Notes: generated by a model not told the origin, from the sequence alone. A stretch of 64,000 bases of DNA from Candidatus Eremiobacterota bacterium (GCA_019240525.1 JAFAYE010000001.1:531300-595299), one strand, 5' to 3'. Positions 1 through 64,000 are shown, counted from the stretch's first letter. Numbers and translations are program-made.

Positions 1-1
1 G

Positions 2-568
2 CGAACGATGCAAGAGCGGCTTTCGTCGGACGTCGGACAGATCGACGCTCTGGTTCACTCGATTGCCTTTGCAAATAAGGAAGACTTGGCCGGAAAAGTT
101 TTCGAAACGTCCCGGCCCGGCTTCTCCCTAGCCCTCGACGTGTCGGCGTACTCCCTCATCGCATTGGTGGGAGCCTTGCGCGAATCGTTCAACAATGGCG
201 CCTCGATCATGGCGCTAACGTATCTGGGCGCAACGCAGATCGTACCGAATTACAACTTGATGGGTATCGCCAAGGCCGCGCTCGAGGCAACCATCCGATA
301 CCTCGCGTTCGATCTGGGAGATCGCAAGATTCGAGTCAACGCAATATCGGCGGGCCCGATCAAAACCGCGAGCTCGCGTCAGGTCGGTGGATTTTCGCGG
401 ATTCTCGACGTCGTGCCCAAGGTCGCGCCGCTGCGGCGGAACGTGACGTCAGACGACGTCGGCAGCATGGCCGTGTTTCTGGCATCCGATCTTGCGAGCG
501 CGATTACGGCAGACGTGCATTTCGTCGATGCCGGCTATCACGCGATGGGACTCTTCGCCTCCGAGTGA
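2..568 (+). CDS. fabI: Enoyl-[acyl-carrier-protein] reductase FabI, 5'-truncated by window edge
   Basis: This is the C-terminal three quarters of an NADH-dependent enoyl-ACP reductase, which carries out the last step of each fatty-acid elongation cycle in the cytoplasm. The reading frame is open to the left edge, so the true start lies outside. Visible family hallmarks are VHSIAFANKEDL, the catalytic Tyr-x6-Lys (NYNLMGIAK), the RVNAISAGPIKT segment that contacts NAD and acyl chain, APLRRNVT, and a C-terminal VDAGYHAMG. The stop overlaps the GTG start of the next gene (GTGA), so fatty-acid synthesis and acyl-CoA carboxylation appear translationally coupled. The family assignment is clear from motifs; the missing N-terminus would hold the glycine-rich nucleotide loop. 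Confidence 0.95.
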   Translation, partial: RTMQERLSSDVGQIDALVHSIAFANKEDLAGKVFETSRPGFSLALDVSAYSLIALVGALRESFNNGASIMALTYLGATQIVPNYNLMGIAKAALEATIRYLAFDLGDRKIRVNAISAGPIKTASSRQVGGFSRILDVVPKVAPLRRNVTSDDVGSMAVFLASDLASAITADVHFVDAGYHAMGLFASE

Positions 569-2208
569 CGATTCGGAAGATACTCATTGCGAATCGTGGG
601 GAGATTGCGGTGCGCATCATCCGCACTGCCCGCGAGATGGGCATTGCCAGTGTCGCGGTCTACTCGGATAGCGATCGAGAAGCGCTGCACGTTGCGCTCG
701 CTGACCAAGCGTTTCGGGTCGGGCCGCCTCCGCCGGCGCAGAGCTATCTCGACGTCGAAAGCCTGATCGAGTGCGCGCGGCGTGCGGGCGCCGACGCGGT
801 CCATCCCGGATACGGCTTTCTTGCCGAGAACGGCGACTTCGCCCGCCGCGTGGTCGCTGAAGGCTTGATTTGGATCGGCCCCCATGCCGCCGCGATCGAT
901 GCGATGGGAGACAAGCTGCATGCGCGGCGCGCCATGCAAGAAGCCGATGTTCCCGTCGTGCCGGGCGGAAGCGAAGCGCTCGCCGACGTCGCGGCCGCGC
1001 GCGAAGCGGTGCGCAGGTTTGGTTTGCCGCTGGCCTTCAAGGCGGCCGCCGGCGGCGGCGGAAAGGGATTGAAAGTCGCGCATTCGGCCGATGAGGTCGC
1101 GTCGGCCTTCGAAACGGCGCGCCGTGAGGCAACTGCCTACTTCAAGGACGGTACGATCTACGCCGAACGCTATCTCGACAACCCGAAGCACGTCGAGCTG
1201 CAACTGCTCGCCGATAAACATGGCAACGTCGTCCACATCGGGGAACGCGATTGCTCGCTGCAGCGACGGCATCAGAAGCTCTGGGAGGAGGCTCCGCCTG
1301 CAATATCCCAGCGAGTGCGCGCTGCGATGCGCGAGGCCGGCCTACGGGCGGCCAAAGCGATCGGTTACGATTCGGCCGGCACGATCGAGTGCCTCGTGGC
1401 CGGCGACGATTTCTACTTTCTTGAAATGAATACGCGCATTCAAGTGGAGCACACCGTTACCGAAATGATTGCCGGGCTCGACCTCGTGCGCGAGCAGATT
1501 CGCGTGGCGGCGGGCGAGCCGCTCGCGTTCAGTCAGTCCGAAGTAACCTTTCGCGGTTTTTCAATCGAAGTGCGGGTCAATGCCGAGGATCCTGCGCAAG
1601 AGTTTCGCCCGTCACCCGGCACGATTACCACCTATCGCGAGCCGGGCGGCCCGGGGGTTCGCGTCGATTCAGCGGCCTACGCGAACTGGACGATCCCGCC
1701 GCAATACGATTCGCTCGTCGCCAAGCTGATCGTCTGGGCTCCGACTCGTAGCGAGGCAATCGCGCGCCTGCGGCGCGCGCTCGACGAATACGTTATCGAG
1801 GGCATTCCCACGACCTTGGGCTTGCTGCGCGCGCTATGCGACGATCCGCGGGTGCTCGCGGGAAGCTACGGCACCTCGACCTTGGAAGAGTTCACGCGTT
1901 CGTTTCGGCCGGCTCCCGCAGCACGCGTTACCGTCGCGCGCCGCACCGCGCCGCGCCTCGGATCCCTGCGACGAGGCGGCACCAATGCCGGCGGAAATAC
2001 CGTCCGCTCGCCGATGAACGGTCTCATCGTCGAGCTGCGGGTCGCGGATGGCGAGCGCGTTTCCGAAGGCCAGGTGGTCGCCGTGATCGAGGCTATGAAG
2101 ATGATGAATGAAATCCGCGCGCATCGCAGCGGAACCGTTAGCGCCGTGCTGACCGGAACTGGCGCGAGCGTTGAAAGCGGGTCGCCATTGGTGACGATCG
2201 ATGGCTAG
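565..2208 (+). CDS. Acyl-CoA carboxylase alpha subunit (biotin carboxylase fused to BCCP)
   Basis: A 547-residue biotin-dependent carboxylase subunit: the N-terminal ~440 residues are biotin carboxylase ([10 protein letters not shown] start, ATP-grasp loop GGGGKG at 163-168, active-site [13 protein letters not shown] near 285-297) and the last ~75 are a biotinyl-lipoyl domain with the biotin lysine at Lys512 in EAMKMMNE. It is longer than free AccC (~450) and shorter than PCC/MCC alpha subunits (~650-700) because the linker is short, as in actinobacterial AccA-type fusions. No carboxyltransferase beta subunit lies in the window. The mutase and epimerase that follow suggest propionyl-CoA carboxylation to methylmalonyl-CoA, but acetyl-CoA cannot be excluded. 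The GTG start overlaps the fabI stop. Confidence 0.9.
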
Positions 2209-3775
2209 AGAGACGAACGATTCGGGCATTCCCATCGAGCGCGTTTACGACGCCGCGGCTGCCAACGTCGAGCTCGGCGAACCCGGCAAGTTTCCCTACG
2301 GCCGCGGCATTCGTCCCGACATGTATCGCGGACGGCTTTGGACGATGCGCCAGTACGCTGGATTCGGAACTCCGGCCGAATCGAATGCGCGATATCGTTA
2401 CCTGCTACAGCGCGGCCAGACCGGGCTCTCGGTCGCCTTCGATCTTCCGACGCAGCTCGGCCTCGACTCCGACGCGCTGCCGGCGCGTGGAGAGGTCGGA
2501 AAGGTCGGTGTCGCCATCGACTCAATCGCCGACATGGAAACCTTGCTCGACGGAGTGCCGCTCGACCGGGTGACCGTTTCCATGACGATCAACGCTCCTG
2601 CCGCGATTCTGCTCGCACTATTCCTAGCGGTGGCGCGCCGTCGCGGCATCGCCTTCTCGAAACTCGGCGGAACGGTCCAGAACGACGTGCTCAAGGAGTA
2701 CGTTGCGCGCGGAACCTACATCTATCCGCCAAAGCCGTCGATCCGGCTGATCACCGACGTGATGTCCTACTGCGCTCGCGAGGTGCCGCAATGGAATACG
2801 ATATCCGTCTCGGGTTATCATATTCGCGAGGCCGGTTCAACCGCGGTCGAAGAGATCGCCTTTGCTCTTTCCAACGGCAAGGCCTACCTTCGCGCCGCGC
2901 GCGAAGCCGGCATGACGCTCGACGAAATCGCACCGCGCATTTCCTTTTTTTGGAACGTTCACAACGACTTCTTCGAAGAGATCGCGAAGTTCCGAGCGGC
3001 CCGATTGCTCTGGGCGCATATCACCCGCGATGAGTTCGCTTGCCGCGATCCGCGTTCGCAAATGCTGCGCTTTCACGCGCAAACGGCGGGCTCGACCTTA
3101 ACCGCGCAGGAGCCTGAGAATAACGTCGTCCGCGTCGCGTTGCAGGCACTCGCCGCCGTGCTCGGCGGTACGCAATCGCTGCACACAAACGGCAAGGACG
3201 AAGCCTTGGCGCTGCCGACGGCGCAGAGCGCCAAGACCGCGCTGCGTACGCAGCAAATCATCGGCTACGAGGCGGGGGTCACCGACGTGGTCGATCCGAT
3301 GGCCGGATCGTATTATCTCGAAACGCTCACCGGCGAGCTGGCCGAGCGCGCGCGCAAGCTCATCGCCGACATCGACGCGATGGGCGGCAGTATAGCGGCA
3401 ATCGAAAGCGGCTGGATGCAGGCTCGCATTGCGGACTCGGCCTACTTCGCACAACAAGCGATCGAACGCGGCGATCGCATCGTGGTCGGCGTCAATCGCT
3501 TTGCCGAGAGCGAGGGCGACGACCAGATCCCTCTCCAGCGCATAGACGAGCGCGTCGAACGCGAACAAGTCGCGCGTTTGAGCGCATTCCGCCGCGCCCG
3601 CGACCCTGCTGCGGTCGAGCGCCATCTCGCCCGAGTTCGCGAGGTCGCGGCGAACGCAGAGAATCTGATGCCGCACTTCGTGGACGCCGTCGATGCGGGC
3701 GCGACCCTCGGTGAGATCTGCGACGTTTTGCGCGACGTCTTCGGCACTTACCGCTCCAAAGAAGTGGTGGCGTAA
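2201..3775 (+). CDS. Methylmalonyl-CoA mutase, catalytic (alpha/large) subunit
   Basis: A 524-residue TIM-barrel subunit of a B12-dependent acyl-CoA mutase, interconverting (R)-methylmalonyl-CoA and succinyl-CoA. It has [36 protein letters not shown] and [16 protein letters not shown]. Tyr52 (RQYAGF) and Arg182 (KPSIRL) match the carboxylate-binding Tyr/Arg pair of true methylmalonyl-CoA mutases, which isobutyryl-CoA mutases replace by Phe/Gln; this supports the substrate call. The protein stops before any cobalamin-binding domain, so a separate ~140-residue B12-binding subunit must be encoded elsewhere, as in two-part archaeal and some bacterial enzymes. The ATG start overlaps the carboxylase gene by 8 bases. 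Confidence 0.93.
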
Positions 3776-3778
3776 GCA

Positions 3779-4171
3779 ATGGAGATCGATCACATTGCCA
3801 TCGTGGTCAGGGATTTGGAGGCGACGCTGCGTCTCTATACTCAGACGCTGGGATTTCGCGAGGTCTACCGCGAGATCGTGCAGGACCAAGGTGTCGAAGC
3901 CGTGGGTCTGGAGGCGGGCGAAGCGTTCGTCGAACTATTGCGACCGCTCGATGAAAGCTCGCCCGTGGCGCGCTACCGCGGCGACGCCGATAGCAAACTG
4001 CACCATACCGCGTATCGCGTTGCCGACATCCAAGCAATGTTAGCGCAGCTCAAGGCCGCCGGCGTTCGATTGATCGATGAGCAGCCACGCAAAGGAGCGC
4101 ATGGAAACCGCATCGCGTTTCTTCACCCGAAGGCGACCGGAGGCGTCCTAATCGAACTCTGCCAGCGTTGA
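3779..4171 (+). CDS. mce: Methylmalonyl-CoA epimerase
   Basis: A 130-residue vicinal-oxygen-chelate protein that interconverts the (S) and (R) forms of methylmalonyl-CoA. It opens with MEIDHIAIVVRDLEA and carries the second metal histidine in SKLHHTAYRV and the C-terminal acidic ligand in GVLIELCQR. Length matches the family (~130-150). It starts three bases after the mutase stop and completes the carboxylase-epimerase-mutase route from propionyl-CoA to succinyl-CoA, fed by odd-chain or branched substrates. Its stop TGA overlaps the TTG start of the next gene. Confidence 0.92.
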   Translation: MEIDHIAIVVRDLEATLRLYTQTLGFREVYREIVQDQGVEAVGLEAGEAFVELLRPLDESSPVARYRGDADSKLHHTAYRVADIQAMLAQLKAAGVRLIDEQPRKGAHGNRIAFLHPKATGGVLIELCQR

Positions 4172-4938
4172 TCTCCGGAAAAGCCCAGCGCCGCGGGCGA
4201 GCGCTCTTTTGGTCGACCATTGGTTCGGCTGCCATTCATCTCATCGTGCTAACGCTGCTCTTCGCGGCGGTGGCGCATTTGTTCGTGACGCGAGGCAGCA
4301 AGGAGCGCATCTCGCAGACCACGGTCATCACCATCGCGAAGGAGATGCGCCCGGCGCGGGCTCCCGTGCACCCGGCGCGTCCGGTACGTCAACGCGAATC
4401 GGTGCCGGCGCGAACGCCCCATCGAGAGCTCGCTGTCGTAACTCACGCTCCCGCGCCACACCAACCGCCGCCGCGAACGGTCAGCGCCCCCTCGAAGCTG
4501 GAGCGTGACGAGGCCGGCTTCGCCCGTGAAGTGGCGCAGCTCAACGCTCAGAACGATCCGCAGGCGATCCCTACGATCGATCCGGCCGCCAGAGAATCGT
4601 CGAGCAAGAGTTATGCGTTCGATGTTGCGTCAACGTCGGCCGGCGACGAGCACGGCAACGGCATCATCACGCCGGTACAGAGCTGGCACGAGAACGGTCG
4701 GGATTGCTACTACGGGCGCTACGAGTTCACGTATCCCGACGGCGCAACGGAGAGCGCCAATATCGTCTGGCCGTTCTGCTTCGATCCGGGGACGGACCCG
4801 TTCAAGGAGCCGCCGCATCCAATTCCATTTCCTTTACCGCTGCTCGGATTTCGGCTGCCGGCCGACGCGCAGATGCCGCCGATCGAAAAGCAGGTTTATG
4901 AAGAATGGGCCGCCGGCAATGGTTCAGCGCCGAAGTAA
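4168..4938 (+). CDS. TonB-like single-pass membrane protein with proline-rich linker
   Basis: A 256-residue protein with a short cytoplasmic basic N-terminus, one membrane helix (about residues 15-38), a long Pro/Arg/Ala-rich periplasmic linker (about 50-110) and a globular C-terminal part with two cysteines and a YGRYEFTYPDG segment. The architecture resembles TonB/energy-transducer proteins, but the usual TonB C-terminal YP...A motif is not recognisable, so I do not call it TonB. The TTG start is chosen because it gives a complete membrane anchor and overlaps the epimerase stop (TTGA). It converges with marC, overlapping it by 15 bases. Function unknown. Confidence 0.6.
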   Translation: MISGKAQRRGRALFWSTIGSAAIHLIVLTLLFAAVAHLFVTRGSKERISQTTVITIAKEMRPARAPVHPARPVRQRESVPARTPHRELAVVTHAPAPHQPPPRTVSAPSKLERDEAGFAREVAQLNAQNDPQAIPTIDPAARESSSKSYAFDVASTSAGDEHGNGIITPVQSWHENGRDCYYGRYEFTYPDGATESANIVWPFCFDPGTDPFKEPPHPIPFPLPLLGFRLPADAQMPPIEKQVYEEWAAGNGSAPK

Positions 4939-5556
4939 AGGCGTCTGACCCAGCCCGTTAAGCACGAATTGAACCGCGAGCGCTGCCAGGATAATTCCGA
5001 GCAAACGCGTGGTCACATTGATGCCGGTCGTACCGATCACTCTCTGCAGTAGCGCCGAACCGCGCATGCAAAGCCACGTCACCGCGAGCGCAACGGTGTA
5101 GGCGAGCAGGACGACGAGCAAGTCGAGCCGGTCTCGATGCGAAAGGTTCACGAGTAACAGGACGGTGGCGATCGTGCCGGGACCAGCGATCATCGGCACG
5201 GCCAGCGGAAAAACCGCGGGGTTTTCGTTGGCGACCGCTTCTTGCTCTTCGGCCTGCGTGCTTTTGGCCCGCGTGGGGCGCGCGAAGAGCATGTCGATCG
5301 CAATCAAAAAGAGCAAGATGCCGCCGGCAATCATGAATGCCGGCAAGGTAATCCCGAGATATTCGAGGATGAGCCTGCCGACGACGCCCATAAACAGCAT
5401 GACGACGGCCGCAACGATTACCGCCTGATCGATGATCTGCTTGCGCCGATCGGGAGAGAAACGCGCGGTAGCCGCGACCGTCATCGGAATCATTCCGATC
5501 GGATCGATGATCGTGAACGCGGTCGCAAGCGCCGTCGCGACAAACCGTGCATCCAT
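4924..5556 (-). CDS. MarC family integral membrane protein
   Basis: A 210-residue polytopic inner-membrane protein with about six helices. The family signature TAFTIIDPIGMIPM near the N-terminus and PLAVPMIAGPGTIATVLLL in the middle are typical of MarC/UPF0056 proteins. MarC was once linked to multiple antibiotic resistance, but its substrate is unknown and it should not be taken as a resistance gene. A charged cytoplasmic loop (FARPTRAKSTQAEEQEAV) splits the protein into two three-helix halves. It is transcribed alone on the minus strand, divergent from the dehydrogenase gene. Confidence 0.88.
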   Translation of the reverse strand: MDARFVATALATAFTIIDPIGMIPMTVAATARFSPDRRKQIIDQAVIVAAVVMLFMGVVGRLILEYLGITLPAFMIAGGILLFLIAIDMLFARPTRAKSTQAEEQEAVANENPAVFPLAVPMIAGPGTIATVLLLVNLSHRDRLDLLVVLLAYTVALAVTWLCMRGSALLQRVIGTTGINVTTRLLGIILAALAVQFVLNGLGQTPLLRR

Positions 5557-5605
5557 GGTGCACCAAAGGGTATCGCCTATCGAGCGCTAACGTCAAGGCC
5601 CGAAT

Positions 5606-6769
5606 GTGCGGCATTCAGGCGTGAATGCAGTCAACGTCGCCGATCTGCGGCGGCTGGCGAAGCGCCGGCTTCCGCGGGTCGTTTTTGACTACATCGACGG
5701 CGGCGCCGACGGCGAAACGACGCTTCACGCGAACAGCCTCGCATTCGAGCGAATCCGATTCCGGCCGCGCAACGCCGTGGCAAATGCACCCTGCAACCTG
5801 CGCACGTCGGTCTTGGGCACGAGCCTCGAACTGCCGTTCATGCTCGCGCCCGTCGGCAGCGCGCGCCTCTTCTATCCGCGCGGCGAGTGCGCTACTGCGG
5901 CGCAAGCAAGTGCTGCGGGAACCGCGTACGTGCTTTCAACCCTCTCCGGCTGCCGCCTCGAAGAGGTTCGCGCCGCGTCGGCGGGGCCGCTCTGGTATCA
6001 GCTCTATCTGGTTGCGGGACGCGAGGTTGCGACTCAGGCCATACGACGCGCGCGCGAGGCGGGGTACACCGCACTCGTGCTCACGATCGACACCGCGGTT
6101 TCCGGACGACGCGAGCGCGATCTGCGTAACGGTGCCAAGGAACTCGCGTCGGGAAACCTCTGGCGTATGTTGCCGCACGTGCCGCAACTTCTCGCTCGAC
6201 CTGGATGGCTATTCGATTTCATGCGCGATGGGGGCCTGATGAGGTTCCCGAACGTCGTGCTGCCCACGGTCGGCCCGATGGGGTACGCCGACGTCGCGGC
6301 GGCACTCGAGCACTCCACTGTTGCATGGGACGACATTGCCTGGATACGCGAGTTATGGGACGGCCCGCTCGTCATCAAAGGCGTACTAACCGCCGACGAT
6401 GCACGCCGTGCAGTCGATCTCGCCGCCGATGCCGTTGTCGTTTCCAATCACGGCGGACGTCAACTCGATAGTGTCGCGCCGACGATCGAGGCACTGCCCG
6501 AAGTCGTCGAAGCCGTGAACGGCCGCGCCGAAGTCTTGCTCGACAGCGGCATTCGCCGCGGGGGCGACGTCGTCAAAGCGCTCTGCCTCGGCGCTCGCGC
6601 GGTGCTAATCGGTCGGGCGTACGCCTACGGACTCGGCGCGGCGGGTGGCGCCGGGGTCGCTCGAGCGATTGAAATTCTGCGCGACGACATCATCCGCACG
6701 CTGCGCTTACTAGGCTGCCACGACGCCGGCGCTCTCGACTCGAGCTACGTCGAAACGCCGAATCGCTAA
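5606..6769 (+). CDS. FMN-dependent alpha-hydroxy-acid dehydrogenase (lactate dehydrogenase-like)
   Basis: A 387-residue TIM-barrel flavoprotein of the lactate/glycolate/mandelate oxidoreductase family. Conserved features are the N-terminal FDYIDGGADGETTLHAN, APVGSARLFYPRGE, the substrate-facing YQLYL, IDTAVSGRRERDLRNG, catalytic His282 in SNHGGRQLD, and the FMN-phosphate motifs DSGIRRGGDV and GRAYAYGL. The hydroxy acid cannot be fixed from motifs; L-lactate is the commonest. It starts with GTG at 5606, with GTG at 5621 as an alternative that trims five residues. Two bases separate it from the following DprA-like gene. Confidence 0.85.
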   Translation: MRHSGVNAVNVADLRRLAKRRLPRVVFDYIDGGADGETTLHANSLAFERIRFRPRNAVANAPCNLRTSVLGTSLELPFMLAPVGSARLFYPRGECATAAQASAAGTAYVLSTLSGCRLEEVRAASAGPLWYQLYLVAGREVATQAIRRAREAGYTALVLTIDTAVSGRRERDLRNGAKELASGNLWRMLPHVPQLLARPGWLFDFMRDGGLMRFPNVVLPTVGPMGYADVAAALEHSTVAWDDIAWIRELWDGPLVIKGVLTADDARRAVDLAADAVVVSNHGGRQLDSVAPTIEALPEVVEAVNGRAEVLLDSGIRRGGDVVKALCLGARAVLIGRAYAYGLGAAGGAGVARAIEILRDDIIRTLRLLGCHDAGALDSSYVETPNR

Positions 6770-6771
6770 CC

Positions 6772-7350
6772 GTGTACGTGCGCGGGCGTCTGCCGAAAGA
6801 CGGAGTCGCGGTCGTCGGCAGCCGATGGCCGCCATCCGAAGCAGCGGATTTTGCCTACGAGCTCGCGCGTCGGTTGCGAATGCCGATCGTAGCCGGGCTC
6901 GCGCCCGGCATTGACGCCGCCGCGCACCGTGGTGCACTCGCCGCCGGGGTGCCCACCGTCGCATTCGTTCCCTATGGATTCGGGTGCACCGACCCGCCCG
7001 AGCATGGCGAGCTCGAAGCCGCAATCGTTGCTTCCGGCGGTGCAATTGCGACGCTCTTGCCGCCCGGAACGCCAGTTTCGGAGCAGGCGAAGGTCGAACG
7101 CGACCGCCTCCAGGCCGAGCACGCGCGCGCGGTCGTGCTCGTCTGCAGCGAGATTGACGGCGGTGCGATGCACACGATGCGATTTGCTCGCGAGCTTGGG
7201 CGGCCACGGTTCGCCGTGCGGCCGCCGCGCCAAGCTGTCGGATCGTATGAGTGGGCGGGCAACCTGCAATGCATTGCGGACGGCGCAACGGTGCTTGCGT
7301 TCGATATCAACCAGGCCCTAACGGTAATTCATGCTTCGCAACCTACCTAA
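6772..7350 (+). CDS. Minimal DprA/Smf-like Rossmann-fold protein
   Basis: A 192-residue protein matching only the central Rossmann domain of DprA/Smf: GVAVVGSRWPP, then PIVAGLAPGIDAAAHRGALAAGVPTVAF. Full DprA (~300-380 residues) has flanking SAM and winged-helix domains that are missing here. DprA loads RecA on incoming single-stranded DNA, while stand-alone Rossmann forms may instead bind nucleotides like LOG/TIR-associated DprA-like proteins. It begins with GTG two bases after the dehydrogenase stop, so the two are probably co-transcribed. No competence genes are nearby and I do not assign a competence role. Confidence 0.7.
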   Translation: MYVRGRLPKDGVAVVGSRWPPSEAADFAYELARRLRMPIVAGLAPGIDAAAHRGALAAGVPTVAFVPYGFGCTDPPEHGELEAAIVASGGAIATLLPPGTPVSEQAKVERDRLQAEHARAVVLVCSEIDGGAMHTMRFARELGRPRFAVRPPRQAVGSYEWAGNLQCIADGATVLAFDINQALTVIHASQPT

Positions 7351-7372
7351 AGATAGCGCTTTATAGTTTTTT
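7348..7372 (+). terminator. Weak intrinsic terminator after the DprA-like gene
   Basis: TAAAG, a six-base loop and CTTTA form a short stem that begins on the stop codon and is followed by TAG and a run of six T. The stem is AT-rich and only five base pairs, so termination would be inefficient. Confidence 0.35.
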
Positions 7373-7427
7373 CACATTTGCCTGAGAATGTGGGTCAGTA
7401 TCAGCTCGCGCACAAAAGGAGCTCAGC

Positions 7428-8429
7428 TTGCATCTCATTGGAATTCGCGTTCCCATCATCGTCTCGCCGATTCTTGCAATTGTAGTCGGAGGTTGTGGGT
7501 CGCCCATGAATGGGCCACTCTCCGTCGTCCCTGCCATGCGCACATCCGGCGGAGCCTCGGTTATTCGCACGACGCAGACATCGCAGGCGCTTCGGCATGC
7601 GGGCGCGATCGTCTACGTCGGCTCCGTCGGCGGTACGATTGACACGTTTTCTTTCGTGAAGGGTCAGTACCAAAAGGTCGCACAGATCGACGATTCTAAC
7701 GGCCCCGAAGGTTTGCATACCGATTCGGCGGCGAATCTGTACGTTGCCGATCAAGGAATCGGCACCGAAGGACCGGGAACGGGCGACATCGCCGTTTATC
7801 CAAAGGGCGCGTCCCAGCCATCGCGTTTCATAGTACCGGGTTACAACGTCTCCGACGTGATCGCAGTCAACGACGGACAACACCTTTACGCTTCCAACTT
7901 CGGCCCCGACGGCCAGTTTGGTCCCGGCTCACTGTCGTTTTACGGTCCTACCGGCGATTCGCCGTTGCGTACCACAACAATTCCGGGCTCGTTTCAGGCC
8001 GATAGCCTAGTGCGAGACGCGGCAAGCAAAGACGTCTTCGTCTCGTATTCGGATAACTCCAACAACGGACACATCGCGCATTTTACACGCGGTCGTGGAC
8101 GGCCCCGTGATCTCGGTGTAACGTTCGGGCCGCCGTGGGGCATCGCGGAAGACGGGTCGAGAAATCTTCTGGTCGCCGACGGCAGCGGCCCGATTCGGAT
8201 TTACTCGCAAGAAGGCAAAGCTCTCGGAACGATTTCCGTGCCCGGAACAGCTTACCGCATGGCTTTCAATGCGGATTACACGCTGCTCTACGTTACGAAC
8301 TTTTACAATTACGACGTGGAGATCTTTACCTATCCGCAGGCGACAATGGTTGCAACGATTCACGCGGCGGAGTGGGGCAAGGAGTCCTGGACCGACGGTA
8401 TCGCCGTTTGGCCTCCGCCGAAAGAGTGA
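7428..8429 (+). CDS. Secreted beta-propeller-like lipoprotein, function unknown
   Basis: A 333-residue exported protein with a lipobox (IVVGGC-G, Cys near residue 23) after a hydrophobic signal, hence probably anchored in a membrane. The rest has recurring short units such as ANLYVADQG, HLYASNFG, RNLLVADGSG and LLYVTNFYNYDVEIF, typical of NHL/SMP-30 style propellers that occur in many copies in some uncultivated soil phyla. A TTG start is selected because AAAGGAG lies six bases upstream and it gives a full signal peptide. No catalytic residues are recognisable. It converges with the DUF4127 gene across a repeat cluster. Confidence 0.72.
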   Translation: MHLIGIRVPIIVSPILAIVVGGCGSPMNGPLSVVPAMRTSGGASVIRTTQTSQALRHAGAIVYVGSVGGTIDTFSFVKGQYQKVAQIDDSNGPEGLHTDSAANLYVADQGIGTEGPGTGDIAVYPKGASQPSRFIVPGYNVSDVIAVNDGQHLYASNFGPDGQFGPGSLSFYGPTGDSPLRTTTIPGSFQADSLVRDAASKDVFVSYSDNSNNGHIAHFTRGRGRPRDLGVTFGPPWGIAEDGSRNLLVADGSGPIRIYSQEGKALGTISVPGTAYRMAFNADYTLLYVTNFYNYDVEIFTYPQATMVATIHAAEWGKESWTDGIAVWPPPKE

Positions 8430-8450
8430 GGCGCGCGACCCTTGGCCGCC

Positions 8451-8570
8451 TTGTCATGCTGAGCCTGTCGAAGCATGAGCCACCTTGTCATGCTGAGCCT
8501 GTCGAAGCATGATCGGCGCATCCTTCGACAAGCTCAGGATGACATTTCCTTCGACAAGCTCAGGATGACA
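8451..8570. repeat. Repeat cluster A: two copies followed by two inverted copies
   Basis: Two copies of TGTCATGCTGAG...GAAGCATGA (about 8452-8478 and 8486-8512) are followed by two copies in the opposite orientation (8522-8544 and 8548-8570, CCTTCGACAAGCTCAGGATG). Each of the first two units has complementary ends (TCATGC/GCATGA), and the two pairs can fold on each other into one long hairpin. The cluster fills the gap between two converging genes and could terminate both transcripts. Confidence 0.9.
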
Positions 8571-8580
8571 CGGTGGCGAT

Positions 8581-10092
8581 TCACAGATTCGGCGCGATGC
8601 CGATATCGATGGACGTTTCAAAGGTGCGGTTCCACGGCAAGCCGATCGATAATGCGGCGACGTGATAGCCCGGGTCGAGCTGAGCGAGGATAGCCGTCGC
8701 GTAGCTCCACAGCAGCGCGCGATCGCGCTCGCTCATCGCCGCCGCAACGTCCGGCGATAGCAGCGAATGGTCGGTGATGCCCTGTGCTGCGAGGGTTGCA
8801 TTCAAATCGGGGCGCACCTCATCATGAAAGGCATAGTCGTCGAGAAACATCACGAACGTGAACGTCCGATGGGCGAGGTCGTCGTACGTATGCAATCGCC
8901 TTCCACTGCCCGCTGCAATCGCTTCGCCCAGCGCCGTGCCAACGGTATTGGCGTTGGTGTTCCACGACGAGTAGGCGTCGAGCCGCGACGCCAGCCCCGA
9001 TCCGAGGATGCGCCGAGCGAAGGCGGCTTGCTGCTCGTACGAGCGCAGATAGGAGAGGTCGGCGAGGGCAACGGAGCGCCCGGCGGTCGCATCGCGGCTC
9101 ATTGCGGAGACAAAATCATCGTCTTGCATCGCGCTCGTATCCGGGACGCGGACGTAGAGCACGATCTGCGGATCGGCATCGTCGCGAACGCCTCCGCAAA
9201 CGGCGATCAGTGCATCAATCGCGGTCGAGATGGGGGCGTACTCGATTGGATCTTGGAAAACGGCGCCATCCGGCGTTGAGTAGCGAACTGCAATGTGCGG
9301 CGTCCATCCGGCCGCGCGCGCGATCGCATGCGCGACCAGCGCGCCGCCCAGCTCGTCGGCGCCGGGCTCGATGGATGCGCGAGCGCGCAGTCCTTGCCCC
9401 GTGAGTTCGGCTTGCAAAAGATTGACGTCGGGCACGTGCAGCCCAACGGGACCGGCATCGTCCTGTCCGAGCACGAGCCGGTCGATCGCTCCGGCGGCCG
9501 TCAACTTCAAGAGCAAACGATCCACGGCGAGATTGCGCGCGCGGGCGGCGAGATACGCGTCGAGCGTCGCGGAGCCGATGAGCCGGCGCAGCTCCGCGGC
9601 GCGGTGCACTTCACTCGCGAGCGGGGGATCGTGAAGGTTTGCATACTCCTGTAAATAGAGCCAGGTCGGATAAGGCGCAAAGAACGCCGTTCCAGCGGGA
9701 ATTCCCGTGGGCGCTAAGCGCATGATCGTGCCAAACGCGCCGATCCAAGCATCGGGAGCGCGTCCGCGAACGTGCGCAATCTCGCGCAACCGAAAATAGG
9801 CGTCGTCATACGATGCGACGGGAATCCGCGAGGCCGTAAGGCCACCGTACGCCAGCATGTCGGTCGAGAGAACGAAGGCTCGGGTCCGCGACTGCGCCGC
9901 TTCGCCGTTGAGCCAGGCGATCAGCGCGTCGGAGCGCCCGGAGTTCAAGAAACGCCCCAGCAACGCGCGTGGCGGCTGGTCGACCGGAACACCGGCGATC
10001 TGCCCCAGCATCACGGGAAGTTGTGACGTGACGGGGCGATCGTCGATCGGCAAAAACGCAATCGCAGCGATCAGTGCAACGACGTGAATCAC
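8581..10092 (-). CDS. DUF4127 family protein in peptidoglycan-recycling operon
   Basis: A 503-residue protein recognised as DUF4127 by FLPIDDRPVTSQLPVMLGQIAGV at the N-terminus (signature split here as PIDDRPV...GQIAGV) and FVLSTDMLAYGGLTASR near residue 80. A short hydrophobic start (IHVVALIAAIAF) might be a signal peptide, but it overlaps the conserved PIDDRP strand, so a cytoplasmic protein is equally possible. No biochemical function is known to me. It is the last gene of a seven-gene overlapping operon (GTG start overlapping the murQ stop), so a role in handling muropeptides or sugars released from the wall is inferred from context only. Confidence 0.8.
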   Translation of the reverse strand: MIHVVALIAAIAFLPIDDRPVTSQLPVMLGQIAGVPVDQPPRALLGRFLNSGRSDALIAWLNGEAAQSRTRAFVLSTDMLAYGGLTASRIPVASYDDAYFRLREIAHVRGRAPDAWIGAFGTIMRLAPTGIPAGTAFFAPYPTWLYLQEYANLHDPPLASEVHRAAELRRLIGSATLDAYLAARARNLAVDRLLLKLTAAGAIDRLVLGQDDAGPVGLHVPDVNLLQAELTGQGLRARASIEPGADELGGALVAHAIARAAGWTPHIAVRYSTPDGAVFQDPIEYAPISTAIDALIAVCGGVRDDADPQIVLYVRVPDTSAMQDDDFVSAMSRDATAGRSVALADLSYLRSYEQQAAFARRILGSGLASRLDAYSSWNTNANTVGTALGEAIAAGSGRRLHTYDDLAHRTFTFVMFLDDYAFHDEVRPDLNATLAAQGITDHSLLSPDVAAAMSERDRALLWSYATAILAQLDPGYHVAALSIGLPWNRTFETSIDIGIAPNL

Positions 10093-10973
10093 AGGAGCGG
10101 CCGCAACAAACCCTTATGCTCTTCGAGCAACGCTTGCGCCTCCGAAGCATCTACACGGCGGCGCTGCATGACGATTGCGATTTTCACTCGCCCGTTTGCA
10201 AGTGCGAGCAAATCGATCGCCGTTCGCTCGTCAACAGCCGCGAGCTCACGCACCAATCGCACGGCGCGCCGCCGAAGCTTTGCATTGGTCGCGACGAGAT
10301 CGACCATCAGATTATCGTGAACCTTACCTAAACGCACCATGACGGCCGTCGAGATTGCGTTCAACGCAATTTTCTGCGCGGTTCCCGCTTTCAATCGAGT
10401 CGAGCCTGCGAGCGCTTCGGCGCCGGTATCGAGCACGATCGTTCGATGGGCGGCGCGGGCAAGCGGCGATTCAGCAACGTTGGTCAATGCTACAGTATAC
10501 GCGTCGCGATTCCGCGCGAACTCGATTGCGGCGACGACGAAACCGGCCCCTCCGCTCGCCGATATGCCGATGACGGCGTCGGCGGCTCGGACGCACTCGC
10601 GCATCGCTTCTTTGCCGGCAGATGCGTCGTCTTCGGCGCCTTCGATCGACCGCAGCAACGCCTCGGGCCCGCCGGCAAGGTGCGCATGGACGAGTTGCGG
10701 CGAGGTCCCGAACGTCGGCGGCATCTCGGCGGCATCGAGCGTCGCGATCCTACCGCTGCTGCCGGCGCCAACGTAGTGCAGCACGCCGCCGCTGCGCAAC
10801 CGTGCCGCGATTTCCTCGACCGCTTCGGCAATCGCATCGCGCCGCGCGAGAACCGCATCGGCGACGTGACGTTGCTCTTCGACGAGCAGCGCGACGAGAG
10901 CCGGTGTACTCAAACGATCCAAACCCACGGTGCGCTCGTTGTTGGTTTCAGTCGGCGGCAACGACGCGTTCAT
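10089..10973 (-). CDS. murQ: N-acetylmuramic acid 6-phosphate etherase
   Basis: A 294-residue SIS-domain lyase that cleaves the lactyl ether of MurNAc-6-phosphate to GlcNAc-6-phosphate and D-lactate in the cytoplasm. Hallmarks are TETNNERTVGLDRLST at the N-terminus, the phosphosugar loop LHYVGAGSSGRIATLDAAEMPPTFG with the catalytic Glu in DAAEMPPTF, EGAEDDASAG, and the second SIS segment VIGISASGGAGFV. Length is usual for MurQ. ATG start overlaps the anmK stop (ATGA), so it directly receives the AnmK product. Confidence 0.95.
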   Translation of the reverse strand: MNASLPPTETNNERTVGLDRLSTPALVALLVEEQRHVADAVLARRDAIAEAVEEIAARLRSGGVLHYVGAGSSGRIATLDAAEMPPTFGTSPQLVHAHLAGGPEALLRSIEGAEDDASAGKEAMRECVRAADAVIGISASGGAGFVVAAIEFARNRDAYTVALTNVAESPLARAAHRTIVLDTGAEALAGSTRLKAGTAQKIALNAISTAVMVRLGKVHDNLMVDLVATNAKLRRRAVRLVRELAAVDERTAIDLLALANGRVKIAIVMQRRRVDASEAQALLEEHKGLLRPLL

Positions 10974-12118
10974 CGCGGATTACATTCGTACTGAACTGCA
11001 GCCAAGAGATCGGTCAGATCGTGGGGTGCGATCGCGCCGAGAACGACGCGGCGAGCTGCGCCCGTCGCGTTCGGTACGTTGGCCGTCCGCCCGCGCAGCG
11101 TTTCGTAACCGAGCACGGCAAAAGCGATCGCCTCTTTGGCGTCGACGGGAATGCCCACCGCGTCGGAGGGTTCGATGGCGAAGGGAGCGACCCGTGCCGC
11201 TAACCTTCGAATCATAGTTTTATTCCGCGCGCCGCCGCCGCTGACGATCACGCGCGCCGCGCCCAGACCAAAACGTTCGATTTCCTGGGCGATCGATGCG
11301 GCCGTCAACTCCGCGAGCGTCGCAGCGGCATCTTCGAGCGAAAGCTGGGCCAAACGTTCGTACCGAGCGAGAAAGCTCGGTCCGAAGCGCTCGCGCCCGG
11401 TTGTCTTCGGCGGCGGTGCAGCGAAGTATGCATCGGAAAGCATCGCGTCGAGCAAGTCGTGGTCGACGACGCCCGCGCCGGCCGTGGTGCCGTCGCGATC
11501 GAACTCTCGCTTGCCGCCGGTCCGTTCGCGCAGAAGCGCGTCGAGAAGCATGTTTCCGGGCCCCGTGTCGAAGGCGATTGCTTCTTCGGGTGAAGCGCCG
11601 GCGCGCAGCAACGTAAGGTTGGCAATGCCGCCGAGATTAAGCGCGATTCGATTTTCCTTGGCGTCTCCGAGGATCACGGCATCTATCCAGGCAACGAGCG
11701 GCGCACCGTGGCCGCCGGCGGCGCAATCCGCGCTGCGAAAGTCGTAGCAGACCGTTGCGTTGACTAGGTCGCGAATCGCAAAGGCATCACCAAGCTGCAT
11801 CGTCACGTGAGCAGGCCCATCATGCCAAACCGTTTGTCCGTGGGAAGCGACGAAGTCGATCTTCTTCGTCCCCGCAACCGCGCGCGCGGCACCCCCAAAG
11901 ACAATGCCGAGCTCGCGATGCAGCCAGGCGGCATCGGCAATCGCGCCCGCGTTCGGTGGAAGAATGCCGCGAAGGCGCTCGCGCAGATCGCGTGCGAGCG
12001 GGTAGGTTTCAAATCGCAGCAACTCCAGGGCGTACCGGCCGCCGGTAGGTCGAACGTCAACGAGCGCCGCGTCGATGCCGTCGAGCGACGTACCGCTCAT
12101 CAAACCGACGGCTACCAT
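10970..12118 (-). CDS. anmK: Anhydro-N-acetylmuramic acid kinase
   Basis: A 382-residue sugar kinase of the ASKHA fold that hydrolyses the 1,6-anhydro ring and phosphorylates C6 to give MurNAc-6-phosphate from cell-wall anhydromuropeptide sugars. It begins with the diagnostic GLMSGTSLDGIDAALV, contains ASHGQTVWH, NLGGIANLT, AFDTGPGNMLLDAL and the ATP-site VSGGGARN. Full length for the family. It overlaps the serine-hydrolase gene by seven bases and murQ by four, giving the order NagZ, hydrolase, AnmK, MurQ along one transcript. Confidence 0.96.
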   Translation of the reverse strand: MVAVGLMSGTSLDGIDAALVDVRPTGGRYALELLRFETYPLARDLRERLRGILPPNAGAIADAAWLHRELGIVFGGAARAVAGTKKIDFVASHGQTVWHDGPAHVTMQLGDAFAIRDLVNATVCYDFRSADCAAGGHGAPLVAWIDAVILGDAKENRIALNLGGIANLTLLRAGASPEEAIAFDTGPGNMLLDALLRERTGGKREFDRDGTTAGAGVVDHDLLDAMLSDAYFAAPPPKTTGRERFGPSFLARYERLAQLSLEDAAATLAELTAASIAQEIERFGLGAARVIVSGGGARNKTMIRRLAARVAPFAIEPSDAVGIPVDAKEAIAFAVLGYETLRGRTANVPNATGAARRVVLGAIAPHDLTDLLAAVQYECNPR

Positions 12119-13140
12119 TCTAGCGCCATCGCTTCAAAAAAGGCCGCGCGCAGATCCCGCGTATCGGCGCGTCCAAAATAAACGGCGTTCGTCAGCAGAA
12201 CGCCCTGCAGATCGCGTGTCGGGTCGGCCCAGACGCAGGTGCCCACGAAGCCGGTATGCCCGAACGACGACCGGTCCAGATAACGCCCACAGGAATTGTC
12301 GTCGGTGGTCTTCAGCGCCCAGCCCAGACCTCGGCGTAAGACCGGATCATCGGCTTGTTCGGCGAGTGCGTGCGCAACGAGTGCTTCGGGCAACAACGGC
12401 GAGCTCCGACCGTGGAGCGCGCCGAGATAGCATTCCGTCAACGATGCCACATCGGCAGCCGTACCGAAGAGCCCGGCGTGTCCCGCAATCCCGCCCATCA
12501 GATGCGCCTTTTCGTCGTGCACCGCGCCCTGCACTCGGCCACGCCATTCATCGGCTTCGGTCGCCGGAATCGTCGCTCGCAGCGCGGCCCGGGAGCCATA
12601 TCGCAGCGACGGAGCGAACGTGCGCGCAGCGAGGGCGGCGAGCGATAATCCGGTCAGACGCTGCAGCGCGATGCCGAGAGCGATGAATCCGAGGTCGCTA
12701 TAAATGACTCGCTCGCCAGGCTTGGCCAATAGCGGCGATCGAAGCGCAAACTGCTCGACGTTCTCATCGAACATGACACGGTAATCCGCGCCCGAGTTCA
12801 TACCTGACGTGTGTGCGAGCAGCATTCGAGCGCTGATGTTCCGATGCGCGTCGTCCTTCCACTCCGTAAGGACCGCTGCCAGAGGCTCATCGAGCGTGAT
12901 GCGGCCTTGCGCAACGACGCGCAGAAACATCGTTGTCACGAAAAGCTTGGTCAGCGAGGCGAGATCGAAACGCGTATCGGCGTAGACGGGAAGTGCGAGC
13001 TCGTCGGCGCGGGTGGCGCCGTAAGCGCGCTCGAAAACGGGGAGTCCCCGGTGTTCGATACGCGCCACTGCAGCGGTAAAATCGGTTCCGCGCGCGCTCT
13101 CGAGCAACTCGTGAACTCGAGTAAAGCTTAACGCCATCAC
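12112..13140 (-). CDS. Serine hydrolase of the beta-lactamase/S12 family (possible muropeptide amidase)
   Basis: A 342-residue penicillin-binding-fold hydrolase with the nucleophile motif S62-x-x-K65 (DLASLTKLF), YSDLG in the position of the YxN tyrosine, LLAHTSGM and a C-terminal HTGFVG in place of KTG. No signal peptide is visible, so it should act in the cytoplasm. Sitting between nagZ and anmK, it resembles the arrangement of the Bacillus nagZ-amiE-murQ operon, where an S12-type protein removes peptide from MurNAc; a similar amidase or esterase role is inferred. Antibiotic resistance is not suggested. Start is GTG at 13140, with ATG one codon later. Confidence 0.8.
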   Translation of the reverse strand: MMALSFTRVHELLESARGTDFTAAVARIEHRGLPVFERAYGATRADELALPVYADTRFDLASLTKLFVTTMFLRVVAQGRITLDEPLAAVLTEWKDDAHRNISARMLLAHTSGMNSGADYRVMFDENVEQFALRSPLLAKPGERVIYSDLGFIALGIALQRLTGLSLAALAARTFAPSLRYGSRAALRATIPATEADEWRGRVQGAVHDEKAHLMGGIAGHAGLFGTAADVASLTECYLGALHGRSSPLLPEALVAHALAEQADDPVLRRGLGWALKTTDDNSCGRYLDRSSFGHTGFVGTCVWADPTRDLQGVLLTNAVYFGRADTRDLRAAFFEAMALEW

Positions 13141-14582
13141 GGCGACACAGGAAGACGGCCGGTGGGCATGATGCCACCGAAAATCACGTCAGCCAGTCCG
13201 CCAATCGAAGCGGCGTCGTCACCGCAGGTTGCCAGCAGATGACGCGCGGTAAGAAAAATTGCGACGTCGTAGGGTTCGAGCAGCGAAACGACAAGCGCAT
13301 CGGGATAGCCGCGGAGAATCTGCGCTACCGCCGAGGCTTGCAAAGGATAGCGATGCGCTCGCCTCGTCAGTACGATTGGCCGCCGGCCGCTCTCCTCAAG
13401 CGTTTCGACCAGATCGCGTGTTTGTGCAAGAGTAGGTTCGAGCGGCAGGAGCAGTTCTTTGAGCGCCGGCGCTTCACGTTGAAGCCCCGGTTGGGAACCC
13501 CCGAACGACACCGCGATCGAGGCCACTGGATCGGCATGCGGCACTCCTCGCACGATCGCAACCGCCCGTCGGGCGATTTCGCGTCCTACACCCGGATGCG
13601 GAGGAAAATCGTCGAGTGGAAGCGGCTGCGTACCCGCGCGCCGGAGCGCGCTGACGCGCGAGTGCGCTTCTTCTAAGCGTTCGAGCGGAAGCCGTCGCTC
13701 CGCGATTGCCCGCTCGATCTCCGCGGCCGCTTCGACCGCGAACTCGACATGGTGACTGAAGAGCAACAGATCGGCACCGGCGGCGAGCGCCTCGACCGCG
13801 ACCGGTGCGGCGCGTTCGGCGACCGCTCCCATTTCTAGGCAATCGGTTACGAAGACACCGCGAAAGCCGAGTTCGCCGCGAAGAATCTCGAGTGCGATTC
13901 GCCGCGAAAGTGTTGCAGGTTGCCGCGCATCGAAGGCGGTAACGATTGCGTGCGCGCTCATTATTGCCGGCGCCTGGCGGGCAACCGCCGCAAACGGAAC
14001 CAAATCGCGCTCTCGGATCGTTGATTCGTCCACGTTGATGACCGGAAGCGCTTTATGCGAATCCACGGCCGTTGCACCGTGCCCGGGAAAATGCTTATAA
14101 CACGGCAGGATGCCACCCGCCGCTAATCCTTGCGCGAAGGCGGACCCTAACCGCGTCACCTGAGCGGGATCGGATCCAAACGAGCGCGTGCCAATGACCG
14201 TGTTCTGCGCATCGATCGCCAAATCGAGTACGGGCGCGAAGTCGAGCGTGCAGCCGGCTCGGCGAAGATCGAACGCGATTTGTTCGCCGGCGCGCTGCGC
14301 AAGGTCCACCTCATCGGCGGCTCCGACCGCCATCATCGACGGCATCGGCTCGACGTCGCTGCGCAAACGCATGACCGCGCCGCCTTCTTGATCGATGGCG
14401 ACCACCGGCGGCAGATCGTCGCGCGCGCGCAAGCTATCCGTCAGCTCGCGAACTTCTCGAATCCCGGCGCCCGCGGGTGGAAAGAGAATATAGCCGGCAA
14501 AACGCGCGGATACTTGGTCAACGCTGGCGGCACTTATACCGACCGAAATGACGCCGCGGGCTAGCTCGGAAATGCGGGTCAT
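13137..14582 (-). CDS. nagZ: Beta-N-acetylhexosaminidase, GH3
   Basis: A 481-residue glycoside hydrolase family 3 enzyme removing GlcNAc from GlcNAc-(anhydro)MurNAc peptides. Motifs are VAIDQEGGAVMRL, the catalytic loop KHFPGHGATAVDSHKALP with the Asp/His general-acid dyad, and the nucleophile Asp in FVTDCLEMGAV. The extra C-terminal ~150 residues exceed the ~340-residue Gram-negative NagZ and resemble the longer Gram-positive form. The start is the ATG at 14582, which overlaps the ATPase stop as ATGA; a longer frame to 14798 is low-complexity Arg-rich antisense of the ATPase gene and is rejected. No signal peptide, so cytoplasmic recycling rather than secreted. Confidence 0.92.
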   Translation of the reverse strand: MTRISELARGVISVGISAASVDQVSARFAGYILFPPAGAGIREVRELTDSLRARDDLPPVVAIDQEGGAVMRLRSDVEPMPSMMAVGAADEVDLAQRAGEQIAFDLRRAGCTLDFAPVLDLAIDAQNTVIGTRSFGSDPAQVTRLGSAFAQGLAAGGILPCYKHFPGHGATAVDSHKALPVINVDESTIRERDLVPFAAVARQAPAIMSAHAIVTAFDARQPATLSRRIALEILRGELGFRGVFVTDCLEMGAVAERAAPVAVEALAAGADLLLFSHHVEFAVEAAAEIERAIAERRLPLERLEEAHSRVSALRRAGTQPLPLDDFPPHPGVGREIARRAVAIVRGVPHADPVASIAVSFGGSQPGLQREAPALKELLLPLEPTLAQTRDLVETLEESGRRPIVLTRRAHRYPLQASAVAQILRGYPDALVVSLLEPYDVAIFLTARHLLATCGDDAASIGGLADVIFGGIMPTGRLPVSP

Positions 14583-15547
14583 GCGACGGCCGCTCCGGTC
14601 GAGCGATCGAATCGGCGAATCGCCGGCTCGGGAAGCCGCAACGAAACGCTCTCGCCGGCGCGAGTGCGATCGGTGTTGGCGACGCGAACGGCAAGCACGC
14701 CATGCTCCGTCTGGACGTCGAGATACGCGTCGGCCCCGGCGGCTTCGCGCCGGAGTACCTGTCCCATTAGCGGACCCTGCGCATCGAGCGCAATGCATTC
14801 GGGGCGAATGCCGATCGTCGATCCCTCGTGCTCGAACAGATTCATCGGGCGTTCGCCCAGGAAGCGAGCGACAGTGAGGTTGCGCGGCGAATCGTACACG
14901 CGCTGCGGATCGCCGACATCTTCGATGCGACCGTCGATGAGAACGGCCAAAGAATCCCCAACGCTCATTGCTTCGACGTGATCGTGAGTGACGTAGAGAA
15001 TCGGACCGGTAAAGCGTTCCCGGACGCCGACGACTTCGTCGCGAACGCTGCGCCGTAACGACGGATCGAGGTGCGCCAGCGGTTCGTCGAGGAGCAGTGC
15101 CAGGGGGTCGGAGAGCAGCGCGCGAGCGATGGACGCGCGTTGCCGTTCGCCGCCCGAAAGCTGACGCGGCCTCCGGTCGAGATGAGGTTCGACGTGAAGG
15201 GCGGCGGCGACGGCGCGTATACGCGTTTCACTTGAGTTTTTGCGGCGCAACGCAAATCGCAGATTCTCGCGAACGCTCATATTGGCAAAGAGCGCATCGT
15301 CTTGCGCCACGAGCGCAATCCGGCGTTGCTGCGGCGCACGGTCGCGTAGCGACTCGCCGTTGAGACGAATGTCGCCGCTGCGCACTTGAAATAGCCCCGC
15401 GATAACTCGCAACAAGGTGGTCTTTCCCGCGCCGGAAGGACCGACGACCGCGAGCGTGGATCCGTGCGCGACGCTGAGCGAAATTCCGTGCAAAGCGCGT
15501 CGTCCACCACCCGCGTAGTCGAAGGTGAGCTCGTGTGTAGAGAGCAC
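14579..15547 (-). CDS. ABC transporter ATP-binding protein, sugar-importer (MalK/UgpC) type
   Basis: A 322-residue ATPase with Walker A GPSGAGKTT (36-44), signature LSGGERQR, Walker B LALLLDEPLAHLD, the switch histidine in YVTHDH, and a C-terminal regulatory TOBE-like part containing IGIRPECIAL. This is the MalK/UgpC/PotA class that drives importers of sugars or related solutes. No permease or binding protein is in the operon, so it must pair with membrane subunits encoded elsewhere; import of muropeptides or GlcNAc-containing sugars is the context-based guess. GTG start shares one base with the stop of the upstream 99-residue gene. Confidence 0.88.
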   Translation of the reverse strand: MLSTHELTFDYAGGGRRALHGISLSVAHGSTLAVVGPSGAGKTTLLRVIAGLFQVRSGDIRLNGESLRDRAPQQRRIALVAQDDALFANMSVRENLRFALRRKNSSETRIRAVAAALHVEPHLDRRPRQLSGGERQRASIARALLSDPLALLLDEPLAHLDPSLRRSVRDEVVGVRERFTGPILYVTHDHVEAMSVGDSLAVLIDGRIEDVGDPQRVYDSPRNLTVARFLGERPMNLFEHEGSTIGIRPECIALDAQGPLMGQVLRREAAGADAYLDVQTEHGVLAVRVANTDRTRAGESVSLRLPEPAIRRFDRSTGAAVA

Positions 15548-15846
15548 TACGTCAGTGGCATCAATAGATCGCGGTACTCTTGGCGCGCCGGCGCATCGCC
15601 GGCGCGCGCGCGGGCCACGACATCGCGCAGCCGGCTCACGATTCCATCGTCGGCTTTTCTACCCGACAGAACCAGCCGCAAAGCGATGAGCCCAAGGTCC
15701 GGTATGCGGGAGCCCAGGCGTTCCATTCCCTCATAGAACGGCGCGGCGCCTTCGGCTGCCGGCCGCCGGCGCAGCAGCTCGCGCACGACGTCCGACTTCG
15801 AGGGCGTACCGCTGAGAAGATAGCCGTCGAGTAACTCGAAGTCCAT
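15547..15846 (-). CDS. Hypothetical protein (99 aa), first gene of the peptidoglycan-recycling operon
   Basis: A small, soluble, mostly helical protein with no family I recognise (starts MDFELLDGYLLSGTPSKSDVV, ends EYRDLLMPLT). It carries no signal peptide, cysteines or metal motifs. It is kept as a gene because it is tightly coupled to the ABC ATPase (TAGTG overlap) and leads the operon. Its ATG is only five bases from the divergent ATG of the retropepsin-like gene, so its promoter must lie inside that neighbour's coding region, or its true start is further downstream. Confidence 0.5.
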   Translation of the reverse strand: MDFELLDGYLLSGTPSKSDVVRELLRRRPAAEGAAPFYEGMERLGSRIPDLGLIALRLVLSGRKADDGIVSRLRDVVARARAGDAPARQEYRDLLMPLT

Positions 15847-15851
15847 CGTTC

Positions 15852-17306
15852 ATGGCTTTCGCCGCACGCTGCGTCTTGCTCTGCGCGCTTGCACTGGGTA
15901 CGCTTGGGGCAGCGGGCAATACAAGCGACGTAGCTCGATTGCTCGATCGAATGCGCGCCGCCGCGGGCCCAGTATGGCAGGCGCGCGTCGTTTCGGTTTC
16001 TCGCCTCACGCTCGAAGGTAGGCAGAATCTCGTCGCGAGCGATAGCGCGGGTCTTCGAATCACCGTTCGCCATTGCACTGGGGAGCTCTGTAACGGTACA
16101 TATTTTGACGGCCTCCACCTGTATTCGGTGAACATGAACGGTACGACGTTGGCACGATCGCTCGAGCCGGAGCCCTTCTTGCGCTCGCTGCGCCTGGTCG
16201 CGTCGCTCGATTTTCTCTCGCCGAGCTTCGAATCGCACGGCGGCCGGATCGGCGCCGCCGGTAGCGGCACCTTCGGCGGAAAACTCTATCGCACGATCGT
16301 CGTCGGCGACGTCAACGCCGTTCCGTTGCGACTGTACGTCGATCCTCAGAGCGCACTGGTTCGGCTCGCGCGCGAAGTCGGGGGTGCAGAAACCTTTGAG
16401 TACCGCGCGTACCATCGCGTTGGCCCAGTCGTTCTGCCCTTTGAGGTCTTACACGATGGCCAACTCTTCGAGCGTTACGATGACCGCGCCGCAGTTTCGT
16501 CGGCCTTCGCGCCGCCGCACGGTCCGATTCCCTCATTCAAAGGAGGCTCCGAGACCGTACCGATCGACCCCAAAGCCGTCACGCCGATCGTCGATTGCAC
16601 TCTGGGAGGAGTCGCGCTGCGCTGCCTCGTCGACACCGGCAACTCCGGGCTCTCGATGAGCTCGGAACTGGCGAGTCGCCTGGCCGCGCCCGTCGTCGGA
16701 AGCTATCAAGTGCGCGGACTAGGCGGTTATACGACCCAGGTCGTGCGGGCGGGTCCGTTGCGCGTCGGTAATGCAACATATGCCGAGGCGTATTATGCGG
16801 TGCTCACCGATCTTCGGCGTTACGGCTACGACGTCGTCCTAGGGGCCGACGCTCTGGCGTCGAGTGGAGTCCAAATCGATTGGGCTGCGCACACAATCCG
16901 TTTGGGTGGCCCGATTGCGCGCGGTCAAATCACCGTTCCTCTCTCCTTCGACAATTCTGTGCCGGTCGTGACCGTCGGTCTGGGCAATGTCCAAGCGGAG
17001 CTGGCCGTGGACACGGGCGACGAGTCGAGCGTCAATCTCGCGTACGATTTTTATGTAAGGCACGCAGGGCTCTTTACGGTCACGCAGCGACGATTCGTCA
17101 GCGGAATCGGTGCAAGCAGCGTTGAGTTGATCGGCGACATCCCGCAGGTGCGAATCGGCGATTACGCAACCGGTCCGCAACGCATCGGGACGACCCAAGA
17201 GCTGCAAGGCACGGCTTCGGGCCATATCGGTGCCGCCTTCTTACAGCAATTCGTGATGCAGATCGATTATTCGTCGGCCGAGCTGCACCTGACACCCGCG
17301 CCGTGA
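15852..17306 (+). CDS. Secreted protein with two retropepsin-like aspartyl protease domains
   Basis: A 484-residue exported protein: signal peptide (about 1-22), an N-terminal ~210-residue region of lipoprotein-like beta structure (DUF-type, YVDPQSALVRLAREV), then two aspartyl-protease-like repeats. The first has LVDTG with Asp261 and the downstream hydrophobic-Gly motif VVLGADAL; the second has AVDTG with Asp387 and HIGAAFLQQF. Either each half dimerises as in retropepsins, or the two aspartates form one pepsin-like active site. A role in periplasmic protein processing is inferred from fold only. It is divergent from the recycling operon, five bases between start codons, and overlaps the next gene (GTGA). 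Confidence 0.78.
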   Translation: MAFAARCVLLCALALGTLGAAGNTSDVARLLDRMRAAAGPVWQARVVSVSRLTLEGRQNLVASDSAGLRITVRHCTGELCNGTYFDGLHLYSVNMNGTTLARSLEPEPFLRSLRLVASLDFLSPSFESHGGRIGAAGSGTFGGKLYRTIVVGDVNAVPLRLYVDPQSALVRLAREVGGAETFEYRAYHRVGPVVLPFEVLHDGQLFERYDDRAAVSSAFAPPHGPIPSFKGGSETVPIDPKAVTPIVDCTLGGVALRCLVDTGNSGLSMSSELASRLAAPVVGSYQVRGLGGYTTQVVRAGPLRVGNATYAEAYYAVLTDLRRYGYDVVLGADALASSGVQIDWAAHTIRLGGPIARGQITVPLSFDNSVPVVTVGLGNVQAELAVDTGDESSVNLAYDFYVRHAGLFTVTQRRFVSGIGASSVELIGDIPQVRIGDYATGPQRIGTTQELQGTASGHIGAAFLQQFVMQIDYSSAELHLTPAP

Positions 17307-17860
17307 GCCGAATCCTTTTGCAAATGCTCGCCACCTGCGCGATCGCAGGTCTGCTTTACCGCAGCAGCGCCGCGAGCGCCATGACGCTCGACCGCTGCAC
17401 CATCGTCGCCGTGGAGATGATGGAAAGCGTTGACTCGTCCGACGCTCGCCCCGGCGATTTCTTTCGCTTTCAAACCGTCAATGCGGTCACCAGCGGCGCG
17501 AGAATCGCCATCCCGGCCCGCACGATGGGATACGGCGTGGTGGCCGTGGCCTCGCCGGCCGGACGCAATGCGCGTCCCGGAACGCTTATTCTCGAACCAC
17601 TCTACCTGGTTTTGCCCGACGGCAAGCACCTGGGCGTGGTACTGAACCACAACACCGATTCGCTGACGAAATCTGGAGCGAGCGACGCCATCCCCGGGTA
17701 TCTCGGCGCGATTCCGCTCTTCGGCGTTGGTGCGGCAATTGGAGTCTTCAATTATTTTCGGAAGGGCAAGAACATCGTGGTTCCGCGGGGCACGGTGTTC
17801 ACCGTCTTTCCCAGCGACGATCCGTCGGTCGAGCGCTGTCAAGACCGCCCTTCGTACTAA
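17303..17860 (+). CDS. Secreted protein of unknown function (185 aa)
   Basis: An exported protein with a signal peptide ending near SSAASA and a beta-rich body. ARPGDFFRFQTV and IPARTMGYGVVA, followed by ILEPLYLVLPDG, suggest a small barrel-like domain that handles limited-solubility ligands, and a glycine-rich hydrophobic stretch (IPLFGVGAAIGVFNYF) precedes a final strand. I do not recognise the family. The GTG start overlaps the stop of the protease-like gene, and the TonB receptor follows after ten bases, so the three genes are likely one transcript and the protein probably works in the same envelope process. Confidence 0.6.
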   Translation: MSRILLQMLATCAIAGLLYRSSAASAMTLDRCTIVAVEMMESVDSSDARPGDFFRFQTVNAVTSGARIAIPARTMGYGVVAVASPAGRNARPGTLILEPLYLVLPDGKHLGVVLNHNTDSLTKSGASDAIPGYLGAIPLFGVGAAIGVFNYFRKGKNIVVPRGTVFTVFPSDDPSVERCQDRPSY

Positions 17861-17870
17861 GGAAATCGCG

Positions 17871-20579
17871 GTGCGTAAGTTGCTCTACGTCGCCGTGGTT
17901 GCCGCCGCGGTCTTGGCCGTTTACGGCGGCGGCAGTGCATCGGAACTGACGACCGGCGCGATTGTCGGCAGCATCCGCAGCGCCGATGGACAGCCAATCG
18001 CCGGCGCTGCCGTCACCGCGCGCGCGCCATCCGGACGATACGCAGCAAGCACCGACGAGTCTGGGCATTTCGTCATCCTCGGCGTGGTGCCGGACACCTA
18101 CATTGTGCGCGCCGAGGCTACGGGATACGAAAGCGCCGGCGTAACCGCGATCATCTTGCCGGGCGAGCGTGAAGAGATCGCATTGACACTGCGACCGCAG
18201 CTTCGTGAGATCGCTCGCGTCGAAGCATCCGGCGAAGCCTTCCCGGTCGGCAGCACGAGTGACACCTTCACCGTTACGGGTCAAGCGGCGCGGGCTTCGG
18301 TGCCGAGCGAATCGTCGTCGGGTTTGGCAAACTATCTCCAAGACTCCGTCCAAGGCGCGCTTACGAACGTCCCCGGCGTACAGTTCGACTCGTTCGCCAA
18401 TGCGATCGTCCGCGGCGGCAAGGTCCAAGATACGGTCTTTGACTATGACTCGATTCCGGTTCCTCAGGGATTGATCGCCGAGCCCGGCGGAAACATCGTC
18501 GGCGCACAACTGCCGACCACCGGCGTCGAAGCGACAACATTGACGTTGAGCGGCATTACCGACGTAAGCCAGAACGCGCTCGGCGGTGTGGTCAATCAAA
18601 TACCGGCCATTGGCACGTATCCCGCGCGCGGCACGTTTGACATCGCGACCGGCATCGGCACGCAGTACGACGAAGTCCAGGCACGCGAGCAATGGGCGAC
18701 GCCGGACCTGCGTTGGCGCTACGCGTTCGCGACCACCGCGGGTACCGCATACTTTCGCTACGGCGACGGCGACACGTTTTATCCCGCCGAGATGGGCACG
18801 TTCGGTCTAGCGCTCCAGACTCGCGCGCAGTCCTCCTGGTCGGGCAACGTGCACTTTCAACCGCAGCCCCACGACGATTTCTCGGCACTCTTCCTGTCCG
18901 GCGTTGCGACCTACGATCAATACGATACGCCGTACGCCGGGGAACGATGGGCGACGTTCAACTCGAGCGCGAGCTCGTTTCCGGGCGAGCCGCCCGATGC
19001 GTACGACCAGGTGAATACACCATCGCGTGCCCGCGGCACCTATTTTGTGGGGAAGCTGCAATGGCTTCACGATTGGAGTCACTCACTGGGACGCCTTTAC
19101 GTCTATCGTTCGCAGGTCGGCGCCGCAGCGAACGGTCCTTTTTGGGACGATCTCTCCTTTCCCGACGGCGTGATCTCTTTATGGTCGCAGCAGAATCAAC
19201 GTCAACACGGCATCGGCTATGACTTCGACGATCAGGCCGGTCCGAAGCACGATCTTCGCGCCGGCGTACAATATTCGGTGAACGTGGGCGATCTCGACCA
19301 GATAGTTCCGACAGCCGACGAAGTCGTAACTTCGGATACGCGCCTGAATCAAACCTTGGTCTACGCCGGCGATACATGGTCGATTGACGATCGCTTCACC
19401 CTTACCGGATCGCTGCGCGATATGGCCGAGCGCGTGCGCACGGGCACCGGCCTGGCTTACGGGGTCGGAGCGCTCGATCCGCATCTCGCCGCATCGTATG
19501 CGCTGCCGGCTGATAGCGCGTTGCGGGTGACTTTCGACCACACGTCGGTTGCGCCACTTCCGCTCGAAGTGCAACGGACCGATTCGACGTCACCCGCACC
19601 GCCGGTCGTCCTTGCGCCCGAAACGGCCGATGATTACACCGTTTCCTACGAAAGAGGCGGCCCGACGCAGCTCCGTATCACGTATTACTTCGAAAACGAA
19701 AAAAATCGTATCGACGTCTTGCCGTATAACTTTCGGGCTGACTCGCAGGATCCCAGCGCTGTCGGGGTGCCGACGAACGCCGGCAGGCTGCAATCGCACG
19801 GCCTGGAGTTCTTTGCTAAGCGGGGCGGTTTGCAGTTCAACGCAATCTACGCGCGAACGTTCACGTCGAGCGTCGATCAATTTGCCTACAACGACCTCAA
19901 CCCGGCGGCGATTCTCGCCGGCCATCTCTATCCGGCAGGATACGTTCCAGATTTCACCGCGACGCTCTCGGACGAGATCGCCCTTATTCATCGCCGCCTG
20001 CGAGTAACGCCGTCGATCGCCTACGAAAGCGGGTACCCCTACGGCAACGGTACGATGGTCTGGATCGTCAACGCCAAAACGGGCCAGCCGGAGCTGGTTC
20101 CCAACGATAACTACGTGAACCCCGGTTACAACTATTACTTTCTCAAAGATCCAGCCGCGCCGTACAACCTTCGAACCAATCCATACATTGGCACTTTGGG
20201 AACGAATGAGGGCGCCGACCCGAACACGCTGAGAGCGACGCCGCAAATGCTGGCATCGCTCCACCTCGAGCAGGACGTGAGCGTTTCGCTCACGGCGATA
20301 GTCGACATCGTCAATATCTTTGGGACGGCAACGCCGACGCAACTGCAGGGCAATCCGTACCTCATCGGACCGCCTGGCTATCTGGGAGGCGATCTCGCGT
20401 ATGAGAAGGCGTACGGCGCTCAATATTGCAAGGGCTGCCTCTACGAGCTTGGCAACGGCGTCCCGACCAACAACGGCACGACCCAGATCGTTCCCTGGCA
20501 GTATGGCACCGCCGGCTACGTTCCCCAAGCTTACCCGCTGGCCAGGACGGCGCAGTTCCGCCTACGTTACCGTCTTTAG
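17871..20579 (+). CDS. TonB-dependent receptor with N-terminal carboxypeptidase-regulatory-like domain
   Basis: A 902-residue outer-membrane receptor: signal peptide (KLLYVAVVAAAVLAVYG...SA), a CarboxypepD_reg-like beta-sandwich (GAIVGSIRSADGQPIAGAAVTA ... GHFVILGVVPDTYIVRAEATGY), a plug region (LANYLQDSVQGALTNVPGVQFDS, IVRGGKVQDTVFDYDSIPV) and a long barrel ending in aromatic-alternating strands (TAQFRLRYRL). The GTG at 17871 is chosen because TAAGGAAA lies just upstream and it opens a clean signal peptide; the frame extends further upstream only as overlap with the previous gene. Energised by TonB-ExbBD, it imports a large substrate that sequence alone does not reveal. Two cysteines near the C-terminus (YCKGCLYELG) may form a disulfide. 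Confidence 0.88.
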   Translation: MRKLLYVAVVAAAVLAVYGGGSASELTTGAIVGSIRSADGQPIAGAAVTARAPSGRYAASTDESGHFVILGVVPDTYIVRAEATGYESAGVTAIILPGEREEIALTLRPQLREIARVEASGEAFPVGSTSDTFTVTGQAARASVPSESSSGLANYLQDSVQGALTNVPGVQFDSFANAIVRGGKVQDTVFDYDSIPVPQGLIAEPGGNIVGAQLPTTGVEATTLTLSGITDVSQNALGGVVNQIPAIGTYPARGTFDIATGIGTQYDEVQAREQWATPDLRWRYAFATTAGTAYFRYGDGDTFYPAEMGTFGLALQTRAQSSWSGNVHFQPQPHDDFSALFLSGVATYDQYDTPYAGERWATFNSSASSFPGEPPDAYDQVNTPSRARGTYFVGKLQWLHDWSHSLGRLYVYRSQVGAAANGPFWDDLSFPDGVISLWSQQNQRQHGIGYDFDDQAGPKHDLRAGVQYSVNVGDLDQIVPTADEVVTSDTRLNQTLVYAGDTWSIDDRFTLTGSLRDMAERVRTGTGLAYGVGALDPHLAASYALPADSALRVTFDHTSVAPLPLEVQRTDSTSPAPPVVLAPETADDYTVSYERGGPTQLRITYYFENEKNRIDVLPYNFRADSQDPSAVGVPTNAGRLQSHGLEFFAKRGGLQFNAIYARTFTSSVDQFAYNDLNPAAILAGHLYPAGYVPDFTATLSDEIALIHRRLRVTPSIAYESGYPYGNGTMVWIVNAKTGQPELVPNDNYVNPGYNYYFLKDPAAPYNLRTNPYIGTLGTNEGADPNTLRATPQMLASLHLEQDVSVSLTAIVDIVNIFGTATPTQLQGNPYLIGPPGYLGGDLAYEKAYGAQYCKGCLYELGNGVPTNNGTTQIVPWQYGTAGYVPQAYPLARTAQFRLRYRL

Positions 20580-20633
20580 CGCTCCCGCGATGCGAGTGCA
20601 ACCCACCCTGTGTTGTAGCCTGAGGAGGTAGAT

Positions 20634-21080
20634 ATGGATTTAACAGTTACCGCGCCGCGCAGCGCAAAAGACAAATTGGCCGGGATCGTCTCGCTCAAGC
20701 GAGCGATCGACAAGGCGAAGGCCTATAACGAAGGGCACCTCGGCGAATATCATTACGATTGCCCGCATGACAAGCCGCTCTTTGAGTTCTTGGGGACCGA
20801 CGCCCAAGAGTTCGCGCGTAAGGTCAAGGAGCTAGAGACGGACGACGCCATCGCCGCTTGGGTGCAGTCGCAGTTTCTCGCACGAAAGAGCCAGGAGGAG
20901 ATCGATAGGTTCAATGCCGAGCGCATGCGCTGGCATCCCGACGCGGGTACGCCAAGCGCCGAGTACTTCGACAATCTCCGCAAAGAAGTGGCGCCGAACC
21001 GTCCCGAGATCGTGACCTGGTTCGACTTGCTCGACTTGGATGAGAAGCGTCCGGTCGGGGCGGCGACGAGCCTGAATTAG
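20634..21080 (+). CDS. DUF5069 domain protein
   Basis: A 148-residue soluble protein with the DUF5069 pattern: LAGIVSLKRAIDKAKAYNEG followed by LGEYHYDCPHDKPLFEFLG, then DDAIAAWV and a WFDLLDLDE ending. The function of the family is unknown. The ATG is preceded by an exceptionally strong ribosome binding site (GAGGAGGT, spacing about six), the best in the window, so abundant translation is expected. It is followed closely by a DUF72 gene. Confidence 0.82.
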   Translation: MDLTVTAPRSAKDKLAGIVSLKRAIDKAKAYNEGHLGEYHYDCPHDKPLFEFLGTDAQEFARKVKELETDDAIAAWVQSQFLARKSQEEIDRFNAERMRWHPDAGTPSAEYFDNLRKEVAPNRPEIVTWFDLLDLDEKRPVGAATSLN

Positions 21081-21105
21081 GAGCGAACGCGCCTACGCCA
21101 CGTCG

Positions 21106-21837
21106 GTGATCCGCATCGGCAGCAGTGGTTGGGTCTACGCCGACTGGAGAGAACGTTTCTATCCAGCCGGCGTTCCCCAACGCCGCTGGCTCGAATACTA
21201 TGCCGAGTATTTCGATACCGTCGAGCTCAATGCGACGACGTATCGGCTTCCTTCAGAGGCGCAGGCGGCGGCGTGGTGCGCGAAGGTTCCCGCGCACTTT
21301 CGTTTTACGGTGAAGCTCAGCCGGTTGATAACGCACCGCCGCGATCTTCCGCCTCGCGTTGACGAGTTTATCCACAACTATTTCGCGCGGGCCGCATGCT
21401 TCGAGCCCGCCAAGGTGGCGCAAATCCTCATCCAGTTTCCGCCCTACCTCAAACGCGACGATCAACGCCTCGGAGCCTTTCTCGACAAATTGCCTTCCGA
21501 ATACCGCTACGTCGTGGAGTTTCGCGAGGCTAGCTGGTTCGAGCCGCCCGTGCGAGATTTGCTTCGCGCGCGACAAGTGGCATTTTGCATCCACGACTAT
21601 CCGGATTTACGCGTTCCACATTGGGTAACGCACGACGGTCTGGCCTACGTGCGTTTTCACGGTTACACGGGGCTGTACGTAGGATCCTATCCTCGACCTA
21701 GACTGCGGCAGTGGGCGGAAACGCTGCGGGAACTCGCATCAGCCGCCGACGACGTGTACGCGTATTTTAACAACGACACCGCCGCTGCCGCGCCGAAGGA
21801 CGCGACGACACTCAAGGCGCTGCTGGGCATGTCGTAG
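21106..21837 (+). CDS. DUF72 (YecE-like) family protein
   Basis: A 243-residue TIM-barrel-like protein. IRIGSSGWVYADWRERFYP at the N-terminus, YFDTVELNATTYRLPSE, HFRFTVKLSRLITH, QFPPYLKRDDQRLGAFLD and the closing YAYFNNDTAAAAPKDA are classic DUF72/YecE signatures. The family is widespread and structurally related to metal- or sugar-handling barrels, but no reaction is established. GTG start at 21106, 25 bases after the DUF5069 stop, and 15 bases before the peptidase gene; likely co-transcribed. Confidence 0.88.
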   Translation: MIRIGSSGWVYADWRERFYPAGVPQRRWLEYYAEYFDTVELNATTYRLPSEAQAAAWCAKVPAHFRFTVKLSRLITHRRDLPPRVDEFIHNYFARAACFEPAKVAQILIQFPPYLKRDDQRLGAFLDKLPSEYRYVVEFREASWFEPPVRDLLRARQVAFCIHDYPDLRVPHWVTHDGLAYVRFHGYTGLYVGSYPRPRLRQWAETLRELASAADDVYAYFNNDTAAAAPKDATTLKALLGMS

Positions 21838-21852
21838 AACGACAGGCACGAT

Positions 21853-23784
21853 ATGCTCGTGCTGGCGGCGGTCTTCCTGACGCTCGCGGATTTTCATCAC
21901 TCGACTTCAATTCAGGACGCGCAAATCTCGCCCGACGGGCGCATCGTCGCCTACGTGCAAGGCGTCCCCGATTTCGCGACGGACAAGTACCAAGACGAAC
22001 TCCTTGCGGTCTCCGTACTCGGCGGCGCGCCGCAGCGAATCGCATCGGGTCGCCCGATGCTTTCGTCGCCGCGCTGGTCGCCGGCTGGAACCACGATCGC
22101 GTACTTGGCAACGCCGAAGGGCGGAACGGCGCAAGTCTTTGTGATCGCTGCGCGCGGCGGAACGCCGTACCAGCTAACCCACGCAAAGAGTGACGTCGAG
22201 CAGTTTGCGTGGAGTCCCGACGGAGCACAGATTGCTTACGTAGCGCAAGACGTGGCGAACTCTGGATCGGGTGTCCGCGTTCAGAGTCTCTTTGACGTTC
22301 ATAACGATGGCTACCTGACGTCCGAGCGACCGGAACCGTCGCACATTTGGTTGATTTCGGCGCGCGGAGGTACGCCGCGACGATTGACCGCAGGTTCGTG
22401 GAGCGTTCTCGAAGCCGCTCCGCCATTCGTCGGTGCGCCGACAGACCCGGCGTGGTCGTACGACGGCCGGTCGATCGTTTTTGCCAAACAGGCCGACGCG
22501 GACGACTCGGACAGCGATTTGAGCACCGTTGCGTCCGTCGACGTACGAACCGGCGCGATCGCAGCGCTGGGCTCCCATCCAAAGTACGAATACGAACCCG
22601 TAGCATCTGCGGATGCCGATGCCGTCGCCTATCTCTCGCCCGTAGGTCCAGGCCCGATCAGCAGACTCGGCGTTTTCGTGAGGCGCAACGGATCGCAGAG
22701 CGACGTAACGTCGGGCTTCGACGCCGACGTCGTGCAAGCGGTGTTCGTGCCGAAGAGCGACGCGCTGCTGATGCTTGCCCCGCGCGGTGCCATCATGGGG
22801 CTTTGGATTCAACGCCCCGGCAATCTGCCAGAGCGGATCGCTTTGGGAACGCTCGCGCCGTCCTCGTTCAGCGTCGCCCGAAATGGGACGATTGCATTCA
22901 TCGCAAGCCGCAACGATCTGCCGTCGGAGGTCTACGTCACTTCAGTGCGCGGCGCTGCGCCGCGGCGCCTTACCTTCGCACAGCGCTATTTCGAACGTTT
23001 CAGCTACGGACGCAGCGAGGAGATTTCGTGGACGGGCCCAGACGGCGAGCGATCCGATGGAATTCTCACCTATCCAGCCGGCTACGTCGCCGGCCGAACC
23101 TACCCGCTGGTTTTGCGCATCCACGGCGGTCCGGAGGCCTCCTCGACGATCGGTTTCAATCTGCTGGCTCAGCTCTTTGCCGCGCGCGGCTATTTGGTTT
23201 TCCAACCAAACTATCGCGGGAGCGACAACCTCGGAAGCGCCCACGAGCACGCGATCTATCGCGATCCCGGCACGGGGCCCGGGAACGACGTCATGGCGGG
23301 AATCGCGGCCATCGAGAAGCTCGGGATCGTCGACACGTCGCGCATTGCGGTCACCGGACACTCCTACGGCGGCTATATGACGACGTGGCTCATCGGGCAC
23401 GAGCATCTTTGGAAAGCGGCAGTCGTCGGCGACGGCATGGTCGACTGGCTCGAAGAGTATAACGATTCGGCAGCGGGCAATCTCGCCTGGACGCGGGACT
23501 CGCTGGGCGGCACGCCGGCCGACCCATCGAGCGCGCCGCTCTATCGCAGTGGGTCGCCGATTACGTACGCGGCGCAAATCACCACGCCGACGCTGATCAT
23601 TTCGGGTACGGCCGACGAAACGGTCCCCGCAACCGAATCGTACGAACTCTATCACGCGCTCGCCGACCGCGGCGTACCGGTGCGATTCGTTGCGATTCCC
23701 GGCGCGCATCATTCTCCCAGCGATCCCGTTCACATCGAAGGCTACGATCGCGTAACCCTCGATTGGCTCGAGCGCTATCTCTAA
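21853..23784 (+). CDS. S9 family prolyl-oligopeptidase-type serine peptidase
   Basis: A 643-residue acylaminoacyl-peptidase/dipeptidyl-peptidase-like enzyme: an N-terminal beta-propeller (about 25-380) with repeated SPRWSPAG, FAWSPDGAQIAYV and DPAWSYDGRSIVF blades, then an alpha/beta-hydrolase domain. The catalytic triad is Ser504 (GHSYGGY), Asp588 (GTADETVP) and His619 (GAHHSP). The first ~17 residues are hydrophobic and may be a weak signal peptide, so a periplasmic location is possible. It would trim short peptides. The stop is directly followed by the ATG of an alpha/beta hydrolase. Confidence 0.92.
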   Translation: MLVLAAVFLTLADFHHSTSIQDAQISPDGRIVAYVQGVPDFATDKYQDELLAVSVLGGAPQRIASGRPMLSSPRWSPAGTTIAYLATPKGGTAQVFVIAARGGTPYQLTHAKSDVEQFAWSPDGAQIAYVAQDVANSGSGVRVQSLFDVHNDGYLTSERPEPSHIWLISARGGTPRRLTAGSWSVLEAAPPFVGAPTDPAWSYDGRSIVFAKQADADDSDSDLSTVASVDVRTGAIAALGSHPKYEYEPVASADADAVAYLSPVGPGPISRLGVFVRRNGSQSDVTSGFDADVVQAVFVPKSDALLMLAPRGAIMGLWIQRPGNLPERIALGTLAPSSFSVARNGTIAFIASRNDLPSEVYVTSVRGAAPRRLTFAQRYFERFSYGRSEEISWTGPDGERSDGILTYPAGYVAGRTYPLVLRIHGGPEASSTIGFNLLAQLFAARGYLVFQPNYRGSDNLGSAHEHAIYRDPGTGPGNDVMAGIAAIEKLGIVDTSRIAVTGHSYGGYMTTWLIGHEHLWKAAVVGDGMVDWLEEYNDSAAGNLAWTRDSLGGTPADPSSAPLYRSGSPITYAAQITTPTLIISGTADETVPATESYELYHALADRGVPVRFVAIPGAHHSPSDPVHIEGYDRVTLDWLERYL

Positions 23785-24552
23785 ATGCCGACGTTCCGAG
23801 CGAGTGACGGCGCCGGACTTGCATACGAGGAACGGGGCTCGCGGTCACCGGCGATGCTCTTCGTTCACGGTTGGCAGGGCGATGGAAGCCTCTGGCGCGA
23901 GCTGATCCAAGCGCTGCCGGCCGACGTTCGCACGCTCGCCGTCGACCTGCGCGGCAGCGGCGAGTCGCGCGAAGCAGCCGGGCCGTATACTATCGAACGC
24001 TTCTGCGCCGATCTGCGCGAGCTTGTCGAATCGCGTGGCGGTGGTCCGGTCGTGGTCGTGGGACATTCGATGGGTGGAACCGTCGCGTTACGATTCGCGC
24101 TCGATGCACCTGAGTTGACAGCCGGGCTCGTCCTCGTCGCGCCGGTGCCCGCGAGCGGCGGAGGGTATTCGCCCAAAGGCGAGGCGTATTTGCGAGCAAC
24201 CGCCGGCGATCCGGCAGCAGCAAAGGCTTGGCTCGCGCGTACGCTCACTCAGCCCGATCGGGGAATCACGCTCGAACGCGTCTGCACCGCCGCCTCGCGA
24301 ACGGATCCATCCGCCGCGCTGCAATCGTTCGACTCGTGGGCGCACGCCGATTTTGCCGAAGCGACGCGGGGAATTCAGGCGCCCGTGCTCGTCATCGCGC
24401 CCGAACACGATTCGCCGCAGGTTCATCAAGAACGCGTCGCCGCTCTGCTCCCCAACGTTCGCTACGAACTTCTGCCCAATTCTGCGCACTATGCCATTGT
24501 TGAAAACGCGCAAGAAATTGCAGCGCTAATCGCGGGATTTATCGTGTCATGA
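23785..24552 (+). CDS. Alpha/beta-fold hydrolase
   Basis: A 255-residue cytoplasmic hydrolase with oxyanion motif FVHGWQGDG, DLRGSGES, nucleophile Ser95 in GHSMGG and a terminal histidine in NSAHYAIVEN. The acid is probably the Asp in APEHDSPQVH. Substrate unknown: esterases, lactonases and haloperoxidase-like enzymes share this pattern. It starts immediately after the peptidase stop with no spacer. Its stop codon falls in GTGTCATGACA, which looks like a remnant of the dispersed repeat that follows. Confidence 0.82.
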   Translation: MPTFRASDGAGLAYEERGSRSPAMLFVHGWQGDGSLWRELIQALPADVRTLAVDLRGSGESREAAGPYTIERFCADLRELVESRGGGPVVVVGHSMGGTVALRFALDAPELTAGLVLVAPVPASGGGYSPKGEAYLRATAGDPAAAKAWLARTLTQPDRGITLERVCTAASRTDPSAALQSFDSWAHADFAEATRGIQAPVLVIAPEHDSPQVHQERVAALLPNVRYELLPNSAHYAIVENAQEIAALIAGFIVS

Positions 24553-24574
24553 CAACCATCGTCTGCATGCATTG

Positions 24575-24779
24575 TGTCATGCTGAGCTTGTCGAAGCATG
24601 ATGCGTGCATCCTTCGACAGGCTCAGGATGACAGAGCGTCCTTCGACAGGCTCAGGATGACAAAGCGTCCTTCGACAGACTCAGGATTACAAAAGCGTCC
24701 TTCGACAGGCTCAGGATGACAAAGCGTTTTTCGACAGGCTCAGGATGACAGAGCGTCCTTCGACAGGCTCAGGATGACA
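24575..24779. repeat. Repeat cluster B: one inverted unit plus six tandem units
   Basis: One unit in the TGTCATGCTGAG orientation (24575-24601) is followed by six units in the opposite orientation beginning near 24611, 24640, 24669, 24699, 24728 and 24757. The period is 29-30 bases and units are joined by short AAAGCG/AGAGCG linkers. Units three and five are diverged (CAGACTCAGGATTACA, TTTTTCGACAGG). The array occupies the gap between two same-strand genes and leaves almost no room for a conventional promoter for the glycogen operon. Confidence 0.93.
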
Positions 24780-24786
24780 ACGGCTG

Positions 24787-27450
24787 ATGAACGCTGAGTT
24801 GCGGCGACTCGAGCGAGGACGCGAAAAGGCGCTCTGGCATCGCTGGGGGCCCTACTTGAGCGAGCGCCAGTGGGGAACCGTACGCGAAGATTACAGTCCT
24901 GACGGCACGGCGTGGGAGTATCTGCCGCACGATCACGCGCGGTCGCGCGCGTATCGCTGGGGCGAAGACGGCATCGCCGGCATCTGCGATCGTTATCAAC
25001 TTCTCTGTTTTGCCGTTGCGCTCTGGAACGGCAACGATCCGATCCTCAAGGAACGGCTCTTCGGGCTGACCGGTAACGAGGGCAACCACGGCGAGGACGT
25101 CAAGGAGTATTACTTCTTTCTCGACGCGCTGCCGTCGCATGCATATATGAAGATGCTCTACCGTTATCCGCAGGCGGCGTATCCGTACTCGAGCCTCGTC
25201 GCGGAGAATCGCCGGCGAACGAAGCTCGATCCCGAGTTCGAGTTGATCGACACCGGCATTTTCGACGGCGACCGCTTCTTCGACGTTTTCGTCGAGTATG
25301 CAAAAGCCGCGCCCGACGATATTCTCATCCGGATCACCGTCGCCAACCGTGGACCGGCTCGCGCCAAGCTCGCCTTGCTTCCAACGATCTGGTTTCGAAA
25401 CGTTTGGTCGTGGAAAGCCGGCGTCACCAAACCGTCGCTCGAGGAAGAGCCATTCGAGACCGACATCAAGCTCGTTCGAACGAGCCACGAAACCCTTGGA
25501 TCTTTTCGTCTTTACTGCGAAGAGGCCGAAGAGCTGCTTTTCACCGAAAACGAGACGAACGCCGAGCGGCTCTTTAACTCGGCAAACCCATCGCCGTACG
25601 TCAAGGACGGCATCGACGATTACGTCGTCCGCGCACGCCGCGACACCGTCAACCCGAGCAAGGTGGGAACCAAATGTGCGGCCCGATACGCGCTCGACGT
25701 GGCTCCCGGACAAACGCAGGTCGTTCGCCTGCGGCTCTGCAACCACGCGCCCGCCGAACCGTTCGGCGATTTCGAAAAGATCTTCCAACAACGAGTCGAC
25801 GAAGCCGATGAATTTTATCGCGACTTGACGCCGTATCCGGTCGGCGATGACGAGCGACTGATTCAGCGCCAGGCGATGGCGGGGCTGCTCTGGAGCAAGC
25901 AGTTCTACCACTACGTCATCCACGACTGGCTGAAAGGCGACCCTCTTCAGCCGCCTCCGCCGGCCTCACGGGTGTACGGACGTAACAGCGGCTGGGATCA
26001 GTTTTACAGCGACGACGTCGTGGCGATGCCCGATACTTGGGAGTACCCGTGGTTTGCCGCATGGGATTTGGCATTTCACTGCATCGCGCTCTCGCTCGTC
26101 GATCCAGCGTTCGCAAAAGTTCAACTCTCGCTGCTGACGCGCGAATACTACATGCATCCCAACGGTCAGATTCCCGCCTACGAATGGGCGTTCGGCGACG
26201 TCAATCCGCCGGTTCAGGCGTGGGCGGCCTATCGCGTCTTCAAAATGGAGCGCAAGCGAACCGGACACGGTGACCTCTTCTTCTTGGAACGGGTCTTTCA
26301 AAAGCTGCTGCTGAGTTTCACATGGTGGGTCAATCGCAAAGACGTTGGTGGGCGCAACGTTTTTCAGGGTGGATTTCTGGGTCTTGATAACATCGGCATC
26401 TTCGATCGCAGCGCACCGCTGCCCGGCGGCGGCCGCCTCGACCAAGCCGACGGCACGAGTTGGATGGGTGTCTTCACCCTCAACATGCTCGCCATCGCCA
26501 TCGAGCTTGCGCGCGAAATGCCGGTGTACGAAGACATCGCATCAAAATTTTTCGAACACTTCCTCTTGATAGCGGACGCTATGAACAAGATCGGCGGAGA
26601 AGAGGAGCGCGGCCTTTGGGACGATGAGGACGGCTTCTACTACGATTACCTCCACACGGACGGCAAGGTTATTCCATTGCAAATTCGATCGTTGGTCGGG
26701 CTCACGCCACTCTTGGCGGTCGAAACCTTCGATGGAACGATACGCCAGAAGCTGCCGAATCTGGCGAATCGAATCGAGTGGTTCGTTCGCAACCGGCCCG
26801 ATCTCATCGAAAATATCGCGGCGATCAACGCCGGCGGGGTCGGAATTCGCCGTATCCTCTCCATCGTCGATCGCAAGCGCCTGGAACGCCTGCTCTGCCG
26901 AATGCTCGATGAGTCCGAATTCCTCTCACCGCACGGCATACGGTCGCTCTCGCGCAAACACGGCGAAGCGCCATACTCGCTGCTACTGGATGGCCACGAG
27001 TATCGCATCGATTACGAGCCGGCTGAGTCGACCAGCGGCATTTTCGGCGGCAATTCGAATTGGCGCGGGCCGGTTTGGTTTCCGATCAATTTCCTCATCA
27101 TCGAGGCGCTGCAAAAGTACCATTACTTTTACGGTGACGATTTCAAGGTTGAGATGCCGACCGGTTCGGGAAAGCTCATGACACTCTGGGAAGTCTCGAT
27201 GGATCTCTCGCATCGCCTGATGAAGATTTTCACGCGCGACCGGGACGGCCGCCGCGCTGTTTTCGGCGGCAACGAAACTTTTCAGCGAAATCCGCTCTGG
27301 CGCGACTACGTGCCGTTCTACGAGTACTTTCACGGCGACAACGGTGCGGGGCTCGGTGCAAGTCATCAAACCGGATGGACGGCGCTGGTAGCGAAGCTCA
27401 TTCAGCAATGCGGCGAATATTGCGGGCAAGAAAAACATCCGTTTGACTAA
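24787..27450 (+). CDS. GH63-like alpha-glucosidase (MGH1-type six-hairpin glycosidase)
   Basis: An 887-residue large glycosidase of the GH63/mannosylglycerate-hydrolase-like group, an (alpha/alpha)6 barrel. Recognisable segments are [49 protein letters not shown] (in parts), [46 protein letters not shown], and near the C-terminus [15 protein letters not shown] and [13 protein letters not shown]. It has no signal peptide and leads an alpha-glucan operon, so hydrolysis of intracellular glucosyl saccharides or glucosylglycerate-like solutes is the likely role; the exact bond is not certain. It overlaps the next gene by eight bases. Confidence 0.85.
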
Positions 27451-29401
27451 CGGCTCCGAAGTCGCGTTCGGGCGTTCGATTTGCGGATGCCTCGCTGCAG
27501 CGGAGCGGCGGGAGTGGCTCCTGACCAACGGCTTGGGCGGCTTTGCTTCGGGCACGATCGCCGGAACGTTGACGCGCCGTTATCACGGTCTGCTGGTCGC
27601 CGCCCTACAACCTCCGCTCGAGCGCACCTTGCTCGTAGCCAAGCTCGACGAAACGGTAACGTATCGGGATGTCGGTTATGCGCTTGCGACCAATCGCTGG
27701 AACGACGACTACGTTATGCCATGCGGATATCAGCTGATCGAGCGATTTTATCTCGAGGGCACAACGCCGGTATGGCGGTACGCCCTCGCCGATGCGCTGG
27801 TGGAAAAGCGGATTTGGATGGAGGCGGGCCGCAATACGACCTTCGTTCGCTATCAGTTGCTCCGGGCGGAGGAGCCGGTGGTGCTGCAGCTGCGCGCCTT
27901 CGTGAACTACCGCGACTTTCATGGCAACACCCATGCCGGCGACTGGCATATAAACGTAACCAACTGCTCGACCGGCGTACGAGTCGAAGCGTACGCGGGC
28001 GCACAACCTTTTTATCTTTTCACCGATTCCGGCGACGCCACGGTCGAAAACGTTTGGTATCGCAATTTCGTCTTGGTCGAGGAGTCGCGGCGAGGCCTCG
28101 ACGATCGTGACGATCATCTCGCCGCTGCAAGTTTTGAGCGGACGCTTGCAACCGGCGAGAGCGTCACCATTGCCGCCGGGGTCGAGGAATTGTCGCTTCC
28201 CATTAGTTCGAGCGCCCCGGTTCCAGCAAAGAACCGTAGCGGCGATATGGAGCCGTGGTGGGTCGACCAGCTCAAGCTCGCAGCCGAGCAGTTCATCGTC
28301 GCGCGACCGACTGCCGACCAGCCCGAGGGCCGCACGATTATCGCGGGATATCATTGGTTCGGCGATTGGGGCCGCGACACGATGATTGCCTTGCCGGGCT
28401 TGACGTTGGCAACCGGGCGTTACGAAATTGCGCGGCAAATTTTACAGAGCTTTGCGCCGTTCGTTCAGGGGGGCATGCTTCCGAACTTCTTTCCGGAAGC
28501 CGGTGCGACGCCGGAATACAACACCGCGGACGCCGCGCTGTGGTACGTCGAAGCTGCGGCGGCGTACTTTGAAGCCACGCACGACACGGCCACCCTTCGA
28601 ATGCTCTGGCCGTCGCTGCGAAACGTCGTCACAAGTTATCGCGACGGAACGCGCTACGACATCCATATGGACGGCAACGACGGCCTGATCGTCGCCAGCG
28701 CGCCCGGCGTGCAGCTCACGTGGATGGACGCAAAGGTCGGCGATTGGGTCGTAACGCCGCGGATGGGTAAGCCTGTCGAAATCGCATCGCTTTGGTATAA
28801 CGCGCTACGGCGGATGGCAGCGATGGCTGAAGCGTCTGGCGAGCCCCCCGAAGAGTACCTCGCGCTCGCGAGCCGAACCTACAACGGCATCGCTCGCTTT
28901 TGGAATGATCGCAGCAAGCATTGTTATGACGTCCTCGACGGACCGGATGGAAGCGATGCGACTCTGCGGCCAAATCAGATTTTCGCGGTTTCGTTGCCGC
29001 ATTCTGCCCTTTCTACCGCGCGTCAGCGCGCTGTCGTGGACGCATGCGCCGCACAACTGCTGACGACCAACGGGCTGCGAACATTGGCACCATCCGACGA
29101 ACGCTTTGTCCCGGTCTACGACGGATCGCCTCGCGCTCGGGACAGCGCTTACCATCAAGGAACGGTCTGGCCGTGGCTCCTCGGTCCGTTCGCTATCGCT
29201 TATGCGCGTGCGTACTCCGATCGGGAGCGCGCGCGATCGTTCTTGGTGCCGCTGGCCGATCAACTGCTCGATTACGGGCTTGGCACGATCTCCGAGCTCG
29301 CAGACGGAACGCCGCCCTTTACGCCGCGCGGTGCGATCGCGCAGGCGTGGTCGGTCGCCGAGTTTCTGCGCGCTTGGAATTACCTGCGCGACGAAGTATA
29401 G
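27443..29401 (+). CDS. Amylo-alpha-1,6-glucosidase (glycogen debranching enzyme, GH133)
   Basis: A 652-residue debranching enzyme. An N-terminal beta domain (about 1-230) opens with [31 protein letters not shown] and a C-terminal (alpha/alpha)6 barrel (about 280-640) carries [48 protein letters not shown] and [14 protein letters not shown]. It hydrolyses 1,6-branch stubs of glycogen. TTG start overlaps the GH63 stop by eight bases; the N-terminus at this start lines up with the family. GlgX in the same operon is a second, unrelated debranching enzyme, so the operon has two ways to remove branches. Confidence 0.9.
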
Positions 29402-29408
29402 GGAGCTC

Positions 29409-31565
29409 GTGGAGCCCTTCGCCGACCCGTTCGCGTATCTGGGAATGCACGTCGAAAGCGGCGCAACCGTTATCCGCGCATCGCTGCCACAGGCATCTCG
29501 CGCATTCGTGAAGTCGCGCGACGGCTCGCGCCGCTTCGAGATGCAGCGCACCAACGACGATGGTACTTTCGAGGTCCGTTTGCCCGACGGGCACGGGCTT
29601 TTCGATTACACTTTCCTCGTTGAAGGAGCGGGCGGCGCTGCCGAGCTGGAGGACCCCTATCGCTTCGGTCCGATTCTCGGGGACCTCGACGCGTATCTGA
29701 TCGCTGAGGGGACTCATTGGCGGCTTTGGGACGTGCTCGGCTCGCATTGCCGGATCATCGAAGGTACGAGCGGCGTCGTTTTTGCCGTCTGGGCGCCCAA
29801 CGCGCAGCGCGTGAGCGTCGTCGGAGATTTCAACGCTTGGGATGGCCGGCGCCATCCGATGCGCAAGCGCATCGAGTGCGGCGTCTGGGAAATCTTCGTG
29901 CCCGGCGCGGTCGAAGGCGCGCGTTACAAATATGAAATCCGCGGGGCGAACGGAGAACTCTTACCGCTCAAAGCCGATCCCCTGGCGCGATATGCCGAAC
30001 TTCGTCCCGCTACTGCTTCCATCGTTTGGCGCGATAGCCCGGCCGAGTGGCGAGACGAACGATGGATGTCCGCTCGCCATCGACGCAACAGGCGCGACGC
30101 TGCGATTTCGATCTACGAAGTTCAGCTCGGGTCGTGGAAGCGCCACGACGATGGCCGCGTGATGAGCTATCGCGAGATCGCCGACCAACTCTTGCCGTAC
30201 GTGCGCGAGATGGGTTTTACGCACGTCGAGCTGCTGCCGATTACCGAGTATCCCTTCGACGGATCGTGGGGATATCAACCGACAGGAATGTTCGCGCCGA
30301 CGAGCCGCTACGGCACTCCGGACGACTTCCGCGCCTTTATCGAACGCGCACATTCGCTCGATCTCGGTGTCGTCTTGGATTGGGTTCCCGGCCACTTTCC
30401 CAACGATCCGCACGGACTGGCGCTTTTCGACGGTACGCACTTGTACGAGCACAGCGATCCGCGCCGCGGCTTCGCCCCCGACTGGCATACCCTCATTTAC
30501 AACTACGACCGGCGCGAAGTCGCGAACTTCTTGATCGCGAGCGCACTCTGCTGGCAGCGCGATTTTCACGTCGATGCCGTACGGGTCGATGCGGTTGCCT
30601 CGATGCTCTATCTCGATTACAGCCGCAAGTCGGGCGAGTGGGTGCCCAATGCCGCCGGCGGAAATGAGAATGTCGAGGCCATCGAATTTATTCGCCGGCT
30701 CAATACGGCGCTCTACGCGGGGGACGACGGGTCGGTGACGATCGCCGAGGAATCGACGGCGTGGCCGATGGTTTCGGCCCCGGTGAGCGCAGGCGGCCTT
30801 GGCTTCGGCTATAAGTGGAACATGGGATGGATGCACGATACGCTGCGATACTTCGCCTTCGATCCGGTCTATCGCCGATATCACCAAGACGACCTGACGT
30901 TCGGATTGGTTTACGCTTACAGCGAGAACTACGTCTTGCCCCTCTCGCACGACGAGGTCGTGCATGGCAAAGGCTCGCTGCTCGGCAAGATGCCGGGAGA
31001 CCGCTGGCAACGGTTTGCGAACCTGCGTCTGCTGCTCGCGCTCATGTTCACGCACCCAGGAAAGAAACTGCTCTTCATGGGTGACGAATTGGCCGTCGAT
31101 GGCGAATGGAATCACGATGCGGGCTTGGACTGGGACGTGCTGAACGACCCCGCGCACGCCGGCGTCCAGCGCCTCGTGCGCGATTGCAATCGGCTCTATC
31201 GCACAACACGCGCGCTCTTCGAGCTCGATGCCGAGATATCAGGGTTCGAATGGATCGACTTTTCCGATGCCGCGCAGAGCGTTTTGGCCTTTGCGCGAAA
31301 GGCGCCGGATGGCGCGCACGTGCTCGTTGCCTTCAATGGAACGCCGGTCGTTCACTACGATTATCGAATCGGAACGCCGCGCGCCGGATTCTATAAAGAA
31401 GCGCTCAATACCGACTCGGAGTTCTACGGCGGCAGTAACGTCGGGAACTACGGCGCGTTGGAAACGCAGGCAATCGCCTCGCACGGCCGACCGCAATCGC
31501 TAGCCCTGACCTTGCCGCCCTTGGCGGCCGTCGTCCTGTCGTTCGTCCCCAACGACGCGATATGA
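29409..31565 (+). CDS. glgB: 1,4-alpha-glucan branching enzyme
   Basis: A 718-residue GH13 enzyme that makes alpha-1,6 branches in glycogen. It has N-terminal CBM48 domains (FADPFAYLGMHVE, then VVFAVWAPNAQRVSVVGDFN), the barrel motif FTHVELLPITEYPFDGSWGYQ, nucleophile Asp394 (RVDAVASML), acid/base Glu447 (TIAEES; 53 residues apart, as in E. coli GlgB) and LPLSHDEVVHGKGSL. The GTG at 29409 is chosen: GGGAG lies upstream and it matches the family N-terminus, while the frame extends upstream only as an out-of-frame shadow of the preceding gene. It overlaps glgX (ATGA). Confidence 0.95.
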   Translation: MEPFADPFAYLGMHVESGATVIRASLPQASRAFVKSRDGSRRFEMQRTNDDGTFEVRLPDGHGLFDYTFLVEGAGGAAELEDPYRFGPILGDLDAYLIAEGTHWRLWDVLGSHCRIIEGTSGVVFAVWAPNAQRVSVVGDFNAWDGRRHPMRKRIECGVWEIFVPGAVEGARYKYEIRGANGELLPLKADPLARYAELRPATASIVWRDSPAEWRDERWMSARHRRNRRDAAISIYEVQLGSWKRHDDGRVMSYREIADQLLPYVREMGFTHVELLPITEYPFDGSWGYQPTGMFAPTSRYGTPDDFRAFIERAHSLDLGVVLDWVPGHFPNDPHGLALFDGTHLYEHSDPRRGFAPDWHTLIYNYDRREVANFLIASALCWQRDFHVDAVRVDAVASMLYLDYSRKSGEWVPNAAGGNENVEAIEFIRRLNTALYAGDDGSVTIAEESTAWPMVSAPVSAGGLGFGYKWNMGWMHDTLRYFAFDPVYRRYHQDDLTFGLVYAYSENYVLPLSHDEVVHGKGSLLGKMPGDRWQRFANLRLLLALMFTHPGKKLLFMGDELAVDGEWNHDAGLDWDVLNDPAHAGVQRLVRDCNRLYRTTRALFELDAEISGFEWIDFSDAAQSVLAFARKAPDGAHVLVAFNGTPVVHYDYRIGTPRAGFYKEALNTDSEFYGGSNVGNYGALETQAIASHGRPQSLALTLPPLAAVVLSFVPNDAI

Positions 31566-33742
31566 TGCCGTCGAGACGTGCGGCGGTGCTGCCCGGGCGG
31601 CCGTATCCGCTCGGGGCAACCTGGAACGGCGCCGGAGTCAACTTTGCGCTCTTCTCCGAACACGCGGAGAAGGTTGAGCTCTGCATCTTCGATCCACGAG
31701 GCCGCCGCGAAGTGCAGCGGGTGGTTCTTCCGGAGTATACGGATTTAGTCTGGCACGGCTATTTGCCTGACGCGCGCCCCGGGCTGCTTTACGGATACCG
31801 CGTCTATGGTCCCTACGATCCGGCCAACGGGCACCGCTTCAATCACTACAAGCTGTTGCTGGACCCCTATGCCGCAATGATCTCGGGTGCGCTGCAGTGG
31901 AGCGATGCGCACTTTGGCTACCGAATCGGATCGCCGAAAGCCGACCTTTCGTTCGATCGGCGCGACGACGCCGCCGGAATGCCCAAATGCGTCGTCGTGG
32001 ATACCGCATTCACATGGGGCAACGACAAGCTGCTGCATAGCCGGTGGCACGAACTCATCGTCTACGAGCTGCACGTTCGCGGGTTTACCATGAAGCATCC
32101 GCACGTGCCGCCGGCGCTACGCGGCACGTTCGCCGGCCTCTCGTCGCCGGCTGCGATCGAGCATCTCACGCATCTGGGCATCACCGCGGTGGAACTGCTG
32201 CCGGTGAACTACTTTGCCGACGACCGGCACCTCGTCGAACGGGGGTTGCGCAACTACTGGGGCTATAGTCCGATTTCGTTCTTTGCACCGCATCCGCGCT
32301 ATTGCTCCGAACCGAATCTTGGCGAGTTCAAGACGACGGTCTCGCGATTGCACGATGCCGGCATCGAAGTCATTCTCGACGTCGTCTTCAATCATACCGC
32401 CGAGGGCAACGAACTTGGACCGACGCTGAGCTTTCGCGGCATCGACAACAAATCGTACTACGCGCTGGCAGACGACCCGCGCTATTATATCGATAACACC
32501 GGCTGCGGAAACTCGCTCAATCTCGATCACGCGCAGGTGCTCAAAATGGTCACAGACGCGCTGCGCTACTGGGTGCGGGAAGCGCACGTCGACGGATTTC
32601 GCTTCGACCTTGCGGCGACCTTAGCGCGCCGCAACGGTCAGTTTACGACGCACAGCAGCTTCCTTACCGCGCTCGAGCAAGATCCGGTCTTGTCGCGCGT
32701 CAAGCTCATCGCCGAGCCTTGGGATCTCGGCCCCGGCGGCTACCGGGTCGGCGACTTTCCCGCCGGCTGGTCGGAATGGAACGATCGCTTTCGCGATGGT
32801 GTGCGGCGTTTTTGGCGCGGTGACGGCCATATAACCGACATGGCGACGCGTTTGACTGGGTCGAGCGATCTTTTTGATCGGCGCGGCCGGCGTCCCCGCG
32901 CAAGTTTGAACTACGTTACAGCGCACGACGGCTTCACATTGCACGATCTCGTTTCCTACGATCGCAAACACAACCAGGCGAATCTCGACGACAATCGCGA
33001 CGGAACTGCCGAAAACTATAGCTCGAACTGCGGCGTAGAAGGCGAAACGCTCGATCCGGACATTCTCGGATTGCGCTCCAAGCAGCAACGCAACTTTCTG
33101 GCGACGCTCCTCCTATCGCAAGGGACGCCGATGCTGCTCGCTGGGGACGAGCTGCAGCGAACGCAACGCGGCAATAATAACGCATATTGTCAGGACAACG
33201 AAATTAGTTGGATCGACTGGTCGGCCTTTAATCCGGCACTTTCGTTCGATTTCGCACGCGCCGCGCACTTCGACCGTGACGACACGACCGGAAGCGACTT
33301 GATCGAGTTCGTGCGAAGCCTCATCGCGCTGCGCCGGGCGCATCCCGTTTTTCGGCGACCGCGGTTTTTCCGCGGGGTCGAAGGCGATGCGCCGCTCAAA
33401 GACATCACGTGGTTCGTACCAGACGGGCGCGAAATGACGCACGAGGATTGGCACGATGCCGAACGCCGCTGCTTCGGCGCCCTGCTCGGTGGAGACGTGG
33501 GAGACCGCTTCATTAGTTTGCAAGGTTATCCCGAGCTAGATGACAGTTTCTTCATGATCTTCAACGCGCACCCGATCGCCATCGAATTCGTTCTTCCGCC
33601 GACGCCATCGGTGCGGCATTGGCGGCATCTGCTCGATACCGCGCGCACGGCCGGGACGCCGGGCCTTGCGGTCGCGAGCGGCTCACGGCTGACGATCGCC
33701 GATCGGTCGTTTTCGCTCTTTGTCGGGCAGCTCATGGAGTGA
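31562..33742 (+). CDS. glgX: Glycogen debranching protein GlgX (isoamylase-type)
   Basis: A 726-residue GH13 isoamylase. PYPLGATWNGAGVNFALFSEHAEKVELC is the N-terminal CBM48, and the barrel carries GLRNYWGYSPISFFAPHPRY, VVFNHTAEGNE, nucleophile Asp349 (GFRFDLAATL), Glu385 (LIAEPWDLG), NYVTAHDGFTLHDLVSY and the pair AGDELQRTQRGNNNAYCQDNEISW. It cuts alpha-1,6 bonds of phosphorylase-limit glycogen, releasing short maltodextrins that MalQ, encoded immediately downstream, rearranges. Start overlaps glgB stop and its stop overlaps the malQ start (GTGA). Confidence 0.95.
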   Translation: MMPSRRAAVLPGRPYPLGATWNGAGVNFALFSEHAEKVELCIFDPRGRREVQRVVLPEYTDLVWHGYLPDARPGLLYGYRVYGPYDPANGHRFNHYKLLLDPYAAMISGALQWSDAHFGYRIGSPKADLSFDRRDDAAGMPKCVVVDTAFTWGNDKLLHSRWHELIVYELHVRGFTMKHPHVPPALRGTFAGLSSPAAIEHLTHLGITAVELLPVNYFADDRHLVERGLRNYWGYSPISFFAPHPRYCSEPNLGEFKTTVSRLHDAGIEVILDVVFNHTAEGNELGPTLSFRGIDNKSYYALADDPRYYIDNTGCGNSLNLDHAQVLKMVTDALRYWVREAHVDGFRFDLAATLARRNGQFTTHSSFLTALEQDPVLSRVKLIAEPWDLGPGGYRVGDFPAGWSEWNDRFRDGVRRFWRGDGHITDMATRLTGSSDLFDRRGRRPRASLNYVTAHDGFTLHDLVSYDRKHNQANLDDNRDGTAENYSSNCGVEGETLDPDILGLRSKQQRNFLATLLLSQGTPMLLAGDELQRTQRGNNNAYCQDNEISWIDWSAFNPALSFDFARAAHFDRDDTTGSDLIEFVRSLIALRRAHPVFRRPRFFRGVEGDAPLKDITWFVPDGREMTHEDWHDAERRCFGALLGGDVGDRFISLQGYPELDDSFFMIFNAHPIAIEFVLPPTPSVRHWRHLLDTARTAGTPGLAVASGSRLTIADRSFSLFVGQLME

Positions 33743-35688
33743 TCGAGCCCTACTATTGCGACTATTGGGGAACGCGCATCGAAACGCCCGAGCCGACGCG
33801 CCGAGCGTTGCTCGCGGCGTTGGGCGCGGTCCACGATGATACCGCTGGAAGTACGGCCGCGCTCGTGGTGCGCAAAGGAGAGCAACTGCCGCGCGAGATT
33901 TGCGCCGAAGAGTGGTCGGTCGAACTCGAAGACGGGTCAAACCATACGGGCGACCTGGCGCGCTTGCCGCTGGGTTATCACGCGCTTCGCTCGCGCGACG
34001 GCAGCCTCGTACGTTCGCTGATCGTCACGCCGCAGCAATGCTATCTCCCGCCGAGGTTGCGAACGGGCAAGGCGTGGGCTCTTTCGACGCAGCTGTACGC
34101 CCTGCGCTCCCAACGCAATTGGGGCGTGGGCGACTTCACCGATCTTGCTGAGTTTGCGAAGATCGCCGCGAGCAACGGCGCCCGGGCCGTGGGCGTCAAT
34201 CCACTGCACGAGCTTCACCCAAGCAATCCGGCGGCGGCGAGTCCGTACAGCCCTTCGAGTCGCCTCTTCCTCAACGTCATCTACATTGACGTGCAACACG
34301 CCGCCGAACGCGACGATTCGCGCGCAACGCTTGCCGAAATCGCCGAATCGTCGCTTCAGGATCGGATCGCGTCGCTGCGTCACAGCGAACTCGTCGATTA
34401 CGCGGGCGTGGCTCGTTTGAAGCTCGATATTCTGACTCGTCTGCATCGCCGCACGCGGGAAAAATTCGTCGCGCGGCCTACCACTCGCCGTGCGCAAGCC
34501 TTCGCGCGCTTTTGCCGACGCGGCGGCGAACCGCTCGAGCGGCTTGCCGTCTACGAAATGATCGCCGAATCTTTTCGCGCCCGTAACCCCGCCTGCTACG
34601 GATGGCTGGATTGGCCGGCTGAGTATCGCTCTCCCGATGCTCCGGCGGTCGCCGCGCTCGCGCGAAAAAATCGCGAACGCGTGGACTTCTACGTGTATCT
34701 TCAGTGGCTTGCACAAGAGCAACTCGCTTCATCAGCGGCGCAGGCGCGGCGTGCCGGATGCGTTCTTTACGGCGACTTGGCCGTCGGCGTCGAACGCAAC
34801 GGCGCGGCTGCGTGGTCGGATCAATCAACGGTCGTCACCGACGCGTCGCTCGGAGCGCCACCGGATCCGCTTAACACGTACGGCCAGAACTGGGGCCTGG
34901 CGCCGCTATCGCCACGCGCGCTTACCGAAAGCGCGTACCGGCCGTGGACCGCGCTCTTGCGCGCTAATATGCGCCACGCCGGCATTTTGCGCGTGGACCA
35001 CGTGATGTCGCTCCGGCGCGCCTTTTGGATTCCGCGCGGAGCCGCGGCGACGCAGGGGGCGTACGTCCGCTATCCGCTCGACGATATGCTGGGGATTCTC
35101 GCGCTGGAAAGCTTGCGAAACCGGTGCGCCGTCGTGGGGGAAGATCTTGGCACCGTGCCGGAGGGATTCCGCGATCGAATGCAGTCGGCACGCGCGCTCT
35201 CGTCGCGCCTTTTTTACTTCGAGCGCGATTGGAACGATGCATCGTTTCTTCCACCGGCTCGCTACCCAAGACTCGCCGCGGCGAGCATTGGAACGCACGA
35301 CCTTCCAACCTTAGCCGGATGGTGGACCGGAGATCGCAGCGAGCACGAAGACCGTTGGCACGATCGATTCCTCTTCGTGGACGCCCTGGAACGTGCCGGC
35401 GCGCTCGATGCCTCCGGCGCGGCGCGCTTGCGCGCCGATGCCTCGCGCGGCGGAACGCTCGCGGTCATCGCCGAGCTCGCGAGCGCGGCGCACCGCTTCC
35501 TCGCGGACACCTCCGCGGCGCTCGTGGTGGTCGCGATCGAAGACGTGCTCAACGAAACCGGCGCGATCAACGTGCCAGGAACGGTCGACGAACACCCGAA
35601 CTGGCGCCGTAAGCGCTCGCTGGGACTCGAAAATATTGAAGCCGACGGACGTCTTTCGCACACCGGTAAAACGATGGTAGGTCGATGA
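33739..35688 (+). CDS. malQ: 4-alpha-glucanotransferase (amylomaltase)
   Basis: A 649-residue GH77 enzyme that disproportionates maltodextrins. It has the E. coli-type N-terminal extension ([22 protein letters not shown]), then [36 protein letters not shown]-like [11 protein letters not shown], nucleophile Asp420 ([13 protein letters not shown]), Glu468 ([12 protein letters not shown]; 48 residues later as in E. coli MalQ) and [16 protein letters not shown] at 33739 is selected for its GTGA coupling to glgX and family alignment; the longer frame from 33619 is the glgX gene in another frame. Confidence 0.94.
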
Positions 35689-38186
35689 AAGCCGTTGTAA
35701 TGGCCGGGGGCGAAGGCTCGCGCCTTCGGCCTCTCACATCGAGCCGCCCCAAACCGCTCGTGCCGGTTGCCAATAAACCGGTCATGCACCATATCGTCGA
35801 TCTCTTGCGGCGTCATGGGATCCTCAACGTCGTCGCGACCTTGCATTACCTCGCCGACGAAATCGAGAATTATTTCGGCGACGGATCCGAGCTCGGCATC
35901 ACGATGGAATACGTGGTCGAGGACACGCCGCTGGGAACCGCCGGCGCCGTGAAGCTCGCCGAGCGCCTTCTCGGTCACGAGCGTTTCGTCGTAGTTTCGG
36001 GCGACGCGCTCACCGATATTGATTTGAGCGAACTCCTCGCGGCGCACCGCCGCAGCGGAGCAATGGCAACGATCGCGCTGCAACGCGTCTCCAATCCGCT
36101 CGAGTTCGGCGTCGTCGTCACCGACGACGGCGGCCGAATCACGCGGTTCTTGGAGAAGCCGTCGTGGGGTGAAATTTTCTCCGATACCATCAATACCGGT
36201 ATCTACGTGCTCGAGCCCGAGGTCTTCGAATACATGGAGGCCGGGAAGAACTACGATTTTGCCAGGGATATCTTCCCTTTCATGTTGCGCGACGGGCGCG
36301 CGCTCTGCGGACACGTAACTGGTGGCTACTGGAGCGACATCGGTAACCTGCAACAGTACCAGCAGGCTAACTACGACGCTCTGCGGCGCGCCGTCGCCGT
36401 CGAGATTCCCGGCATCGAAATCCGGCCTGGGATTTGGGTCGCAGAGAATGCGAGAATTTCGCCTGACGCGCACATCCACGCGCCCGTTTGCCTAGGAAGA
36501 AACGTCACCATCGATCGCGGTGCGATCGTCGAAGAACTGACATCGCTCGGCGCGTCGTCGATCGTCGCGCCGAACGCGCGTCTGCTGCGCACGATCGGCT
36601 GGGAGGACGTCTACGTCGGCGAAGGCGCGTCGCTCACCGGATGCACCCTGGCCGATCGAACCATTGTGAAGGACCGGGTGACGATCATGGAAGGTGCCGT
36701 GATCGGCCGCGGAAGCACGCTGGGGAGCGGCGCGACCGTACCTTCGAACATCAAACTCTGGCCCGACAAATCGGTTGCGTCGGGCTCGATCGTCTCGATG
36801 TCGCTGATCTACGGCATTAAGTGGCCGGGTTCGCTCTTCGGCGCCGACGGCGTCAGCGGACTTGGGAACATCGAAGTGACGCCGGAGTTCGCGCTAAAAC
36901 TCGGCCAAGCGCTCGGGTCGGTTCTGGGACCGGGCCAAAACGTGATGACCAGCCGCGACGCCCATCCGGCCTCCCGCCTGACAAACCGCTGCATCATCGC
37001 CGGTCTGCTTTCGGTCGGCGTGAACGTGCACGATCTGCGCGAAACGCCGATGCCGGTCTCGCGGTATGCGGTGCGGATGTCGGGCGATGCCGGCGTGCAC
37101 ACTGGAATTTCTCCGCATTATCCAGACCAGTTCTTGCTCGAGTTCTTCGATTCGCACGGCGTCAACGTGGATAAGGTCACCGAGCGAAAAATCGAAAACA
37201 TCTTCTTCCGCGAAGACTTCCGCCGGACGCCGATGGAGGCCGTGGGTCTGCTGGATTTCCCCGAGCGCGTCGTCGAAGCGTACAGTAGCGGCTTCCTGAC
37301 GGCGTTGGCGCCACGCGCCATTCCCGAAGCCAACATACGCGTGGTCATCGACTACGCCCATGGTAATGCGTCCCTGATTTTGCCCCGCATCCTGAGCAAT
37401 CTCGGCATCGAGATGATCGCCTTGAACGCGTTTTTCGATAACGCGAAGGTGATGACATTTGGTGCGAATCGGCAGCGGCATTTGGAGCAGCTTGCGAACG
37501 TAACCACGTCGCTCGGCGCGGCGCTAGGGATTCTGCTCGATCAGCGCGGCGAGTCACTCGCCTTAGTCGACGATCGCGGAAGAATTATCGAAGGGAGCCG
37601 ACTGCTGGCACTGCTCACCGTGCTCGTTTCGCGCATCATGCCGCAGGCCCGCATTGCGGTGCCGGTCATGGCGCCCAACGCCATCGAGCAGGTTGCCGAG
37701 CAGCACGGCGCAACCGTTCTTCGCACGCGTACCGAGCGGCGTTCGCTCATGGCGCTAGCCGCGCGCGAGGGCTCCTCGCTCGCCTTCGCCGGCGGGGCGA
37801 ACTACGAGCTCATCTTTCCCGAGTTCGCGCCAGTCTTCGATTCGCTCTATGGCGCCGCGAAGGTCATGGAGCTCATTACTGCGCAGGGCCGGGCGCTAAG
37901 CGAAATCGTTGACGAGCTGCCGGCGTCACACCTCGCCTCGCGCCGAGATCAATGTCCGTGGGAGCGCAAAGGGCAGATCATGCGCAAGCTGCTCGACGAA
38001 ACCGACGGACAGAGCGTGGAGTTGACCGACGGCATTCGCCTGAGCCGCGAAGGGGGCTGGGTGCTGGTACTCCCTGACGCATCCGATCCGCTCTTCAACG
38101 TTTACGCCGAAGGCCGCTCAGAAGACGAAGCCAACCGCTACGCCGACGAGATCGCTTCGCGCATCGAAGACCTGGCCCGCCGGTAG
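35685..38186 (+). CDS. Sugar-1-phosphate nucleotidyltransferase fused to a degenerate phosphohexomutase domain
   Basis: An 833-residue fusion. Residues 1-240 are a nucleotidyltransferase ([47 protein letters not shown]) most like mannose-1-phosphate guanylyltransferases; about 250-370 is a left-handed beta-helix with hexapeptide repeats; about 385-833 resembles phosphoglucomutase/phosphomannomutase. In the mutase part the phosphoserine loop reads TGISPHYPD (473-481) instead of TASHNP, and the DGDxDR metal loop appears as LDQRGES (near 615-622), so catalysis looks lost. Similar fusions occur in cyanobacteria and actinobacteria. At the end of a glycogen operon it may supply a nucleotide sugar or sense a hexose phosphate. 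ATG overlaps the malQ stop. Confidence 0.85.
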
Positions 38187-38193
38187 AACGCCG

Positions 38194-38553
38194 GTGACAA
38201 AGCAACTGATTTTACGGGCACAAGGCGTTTACTACGTCGCAACCGGGCTTTGGCCACTCGTATCCATACGTTCGTTTGAGCGCGTCACGGGACCCAAGAC
38301 GGATACGTGGCTCGTCCACACGGTCGGCGCGCTGGCCGCCGCGATTGGTACGGCTCTTCTGGTCGCCGCGCGCAAGGAGGAGAGCGACGAAGCAACTCTC
38401 ACCCTCGCGGTCGCGTCGGCGTTCGCGTTCGCCGGCATCGATACGATCTATACCGCTCGCCTGCGGATTTCGCCGATTTACCTGGCCGATGGACTCGTGC
38501 AGACAGCACTTGCGCTGATGCTTATCTCACCGAGCGGACGCGGGGGTCAATGA
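38194..38553 (+). CDS. Small integral membrane protein (119 aa), unknown
   Basis: A polytopic membrane protein with about four hydrophobic helices: one around VYYVATGLWPLVS, LVHTVGALAAAIGTALLVAA, a third at LAVASAFAFAGIDTIYT and a fourth at YLADGLVQTALALMLI. I do not recognise a named family. It begins with GTG seven bases after the fusion-protein stop and so may be part of the glycogen operon, but its role is not inferable. It converges with the histidine phosphatase gene with ten bases between stops. Confidence 0.6.
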   Translation: MTKQLILRAQGVYYVATGLWPLVSIRSFERVTGPKTDTWLVHTVGALAAAIGTALLVAARKEESDEATLTLAVASAFAFAGIDTIYTARLRISPIYLADGLVQTALALMLISPSGRGGQ

Positions 38554-38563
38554 AGGTTCGCGA

Positions 38564-39823
38564 TTACCAGGTTCCGACGAATGAAGGATCGATTGCGGCA
38601 TTGACAACGTTGGCAAAGGTCTCCATCGGACAGTCCAGCGCCGGGCATCCCGGCACGTAGACCGGTACGCGCAACGGGTTCTGACCCTGCCCTGCCCGCA
38701 TGGCATCGAGTGATTGTTCGGTGAAAAACGTGCGCACGAAGGGTTCGCCACCGCCGACGGGCTGACGCACCTCGAAGACAAGGGCGCCGCCGGGCGGCGT
38801 ATCGTCGAACTGATCGCCTTTGACGAGCCAAGAGAGCCCGAACATCGCCTGCAGCTCGGCAAGTTGGGTGTCGTGACCCGAGAGAAAGACGAATCGCGCC
38901 GTCGCAGGCACGCGCGTTCCGGCAACAGTCTTGCCCGTAGCGCCTTCTTGTAATGTCTGCAGAATGTGCGCCATGATGTTCGACGAATGCGCACGCGCGC
39001 CGTACCGGTTGTGCTCCAGACGCCGGCCGAGAACGTCGAGCTGCAGCAGTTCGAGAAGTTGCGCATGATTGACGCGGCTCCATCCAACGACGCGATGACC
39101 GTCAACGTATTCGAGCAGAAGATTTCCCGCGACATCGCCGGCCATGTCGAGGCCGCCATTGAGACTCGCGAGGCCGCCGTCGCCGTCATTCGTAACGTAT
39201 GTTGCTACGTCGGCAAGTCTCTTGCATCGTGCCGCTGCGGTACATCCGAGAATTTGCTCCATCGTCGAAAACTGTGCGTTGTACGCCTCGACAACGCCGC
39301 CGAAGCTACCCCCCACAGCGCCGAGGATCGAAGCCGTCGATTGTGCCTGGTTCACAACGCCAACGCCTGGAAGCGGGTCAAAAAGCGCATCGTTATCGCC
39401 GCCGGCGTGCCCAACCGTAATGCCGCATCCCGGCGCGAAACCCGAGACCACCGCGTCGCCCGTGGCCTTCGTGCGCTGGTCGACATCGGCCCAGACGAAG
39501 ACCGAATCTGCCGGTGGACAGCCGCGCGCGCCAAATCCCAGCTGCTGACCGTAAGCGCGGCGATAGTACTCGCCAAATTGGCGCATGAGTGAAGCGCCGC
39601 GGGCCGTGAGATATCCGGGCCGGACTTCCGACCACGAGGGCCATGGCTGGGCCGCGTAGGCCTGGAGCTCTTTGGGATGCGTCGGGGAGCGGACGCCATG
39701 ACGGCTCAGCACGACGACCATCATCAGCCGAGACGCCGGCGCGGGGGACGCGCTCGTGCCGGCAACGGCAGCACTGCCAAAAAGTAGCGCAAAGAGGATA
39801 ACGAAAAGCCCGAATTTGTTCAT
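38564..39823 (-). CDS. Secreted histidine-type acid phosphatase (phytase/glucose-1-phosphatase-like)
   Basis: A 419-residue exported phosphatase: signal peptide (KFGLFVILFALLFGSAAVAG), the nucleophile motif RHGVRSPT with His42, and the proton-donor HD motif in FLSGHDTQLAEL near residue 312. AppA/Agp-type members release phosphate from phytate, glucose-1-phosphate and other monoesters in the periplasm; the fit to one substrate cannot be made by eye. Several cysteines (CPPAD, GCGIT, CTAAARC, GCPALDC) suggest disulfides typical of secreted members. It is downstream of the TonB receptor but has its own consensus -10 (TATAAT) only six bases before the ATG. Confidence 0.9.
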   Translation of the reverse strand: MNKFGLFVILFALLFGSAAVAGTSASPAPASRLMMVVVLSRHGVRSPTHPKELQAYAAQPWPSWSEVRPGYLTARGASLMRQFGEYYRRAYGQQLGFGARGCPPADSVFVWADVDQRTKATGDAVVSGFAPGCGITVGHAGGDNDALFDPLPGVGVVNQAQSTASILGAVGGSFGGVVEAYNAQFSTMEQILGCTAAARCKRLADVATYVTNDGDGGLASLNGGLDMAGDVAGNLLLEYVDGHRVVGWSRVNHAQLLELLQLDVLGRRLEHNRYGARAHSSNIMAHILQTLQEGATGKTVAGTRVPATARFVFLSGHDTQLAELQAMFGLSWLVKGDQFDDTPPGGALVFEVRQPVGGGEPFVRTFFTEQSLDAMRAGQGQNPLRVPVYVPGCPALDCPMETFANVVNAAIDPSFVGTW

Positions 39824-39829
39824 GACGCC

Positions 39830-39854
39830 ATTATAGCGGTGTCAGTATGACACC
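39830..39854 (-). promoter_or_regulatory. Promoter of the histidine phosphatase gene with adjacent dyad
   Basis: On the minus strand a perfect TATAAT (39830-39835) ends six bases before the ATG. Two bases upstream of it is a perfect seven-base dyad, GGTGTCA-TAC-TGACACC (39838-39854), placed where it would overlap the -35/-10 spacer. The dyad could be an operator or the terminator of the TonB-receptor transcript; there is no T-run, which favours an operator. Confidence 0.5.
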
Positions 39855-39864
39855 AACATGAACG

Positions 39865-42657
39865 CTAAATCCCGATTTTGACGGTAAACCAATAACTGCG
39901 GAACGGAAGGCCGTACTCTTCGCTGCTCTGCTGCAACCCGCTGCTCGCACCGCCCAGCGCTGCCGAGCCGTAGAAGTTTTGCGGCATGTAAACGCCGTAC
40001 CCGATATAGCCGTACTGTTGAGCGACGCTATTAAAGAGGTTGTAGATGCCCATGTTGACCGACACCTGCCCGGTCGTTTTCGAGACGCTGGCATTCGCGA
40101 ACCAAAACGGATTGCGATTGTAGGAGTTGTTTCCACCAATATAGGTGGCATCGAGGCGCGCCCCAATCCCTAAGTTGTCCTGATATGCAATACCTGCGGA
40201 TCCTTGACGTAAAGGCACGCCGTTGATCTGACCGCCGTCGAGCACTCCCGTGTTCTGGATCAAAATATCTTGAGGAATGCCCAAATAGGCTGCTGATTGG
40301 ACGTCGAACGACGCATTGAAGGAGACATTGCGCGTGAGTCCGGCGTTGGCCGAGAGAACGATCCCACGATAGCGCGCCGAAGCTGCGTTATACGTCGTCG
40401 CGAACGCTAGATTCTTCACGCTGGGATTGAGCCCCGGGCACGAGTCGAGACGCGCCAGCGCCTTGTCGATATAATCTTGCGGTACGGTGATTCCGGGAAA
40501 GCCAACGATCGAAACGTTGCCGTTGAGCAGCGCCTCGTTTTCTAACGATTGATACACGTCGGCCTGAATGTTGGTCGTCGAACTGAAGCGATGACCGTAC
40601 GCCAGCTCGAGATCGCCCGCGGTTTCCGGTTGTAACTGAGGATTGGCGACCGAAGCAATGGAGACGAGCGCGCCGGTTCCGCTGGTGGCAGCCGGGCAGT
40701 TAATGCTCGACGGCGCTCCGTAGACCGGCGGCGCAAAGGCGATCAGCGAAGGATCGGGCTCGCTGTACGAGCGCCCGCCGGTAAGGCGAATCACGTCGCT
40801 GCTGTCGGGGCGATAGATCAGCGAGACCCGCGGATCGAAATGGGTCGAGGACGTATCGAGCGACCGTTGCAGCCAGACGCTGGCAAGGGCCGAAAACTTG
40901 TCGTTGGGTGACCAATTGTCGCGTACGAAGTAACTTGCCGTTGCCAAATAGAGCGGCGGGTTGAAGCCGAAGGCGTTATACGTCGTTCCGTTTACCAGCG
41001 AGTAGGGATACTGTCCGTTGCTGTTGGTTTGATGAAGCCAGGAGTATCCAAAGCCAACGTCGTTCTTCGGCATTGCAAAATCGTCGCTCAGCAGGTAGCC
41101 GCGGTTCGCGTAAAGGTCGAGATAGTTGGGGCCGGGACCATAGGGACCGATGGCCGCACCGGGTCCCTTCTGCTCGTTGTAGTTATAGGCGTCATCGAAG
41201 CCTTCGAGCGTGATCGTACCCGACCCCAGCTCCTGGGTCGCGCGCGCATCGTAGTCGACGTTGCCCAGCGTGCGCCAGCGATCGATTGACCCGCCGAACG
41301 GTCCGTAGAAGTCGACGGCGTATTGCGCGGGGTTCATGCACGTGTACCCCTGCGGATTGTCAATCAGAACGGCGATGCTGTCGTGGCAATAACGCCTCTT
41401 ACCGTTGACTAGGATATAATCACGACCGTTCTTGCTCGCCTCGATGCCTGCCAAGGTTTGCTGCGCCCCATAGAGCACATATGGAAAAGTCTCGTAATCG
41501 TTGTCGCCTTCGCCCGTCGAGTTCGACCAATCCTGAGCCGAGTAGGTGGTAAACTGGAGCGTCGTCTTCGGCGAAAAATCGTAGATGACTTTACCGACAA
41601 AGTTCCGTTGGACGTATCCGCCGCTGACCGGATAATAATTCAAGAGATTGTAGGCGTTGGCGTGAGTGAGGTCGGGTGGAGGCGCGCCGCCTTTGTATCC
41701 TGGATTGACGACGCTGGTCTGCAGCAACGCCGTTTGCTGGATAAAGCCGCCGGGAAAGTTTCCGGTCGTACCTTGCGAGCCCCAGGCGACGGCATAGCCG
41801 AGTTTTCCGAACGTTCCGGTCCCAAGCAGACCGGTCATCAGCTTGAGGTTACTACCGGCGCCTTCCGTAATGGAGACGTGGTTCTGTGGCGTTGGGTTAA
41901 TGGTTTGGAAGTTGACCGCGCCGGCGATGGTGGTCGCACCAAAGAGCCCGGTGGCACCCGAGCCGAAGACGACGTCGGCCGAACTGAGACCCCAGAACGG
42001 CGAAACGTTGTAGTTGTATCCCAAGCCCAAGGCGCCGACCGGACCGATCGGATGACCGTCGAGTAAGGTTGCGGTTTCGGTTGGGTCGTAGCCGCGGATG
42101 GAGAGCGACATATCGTCGCCCACGGACGAGCTGGTATACGTGATGATGCCTGGGACAGTCGTCAGAACGTCGCCGAGACGCTGAAAGCCTTCGTCTTGAA
42201 GCAGGCTCGTATCGATGTGCGCGTTGATCGTGGTGGTGGTTTGGAGCGCGGTACGGCCGCCGGCCACGACATAGCCGATCTGCTTGAGGCCTTCTCGCTG
42301 CCGGCTGATTGCGGTTTGAAACGAGACCTGGGGCGTGCCGGGCGCAATCAGTAAATCGGGTGTGTACCGGGTGGTCTCGTAGCCGGGGGCACGAATGAAG
42401 ACGGCGTACGTTCCCGGCGGCTGATTGGCAATGCTAAAGCGCCCGTCCTTGTCGGTTCGGGCGGTTTCAACGATTGCTCCGTTGCGGTGAAACTCGATCG
42501 TGGCATTGGAAACCGGCAGCCCACCCTGCGTGTCCAAAATTCGGCCGGTTATCGTCGCCCCGGAGCTGGGCTCGGGCGCGGCGGACGCCCCGGCGCAGGC
42601 CAAAGCGAAAAGCAACGCGGAGGCCAAGTACGATTTGGCGTTCATGCAGGCGCCCAT
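39865..42657 (-). CDS. TonB-dependent receptor with carboxypeptidase-regulatory-like domain
   Basis: A 930-residue outer-membrane receptor. After the signal peptide (SYLASALLFALACAGASA) comes a CarboxypepD_reg-like domain (ATITGRILDTQGGLPVSNATIEF ... GRFSIANQPPGTYAVFIRAPGYE), then a plug domain (GFQRLGDVLTTVPGIITYTSS, LSIRGYDPTETATLLDGHPIG) and a 22-strand-type barrel ending in aromatic strands (FRSYWFTVKIGI). ATG at 42657 or 42645 is possible; the second gives a more compact signal peptide. Its position between two extracellular phosphatases suggests uptake of a phosphorylated or phosphorus-rich compound, an inference from neighbours only. Confidence 0.88.
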   Translation of the reverse strand: MGACMNAKSYLASALLFALACAGASAAPEPSSGATITGRILDTQGGLPVSNATIEFHRNGAIVETARTDKDGRFSIANQPPGTYAVFIRAPGYETTRYTPDLLIAPGTPQVSFQTAISRQREGLKQIGYVVAGGRTALQTTTTINAHIDTSLLQDEGFQRLGDVLTTVPGIITYTSSSVGDDMSLSIRGYDPTETATLLDGHPIGPVGALGLGYNYNVSPFWGLSSADVVFGSGATGLFGATTIAGAVNFQTINPTPQNHVSITEGAGSNLKLMTGLLGTGTFGKLGYAVAWGSQGTTGNFPGGFIQQTALLQTSVVNPGYKGGAPPPDLTHANAYNLLNYYPVSGGYVQRNFVGKVIYDFSPKTTLQFTTYSAQDWSNSTGEGDNDYETFPYVLYGAQQTLAGIEASKNGRDYILVNGKRRYCHDSIAVLIDNPQGYTCMNPAQYAVDFYGPFGGSIDRWRTLGNVDYDARATQELGSGTITLEGFDDAYNYNEQKGPGAAIGPYGPGPNYLDLYANRGYLLSDDFAMPKNDVGFGYSWLHQTNSNGQYPYSLVNGTTYNAFGFNPPLYLATASYFVRDNWSPNDKFSALASVWLQRSLDTSSTHFDPRVSLIYRPDSSDVIRLTGGRSYSEPDPSLIAFAPPVYGAPSSINCPAATSGTGALVSIASVANPQLQPETAGDLELAYGHRFSSTTNIQADVYQSLENEALLNGNVSIVGFPGITVPQDYIDKALARLDSCPGLNPSVKNLAFATTYNAASARYRGIVLSANAGLTRNVSFNASFDVQSAAYLGIPQDILIQNTGVLDGGQINGVPLRQGSAGIAYQDNLGIGARLDATYIGGNNSYNRNPFWFANASVSKTTGQVSVNMGIYNLFNSVAQQYGYIGYGVYMPQNFYGSAALGGASSGLQQSSEEYGLPFRSYWFTVKIGI

Positions 42658-42680
42658 ACGCCGACGATGACGCAGCGAGT

Positions 42681-42708
42681 TTATGGGCAGCTTATGGTGC
42701 GGTTAACA
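42681..42708. promoter_or_regulatory. Three hexamers in exact 11-bp phase (OmpR/PhoB-type box)
   Basis: TTATGG (42681-42686), TTATGG (42692-42697) and TTAACA (42703-42708) start exactly 11 bases apart, on one face of the helix. This is the geometry used by winged-helix OmpR/PhoB regulators, and TTAACA with an 11-base period resembles the Bacillus PhoP box. It lies between the divergent TonB-receptor and phosphoesterase genes, close to an OmpR-type regulator gene. Confidence 0.5.
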
Positions 42709-42724
42709 TTCCGAATAGAGAAGG

Positions 42725-42741
42725 CTTCATGTTGCCTTCAT
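42725..42741. promoter_or_regulatory. Second direct repeat with 11-bp spacing
   Basis: CTTCAT occurs at 42725-42730 and 42736-42741, again 11 bases apart, just upstream of the phosphoesterase -10-like TAGAAT (42752-42757). The same bases also contain a GAAGGC/GCCTTC inverted repeat (42720-42739). Confidence 0.35.
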
Positions 42742-42760
42742 CAGGGTCGCTTAGAATGAG

Positions 42761-44337
42761 ATGATGCTTCTCGCTACTGTGGCCGCTCTTGCGATGGCCC
42801 CGTCCGCGGGCTCCGGTCGTGCCCAGCTCGTGGCGGCGCTGCGCGCTCGAGTTCGACACGTCTTTGTGATCTATCAAGAAAATCACTCGTTCGACAATTA
42901 CTTCGGCACGTATCCCGGCGCCGACAACCTGGCGACCCCCCAAGCGCAAGCGCATGGTTATCGCCAATACGATGCGATCCGAAAGGAGTGGGTTACCCCG
43001 TTTCGCATCACCGACCCGGATACCGAATCGCCCTCTCAGTCGCGCAGCATCGTCGCCGCAAAGATGAACGGCGGCCGCATGGATGCGTTCGTGTCGACCC
43101 AGGAAGCCTTTTCCCAGCGGAAGCTCGACAGCGCCGAAGCTCGTGCGGTGGGCTTGCTCACGATGGCCCATTACGATTGCGACACGATTCCGTTTCTGTG
43201 GAAGTACGCTCGCGCTTTCGCGCTCTTCGACCACATTTTCAGCGCGATAACCGGGCCGTCGACGCCGAATGCGATCGCACTCATTGCCGGGCAGGCGGGC
43301 GCCGTTACCAACGATCTGGACCCAGCCTACGGACCCTATTCGGAAGATTCCCAACGCTATCAAGTACCGCAGCGATACGCGACCTTGATGCTCGCGCTTG
43401 CGGGCAGCGACGCACGCCAGGCGACACGCGAAACGCAAGGGGTTGAGCGCGATCTAGGACAGGTCGCCGCCAGCGGGCGCGCGCCCATCCCATGGGGTTG
43501 GTATCAGGAGGGATATGTCTCGCCAACGCAAGCGCTCCCGGCTACGAAACGCACCACAACGCGCCACAATACTTCGGTTATCTGCGCGAAAACGACGTCT
43601 TCTGGCGCAACGTACACGACGCGCAAGCGATTTTGCCCCAGCTACGCGACGGCACGCTACCCGATCGCGGTATCTTTTACGTGAAGGGCGGCTCGCGCAA
43701 CGGCTTTGGATGGAAGCCGGCAAACCCCGATCCGTTCGTCCAGTCGAAGTATCTCGGCGACGACGATCATCCGGGTCCGGACGATACCGACGCGCAAATC
43801 GGCGAGGCATTCGTGGCGACTTTCGTCAACGCGGTGGCGCGCAGCAAATACTGGAACGATTCGGCGATCGTCGTGACCTGGGATGACCCCGGGGGCTTCT
43901 ACGATCACGTTCCGCCGCCCCGGAGCGGCGCATGCCCCGATGGTGGCTTATGTGGTGACGGGCCGCGTCTTCCGTTCATCGTGATATCGCCGTACGCTCG
44001 CAGTGGCGCAATCGTGCACGATGCCGGCGACCAAATCTCGATCCTCAAGTTCGCCGAGCAACTCTTCGCCGTGCCGGCGCTTGCGTCGCTGCCCGACCAG
44101 AGCAGCGATGGGATCGTCGCGCGTGACGAATCGCCGGCGACGACCGATCTTCTAGGTGCTTTCGATCCGGCGCGTCTGAGCGGAACGACGCCGCCGATTC
44201 CGGCTCGAGAGGCGACGATTCCCGATGCAATCGTGAACGCGTTCCCTGCGGCGATGAACTGCCGCTCGCTCGGGATCGCTCCAGTCAATCTTCCGACGTC
44301 GTCGAAGCCGCCGCCAGGTTTTCGGGTGAGGTTCTGA
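42761..44337 (+). pseudogene. Phosphoesterase-family (phospholipase C/acid phosphatase) gene with a frameshift
   Basis: Two overlapping frames encode one PF04185-type phosphoesterase. The first (from 42761) has a signal-like start, VIYQENHSFDNYFGTYPGA, ITGPSTPNAIALIAGQAG and WGWYQEGY. The second (from about 43540 to 44337) continues with PGYETHHNAPQYFGYL, VTWDDPGGFYDHVPPP and the C-terminus. The switch falls between about 43515 and 43545 and corresponds to one missing base. Both halves are otherwise intact and undecayed, so this is either a very recent mutation or a sequencing/assembly error. The intact enzyme would release phosphate from phospholipids or phosphoesters outside the cytoplasm. 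A TAGAAT element lies six bases before the second ATG (42764). Confidence 0.85.
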
Positions 44338-44363
44338 CCTTGAAGCCGTCGTAACACTGGATC

Positions 44364-45035
44364 GTGCGCGTACTCGTCGTTGAAGACGATCCGCCGCTGC
44401 GAAGATTGCTGCGCCGCGGCCTAACCGAGGACGGATACGTCGTTGACGCACTCGCCGACGGATGCGATTGCGAGGAGTATCTCGTGGGGGCGCGATACGA
44501 TGCTCTGGTCCTCGACCTCAGCCTTCCGGGCGAAGATGGATTGGAGATCTTGCGTCGGTTGCGAGCGAACGGAAACGCAGTACCCGTCCTCGTCCTGACT
44601 GCAAGGGATACTGCCGGCGACGTGGTGAGCGGCCTCGATGCCGGTGCCGACGATTATTTGCGCAAACCGTTTTCCTTCGACGAGCTCGAGGCGCGTTTGC
44701 GTTCCCTGCGGCGACGGCTGCCCGCCTGGACCGCCGCGTCGTTGCAATTCGGCGATCTGGTCTTCGACTCCGAGACCCGCCAAGCGCAGCGTGCGGGTCG
44801 CGAGTTGTTTCTGACCGCCAAGGAGAGCCTCTTTCTCGAGGTACTGATGCGTCACGCCGGACGAACCGTCACTCGCCGAATGCTCGAAGACCGTTTATGG
44901 GATCGTGAAAGCGACCGCATCTCCAACGTACTGGACGTCTATGCGCGCCGATTGCGCAAGAAGCTCACCGAGTGCGGCGAGCCGCAGATCTTACACACGC
45001 ATCGCGGCTTGGGATACCGGCTGGGCGAAACGTGA
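44364..45035 (+). CDS. OmpR-family response regulator
   Basis: A 223-residue two-domain regulator: receiver with acidic pocket EDD (7-9), phosphorylation site Asp51 in VLDLSLPGEDG, T in VLTARD and Lys in LRKPF, followed by a winged helix (about 125-220) with LTAKESLFLEVLMRHAGRTV and VLDVYARRLRKKL. GTG start; it lies 26 bases after the phosphoesterase stop and overlaps the kinase start (GTGA), so the three genes may be one transcript. By position the pair probably controls the surrounding phosphatase/TonB-receptor genes, whose shared promoter region has 11-bp-phased repeats of the kind this family binds. Confidence 0.94.
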   Translation: MRVLVVEDDPPLRRLLRRGLTEDGYVVDALADGCDCEEYLVGARYDALVLDLSLPGEDGLEILRRLRANGNAVPVLVLTARDTAGDVVSGLDAGADDYLRKPFSFDELEARLRSLRRRLPAWTAASLQFGDLVFDSETRQAQRAGRELFLTAKESLFLEVLMRHAGRTVTRRMLEDRLWDRESDRISNVLDVYARRLRKKLTECGEPQILHTHRGLGYRLGET

Positions 45036-46399
45036 GCATTCGCACGCGCTTCACATTTACCGTCGTCGCGATCGTTGCCGTGACCGTCGCGCTCTTCGCC
45101 ACACTCTCCATTATAGCCCTGGATCGCGCGTTGCATTCGGGCTTTCGTTCCGGCTTATCTGCCGATGCGCAAGCGATCGCGACCGCGGTGGACGTCCACG
45201 ACGGGCGGGTTTCGGTGGATAAGAATGACCTTCAGGCGCTAGCATCGCTGAATCCCCAGATCTCCTTTGCGGTCTACGCCGCCGGCGGTGCTAGAGTCGG
45301 CGGTGAAGCGGCGCCGTCGCGAACGCAAAAGTGGCAGAGCGCGAGCGCGCCGGTGGCGCGCGAAGGGCATACGTACGGCTGGGTAACGGTCTGGCAATCC
45401 GGTCGCTGGATTGGCGACCTCGAACGTAAGACTGCCCTCGTCCTATCGAGTGTTGGCCTTTTGCTGATTGCGCTAGGAGCTATTGCTTCGCGCCGCGTTG
45501 CCGTCCGGGTGCTGGGGCCGGTGGCGCAAATCGCCTCGCTCGCCGAAGGCATCGAAGCGAACGACCTTTCCGGACGGCTCCGAGTTGACGGCCGCGACGA
45601 GCTCGGCCGTCTCTGCGCCACCTTCGACCGCATGCTCGATCGTTTGCAGGGAGCGTTTGTGCGCGAACGGCGCTTCGTCGCCGACGCGTCGCACGAGCTT
45701 CGTGCGCCACTTGCCGTCCTACAGGCCGAAACTGAGCTCGCGCTGCGGCGCGAGCGTACGAGCGGCGAATATCGTGCAGCTCTGGCGTCGATCGAGCAAG
45801 AGGCGGACCGCCTCGAACATTTGGTCGACGAACTTCTTGCGGCCGCACGTGCAGAGGTGGACGCGAATCAACGCCAAGCATTCGATGCGAACGCACTGGT
45901 TAGCGACATAGCGGCTCGAGTACGACCCGCGGCCGCTGCGCGCAACATCAACGTCTCCGTCGAGACCAACGGCGAAGCCGTGGCACACGCCAATCGCGCC
46001 ACGCTCGAGCGGGCCCTGGTCGCAATCGCGCACAATGCCGTTACCTATGGCCGCGCCGAAGGAACCGTCAAACTCCGGGCGAGCGCAGCAAACGATTCCG
46101 TTCTTATCGAGATCGCGGACGACGGCGCGGGATTCAGCAACGAAGCACTCGCTCACGCGACCGAGAGATTTTGGCGCGGGGATACTTCGCGGCCGCGCGG
46201 TGGTACGGGCCTGGGGCTGGCGATCGCGCGAACGATGGTTGAAGCGAATCGCGGCACGCTCGCATTAGCAAACGCGCCAAAGGGAGGCGCGAAGGTCATT
46301 ATCGAGGTGCCGTCTTACGGCGCGACACTCTCCGGCGATTCAGCGGATAGGTCGGCGAGTTTGCGCGACATGATATCGAGAACGAGCGGCCACGTGTAA
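45032..46399 (+). CDS. Sensor histidine kinase
   Basis: A 455-residue membrane kinase: helix 1 (about 8-30), a ~100-residue periplasmic sensor, helix 2 (about 136-155), HAMP (VRVLGPVAQIASLAEGIEANDLSGRL), HisKA with His221 in DASHELRAPLAVLQ, and HATPase with NAVTYG, DDGAGF and GTGLGLAIARTMVE. The GTG at 45032 overlaps the regulator stop and starts right before the first membrane helix; the longer frame is antisense-style overlap with the regulator. The periplasmic domain is too short to name the signal. The last 85 bases overlap the convergent glycosyltransferase gene. Confidence 0.93.
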   Translation: MSIRTRFTFTVVAIVAVTVALFATLSIIALDRALHSGFRSGLSADAQAIATAVDVHDGRVSVDKNDLQALASLNPQISFAVYAAGGARVGGEAAPSRTQKWQSASAPVAREGHTYGWVTVWQSGRWIGDLERKTALVLSSVGLLLIALGAIASRRVAVRVLGPVAQIASLAEGIEANDLSGRLRVDGRDELGRLCATFDRMLDRLQGAFVRERRFVADASHELRAPLAVLQAETELALRRERTSGEYRAALASIEQEADRLEHLVDELLAAARAEVDANQRQAFDANALVSDIAARVRPAAAARNINVSVETNGEAVAHANRATLERALVAIAHNAVTYGRAEGTVKLRASAANDSVLIEIADDGAGFSNEALAHATERFWRGDTSRPRGGTGLGLAIARTMVEANRGTLALANAPKGGAKVIIEVPSYGATLSGDSADRSASLRDMISRTSGHV

Positions 46400-47595
46400 C
46401 GCCGCGCCGTCGCCTCTCCTGAAGCCGCAATCTCCATCGCGCGATCGTGATCGGCGAGAAGATGCTCGAGGAGATGCGTGAGCTCGCGAGGTTCGGCCGT
46501 ATCGCAAACCAGCCCATTACGAAACGGTTCGACGTAATCTTCGCCGGTCGAACCGGTTACCGCCAACCCGCCAACGGCCATGACTTCAAGACCGACCAGG
46601 CCAAACGGCTCGCGTCCGCTGTTGGCTAAGACCGCATCCGCCGTATGGTAGAGCGCAAGCAGCGCGGCTTCCGGAATAAAGCTACGAACATGGACGATCG
46701 AACCCGGCGCCGACGCTATTGCTTCGAGAACGTCGGACGGATCGCGGGATTCCACGGTAAGGTCGGCCACGTAAAGGCCTCGTTTGCCCGCGTGCTCGAG
46801 AACGACGGCGCCATACTCTTCGCGCCCGCCACGCATCACCAATGTCGCTTCGGGATGATGCGAAACCACATTCGCAAACGCATCCACGACTTGCAACCAC
46901 CGCTTGTCTTCGTCGAATCGCGCGATTTTTACGAAAAGCGGGCGTCGGCGCTCGAAGCCCTTGAGCGCCACGCGGACCAGCTTCTTCTCGGCTCCCTCAA
47001 GCAGCCGCTCCGGGATACCGTTAGGAATCACGAGCGCGTCAACTCCGTGCGCCTGGAGCTCGTATTTCATGTAGCGGCTGACGGTCGTGATTCGCGCCGC
47101 ATTTTGTAATCCACTCCAGTCGATGGTATGAAAGCCGAATGTATTATTCGCGTTCCACACCATTATGACGTGCTCCCGAAGTCCGCGCTCGCGCAGAATT
47201 GCGTCCAAAGCGATGACACTCGGAGCCGTTTGCCAGTCCTCGGCAAGGACGAGTACGGATTCTCGGCGCGCGGCGGCGGCGGCGACGACATCCTCTGCCA
47301 CGAACGAGGGCACGCTCGCGGTATAGTCGTTCATCTTGGCGATCTCGCCCTCGTAGACGCTGTTTGGATAGTAGGTTGAGATCCACTGGCACCACCGCCG
47401 ATATTCAAGCTTGTCGTGCGGCTGCGAGATCGGTGGACGATTGGGGTCGCCGACGAAGATAAGCGTGGTTTTTATGTCGGCCTCTGCCAGCGCTGCGCTA
47501 AGCTCGCTGACTCGCGTCCCAAGGCCGCCGACCATTGAGTACGGGTCGGGCCCTTCGAACGAGAGTAATACGGCATTCTCCGGCAGCGAAACCAT
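46315..47595 (-). CDS. GT4 family glycosyltransferase
   Basis: A 426-residue GT-B enzyme. The N-terminal half opens VLLSFEGPDPYSMVGGLGTRVSELSAAL, the GGLG loop that grips the donor in glycogen/starch synthase-like members; the C-terminal half has VKIARFDEDKRWLQVVDAF and the GT4 EX7E motif in REPFGLVGLEVMAVGG. It could transfer glucose from a nucleotide sugar to a polysaccharide or trehalose-like acceptor, and given the alpha-glucan operon upstream a glycogen-synthase-like role is worth considering but unproved. The ATG at 47595 is chosen over a frame reaching 48030 that is antisense to the pterin dehydratase gene. Confidence 0.85.
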   Translation of the reverse strand: MVSLPENAVLLSFEGPDPYSMVGGLGTRVSELSAALAEADIKTTLIFVGDPNRPPISQPHDKLEYRRWCQWISTYYPNSVYEGEIAKMNDYTASVPSFVAEDVVAAAAARRESVLVLAEDWQTAPSVIALDAILRERGLREHVIMVWNANNTFGFHTIDWSGLQNAARITTVSRYMKYELQAHGVDALVIPNGIPERLLEGAEKKLVRVALKGFERRRPLFVKIARFDEDKRWLQVVDAFANVVSHHPEATLVMRGGREEYGAVVLEHAGKRGLYVADLTVESRDPSDVLEAIASAPGSIVHVRSFIPEAALLALYHTADAVLANSGREPFGLVGLEVMAVGGLAVTGSTGEDYVEPFRNGLVCDTAEPRELTHLLEHLLADHDRAMEIAASGEATARRYTWPLVLDIMSRKLADLSAESPESVAP

Positions 47596-47639
47596 CGAGC
47601 GCAACTTTGCACCTTGGCGAGAATTTCCCGCATCCTGGG

Positions 47640-47645
47640 TATATT
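47640..47645 (+). promoter_or_regulatory. -10-like TATATT seven bases before the pterin dehydratase start
   Basis: TATATT lies seven bases before the ATG at 47653, and no Shine-Dalgarno sequence is present, which fits a leaderless transcript. No good -35 is visible. Confidence 0.4.
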
Positions 47646-47652
47646 TGCGGCG

Positions 47653-48012
47653 ATGAGTGAGCTCGCAGCACGTGCGTGCGTGCCATGCCGCGGCGGCGTT
47701 CCGCCCCTGACCGACGAACAGATTGCGCCGCTGCTCGCGCAGCTCGGCGCCGGTTGGCGCATCGTCGAACGCGACGACGCCAAGCGCGGGACGATCAAGA
47801 TTCTCTGCGGTACCTACCGTTTCGAAAACTTCGCCGAAGCAATGCAGACCGCGATTCGCGTCGGCGATATGGCCGAGGAACAGCAGCACCATCCCGATCT
47901 GCACGTCTCCTGGGGAAGATTGGCCGTCGAGATCTGGACGCACAAGATCGGTGGCCTCACCGAAAGCGATTTCATCTTCGCGGCGAAGTGCGACGCAATA
48001 GCCGCTCGATAA
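47653..48012 (+). CDS. phhB: Pterin-4a-carbinolamine dehydratase
   Basis: A 119-residue PCD/DCoH protein that dehydrates 4a-hydroxytetrahydrobiopterin produced by aromatic amino-acid hydroxylases. It shows ACVPCRGGVPPLTDEQI, the active-site pair in EEQQHHPDLHVSWGRLAVEIWTHK and GLTESDFIFAAKCD. The ATG at 47653 begins at the family N-terminus; the upstream in-frame codons from 47614 are not conserved. No hydroxylase is in the window. Its last 41 bases overlap the convergent marR gene. Confidence 0.94.
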   Translation: MSELAARACVPCRGGVPPLTDEQIAPLLAQLGAGWRIVERDDAKRGTIKILCGTYRFENFAEAMQTAIRVGDMAEEQQHHPDLHVSWGRLAVEIWTHKIGGLTESDFIFAAKCDAIAAR

Positions 48013-48412
48013 TACCCGCGGCCTGCGCAATCGTCGAGAGCTGCTCGTTATCGAGCTGCTCGAGTATGGACTCGATGGCGACGATGCGCCGCCGGCGTGC
48101 GGTCGTCAAGGTCGAGCGACCCTTCGCGGTCGCCACGACGCGCGTCACGCGGGCATCGCGCGGCTCAGGCTTGCGCTTCACGTAACCGTCGCGCTCCAGT
48201 CCGTCGATGAGACGCGTCATCGTCGGCGCTCGAACTCCTTCGGCTTCAGCCAGCTCCGTGATGGTTCGATCGCCACCGAAGACCAGCACCGAGAGCAGCG
48301 ACAGCCTCGGGCCGGTCAGTCCGCTCTCGGCGTCGACCTGCCGAACGAAACGCAGCAAATGAATGGCCGTCGAATGGAGGCGGTCGGCGGTCGTTGCCAA
48401 CTGACTTGACAT
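47972..48412 (-). CDS. MarR family transcriptional regulator
   Basis: A 146-residue winged-helix regulator: dimerisation helices at both ends, GLTGPRLSLLSVLVFGGDRTITELAEAEGVRAPTMTRLIDGLE as helix-turn-helix, and the wing DGYVKRKPEPRDARVTRVVATAKG with the invariant Asp-Arg pair. Members bind short palindromes and release DNA on binding phenolic ligands or oxidation; no reactive cysteine is present here, so ligand control is more likely. It is divergent from an ankyrin gene across a 59-base gap holding a perfect palindrome, so autoregulation plus control of the neighbour is expected. Confidence 0.92.
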   Translation of the reverse strand: MSSQLATTADRLHSTAIHLLRFVRQVDAESGLTGPRLSLLSVLVFGGDRTITELAEAEGVRAPTMTRLIDGLERDGYVKRKPEPRDARVTRVVATAKGRSTLTTARRRRIVAIESILEQLDNEQLSTIAQAAGIIERLLRRTSPRR

Positions 48413-48434
48413 CAGGCGAGCGCAGGCAATATAG

Positions 48435-48447
48435 TTAGCATTGCTAA
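48435..48447. promoter_or_regulatory. Perfect palindrome, probable MarR operator
   Basis: TTAGCA-T-TGCTAA is a 13-base perfect palindrome in the gap between marR and the ankyrin gene. On the minus strand it sits just upstream of a TATATT-like -10 (ACTATATTG, 48427-48435 region), where bound protein would block marR transcription; on the plus strand it overlaps an AT-rich -10-like stretch of the ankyrin gene. Confidence 0.65.
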
Positions 48448-48471
48448 ATACTTTCCACTTAAGGTGAGTCT

Positions 48472-48981
48472 ATGCCTTCTAAGATCCTCGCGGCGCTCTA
48501 CGAGCGCAAGCACGACGAGGCTGCGGCGATCGCAGCGCAGACAATGCAACTCGACGTTTTCGAAGCGGCTGCCATGGGCGATGCGGTTCGTTTACGCGAT
48601 CTGCTCGCGGAAAACGCCGAATGCGCGACGATGTGGAGCGACGACGGCTTTACACCGTTGCATCTGGCGGCTTTTTTCGCAAAAGCGGAGTGCGTGCGGG
48701 CACTGATCGACACCGGCGCCGATGTCGACGCTCAGGCGCGCAATTCGATGGCGGTACGGGCGTTGCATAGCGCGGTCACGGCGCGCTCGCTGCCGTGTGT
48801 CGAACTTTTGCTCGAGGGAGGCGCCGACCCCAACGCGCGTCAAACGCGAGGATACACGCCGTTGCACTCCGCCGTAAATAGCGGCGACGCGGCCATCGAG
48901 CGGGCGCTGCTGGATGGCGGCGCCGATCCAACGCTGCGCGCCGACGACGGTCGCGAAGTCGAAGACTTCCGGCGACGCTAA
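48472..48981 (+). CDS. Ankyrin-repeat protein
   Basis: A 169-residue cytoplasmic protein with four ankyrin repeats: a first degenerate unit (LDVFEAAAMGDAVRLRDLLAEN), then DGFTPLHLAAFFAKAECVRALIDTGADVDAQ, MAVRALHSAVTARSLPCVELLLEGGADPNAR and GYTPLHSAVNSGDAAIERALLDGGADPTLR. It is a protein-binding scaffold without catalytic residues. AAGGTGAG five bases before the ATG supports the start. It is divergent from marR and shares the palindrome, so it is probably the regulator's target; in some bacteria such ankyrin proteins accompany catalases or stress enzymes. Confidence 0.88.
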   Translation: MPSKILAALYERKHDEAAAIAAQTMQLDVFEAAAMGDAVRLRDLLAENAECATMWSDDGFTPLHLAAFFAKAECVRALIDTGADVDAQARNSMAVRALHSAVTARSLPCVELLLEGGADPNARQTRGYTPLHSAVNSGDAAIERALLDGGADPTLRADDGREVEDFRRR

Positions 48982-49099
48982 AACGGAAAGAGGAGGCCGG
49001 CATCGCCAGCCCCCTCCCCTCGCTGCACGGGCCTTGGCAGTCCGTGAAGCACCTTAAGATTACGACAACAATCGGGGAAGACTTGCCGTGCTCTTGGTG

Positions 49100-49753
49100 T
49101 TAAAAATTGCGGTCCAGTAATTCCTCAAATGTTGGGGCGTGAAGCAGGTCATTGGCGATCTCGGGGCAGCTCTGAACCGGCATCGGATCGCGCATTGACG
49201 CTGAATCCCCCAGCCAGCACTTGCCCGGTATAATCGCGCAATAGCAGATGTGAAACGTGAGGCGACGGTACGCGTGAACGAAGGGCCGCGCGAAGGATTT
49301 GCTGGTGAGCGCGAAACTGACGCCCGCGGTACCGGGTCGCACGATCGATCCCGGGCCACCGCCATCGATCGCGAACGTAATGTTATCGCCTTGCCGGTGG
49401 CTGCGCGCGACGAGGTTCGGACCGAGAATTGCGTGCATGATGTCGACAAAGTTGGATTTCGGCACATTGTCGACGGCGGCCGACACGCTACGAAGTACCG
49501 CCGGCCCCAGGCCGTCATTGGAAATCGAGATGTCCACGCGCCTGCCGGTAAAGCCGACGGAGACGCTGACGTACGGCCAGACCTGAGCGCCGAGTTGTTC
49601 TTCCAGGACTTGCGTCTGAGCCTGGAGTACGCGCGCCTGCCACCACGAAGCGCTCGTGGCCAAGGTGGAGATGAGCAGCGCACAAACCGCGATGACGAGA
49701 TCGAAACGAATCCCGCGTTCGACCCGGGCCTCCCTGTCGGTCTCTTTTGACAT
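49100..49753 (-). CDS. Membrane-anchored protein of unknown function (217 aa)
   Basis: One N-terminal membrane helix (about 18-38, FDLVIAVCALLISTLATSASWW) is followed by a short coiled segment (QARVLQAQTQVLEEQLG) and a periplasmic or cytoplasmic beta-rich domain (WPYVSVSVGF, VDISISNDGLGPAVL) resembling the generic sequence of many small bacterial anchored proteins. I do not recognise a named family. Four cysteines cluster near the C-terminus (HICYCAIIPGKCWLG ... VQSC). It is divergent from a small membrane-protein gene; two inverted repeats lie in the 71-base gap. Confidence 0.6.
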   Translation of the reverse strand: MSKETDREARVERGIRFDLVIAVCALLISTLATSASWWQARVLQAQTQVLEEQLGAQVWPYVSVSVGFTGRRVDISISNDGLGPAVLRSVSAAVDNVPKSNFVDIMHAILGPNLVARSHRQGDNITFAIDGGGPGSIVRPGTAGVSFALTSKSFARPFVHAYRRLTFHICYCAIIPGKCWLGDSASMRDPMPVQSCPEIANDLLHAPTFEELLDRNF

Positions 49754-49762
49754 GGTTATAAC

Positions 49763-49784
49763 GAGGTTCCACCTCGGGAACCTC
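49763..49784. promoter_or_regulatory. Inverted repeat in divergent promoter region
   Basis: GAGGTTCC, a six-base spacer and GGAACCTC form a perfect eight-base dyad located 10 bases upstream of the start of the minus-strand membrane protein and just before the -35-like TTGAAC of the plus-strand gene. Confidence 0.5.
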
Positions 49785-49789
49785 CGGCC

Positions 49790-49819
49790 TTGAACTCCTT
49801 ATAGCTTTGTGATACAAAG
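49790..49819 (+). promoter_or_regulatory. Promoter with embedded palindrome, likely leaderless
   Basis: TTGAAC (49790-49795) and TACAAA (49813-49818) are 17 bases apart. The -10 ends six bases before the ATG at 49825. A perfect dyad CTTTGT-GAT-ACAAAG (49805-49819) overlaps the -10, as a repressor site would. Confidence 0.5.
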
Positions 49820-49824
49820 TAACT

Positions 49825-50106
49825 ATGCTGTGGCTGTTGAGGCGTCCAACCGGCTTCATCCCCCTCGGGATCTCGCTTACGTTACTGCTCTTTATTTTCG
49901 AAGATTTTATGCGGTTCGGCCGTCAATCTGACGAAGGCACCGCAGCGCACCTGTTCCAAATTTTCATGCCGCTCCAAGCGATTGTCATCGCCCTTTTTGC
50001 GATCTCGTGGCTGCCGCGCAATCGAATCCCCGCGCTCCAAGTGCTGACCCTGCAATGCGGCGCGGCGCTCACCGTGCTTGCCGTCGTCTATTTCCTCGGC
50101 CTCTAG
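49825..50106 (+). CDS. Small three-helix membrane protein (93 aa)
   Basis: A hydrophobic protein with three helices (GFIPLGISLTLLLFIFEDF, LFQIFMPLQAIVIALFAISWL and VLTLQCGAALTVLAVVYFLGL) joined by short polar loops. No family is recognised. It lacks a Shine-Dalgarno sequence and appears to be translated from a leaderless mRNA, since the -10 ends six bases upstream. It is divergent from another membrane protein gene and convergent with a GNAT gene. Confidence 0.65.
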   Translation: MLWLLRRPTGFIPLGISLTLLLFIFEDFMRFGRQSDEGTAAHLFQIFMPLQAIVIALFAISWLPRNRIPALQVLTLQCGAALTVLAVVYFLGL

Positions 50107-50117
50107 GCCAACGTTCG

Positions 50118-50588
50118 TCAATCACAATTTTGGGTTGAGCCGATATCCATTTCCATAATCGGCAGCGTGCGGTCATTACCGGCAATGGATGGCTCGGCGC
50201 CCACTTGATGCATTCCCATTCGCTCATAGAATCCGATGGCGTTGGGGTCGCCCGTTAGGCTAATGCTCGTTGCCCCGCGTTCGAGCGCGAAACGCACGAC
50301 TCGCTGGAAGAGCTCGTTGCCGATGCCCTGACGGAAGCGATCCGGCTCGACAAAGAGATCGCGGAGAAACGCCTTCGCGAGGCCAACCCGCACGATCGCG
50401 TACCCAAGTATCTTTCCGGCTTCTTCTGCAATGAATCCCTGTTCGGCGATCAGGTACTGAGGGTGCACGATCATATCGGGCATCACCCGTTGCATGAAAT
50501 CCTCGTCGTAGTCCCATGCGCGCTTCGACCGAAGCGCGAGCTCGGTGAGTTGTTCGGCTTCGCTAGGTTCGGCGCGGCGAATCAGCAT
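50118..50588 (-). CDS. GNAT family N-acetyltransferase
   Basis: A 156-residue acetyltransferase: LIRRAEPSEAEQLTELALRSK, the pyrophosphate-binding loop in LFVEPDRFRQGIGNELFQRVVRFA (R-x-x-G-I-G) and the terminal NAIGFYERMGM. It transfers acetyl from acetyl-CoA to an unidentified amine. The ATG at 50588 is preferred because it begins directly at the conserved first strand; a TTG at 50612 would add eight unconserved residues. Convergent with the small membrane protein, 11 bases between stops. Confidence 0.88.
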   Translation of the reverse strand: MLIRRAEPSEAEQLTELALRSKRAWDYDEDFMQRVMPDMIVHPQYLIAEQGFIAEEAGKILGYAIVRVGLAKAFLRDLFVEPDRFRQGIGNELFQRVVRFALERGATSISLTGDPNAIGFYERMGMHQVGAEPSIAGNDRTLPIMEMDIGSTQNCD

Positions 50589-50732
50589 GAACGTTGCCGA
50601 ACGCTTCGGCAAGAGCTTTAGGTTCCCCGGAGAACGGCGAACACTTCAATTTTGCTCAGGCGCAGCACAGGTTTGCCACGGTAATGACGTTAGCCGCAGC
50701 GGCATATATGCGAGCGTCGAAATCAAGAAATC

Positions 50733-51464
50733 ATGAAAAGGTTGGGCGCTGGGTTCCTTATCTTGCTACCGACGGCACTCGTAGTCGCTTGCGGCCGTCA
50801 AGTGACGCCGAACCCTCCCGGTTTGGGGCCAGGCGGCGCTCCTCCAGGATATGTCGCCTTCTTCTTTGATACAGAATCGCCGTTTAACTTCGGTCAGTAT
50901 CAGTATATGTTCGTTCTTAACACGTCCGGGAGCCGCGTTACGCCGTCTACCGATACGGTGCAAACGAACTGGGCCGGCTATCAGTTTATGCTGATCGCGT
51001 CGGGTAACGGAATTTCATCACGCGCCCAGGCGGTTTACCTCGAACACAGCGCGGTCAATCCTCATTCACCGCCGGGGTGGCTGCCTTTAGGCACCAATCC
51101 CCAGAATTTTTCCTACAATCTCAATAACAACGGGACAGGTACCGAGTTGGAGATGCTCGCGCAGCGGCGTATCTTCGATTACAACCCGTCGCGGTCGCCA
51201 TCGCCCAGTTCAACGCCTTCGAACGTGTGGACGTTCAACGCGTTCGTTAGCCAGGCACAACCCGGCGGGAATTGGGCTTTCTACGATTCGATGGGAGCGG
51301 GCGGTCCGACCGATCCGCAATACGTTTCGCCGGTGCTGTGCATGACCGAGCCTTTCGACCAAACATTCTTCCCGTTGGGTAATTTTGCACCGCCCGATCA
51401 GTCGGCTCAAATCGTTAGCGTCGAGATTGCGAATAACCCGGCCTCACCGGCGCCGTGCCCCTGA
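50733..51464 (+). CDS. Putative lipoprotein, unknown function
   Basis: A 243-residue exported protein with a lipobox (LVVAC-G, Cys20) and a beta-rich body: GYVAFFFDTESPFNFGQYQYMFVLNTSG, VQTNWAGYQFMLIASG and VWTFNAFVSQ. A Ser/Pro-rich stretch (SRSPSPSSTPS) separates two halves. The protein resembles nothing I can name, but the composition is like other lineage-specific lipoproteins of this genome. Gap 50589-50732 upstream holds no gene; no clear promoter was found in it. Confidence 0.65.
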   Translation: MKRLGAGFLILLPTALVVACGRQVTPNPPGLGPGGAPPGYVAFFFDTESPFNFGQYQYMFVLNTSGSRVTPSTDTVQTNWAGYQFMLIASGNGISSRAQAVYLEHSAVNPHSPPGWLPLGTNPQNFSYNLNNNGTGTELEMLAQRRIFDYNPSRSPSPSSTPSNVWTFNAFVSQAQPGGNWAFYDSMGAGGPTDPQYVSPVLCMTEPFDQTFFPLGNFAPPDQSAQIVSVEIANNPASPAPCP

Positions 51465-51598
51465 AGCGGCGCGCACGCGGGCGGCGGGCCGGAAAGACTT
51501 TCATCGCGTCCGTGCGTTTGCTTGGCGGTGGGCGCTGTTTTACCCCTCGGAGGCGCGGGTATGCGAAGAGCATCTCCCTTCTCCATAGCGAGGACTTC

Positions 51599-52087
51599 AT
51601 GCAAATCGATACCGCACTGCTGCCGGTCCGCGGCAACGACGCAGTGGAAATTCTCCTGAACGATCATCAGGTCATTAAGAATCTTTTACGCGAGCTGACG
51701 GAAGCGTCCGGCCCTCGACGTCAAGAAGTGATGGAACAGCTTAAAGGCGTCCTAACGATTCACAATGCGACCGAGGAAAATCTCGTTTATCCGGCGATCG
51801 ACAAAGTAGCCGGGAGCAAGCTCGAGGCGCAGCATCTTTACCACGAAACCGCCGAAGCGGACACGCTCTTCTTCGAGCTCGATTCGATGTTAAAGGAAAG
51901 GGACGAATCTGAATTCGGCGCGAAGGCGGAAAAGTTCGCCGACGCGGTACGCCATCACATCGAAGAAGAGGAAACCAAAGCTTTCCCGCGGCTAAAAGAA
52001 AATTCCGATCAGCGTCACTCCGAGATGCTCGCCGATTCGGTGAAGACGTTCCGCCGCTCCCTTCATTTCGAAGCTCCATCGGCATAA
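51599..52087 (+). CDS. Hemerythrin HHE-domain protein
   Basis: A 162-residue four-helix protein with the di-iron histidine/glutamate pattern: LLNDHQVIKNLLREL, LTIHNATEENLVYPAI, HLYHETAEADTLFFELD and ADAVRHHIEEEETKAFPRLKE. Such proteins bind oxygen or help in nitric oxide and oxidative-stress defence or iron-cluster repair. The ATG at 51599 has AGGA upstream; the frame extending to 51455 is Arg-rich and not conserved. Its 3' end overlaps the convergent topoisomerase gene by 25 bases. Confidence 0.9.
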   Translation: MQIDTALLPVRGNDAVEILLNDHQVIKNLLRELTEASGPRRQEVMEQLKGVLTIHNATEENLVYPAIDKVAGSKLEAQHLYHETAEADTLFFELDSMLKERDESEFGAKAEKFADAVRHHIEEEETKAFPRLKENSDQRHSEMLADSVKTFRRSLHFEAPSA

Positions 52088-53172
52088 GGCTGGGCTTTTT
52101 TTAGGGAGCGCTCTAGCGTCCGTTCGATCGGCTCGCGGCCTCGGCGCTCCCATTTTTCGACGAAACGTAGCGCGACGCGTTCCGGCGTGGTGAGCGTGCC
52201 CGCGCGCTCTTTTGCAGTCGGCGACTTGCCGTTTCTGCACGGCAATCGGCGTAACCGTGTATAGGTTTCGATCACGGCCGGATGGACGTACGCCTTGCGG
52301 CAAACGGCGGGCGTGTTGCCTAGCCGCTGGGCGACCTGCGCCAGAGCGGCGACGATTTTTTGTTTGGCATCGGTTTGATGTTCGGCGGGCTCGGTGAGCG
52401 CGGCAATACACTCAACCGTACCGATCCACGTTCGGAAGTCCTTGGCCGAGAAGTCGTCGCCGGCAATGCTGCGTATGTAGTCGTTCACGTCGTCGGAGCT
52501 CACCGCGCTCACCGCGCCAGTCTCGTCGATATACGTGAAGAGCTCCTCGCCGGGAAGGTCGCGGCAGCGCTTGATGATGCGCGCGAGCCGCGCGTCGTTA
52601 AAAGCGATCGATCGCTCGCGCCCGGTCTTGCCGCGAAAACGCAGACGCACCGTCGAGCCCTGGACGCGAACGTGCCGCGTTCGCAGAGTGGTTAAGCCAT
52701 ACGAATCATTTGCTTGGGCGTACTCCTCGTTGCCCACGCGTATTCCGGTGGAGTCCATGATGGTCACGAGCGCCGCAAGCACCTTTTGGCGCGAGAGCTC
52801 GGCACCGCGTAGATCTTTGGCGACGGCTTTTCGTATCGCCGGCAGGCCGCGACCAAAGGCTACCAGCCGATGGTATTTCGCCTCGTCGCGCACTTCGCGC
52901 CAACGGCGGTGGTAGCGGTACTGTTTGCGGCCGCGCGCATCGCGCGCTGTTGCCTGGATATGGCCATTGGCAATGGGTGAGATCCAAACCTCACTATAGG
53001 CAGGCGGAATCGCGAGAGCCTTAATTCGCTCGATTTCGCGAGGATCGCGCAGCGGGCTTCCATCGGGATTATAGTACGCGAAGTGACGTCCACGGCGCCG
53101 CCGGGTAATTCCCGGGCGGCGATCGTCGATATACCGTAGCCCCGCCTCGCGAGCAGCCGCTTGAGAGTCCAT
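52063..53172 (-). CDS. DNA topoisomerase IB (poxvirus-like)
   Basis: A 369-residue type IB topoisomerase that relaxes supercoils through a 3'-phosphotyrosine. It has the N-terminal GLRYIDDRRPGITRRRRGRHFAYYNPDG, RIKALAIPPAYSEVWISP, GRKQYRYHRRWREVRDEAKYHR, the catalytic-core RVGNEEYA, RFRGKTGRER, KDFRTWIGT and the likely nucleophile Tyr295 in CRKAYVHPAV. Length and order match bacterial TopIB. These enzymes are sporadic in bacteria and often accompany radiation- or desiccation-tolerant lifestyles. Transcribed alone on the minus strand. Confidence 0.93.
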   Translation of the reverse strand: MDSQAAAREAGLRYIDDRRPGITRRRRGRHFAYYNPDGSPLRDPREIERIKALAIPPAYSEVWISPIANGHIQATARDARGRKQYRYHRRWREVRDEAKYHRLVAFGRGLPAIRKAVAKDLRGAELSRQKVLAALVTIMDSTGIRVGNEEYAQANDSYGLTTLRTRHVRVQGSTVRLRFRGKTGRERSIAFNDARLARIIKRCRDLPGEELFTYIDETGAVSAVSSDDVNDYIRSIAGDDFSAKDFRTWIGTVECIAALTEPAEHQTDAKQKIVAALAQVAQRLGNTPAVCRKAYVHPAVIETYTRLRRLPCRNGKSPTAKERAGTLTTPERVALRFVEKWERRGREPIERTLERSLKKAQPYADGASK

Positions 53173-53258
53173 GCTTTGGCGCTTCTACCGCAGATGTCGC
53201 AGTCAAAAACACTCGGCCTCCAGGAACGGCACGCCAGAGGGCGTAGAGCCGACCCACC

Positions 53259-53741
53259 ATGATGCCGCCCGCACGGGATCGTTTTTTCGAAGATTATCAT
53301 CCTGGCGCAGCCGGCGAGTATGGGCCAATCACGATCGACGAGAGCGAAATCCTCGAATTCGGACGGCGCTACGATCCGCAATATCTTCACGTCGATCGGG
53401 AACGTGCTGACCGCGGTCTTTACGGCGGACTCATCGCCAGCGGCTGGCAGACGATGGCCACCGCCATGCGTCTATTCGTCGATAACTTTCTACCCGACGG
53501 TGCGAGTCTAGGCTCGCCCGGAGTTGACGAGCTGCGCTGGCTGCGGCCGGTCCGTCCCGGCGACGCCTTGCGTCTACGCGTAACCGTCGTTTCAACGCGC
53601 GTTTCGAAAACGAAGCCGGATCGCGGTCTGGTTGAAACATCGCTTGAAATCGTCAATCAAGCCGACGAAGTCGTTGCGACGATGCGCGCGGTCAACTTCA
53701 TCAAACGCCGCCCTTCGAATCCTTCGACGGGCTCAGGATGA
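53259..53741 (+). CDS. MaoC-like (R)-hydratase / dehydratase
   Basis: A 160-residue hot-dog-fold protein with the hydratase-2 pattern EILEFGRRYDPQYLHVDRERA followed by GGLIASGWQTMATAMRL, where the Asp and His form the catalytic pair for hydrating trans-2-enoyl-CoA or a related acyl-CoA. The last residues (SNPSTGSG) and the TGA stop are encoded by a copy of the dispersed repeat, so the C-terminal tail is probably not functional. ATG at 53259 or 53262. Confidence 0.87.
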   Translation: MMPPARDRFFEDYHPGAAGEYGPITIDESEILEFGRRYDPQYLHVDRERADRGLYGGLIASGWQTMATAMRLFVDNFLPDGASLGSPGVDELRWLRPVRPGDALRLRVTVVSTRVSKTKPDRGLVETSLEIVNQADEVVATMRAVNFIKRRPSNPSTGSG

Positions 53742-53769
53742 CATTTCGTTCGAAAGGCTCAGGATGACA
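53721..53769. repeat. Repeat cluster C: two units spanning two converging stop codons
   Basis: Units CCTTCGACGGGCTCAGGATG (from 53721) and CGTTCGAAAGGCTCAGGATG (from 53747) lie between two converging genes. The first contains the TGA stop of the MaoC gene (53739-53741); the second contains, on the other strand, the TGA stop of the M28 peptidase gene (53759-53761). The repeat therefore ends both reading frames. Confidence 0.92.
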
Positions 53770-55891
53770 GGTGTTGATGCAGTGCGTCCGTTGCGAGCTG
53801 TGTCGCGCTAAGAATCCGCGCGTAGGCGCTTTTGATCACGGTATCTTTTCCGCCGGCAAAGACGATCTCGGGAAAGCTCGTATAGACGCGGTCGATCGTG
53901 TGATAATAGGCGTTTTCGAGCAAACCGCCGGAGAGATAGAATGCATCGCGCGACGCTTGCTCGTCTGCTGCGATCGCCTGCATGGAAACAACGTCGCCCT
54001 TCGCTTCGGCTTGCTGCATTGCAAGGTCGGTTGCGTGTGCCGCTTCTTTGTATCGATCCAATGCTTGGCGAAGCTCGCCGAAAGTTACGGCGCCGTTGCT
54101 CTTTTGAAAAACCGCGAGTTGTACCGGAAGTAAGTCTTCCAGCATCTGGGCGGGGATCTCTTCGATGCGAAGCGGCTCGACCGTTGCATTTGCCGCGCGC
54201 ATAGCTTGAATGCCGGTGACTTGTGCGGTGACGACCGCCTGTCGCATGCCGGGATCGTACGTACGCAGACCGTCGAGATTATCTTCGGCCGTATGATGGG
54301 CGCCGAAGTAACCATAATAGCCGTTCGACGTGCTTAAGACGCCGAGCATGTAGGAAAAGTTTTGATGATCGGAACCGCCCGTGATTGGATTGAGCAGCGG
54401 ATCGATGCGCTGATCGCGCATTCCCACCATACCCTTTCCGTCGGCGCCGGGTACGACGTCGCAGATTTGCTTCATGAAGGAATAGAGTCCCGGCGACGCG
54501 CTGACCACGAACGGGTCACCGGTCGTCAGCTGATCGGTATTGATGTACTGAAACAGATTTTTGCGCAACTGCGCGCCGTTCTGATAAATGTAGGCGGCCG
54601 AACCGAAGAGACCGAGTTCGTGACCGTCCCAAGACGCGATCTCGAGCGTCCGATTGGGTCGCCAACCCTGCTGGGCGAGAGCGTGGAAGGCGTCGGCATC
54701 TTGCAGAAGGACGGTCGTGCCGCTGCCGGGGTCGATCGCACCGAAGGTCATTGCGTCGCGATGGCTACCGATCATCACGATCGAGTCGGGCTCGCGCGCG
54801 CCGCGCATATCGCCGAAGACCAACCAAATCGTCTTGAGCTCGCGTTCAAATTTGCTGTGAATGTGAACGACGACGTTACCGCCGAAATGCGCAACGAATT
54901 CAAACATTGGATGCCAGGACTGCGGCACCACGCTACCGGTCATCGCGGATAGCAGCGACCGCGCCGTGCTCTGCGTGATGCTCAGCTCGGGGATGGTCGC
55001 GTGCGGTATCTCATTCCAGGCTTTGTGCGGCTCGCCGGGAATCGGCGCCCGACCGCCAATCGTCGGGTCGCCCGGCGGAAACATCATAAACCCTCGCGGC
55101 GACATGCCGCTCATACGCTCGGCCATGTTTTCATTCTTGTAGTTGCCGTTGGGCCACATGGCGCCGCCGCCATAACCGGTCGTCGCCGGCTCCATAAACT
55201 CCAAGATACCAATGACGCCGCGCTTGCGCAGTTCGTTGTACGGAATCCAGCTCGGATTGAGCGCTCGAAATCCGCCGCTGCCCGGAACGCTCAAGCGCAC
55301 GAGCGCGATGACGTTCTTAAGGCTGACGTGCCGGGCGTCGATTTCGGTTAAGTCGTCTTTGGTTGCGGCGTTCACGTAGACGACGGGCCCGGTAACGTCG
55401 CCGTCGCCGGACTCTTCAAGGAACGGTTGGCCCGCCATGATCTCCCACTTGGTGTGATGCCCCGACACGCCTTCGATCAGGTCGAAACTGACACGTCGCG
55501 GCGCAACCATCGAGAGGCTCTGCTGCAGCGGGCCGGTAAAGGCAACCTGATACGGCACGATGCGGGTCGCAAATCCGTCGGCATCGAGGCGGCGCTTCAC
55601 GTAGAGCGCCGTTGCATAATCGGCGGCGGAGCCGGCCCGATGCGGAACGGAGGACAAGTGGTGCTCGATCTCCAGCGCGTTGGCGCCGCTGGGCACGGCC
55701 ATCATCGTCTTCTCGGCTTGGAGCTCCGCCGCGACGGCGGGCCCCGCAGCCCAGCCGACGAGCGCAGTATCGGAGGAAACGGTCGATGGCGTTATCGCGG
55801 GTTGGGGCGCCGTCTGAGCGTCGGCGAGCACAACACTGCAAACGACTGCAGCGGATGAAACGAGCGCGATCGCGGCAACACAAGAACGCAT
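53759..55891 (-). CDS. M28B-type metallopeptidase (glutamate carboxypeptidase II-like)
   Basis: A 710-residue exported enzyme: signal peptide, a PA domain (about 130-330), an M28 zinc-peptidase domain and a transferrin-receptor-like dimerisation domain at the C-terminus. Zinc-site segments are SHRDAMTFGAIDPGSGT, INTDQLTTG and the terminal HHTAEDN. The usual catalytic EE pair (SWDAEEFGLLGS in GCPII) reads SWDGHELGLFGS: the zinc-binding second Glu is kept but the general-base Glu is His, so the activity may be altered or lost. It would otherwise trim acidic peptides in the periplasm. The ATG at 55891 begins the signal peptide; a TTG at 55936 is possible but less likely. Confidence 0.85.
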   Translation of the reverse strand: MRSCVAAIALVSSAAVVCSVVLADAQTAPQPAITPSTVSSDTALVGWAAGPAVAAELQAEKTMMAVPSGANALEIEHHLSSVPHRAGSAADYATALYVKRRLDADGFATRIVPYQVAFTGPLQQSLSMVAPRRVSFDLIEGVSGHHTKWEIMAGQPFLEESGDGDVTGPVVYVNAATKDDLTEIDARHVSLKNVIALVRLSVPGSGGFRALNPSWIPYNELRKRGVIGILEFMEPATTGYGGGAMWPNGNYKNENMAERMSGMSPRGFMMFPPGDPTIGGRAPIPGEPHKAWNEIPHATIPELSITQSTARSLLSAMTGSVVPQSWHPMFEFVAHFGGNVVVHIHSKFERELKTIWLVFGDMRGAREPDSIVMIGSHRDAMTFGAIDPGSGTTVLLQDADAFHALAQQGWRPNRTLEIASWDGHELGLFGSAAYIYQNGAQLRKNLFQYINTDQLTTGDPFVVSASPGLYSFMKQICDVVPGADGKGMVGMRDQRIDPLLNPITGGSDHQNFSYMLGVLSTSNGYYGYFGAHHTAEDNLDGLRTYDPGMRQAVVTAQVTGIQAMRAANATVEPLRIEEIPAQMLEDLLPVQLAVFQKSNGAVTFGELRQALDRYKEAAHATDLAMQQAEAKGDVVSMQAIAADEQASRDAFYLSGGLLENAYYHTIDRVYTSFPEIVFAGGKDTVIKSAYARILSATQLATDALHQHLSS

Positions 55892-55944
55892 CCGAGAAGC
55901 TTCGCTGCTAGGCGTTAAACTCCCGACGCGGCGCAACGCGGAGC

Positions 55945-55973
55945 TTGACAGCGGCGCCGGCTTGCGCTACCTT
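55945..55973 (+). promoter_or_regulatory. Promoter of the methyltransferase operon
   Basis: A perfect TTGACA (55945-55950) is followed after 17 bases by TACCTT (55968-55973). The operator palindromes begin at the next base, so a bound repressor would cover the transcription start. Confidence 0.55.
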
Positions 55974-56001
55974 TTAGTCACTTGACTAAGTCATCTGACT
56001 T
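55974..56001. promoter_or_regulatory. Tandem palindromic operator, probable TetR site
   Basis: TTAGTCA-CT-TGACTAA (55974-55989) is directly followed by, and shares two bases with, AAGTCA-TC-TGACTT (55988-56001). The overlap creates a third palindrome, TGACT-A-AGTCA. The repeated (A)AGTCAnnTGACT(T/A) half-site pattern 14 bases apart suggests two regulator dimers bound on adjacent faces. It lies between promoter and ribosome binding site of an operon that encodes a TetR protein. Confidence 0.7.
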
Positions 56002-56013
56002 ACCGGAGGGACT

Positions 56014-57102
56014 ATGGCTATCGAAATGACTGCCGCGCCTGTGCGCACGGTCGACCCCGACAAGCTCCATGCTTTTGTCGGCAAGGTCCTCGGCGATTTG
56101 GGCGCGGCTGCGAGCGCGGCGCTCACTATCATCGGAGACAAACTTGGGCTCTACCGCGAGCTCGCCAAAGGCGACGCGCTTTCCCCGAGCGAGCTTGCTG
56201 CACGAACGGGCACCGCCGAACGGTACGTCCGTGAGTGGCTCGCCAATCAAGCCGCGAGCGGCTACGTCGACTACGATCCGGCGACGCAGCTTTTTTCGCT
56301 GCCGCCTGAACGCGCGTTCATGCTCGCCGACGAAAGCAGTCCGCTCTTCATTCAGGGCGCGTTTCAACTCATCGAAGCGATGTCGGCCGCCGAACCTCAG
56401 ATCAGCGAGCGTTTTCGTACTGGGAAAGGTTTCGGATGGCACGAGCACGACCCGAGACTCTTCGAAGGAACGGAGCGTTTCTTCCGGCCGGGCTACAATG
56501 CCAACCTTATCGGCTCGTGGATACCGGCGCTCGACGGCGTTGAGGCTAGGTTGCGGTCGGGCGGGAAGGTTGCCGACGTAGGCTGCGGACTGGGTGCCTC
56601 GACGATTATCATGGCGCAGGCGTTTCCAAATGCCACTTTCCACGGCTTTGACTACCATGCGGGCTCCATCGAGTTGGCTCGTCGGCGCGCGCAGGCAGCA
56701 GGTGTCGCCGACCGTGTCGAATTTACCGTAGCGAGTGCGAAAGACTTCCCCGGTAAGGATTATGATTTGATTGCATACTTCGACTGTCTGCACGACATGG
56801 GCGATCCGGTTGGTGCTGCCAAGTACGTCCGCAGCGCTCTCGCGACCGACGGCGTCTGGATGCTGGTCGAGCCATTCGCGAACGATCGGCTCGAAGATAA
56901 CCTCAATCCAATCGGCCGGATCTACTACGCGGCTTCAACAATGCTGTGCACTCCGGGATCGTTGGCGCAAGAGGTCGGTTTGGCTTTAGGGGCACAGGCC
57001 GGCGAAAAGCGCCTGAGATCGGTCGTCGAGCAGGCCGGGTTGACGCATTTCCGGCGCGCGACCGAGACGCCATTCAACATCGTGTACGAGATCAAACGCT
57101 GA
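56014..57102 (+). CDS. Class I SAM-dependent methyltransferase with N-terminal winged helix
   Basis: A 362-residue small-molecule methyltransferase. Residues ~15-100 form a winged-helix dimer module (IIGDKLGLYRELAKG, LAARTGTAERYVREWLANQAASG) and ~185-340 a Rossmann domain with the SAM motif KVADVGCGLGASTIIMAQAFP, acidic end FHGFDYHAGSIE and motif DLIAYFDCLHDMGDP. The layout is that of the mycobacterial Rv2258c-type and O-methyltransferase-like enzymes of secondary metabolism. GGAGGG upstream supports the ATG. It leads an operon with a TetR gene and a hydrolase-glycosyltransferase fusion, all behind a palindromic operator. Confidence 0.88.
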   Translation: MAIEMTAAPVRTVDPDKLHAFVGKVLGDLGAAASAALTIIGDKLGLYRELAKGDALSPSELAARTGTAERYVREWLANQAASGYVDYDPATQLFSLPPERAFMLADESSPLFIQGAFQLIEAMSAAEPQISERFRTGKGFGWHEHDPRLFEGTERFFRPGYNANLIGSWIPALDGVEARLRSGGKVADVGCGLGASTIIMAQAFPNATFHGFDYHAGSIELARRRAQAAGVADRVEFTVASAKDFPGKDYDLIAYFDCLHDMGDPVGAAKYVRSALATDGVWMLVEPFANDRLEDNLNPIGRIYYAASTMLCTPGSLAQEVGLALGAQAGEKRLRSVVEQAGLTHFRRATETPFNIVYEIKR

Positions 57103-57716
57103 ATCGCGATCGCGTCGGTGTAACGGCTTCCCGCAGCGCGACCGAGCAGGCCTTTCTCGACGCCGCGGAACGCCTGCTCGTACGCGAGGGATACGCCACG
57201 ATCACCACCCGAAAGCTGGCCGCTGAAGCGAATGCCAACCACGGTCTAGTACACTACTACTTCGGCTCCATGGAGGAGCTCTTACTCCAAGTGCTCGAGC
57301 GCTTCACCGAGCGTATTCTCAAACGCCAGCGCGCAATGTACGAGGATCCAACCGCACCCTTCATCGACAAATGGCGGAAGGCCATGAACTATATCGACGA
57401 AGATCTCGCCGCCGGCTACCCCAAAATCTGGTACGAGCTACAGGCCTTGGCCTGGAATCGTCCTGAGTTTCGCAATAGGATTTTGCACGTCCAAGAGCAG
57501 TGGGAAATTGTTCTCAACGATGCGATCGGGCAAGCCCTTAGAGCATACGGTATCGATCGAAAGAAATTTCCGCCGGAGGCGGTGGCTACGCTCGTGCGTA
57601 CCTTCAACTTGGGGTTGTTACTCGAGCGGCTCAATGGCTTCGACAAAGGGCACGACTCGCTCTTGAGAATGATCGATCAGCTCTTGCAACGTTTGGAGAA
57701 AGAACGCCGCCGGTGA
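57099..57716 (+). CDS. TetR family transcriptional repressor
   Basis: A ~205-residue regulator with an N-terminal helix-turn-helix: ATEQAFLDAAERLLVREGYATITTRKLAAEANANHGLVHYYFGSMEELL, then an all-helical ligand domain (KWRKAMNYIDEDLAAGYPKIWYELQALAWN). There is no ATG, GTG or TTG in frame near the N-terminus; the only plausible start is the CTG at 57099, which overlaps the methyltransferase stop as CTGA, so a rare CTG start with coupled translation is proposed. Its target is most likely the tandem palindrome at 55974-56001, giving autoregulation. The next gene overlaps it by four bases. Confidence 0.82.
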   Translation: MNRDRVGVTASRSATEQAFLDAAERLLVREGYATITTRKLAAEANANHGLVHYYFGSMEELLLQVLERFTERILKRQRAMYEDPTAPFIDKWRKAMNYIDEDLAAGYPKIWYELQALAWNRPEFRNRILHVQEQWEIVLNDAIGQALRAYGIDRKKFPPEAVATLVRTFNLGLLLERLNGFDKGHDSLLRMIDQLLQRLEKERRR

Positions 57717-59797
57717 GGGCGTGCGAACCCGTGCAAACGGGAGTGGCGGTACGCGAGGGCGTGAGAATTGCCTACTCCGTTTACGGAAACGGCGAGCCGT
57801 CGGTGCTGCTCCTTCCGGCCTGGTCGGTCGTTCATTCGCGGATGTGGAAAGCACAGATTCCATATCTCGCGCAGCACGCGCGCGTCGTTACGTTCGATGG
57901 GCGCGGCAACGGACTCTCCGACAAGTCGCCGTCGATCGACTATTCCGACGAGGCGTTTGCGGCCGATGCCCTCGCCGTTCTCGACGCCACCGGCACGGCA
58001 CGCGCGACGCTCGTCGGTTTGTCGGCCGGTGCACGCTGGGGCGTCTTAGTCGCCGCACGGCATCCGCATCGGGTTGAGCGGCTGATCTGCATTGGCCCAG
58101 CCGTACCCACGGCTCCCCGCGACCCGGACTTCGTCGCTGCTATGGCCCGGTTCGAGCAACGCCTCGACTTCGCCGATGGCTGGTCGAAACTCAACCGCCA
58201 TTACTGGGAGGCCCACTACGGCGATTTTCTGGAGTTCTTCTTCAACGAAGCATTGCCCGAGCCGCACTCGACGAAGCCTTTTGAGGATTGTATCGCATGG
58301 GGCTCGGAGACGACCCCAGCGACCTTAGCGGCCACCGTCGTTGCGCCCCAAGTTTCCGCCGACGAGTTCGGGGAGTTGCTCGAAGCGATGCGCTGTCCGG
58401 TCACGGTCATTCACGGCGCCAACGACCGGATCGTTCCACCGGCGGCCGGGCGCGCGCTCGCCGATGCAACACACGGCCAATTTGTTCTGCTGCCGCACAG
58501 CGGCCATCTGCCTCAAGCACGCTATCCCGTCCGCATCAACGTCGAAATTCGGGATGCGATCGAACCGGGTAACGTCGCGAAGAAGCGGTCGCGCCGGCGA
58601 AAACGCGCCCTGTTCATCTCATCGCCGATCGGACTCGGCCACGCGCAGCGCGACGTTGCAATCGCGGGGGAACTTCGCAAGCTTCGTCCCGATGTCGACA
58701 TCGAGTGGCTCGCCCAGCATCCCGTTACCGAAGTGTTGCATGCCGGCGGCGAAACGATTCACCCTGCCAGCGGCGCGCTCGCCAACGAATCCGCCCACTT
58801 TCAGAGCGAGTGTACCGAACACAACTTGCATGCGTTCGCCGCGATTCGCAATATGGACGAAATCCTTATCAACAACTTTATGGTGTTCTACGACCTGGTT
58901 CGTGACGGAGAGTACGATCTCGTCGTCGGCGACGAGGCGTGGGACATCGATCATTTTCTCCATGAGAACCCGCGAGAAAAGCGGGTGTCCTTCGTTTGGA
59001 TGACGGATTTCGTCGGCTGGATTCCTATGCCCAGTGGGGGCGATTACGAACGAAGAATTACGGCGGATTACAATGCTGAAATGATCGAACACATCGAGCG
59101 TTTTCCGCGCTTGCGCGATCGATCGATCTTTGTTGGAGACCCGGAAGATATCGTCCCGAACGATTTCGGACCGAACCTTCCCCAAATTCGCGAATGGACT
59201 CGGACGCATTACGAGTTTCCGGGTTACATCACGGGATTCGCACCGCCGACCGACGACGAGCGCGCGACGATCAGGGAACAGTTCGGCTATCGGCCCGATG
59301 AGACCGTGTGCATCGTTAGCGTCGGCGGCTCCGGAGTTGGAAGCGCTCTTTTGCGGCGCGCCGTCGCCGCGTATCCCGACGCAAAACGACGTCTGCCATC
59401 GCTCCGGATGATCGCCGTCACCGGCCCGCGGATCGATCCGTCGACGTTGGCTGCGCCGAAGGGCGTCGAAGTTCGCGCGTACGTGCCGCAACTCTATCGG
59501 CACTTGTCCGCCTGTGACATTGCGCTCGTCCAGGGCGGCTTAACAACGACGATGGAGCTGACGGCGGCACGCCGGCCCTTCTTGTATTTTCCACTCCGAG
59601 AGCATTTCGAGCAAAACTTTCATGTGCGATATCGTTTAGAGCGCTACGGCGCCGGTCGGTGCATGGACTTCGCCGAGGCGAGTTCCGAGGCAATTGCGAC
59701 CGCGATGGTTGATGAGCTCAGCCGGACCCCGGCTTACCGCCCGGTAAGGACGGATGGCGCTGCAAAAGCGGCAAACCTGATCGCCGACGTGTTCTGA
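57713..59797 (+). CDS. Fusion of an alpha/beta hydrolase and a GT-B glycosyltransferase
   Basis: A 694-residue two-domain enzyme. Residues ~10-285 are an alpha/beta hydrolase with Ser104 (GLSAGARWG), Asp238 (HGANDRIVPP) and His265 (HSGHLPQ); a basic linker KKRSRRRKR (about 290-298) joins it to a MurG/UGT-like GT-B transferase that starts ALFISSPIGLGHAQRDVAIA and ends with the donor-site motif VQGGLTTTMELTAARRPFLYFPLREHFEQN (in parts). The triad and donor motif look intact, so both halves may be active. Cleaving an ester or lactone and glycosylating the product, combined with the methyltransferase encoded upstream, suggests modification or detoxification of a small hydrophobic compound. GTG start overlaps the TetR stop. 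Confidence 0.85.
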   Translation: MRACEPVQTGVAVREGVRIAYSVYGNGEPSVLLLPAWSVVHSRMWKAQIPYLAQHARVVTFDGRGNGLSDKSPSIDYSDEAFAADALAVLDATGTARATLVGLSAGARWGVLVAARHPHRVERLICIGPAVPTAPRDPDFVAAMARFEQRLDFADGWSKLNRHYWEAHYGDFLEFFFNEALPEPHSTKPFEDCIAWGSETTPATLAATVVAPQVSADEFGELLEAMRCPVTVIHGANDRIVPPAAGRALADATHGQFVLLPHSGHLPQARYPVRINVEIRDAIEPGNVAKKRSRRRKRALFISSPIGLGHAQRDVAIAGELRKLRPDVDIEWLAQHPVTEVLHAGGETIHPASGALANESAHFQSECTEHNLHAFAAIRNMDEILINNFMVFYDLVRDGEYDLVVGDEAWDIDHFLHENPREKRVSFVWMTDFVGWIPMPSGGDYERRITADYNAEMIEHIERFPRLRDRSIFVGDPEDIVPNDFGPNLPQIREWTRTHYEFPGYITGFAPPTDDERATIREQFGYRPDETVCIVSVGGSGVGSALLRRAVAAYPDAKRRLPSLRMIAVTGPRIDPSTLAAPKGVEVRAYVPQLYRHLSACDIALVQGGLTTTMELTAARRPFLYFPLREHFEQNFHVRYRLERYGAGRCMDFAEASSEAIATAMVDELSRTPAYRPVRTDGAAKAANLIADVF

Positions 59798-59837
59798 TTT
59801 CTACGATGCAAGCTTGGCATGACAGAAATCGACACGC

Positions 59838-59875
59838 TGCGAGCCCGCGTCGGTCGCAACCAACGCAGGCTCGCA
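59838..59875. terminator. Hairpin terminator between converging genes
   Basis: TGCGAGCC (59838-59845) pairs with GGCTCGCA (59868-59875); inside, GCGT and ACGC extend the stem. ACTTTTGG follows on the plus strand. The position between two convergent stops suits a bidirectional terminator, though the T-run is short. Confidence 0.6.
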
Positions 59876-59887
59876 ACTTTTGGTGCT

Positions 59888-61300
59888 TTACGGTACGTTC
59901 GACGTACGGGGTTTGTGCTTCGCCGACCCCAACGTAAACGCGCAGAGGGTATAGCATCCAGCGTATACCGTTCCATCGAGAATCACGTCCGCCGCCGGCG
60001 AGGCGCCATTGCCGGCCGAACTCGTCGAAATGAGAGCGCCCGTCGTTTCGCTGAGAGCGGTGATCGCGGCGTCGCCGTTGTTCCCACCAAAACCGTGGTC
60101 GTAGACGATGCCGTTGGCTATCGATAAGACCGTCCCATTAGTGAAGTTGACGTTCCCGCTGTAGGTCCACAGCAATTTGCCACTCGTCGCCGACAAAGCG
60201 GTAACTCCAGCGCCGCGTTGCGCAACGAAAACGCGGCCATTTGCGGTGGCTAACTGCTCGTAGTTCGTGCGCAGTGGCAGCGTCGTCATCCAAGACTGGG
60301 CCCCGCTCTTCGCGTCAAGCGCTATCACTACGTTGTTGCTGCCGATACCCTCGGCAAAGTATACCTTACCGGCACCTGCCCTGAGATCATCGACGTAGAT
60401 ATTTGCCGTCGAAACGCACCAGGCAGCGCTCCCGCTTGTCGCAGAAAACGCGCAGATCTCGGTGGCGCCAGAGGGGCCTTGACATGCCAGTACTGCGAAC
60501 ACGAGCCCGTTTGCCGCGGGTAGGGGATTGCCGCTTTCGTCGCCCCCATCGGGGCAATGATACACCCCCGGAACGTCCCAAGCGATCGCGCCGGTTTTTG
60601 GATCAAGCGCCTGAGTATCCGGCTGTTCGTTGATGCCCTGTGTACTCTGGAAATAGATGCGGCCGCCGTAGAGCGCCGGCGATGTGCCGCCGTACCTAAG
60701 TCCGTTGCATGGGTTCGATTGATACTCGGTGCAGTACGCCTTCCAAAGAACATTGCCGGTTTTCGCGTTGAGACCGCAAAGTCCCGATTGGCTAGGACTA
60801 TTCGAAGAGCTATTGCTGCACGGTGAAACCACGATGTTGCCCGCGACCGCGGCAACGAAGTTGAAGAGTCCGCCGGTAAAGTTCAAGTTTACGTTTGCGT
60901 ACCACTTTTGCGCGCCGGTGGAGGCGTCGAGGGCGTATACGCCCGAGTTCGATTGGCCCGCGTCGTCGACGTACTCAGTTCCCTTGTCAACGACGATGCC
61001 GTTGGGCTGGATGATCGATTGATTGTTCCAAGCGATCTGCAGATTACCGACATTGCCGGCGTTGATGGTTGTTTCTAAGGGGTTGTAACCGGTGTGGCCC
61101 GAGTCGTAACCAAATTGAAGCCACTGCGCCATCTTAGCGGCGTTCACGGAGGACGAGGGCGCCGCGACCGATCGAGCCGACGTCAACGAAACTGGTGGAA
61201 GCGAGGTGCCGGCTTGGCCGCCAGGCGTGCAACCGCTCGCAAATAGCGCTGAAACTCCAAAAACGATAATCGGTTTAGCAATCTTTCGTATGCCGTACAT
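59888..61300 (-). CDS. PQQ-binding-like beta-propeller lipoprotein
   Basis: A 470-residue exported protein with lipobox (LFASGC, Cys24) and repeated propeller blades of the PQQ/WD type: GVYALDASTGAQKWYANV, GLCGLNAKTGNVLWKAY, DTQALDPKTGAIAWDVPG, VVIALDAKSGAQSWMTTL and GVTALSATSGKLLWTYSG. These are the tryptophan-containing DxxTGxxxW blades, but no dehydrogenase active-site Asp or calcium ligands are apparent, so a binding or scaffold role rather than an alcohol dehydrogenase is likely. The ATG at 61300 is chosen because AAAGGGAG lies ten bases upstream; ATG 61321 is the alternative. Confidence 0.82.
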   Translation of the reverse strand: MYGIRKIAKPIIVFGVSALFASGCTPGGQAGTSLPPVSLTSARSVAAPSSSVNAAKMAQWLQFGYDSGHTGYNPLETTINAGNVGNLQIAWNNQSIIQPNGIVVDKGTEYVDDAGQSNSGVYALDASTGAQKWYANVNLNFTGGLFNFVAAVAGNIVVSPCSNSSSNSPSQSGLCGLNAKTGNVLWKAYCTEYQSNPCNGLRYGGTSPALYGGRIYFQSTQGINEQPDTQALDPKTGAIAWDVPGVYHCPDGGDESGNPLPAANGLVFAVLACQGPSGATEICAFSATSGSAAWCVSTANIYVDDLRAGAGKVYFAEGIGSNNVVIALDAKSGAQSWMTTLPLRTNYEQLATANGRVFVAQRGAGVTALSATSGKLLWTYSGNVNFTNGTVLSIANGIVYDHGFGGNNGDAAITALSETTGALISTSSAGNGASPAADVILDGTVYAGCYTLCAFTLGSAKHKPRTSNVP

Positions 61301-61422
61301 AAGAACGAAGCTCCCTTTCATAGGTCGCCGGCGTCACAATAGTGCGCCGTACCAGGCCATCGTAAAGGAGCTTTGCGCGTCGCAGTATGGGTAGGCTACC
61401 CTACCCGGGCGACGCTTCCGAG

Positions 61423-64000
61423 TTAAGAACGGGCGGTCGCGTAGGGCCGAAGCCCCCTGCGCGAAGATACACCGAGTTTCTGAAAGGCCGACCCGAGGTG
61501 TTTTTCAACCGTCTTATGGCTGATGAAAAGGCTATGAGCGATTTCCAGGTTGGAGTGCCCACTAGCGGCCAGTGCGACAATTTCGCGTTCCCGCGATGAC
61601 AGAACCGCTAGCTTCGCAGCGTCGACATCATTCGACGTCCCGATCTTACTGGGGCGCCCGGCTTCAAGGCGGCGGGCGTGGTGAGTGGCGCCGCACCGAC
61701 GATACAACGCAAGCGCGGACTCAAGTTCACCTGCGGTCTCGCGTGCCTCCGCCTCGAGCAGCGGCGTGCGAAAGCGTCGAAAGCCTTCCGCCGCCTCTTT
61801 CGCAAGGCGCTTCGCCTGCTCGAACCGTCCGCTCTCCAAATAACAGACCGCATCGAACAACGCGAGTGCCGGGCGCTCGAGCGAGTCTCCCATTGTGGCG
61901 GCGCGTGCGAGATATTCGCGCGCCCGGTCGCGGTCGGCGGCGGCGCCATGGCGTGCGATCGCGAGCAACGTTGGAACTTCGCCGCGTATAAGTTCGCACT
62001 GCGGCAGGACGCGATGTAGCAGCTCTTGCGCGTCCTTCGCGCGTCCCCGTCGGGCGAGTACCTCCGCAAAGCCGTAGCCGCACTCGATTTCCGGCGCCGA
62101 TACGATCGCACCTTCGAACCCATCAAACCACTTTTCGATCAGGTTCTCGTCGCCCACGTACGTTCCAACCGCCGTTCCGGCTCCCGCCGCAAAGACGATA
62201 TTGACGCGATTGTCGCTCGTTGTTGGAACCGCTTCCACCGCCTCGCGAGCAGCTTGCAGATCTCCGCTCAAGATGTAGCAGAGCGCCGCGGTTGCGTGCG
62301 CGCACTCCTCCGCGTGGCGGCTTCGCGTTTCGCGCGCAACGCGCAGGGCATGGCGAATATTCTCTCGCGCATCTTCGTGCAATCCAAACCACGCAAAGTA
62401 TTTCGCTGCATTGTAATACACGCCGGCGGTTGCGCCGGCACCGTGAGCACGCGCTGCGTCGAGCCAAGCTGCATGCTCGCGCCGAAACCCGTCAGCATCG
62501 CCAAATGCAGCGGCAATGGCGGCGGCAACATTATGGAACCGGACGCCGACGTCAGTCGTACCGGCCGTCGCTCGCCGATCGACCAGCGCGAGATGCGCTT
62601 GTGCGCGCGACGGAAAACGCAAGCCGATTGCAATCCAGGCAATGCCCAGATGTAGTCGAGCGCGCGCGAGATACTCAGTCGCATCGAGCCGTGCCAACAT
62701 GTGCTCCAAGGACGCGCTGGTGTCCGAGAGATTAATCGTGTATGCAGTCATCGCCGCCCGAACGCGGCACACCGCTTCACATTCGAATGCTCCGGCCGAG
62801 GCAAAGGCGTCAGCTGCGGCGTTATAGGCTGCCTGACCTTCTTCGGCCATGCTCGATACCAGGCGCAGGTTTGCAATCTTTTCCAGAATGGACCCGCGCG
62901 TCAGCGGTTCGATGCTATCGGCCTCGAGCGCGCGTTCGTAAAACGCGATCGCGTCGCCGTGCGCATAAACGTTCCGGGCAGCGTCACCGGCAAGTTCGTT
63001 ATACTGAACGCACAACTGATCATCGCCCGCGGCCCACCAATGATACGCCAATGCCTCGATCGACCGGTCGCTGCCCGGCGCGCGCTCGATCGTCAAGGCG
63101 ATCCGGCGATGGAGTGGGCGCAGTTCAGCAGCAAGAAAATCGTCGCAAATAACTTCTCGCGTTAAGCCGTGACGGAACCGGAAGCGATCGGGGCCAACCT
63201 CTTCAATCAGCTGGAAGTCGCGAGCACGCCGTAAGGTAAGAATCAAGTCTTTGGGCTCGGTCTCGGCCACTTCGGCAAGGAGATCGAGCGTAAACGTTCG
63301 TCCGATAGCTGCCGCTTGCGTTACGATGCGGCGATCGGTGCCTTCAAATGGCCGCAACCGTTCGAGCAATGTTGTTCGAACGCTTGGAGGGACTGCCTGG
63401 ACGTCGCCGCTATTACGCCGCTCCGCTGCTTCTTGCACCGCGTTTTTCAGTAACTCTTCGGTGAAGAATGGGTTGCCCTCGCCCGCTAATGCTATTGCTC
63501 GTCTCCTCTTAGCGCTCAAATTGAAGCCTGATAAGGCCTCATCGATGAAGGTCTGCAACTCGCTCCCTTCGAGCGGTCCGATGTCGATGCGGCCGGCGTG
63601 CGCAGAATGCCCGACCTTTTCTATGCCGGCGGCCGCGGGATGCCCCGCATGAAGGTCGGGTCGAAAGGACGCCAACACGAGCACGCGCATTCGGTGCAGC
63701 CGAGATCCAAAGTATGCTAATAAGTCCAGCGTTGCTGCATCCGCCCAATGCAAATCCTCGAGCACGACGACCAACGCTTTGCGGGAAGCAATATCTACGA
63801 AGCGCTCCACGATTGCCTCGAAGTATTGGCGCTTAGATTCGGCGGGGACAACTGCGGCGGCGGTGGACTCGGCGCTCGATATTGCATCTAAGATTGGGCC
63901 GTACGGACGCCCTCCGAACTCTCTACAAAAGCCATGCGTTATTCGCCAGCGAGAATAGGCGAGCGATCGGCAAAACTCCGAGATAAGCCGAGACTTGCCG
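61423..64000 (-). CDS. Large ATP-binding LuxR-family regulator, 5'-truncated by window edge
   Basis: More than 855 codons of a LAL/MalT-like regulator. The window edge holds the end of the Walker A (GKSRLISEF), then a Walker B-like VVVLEDLHWADAATLDLLAYF, a long TPR-like helical region (YYNAAKYFAWFGLHEDARENIRHALRVA), and a C-terminal LuxR helix-turn-helix: LSSREREIVALAASGHSNLEIAHSLFISHKTVEKHLGSAFQKLGVSSR. Such proteins use ATP and an unknown inducer to activate genes. It lies upstream of, and on the same strand as, the PQQ-propeller lipoprotein, 122 bases apart, a possible target. Confidence 0.9.
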   Translation of the reverse strand, partial: GKSRLISEFCRSLAYSRWRITHGFCREFGGRPYGPILDAISSAESTAAAVVPAESKRQYFEAIVERFVDIASRKALVVVLEDLHWADAATLDLLAYFGSRLHRMRVLVLASFRPDLHAGHPAAAGIEKVGHSAHAGRIDIGPLEGSELQTFIDEALSGFNLSAKRRRAIALAGEGNPFFTEELLKNAVQEAAERRNSGDVQAVPPSVRTTLLERLRPFEGTDRRIVTQAAAIGRTFTLDLLAEVAETEPKDLILTLRRARDFQLIEEVGPDRFRFRHGLTREVICDDFLAAELRPLHRRIALTIERAPGSDRSIEALAYHWWAAGDDQLCVQYNELAGDAARNVYAHGDAIAFYERALEADSIEPLTRGSILEKIANLRLVSSMAEEGQAAYNAAADAFASAGAFECEAVCRVRAAMTAYTINLSDTSASLEHMLARLDATEYLARARLHLGIAWIAIGLRFPSRAQAHLALVDRRATAGTTDVGVRFHNVAAAIAAAFGDADGFRREHAAWLDAARAHGAGATAGVYYNAAKYFAWFGLHEDARENIRHALRVARETRSRHAEECAHATAALCYILSGDLQAAREAVEAVPTTSDNRVNIVFAAGAGTAVGTYVGDENLIEKWFDGFEGAIVSAPEIECGYGFAEVLARRGRAKDAQELLHRVLPQCELIRGEVPTLLAIARHGAAADRDRAREYLARAATMGDSLERPALALFDAVCYLESGRFEQAKRLAKEAAEGFRRFRTPLLEAEARETAGELESALALYRRCGATHHARRLEAGRPSKIGTSNDVDAAKLAVLSSREREIVALAASGHSNLEIAHSLFISHKTVEKHLGSAFQKLGVSSRRGLRPYATARS

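Follow-up and report, generated by a model that had tools for sequence, protein, structure and literature searches.

The operon at 55945–59797 of the window (the whole 64,000-nucleotide stretch of a Candidatus Eremiobacterota genome that was analysed) consists of three plus-strand genes, read from the DNA and from ORF calls, which encode a methyltransferase (MT), a TetR-family regulator and a single polypeptide in which an alpha/beta-hydrolase is joined to a GT-B glycosyltransferase (GT). With a probability of roughly 0.55, we interpret it as a ligand-inducible cassette for the modification of a small molecule, the core of which is hydrolysis followed by glycosylation. The fusion-centred cassette appears to be new, and its components are of known kinds. 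A reading made from the DNA alone (the sequence-only reading) had stated that no described system has such a composition; in the open-licence literature that was searched, neither such a system nor an earlier description of a hydrolase–glycosyltransferase fusion turned up.

In the proposed mechanism TetR would bind the tandem TTAGTCA-N2-TGACTAA palindromes and repress the operon, its own gene included, a step for which the comparative evidence is strong. TetR would be freed by a small-molecule ligand, probably the substrate itself or a related compound, as expected from the behaviour of the TetR family. Motifs, fold and the fusion itself suggest that the hydrolase half uses Ser-Asp-His to open a bond such as an ester or lactone and that the tethered GT-B half adds a sugar derived from a nucleotide sugar, either to the group so released or at another position of the same molecule. 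The MT would act in the same pathway, a link that has support, and would most simply methylate a hydroxyl or carboxyl with SAM as the donor.

Organization of the operon

The stop codon of the MT gene is overlapped by the start of the TetR gene (CTGA) and that of the TetR gene, by four bases, by the start of the fusion gene (GTGA). Both overlaps can be read directly, and the arrangement given by the sequence-only reading, three overlapping genes with TetR between the MT and the fusion, therefore stands; its domain calls for the MT, TetR, hydrolase and GT agree with the Pfam domain search (Table 1). A mechanical ORF caller starts the TetR gene at 56946, deep in the MT gene, and no ATG, GTG or TTG start fits well. 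A reading LNR-D/E-R-x-G is conserved in the TetR proteins of loci L036 and L043 and begins at a CTG or TTG that overlaps the MT stop; since the conserved reading begins there, 57099 is the likelier start, and the extent listed in Table 1 is likely that of the TetR gene. The putative promoter has a good −35 element and a poor −10 element (3/6), and a consensus scan did not accept it.

Table 1. Features of the operon; positions are counted from the first nucleotide of the window.
Feature	Position	Strand	Sequence and basis
Putative promoter	55945–55973	+	TTGACA 55945–55950, 17-nt spacer, TACCTT 55968–55973; sequence reading
Operator O1 (candidate)	55974–55989	.	TTAGTCACTTGACTAA; TTAGTCA-CT-TGACTAA, perfect 7-bp inverted repeat
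Operator O2 (candidate)	55987–56002	.	TAAGTCATCTGACTTA; TAAGTCA-TC-TGACTTA; 3-bp overlap with O1, period 13
Ribosome-binding site GGAGGG	56005–56010	+	Sequence reading
Class I SAM-dependent methyltransferase (MT), Rv2258c/TnmJ-like, N-terminal winged helix, 362 aa	56014–57102	+	Pfam, solved-structure matches
TetR-family regulator, 205 aa, probable CTG start	57099–57716	+	TetR_N E = 1e-12; start by frame conservation
Alpha/beta-hydrolase::GT-B glycosyltransferase fusion, 694 aa, GTG start	57713–59797	+	Pfam, alignment, AlphaFold2 model, Foldseek
Hydrolase domain, residues 1–283	57713–58561	+	Abhydrolase_1; Ser104 58022–58024, Asp238 58424–58426, His265 58505–58507
Flexible basic linker, residues 284–295	58562–58597	+	pLDDT < 50 at 286–294; length varies among relatives
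GT-B domain, residues 296–694	58598–59794	+	Motifs SSPIGLGHAQRD, GGSGVG, VQGGLTTTMEL, PLREHFEQ

By Pfam, the immediate neighbours of the operon are an M28 peptidase, a PQQ-propeller protein, a hemerythrin, a topoisomerase IB and a LuxR-type regulator. No core biosynthetic enzyme is found among them, and for this reason a role in inactivating or conjugating a compound that the cell encounters is favoured over a full natural-product pathway; our interpretation leans towards detoxification or conjugation of such a compound. The LuxR-type regulator downstream (61423–63810) was considered as a part of the operon and set aside, no link being claimed, as the window already has its TetR system; its matches to the LuxR-type regulators of loci of the MT type are for the most part limited to the DNA-binding end or else are at 26–35% identity. 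LuxR/AAA regulators adjoin many MT-type loci elsewhere. A phage or defence origin of the cassette was rejected: the phage records gave no strong match to the fusion, and PADLOC returned a generic methyltransferase match as its sole result.

The hydrolase–glycosyltransferase fusion

The AlphaFold2 model is confident along the whole chain of the fusion (mean pLDDT 90, pTM 0.90) and has one short flexible linker, at residues 286–294. The hydrolase half matches Abhydrolase_1 of Pfam (E = 4e-27, residues 29–268), and its nearest folds identified by Foldseek are aryl esterases, an acyl-homoserine-lactone-degrading esterase, the macrolide esterase EstX and PcaD/HsaD-type enzymes. The active site was inspected in an alignment of 65 homologous fusions with that of the window, position 104 being counted in the 63 rows that carry a letter there. 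Ser104, Asp238 and His265 are correctly placed in the window fusion. Asp238 and His265 are invariant (66/66 each) and the nucleophile position is Ser in 47/63 and Cys in 16/63 fusions (S or C in 63/63); the triad, described in the sequence-only reading as intact-looking, is thus kept as S/C, Asp and His in every aligned copy that covers these positions. The nucleophile elbow is non-canonical and the usual second Gly is often missing among the fusions. Because of this, and because about one-quarter of them have a Cys nucleophile, not every fusion need be a plain esterase.

The GT half matches Glyco_tran_28_C at residues 537–673 (Pfam, E = 5e-5) with 23.9 bits, barely over the cut-off of 22; the fusion of locus L045 reaches 37.1 bits with the same model. 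Macrolide GT and MJ1255 models match the GT half far below cut-off. Its nearest folds by Foldseek are CalG1 (E = 2e-14), OleI, SpnG, YojK and related natural-product transferases, with OleD also among them. Two Rossmann-like halves are seen by fold match, together with GLGH, GGSGVG and HFEQ motifs, and the motifs SSPIGLGH-x-x-RD, GGsgvG, GGL-x-T-x-MEL and PL-x-x-HFEQ are kept across the relatives wherever these are covered. The fold match and the Gly-rich and HFEQ motifs bear out the proposed GT-B domain, which looks active. We examined the fusion for a domain that had lost its active-site residues; the catalytic motifs are present in both.

Two classical routes of antibiotic inactivation, both directed at one drug class, would be united in a single protein if the halves of the fusion were an esterase and a glycosyltransferase of macrolide type. 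The hydrolase half does match EstX structures and models of macrolide esterases, the latter with a best E of 5e-14, the GT half matches a macrolide GT model (E = 4e-8) as well as the folds of OleI and OleD, and inducibility through TetR would suit resistance. The scores, however, are 52 bits against 420 and 33 bits against 260, far below the curated cut-offs of NCBIfam, so that the fusion belongs to neither macrolide family; generic aryl esterases score equally well, and this reading does not account for the MT or the other partner genes. We regard macrolide resistance as very unlikely and retain the modification of a small molecule as the preferred reading.

The methyltransferase

Pfam identifies an HTH_65 (Rv2258c-like) domain (E = 4e-16, 59.6 bits, cut-off 24.1) and a Methyltransf_31 domain (E = 1e-17, 64.2 bits, cut-off 27) in the MT. 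SAM motif I (D/E-x-G-x-G-x-G) is intact, reading DVGCGLG, and is conserved across 24 relatives; judged by its domains and motif I, the MT is an Rv2258c-like class I SAM-dependent methyltransferase. Its best solved relative by far is TnmJ [8g5s, E = 4e-65, approximately 35–40% identity in the family alignment], and Rv2258c is matched with E = 6e-42 (5f8c).

A second Tnm protein, TnmK2, reportedly has an alpha/beta-hydrolase fold. TnmJ and TnmK2 have been named as cofactor-independent oxygenases (PMC11181247), and tnmJK1K2L is one transcription unit in the biosynthesis of tiancimycin (PMC9464397). The MT-like and hydrolase-like proteins of the operon could, like TnmJ and TnmK2, be a cofactor-free oxygenase pair that uses O2 on an electron-rich aromatic, with the GT capping the product. 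The kinship with TnmJ points in this direction, as do the renewed coupling of a TnmJ-like protein with an alpha/beta hydrolase in the operon and the resemblance of the GT half to enediyne and polyketide GTs. Such a pair is nevertheless unlikely: the position of motif I reads HVGSGGG in TnmJ, with loss of the acidic residue, and this alteration, which we assume to be the hallmark of TnmJ-type oxygenases, is not present in the window MT; the hydrolase triad is also intact, and TnmK2 is absent from the best 60 solved matches of the fusion. Since TnmJ is without the acidic residue of motif I and the MT family keeps one, genuine methyl transfer is the preferred prediction for the MT rather than cofactor-free oxidation.

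Distribution of the fusion

Full-length fusions are present in six named genomes with 37–82% identity to that of the window: MAGs of Eremiobacterota (82%), Thermoleophilia (60%), Rhodospirillaceae (53%) and Rokubacteria (52%), Demequina (50%) and a Desulfobacteraceae MAG (37%). A further full-length copy lies on a plasmid of Deinococcus sp. QL22, and the range of the fusion (Eremiobacterota, Thermoleophilia, Actinomycetes, Alphaproteobacteria, Rokubacteria, Deinococcus and the Desulfobacteraceae MAG) comprises at least five phyla. Genome sampling with the GT part as query found it in 45/399 genomes of the class Thermoleophilia, 23/395 Actinomycetes (the class of Demequina), 7/289 Alphaproteobacteria (the class of the Rhodospirillaceae MAG), 9/95 genomes of the class of the Rokubacteria MAG and 13/149 genomes of the Eremiobacterota phylum; it was found in none of 17 congeners of the window genome (0/17). 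Its patchy spread within the Eremiobacterota phylum is what one would expect of an accessory gene that is exchanged. Remoter GTs of like kind stand alone, without a hydrolase, at loci L160, L184 and L185.

Such patchiness is unlike a core lipid pathway, and this bears on the idea that the operon serves an endogenous pathway for a cell lipid, glycolipid or signal, in which the MT would act on the carboxyl of a fatty acid or lipid-like compound, the hydrolase would be an esterase or acyltransferase and the GT would add the head sugar. There is no transporter gene within the operon and the GT half also matches GT28 and MJ1255-type models, both in keeping with this idea; that small-molecule MTs can act on lipids has a precedent in the Bordetella methyltransferase FmtB, whose proposed substrates for methylation in the cell are free fatty acids (PMC5426589). 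The FmtB paper, however, touches the family of the MT only by citing Rv2258c among its references (PMC5426589), and the GT half folds nearest to natural-product GTs. We hold an endogenous pathway to be rather unlikely, and prefer a cassette that modifies a small molecule.

Partner genes

The MT gene adjoins the fusion in 41/96 loci (22 in the first set, the window included, and 19 in the second), and in 19/21 of the Actinomycete loci. In the loci read, the neighbouring MTs are 51–87% identical; their usual place is directly upstream of the fusion on the same strand, sometimes divergent, and the single case of an MT downstream (order TetR-fusion-MT) is the alphaproteobacterial locus L165. Among Thermoleophilia genomes the MT, at a threshold of E ≤ 1e-80, is present in 21/40 that bear the fusion against 1/40 that do not (Fisher p = 4e-7, computed ignoring relatedness), and is adjacent to the fusion in 18 of the 21. 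At locus L205 the MT, GT and hydrolase are three separate neighbouring genes, which supports the fused halves serving one pathway.

TetR and the fusion alone are a common arrangement and many fusion loci have no MT, as would be expected if the MT merely adjoined the TetR–fusion pair by chance. The adjacency and co-occurrence counts and the overlapping reading frames in the window speak against this explanation, which is highly improbable and already contradicted by the census. Because the MT is missing at many fusion loci, methylation is, by gene content, not obligatory to the cassette. Other occupants of the slot before TetR-fusion are DUF1326-PpoB2, SBP56 (at L124 and L126) and, at L083, a protein that matches AurF below threshold; none shares an obvious chemistry with the MT. 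In a quickly built GT-domain tree, many of whose deep branches have weak support, the state of the MT changes at least nine times and that of TetR ten, so that partners and regulators would have been exchanged. On these comparisons the constant core is the fusion; the MT can give way to other partners, and TetR to other regulators [LuxR-type (LAL), SARP-type or another TetR]. The trio of MT, TetR and fusion picked out in the sequence-only reading does recur in relatives in the neighbourhood survey, but a fixed three-gene unit is contradicted by the locus census, the MT standing at fewer than half of the loci and TetR being replaceable.

Proposed regulation by TetR

O1 and O2 lie between the putative −10 element and the ribosome-binding site and are the only pair of perfect 7-N2-7 inverted repeats less than 30 bp apart in the window; the palindrome pattern, with up to two mismatches, is found twice in the window against 0.04 expected by chance. 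A wider TetR regulon was rejected, since in the 2.8-Mb genome of the window the pattern is confined to the operon promoter, bar one further, weaker match. A scan of 23 genomes gave one palindrome place per matching genome.

With a close TetR defined as at least 45% identical and two mismatches allowed in the scan, the palindrome is present at 24/26 loci with a close TetR and 0/41 without, and one stray site was seen in 908 kb; the exceptions are one truncated contig and one three-mismatch site. A second sample gave 2/2 and 0/26, respectively. The totals across phyla with the window included (27/29 against 0/67) argue strongly for the proposed pairing of TetR with a tandem palindrome at the start as its operator. 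Tandem palindromes are also found at L036, L121, L123 and L147. Since the site precedes whichever gene is first (MT, DUF1326, SBP56 or TetR itself) and tracks TetR, it would belong to TetR. The operon is very likely inducible, as the sequence-only reading proposed. In Demequina and several alphaproteobacterial loci the TetR is remoter, and a different palindrome, TTCGGTCGGTCGACCGAA or variants of it, was identified by eye in the same place. Where an MT-type locus has no TetR, the MT often adjoins a large regulator of AAA/LuxR or SARP type.

Implications and comparison with known systems

A broader reading is possible, although we hold it tentatively: a widespread cassette in which the fusion swaps a functional group for a sugar on one molecule, with interchangeable partner enzymes (TnmJ-like MT, DUF1326-PpoB2, SBP56, AurF-like) and interchangeable local regulators, and in which the MT and hydrolase may carry out an unusual reaction, e.g. 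cofactor-free oxidation. Fusions occur in at least five phyla, yet sequence models name the halves alone. The strict pairing of TetR and operator offers a ready reporter for the inducer and hence for the substrate, and the recurrent TnmJ-like partner makes it testable whether cofactor-free oxygenases reach beyond enediyne pathways.

Of the systems that resemble the operon in part, TnmJ (PDB: 8g5s) shares the Rv2258c-like family with the window MT and its gene lies in the unit tnmJK1K2L, but it is a cofactor-free oxygenase without the acidic motif I residue, has no GT fusion and belongs to a complete enediyne cluster. Rv2258c of Mycobacterium tuberculosis (PDB: 5f8c) has the two-domain architecture of the MT, a winged helix and a SAM fold, and is more distant from it than TnmJ is. 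To our knowledge, Rv2258c has no published substrate and no fusion partner. The natural-product transferases CalG1, OleI/OleD, SpnG and YojK/YjiC share the fold of the GT half (TM ~0.6) at 13–19% identity, and the C-terminal acidic-Gln donor motif (here HFEQ) is common to the fusion and to transferases of the CalG1, OleI, SpnG and YojK type; their usual His-x-Gly reads VQGGL in the fusion, and they have no fused hydrolase. Aryl esterases, the PcaD enol-lactonase and HsaD-type enzymes share fold and triad with the hydrolase half (18–26% identity), but they stand alone, whereas the fusion has its non-canonical elbow and, in about one-quarter of the family, Cys. The fusion matches the NCBIfam LipJ model with E = 9e-18, far under the cut-off; LipJ-type fusions likewise join an N-terminal alpha/beta hydrolase to an unrelated catalytic domain, which in LipJ is an adenylate cyclase and in the fusion described here is a glycosyltransferase.

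Variation of the hydrolase half of the fusion

A further copy of the hydrolase domain lies immediately 5' or 3' of the hydrolase::glycosyltransferase fusion at seven loci from other genomes (L044, L052, L054, L122, L124, L126 and L210), with approximately 40-52% identity to the hydrolase domain in the window; this adjacency suggests that the hydrolase half has diversified. The nucleophile is Cys, not Ser, within a GICTEAW-type elbow, in the Eremiobacterota clade where DUF1326-PpoB2 genes are the partners (L045, L047, L049, L050, L051, L053, L055 and others).

Tandem and plasmid-borne fusions

Two fusions of different subfamilies stand in tandem in genomes from the class of the Rokubacteria MAG (L039, L221 and L222; 48% and 59% identity in the glycosyltransferase part). 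The copy on the Deinococcus sp. QL22 plasmid (L056), annotated as two genes, is a single frame throughout, broken by one in-frame stop, which reflects either decay of this copy or an error in sequencing. Upstream of it lie a TetR gene and operator-like sites in tandem.

Flanking genes and operator

The M28-family peptidase gene beside the operon, an arrangement not seen in the nearest relatives, has its mechanical TTG start approximately 38 bp from the operator, and TetR could therefore also affect it. Regulators similar to the LuxR-type protein adjoin methyltransferase-type loci elsewhere, but belong to another subgroup.

Coordinates of the features discussed
Feature	Position	Strand	Remark
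Second hydrolase-domain copy	L044:7817-9268		
Tandem fusion pair	L039:1789-7073		
Fusion copy	L056:12001-14034		Deinococcus sp. QL22 plasmid
M28-family peptidase	window 53759-55936	-	divergent from operon
Large LuxR-type regulator	window 61423-63810	-	AAA and TPR regions; downstream of operon

At L038, L040, L162, L163 and L165, where TetR is distant from that of the window, the operator position upstream of TetR carries a different palindrome, TTCGGTCGGTCGACCGAA or ATTCGTTCGAACGAAT.
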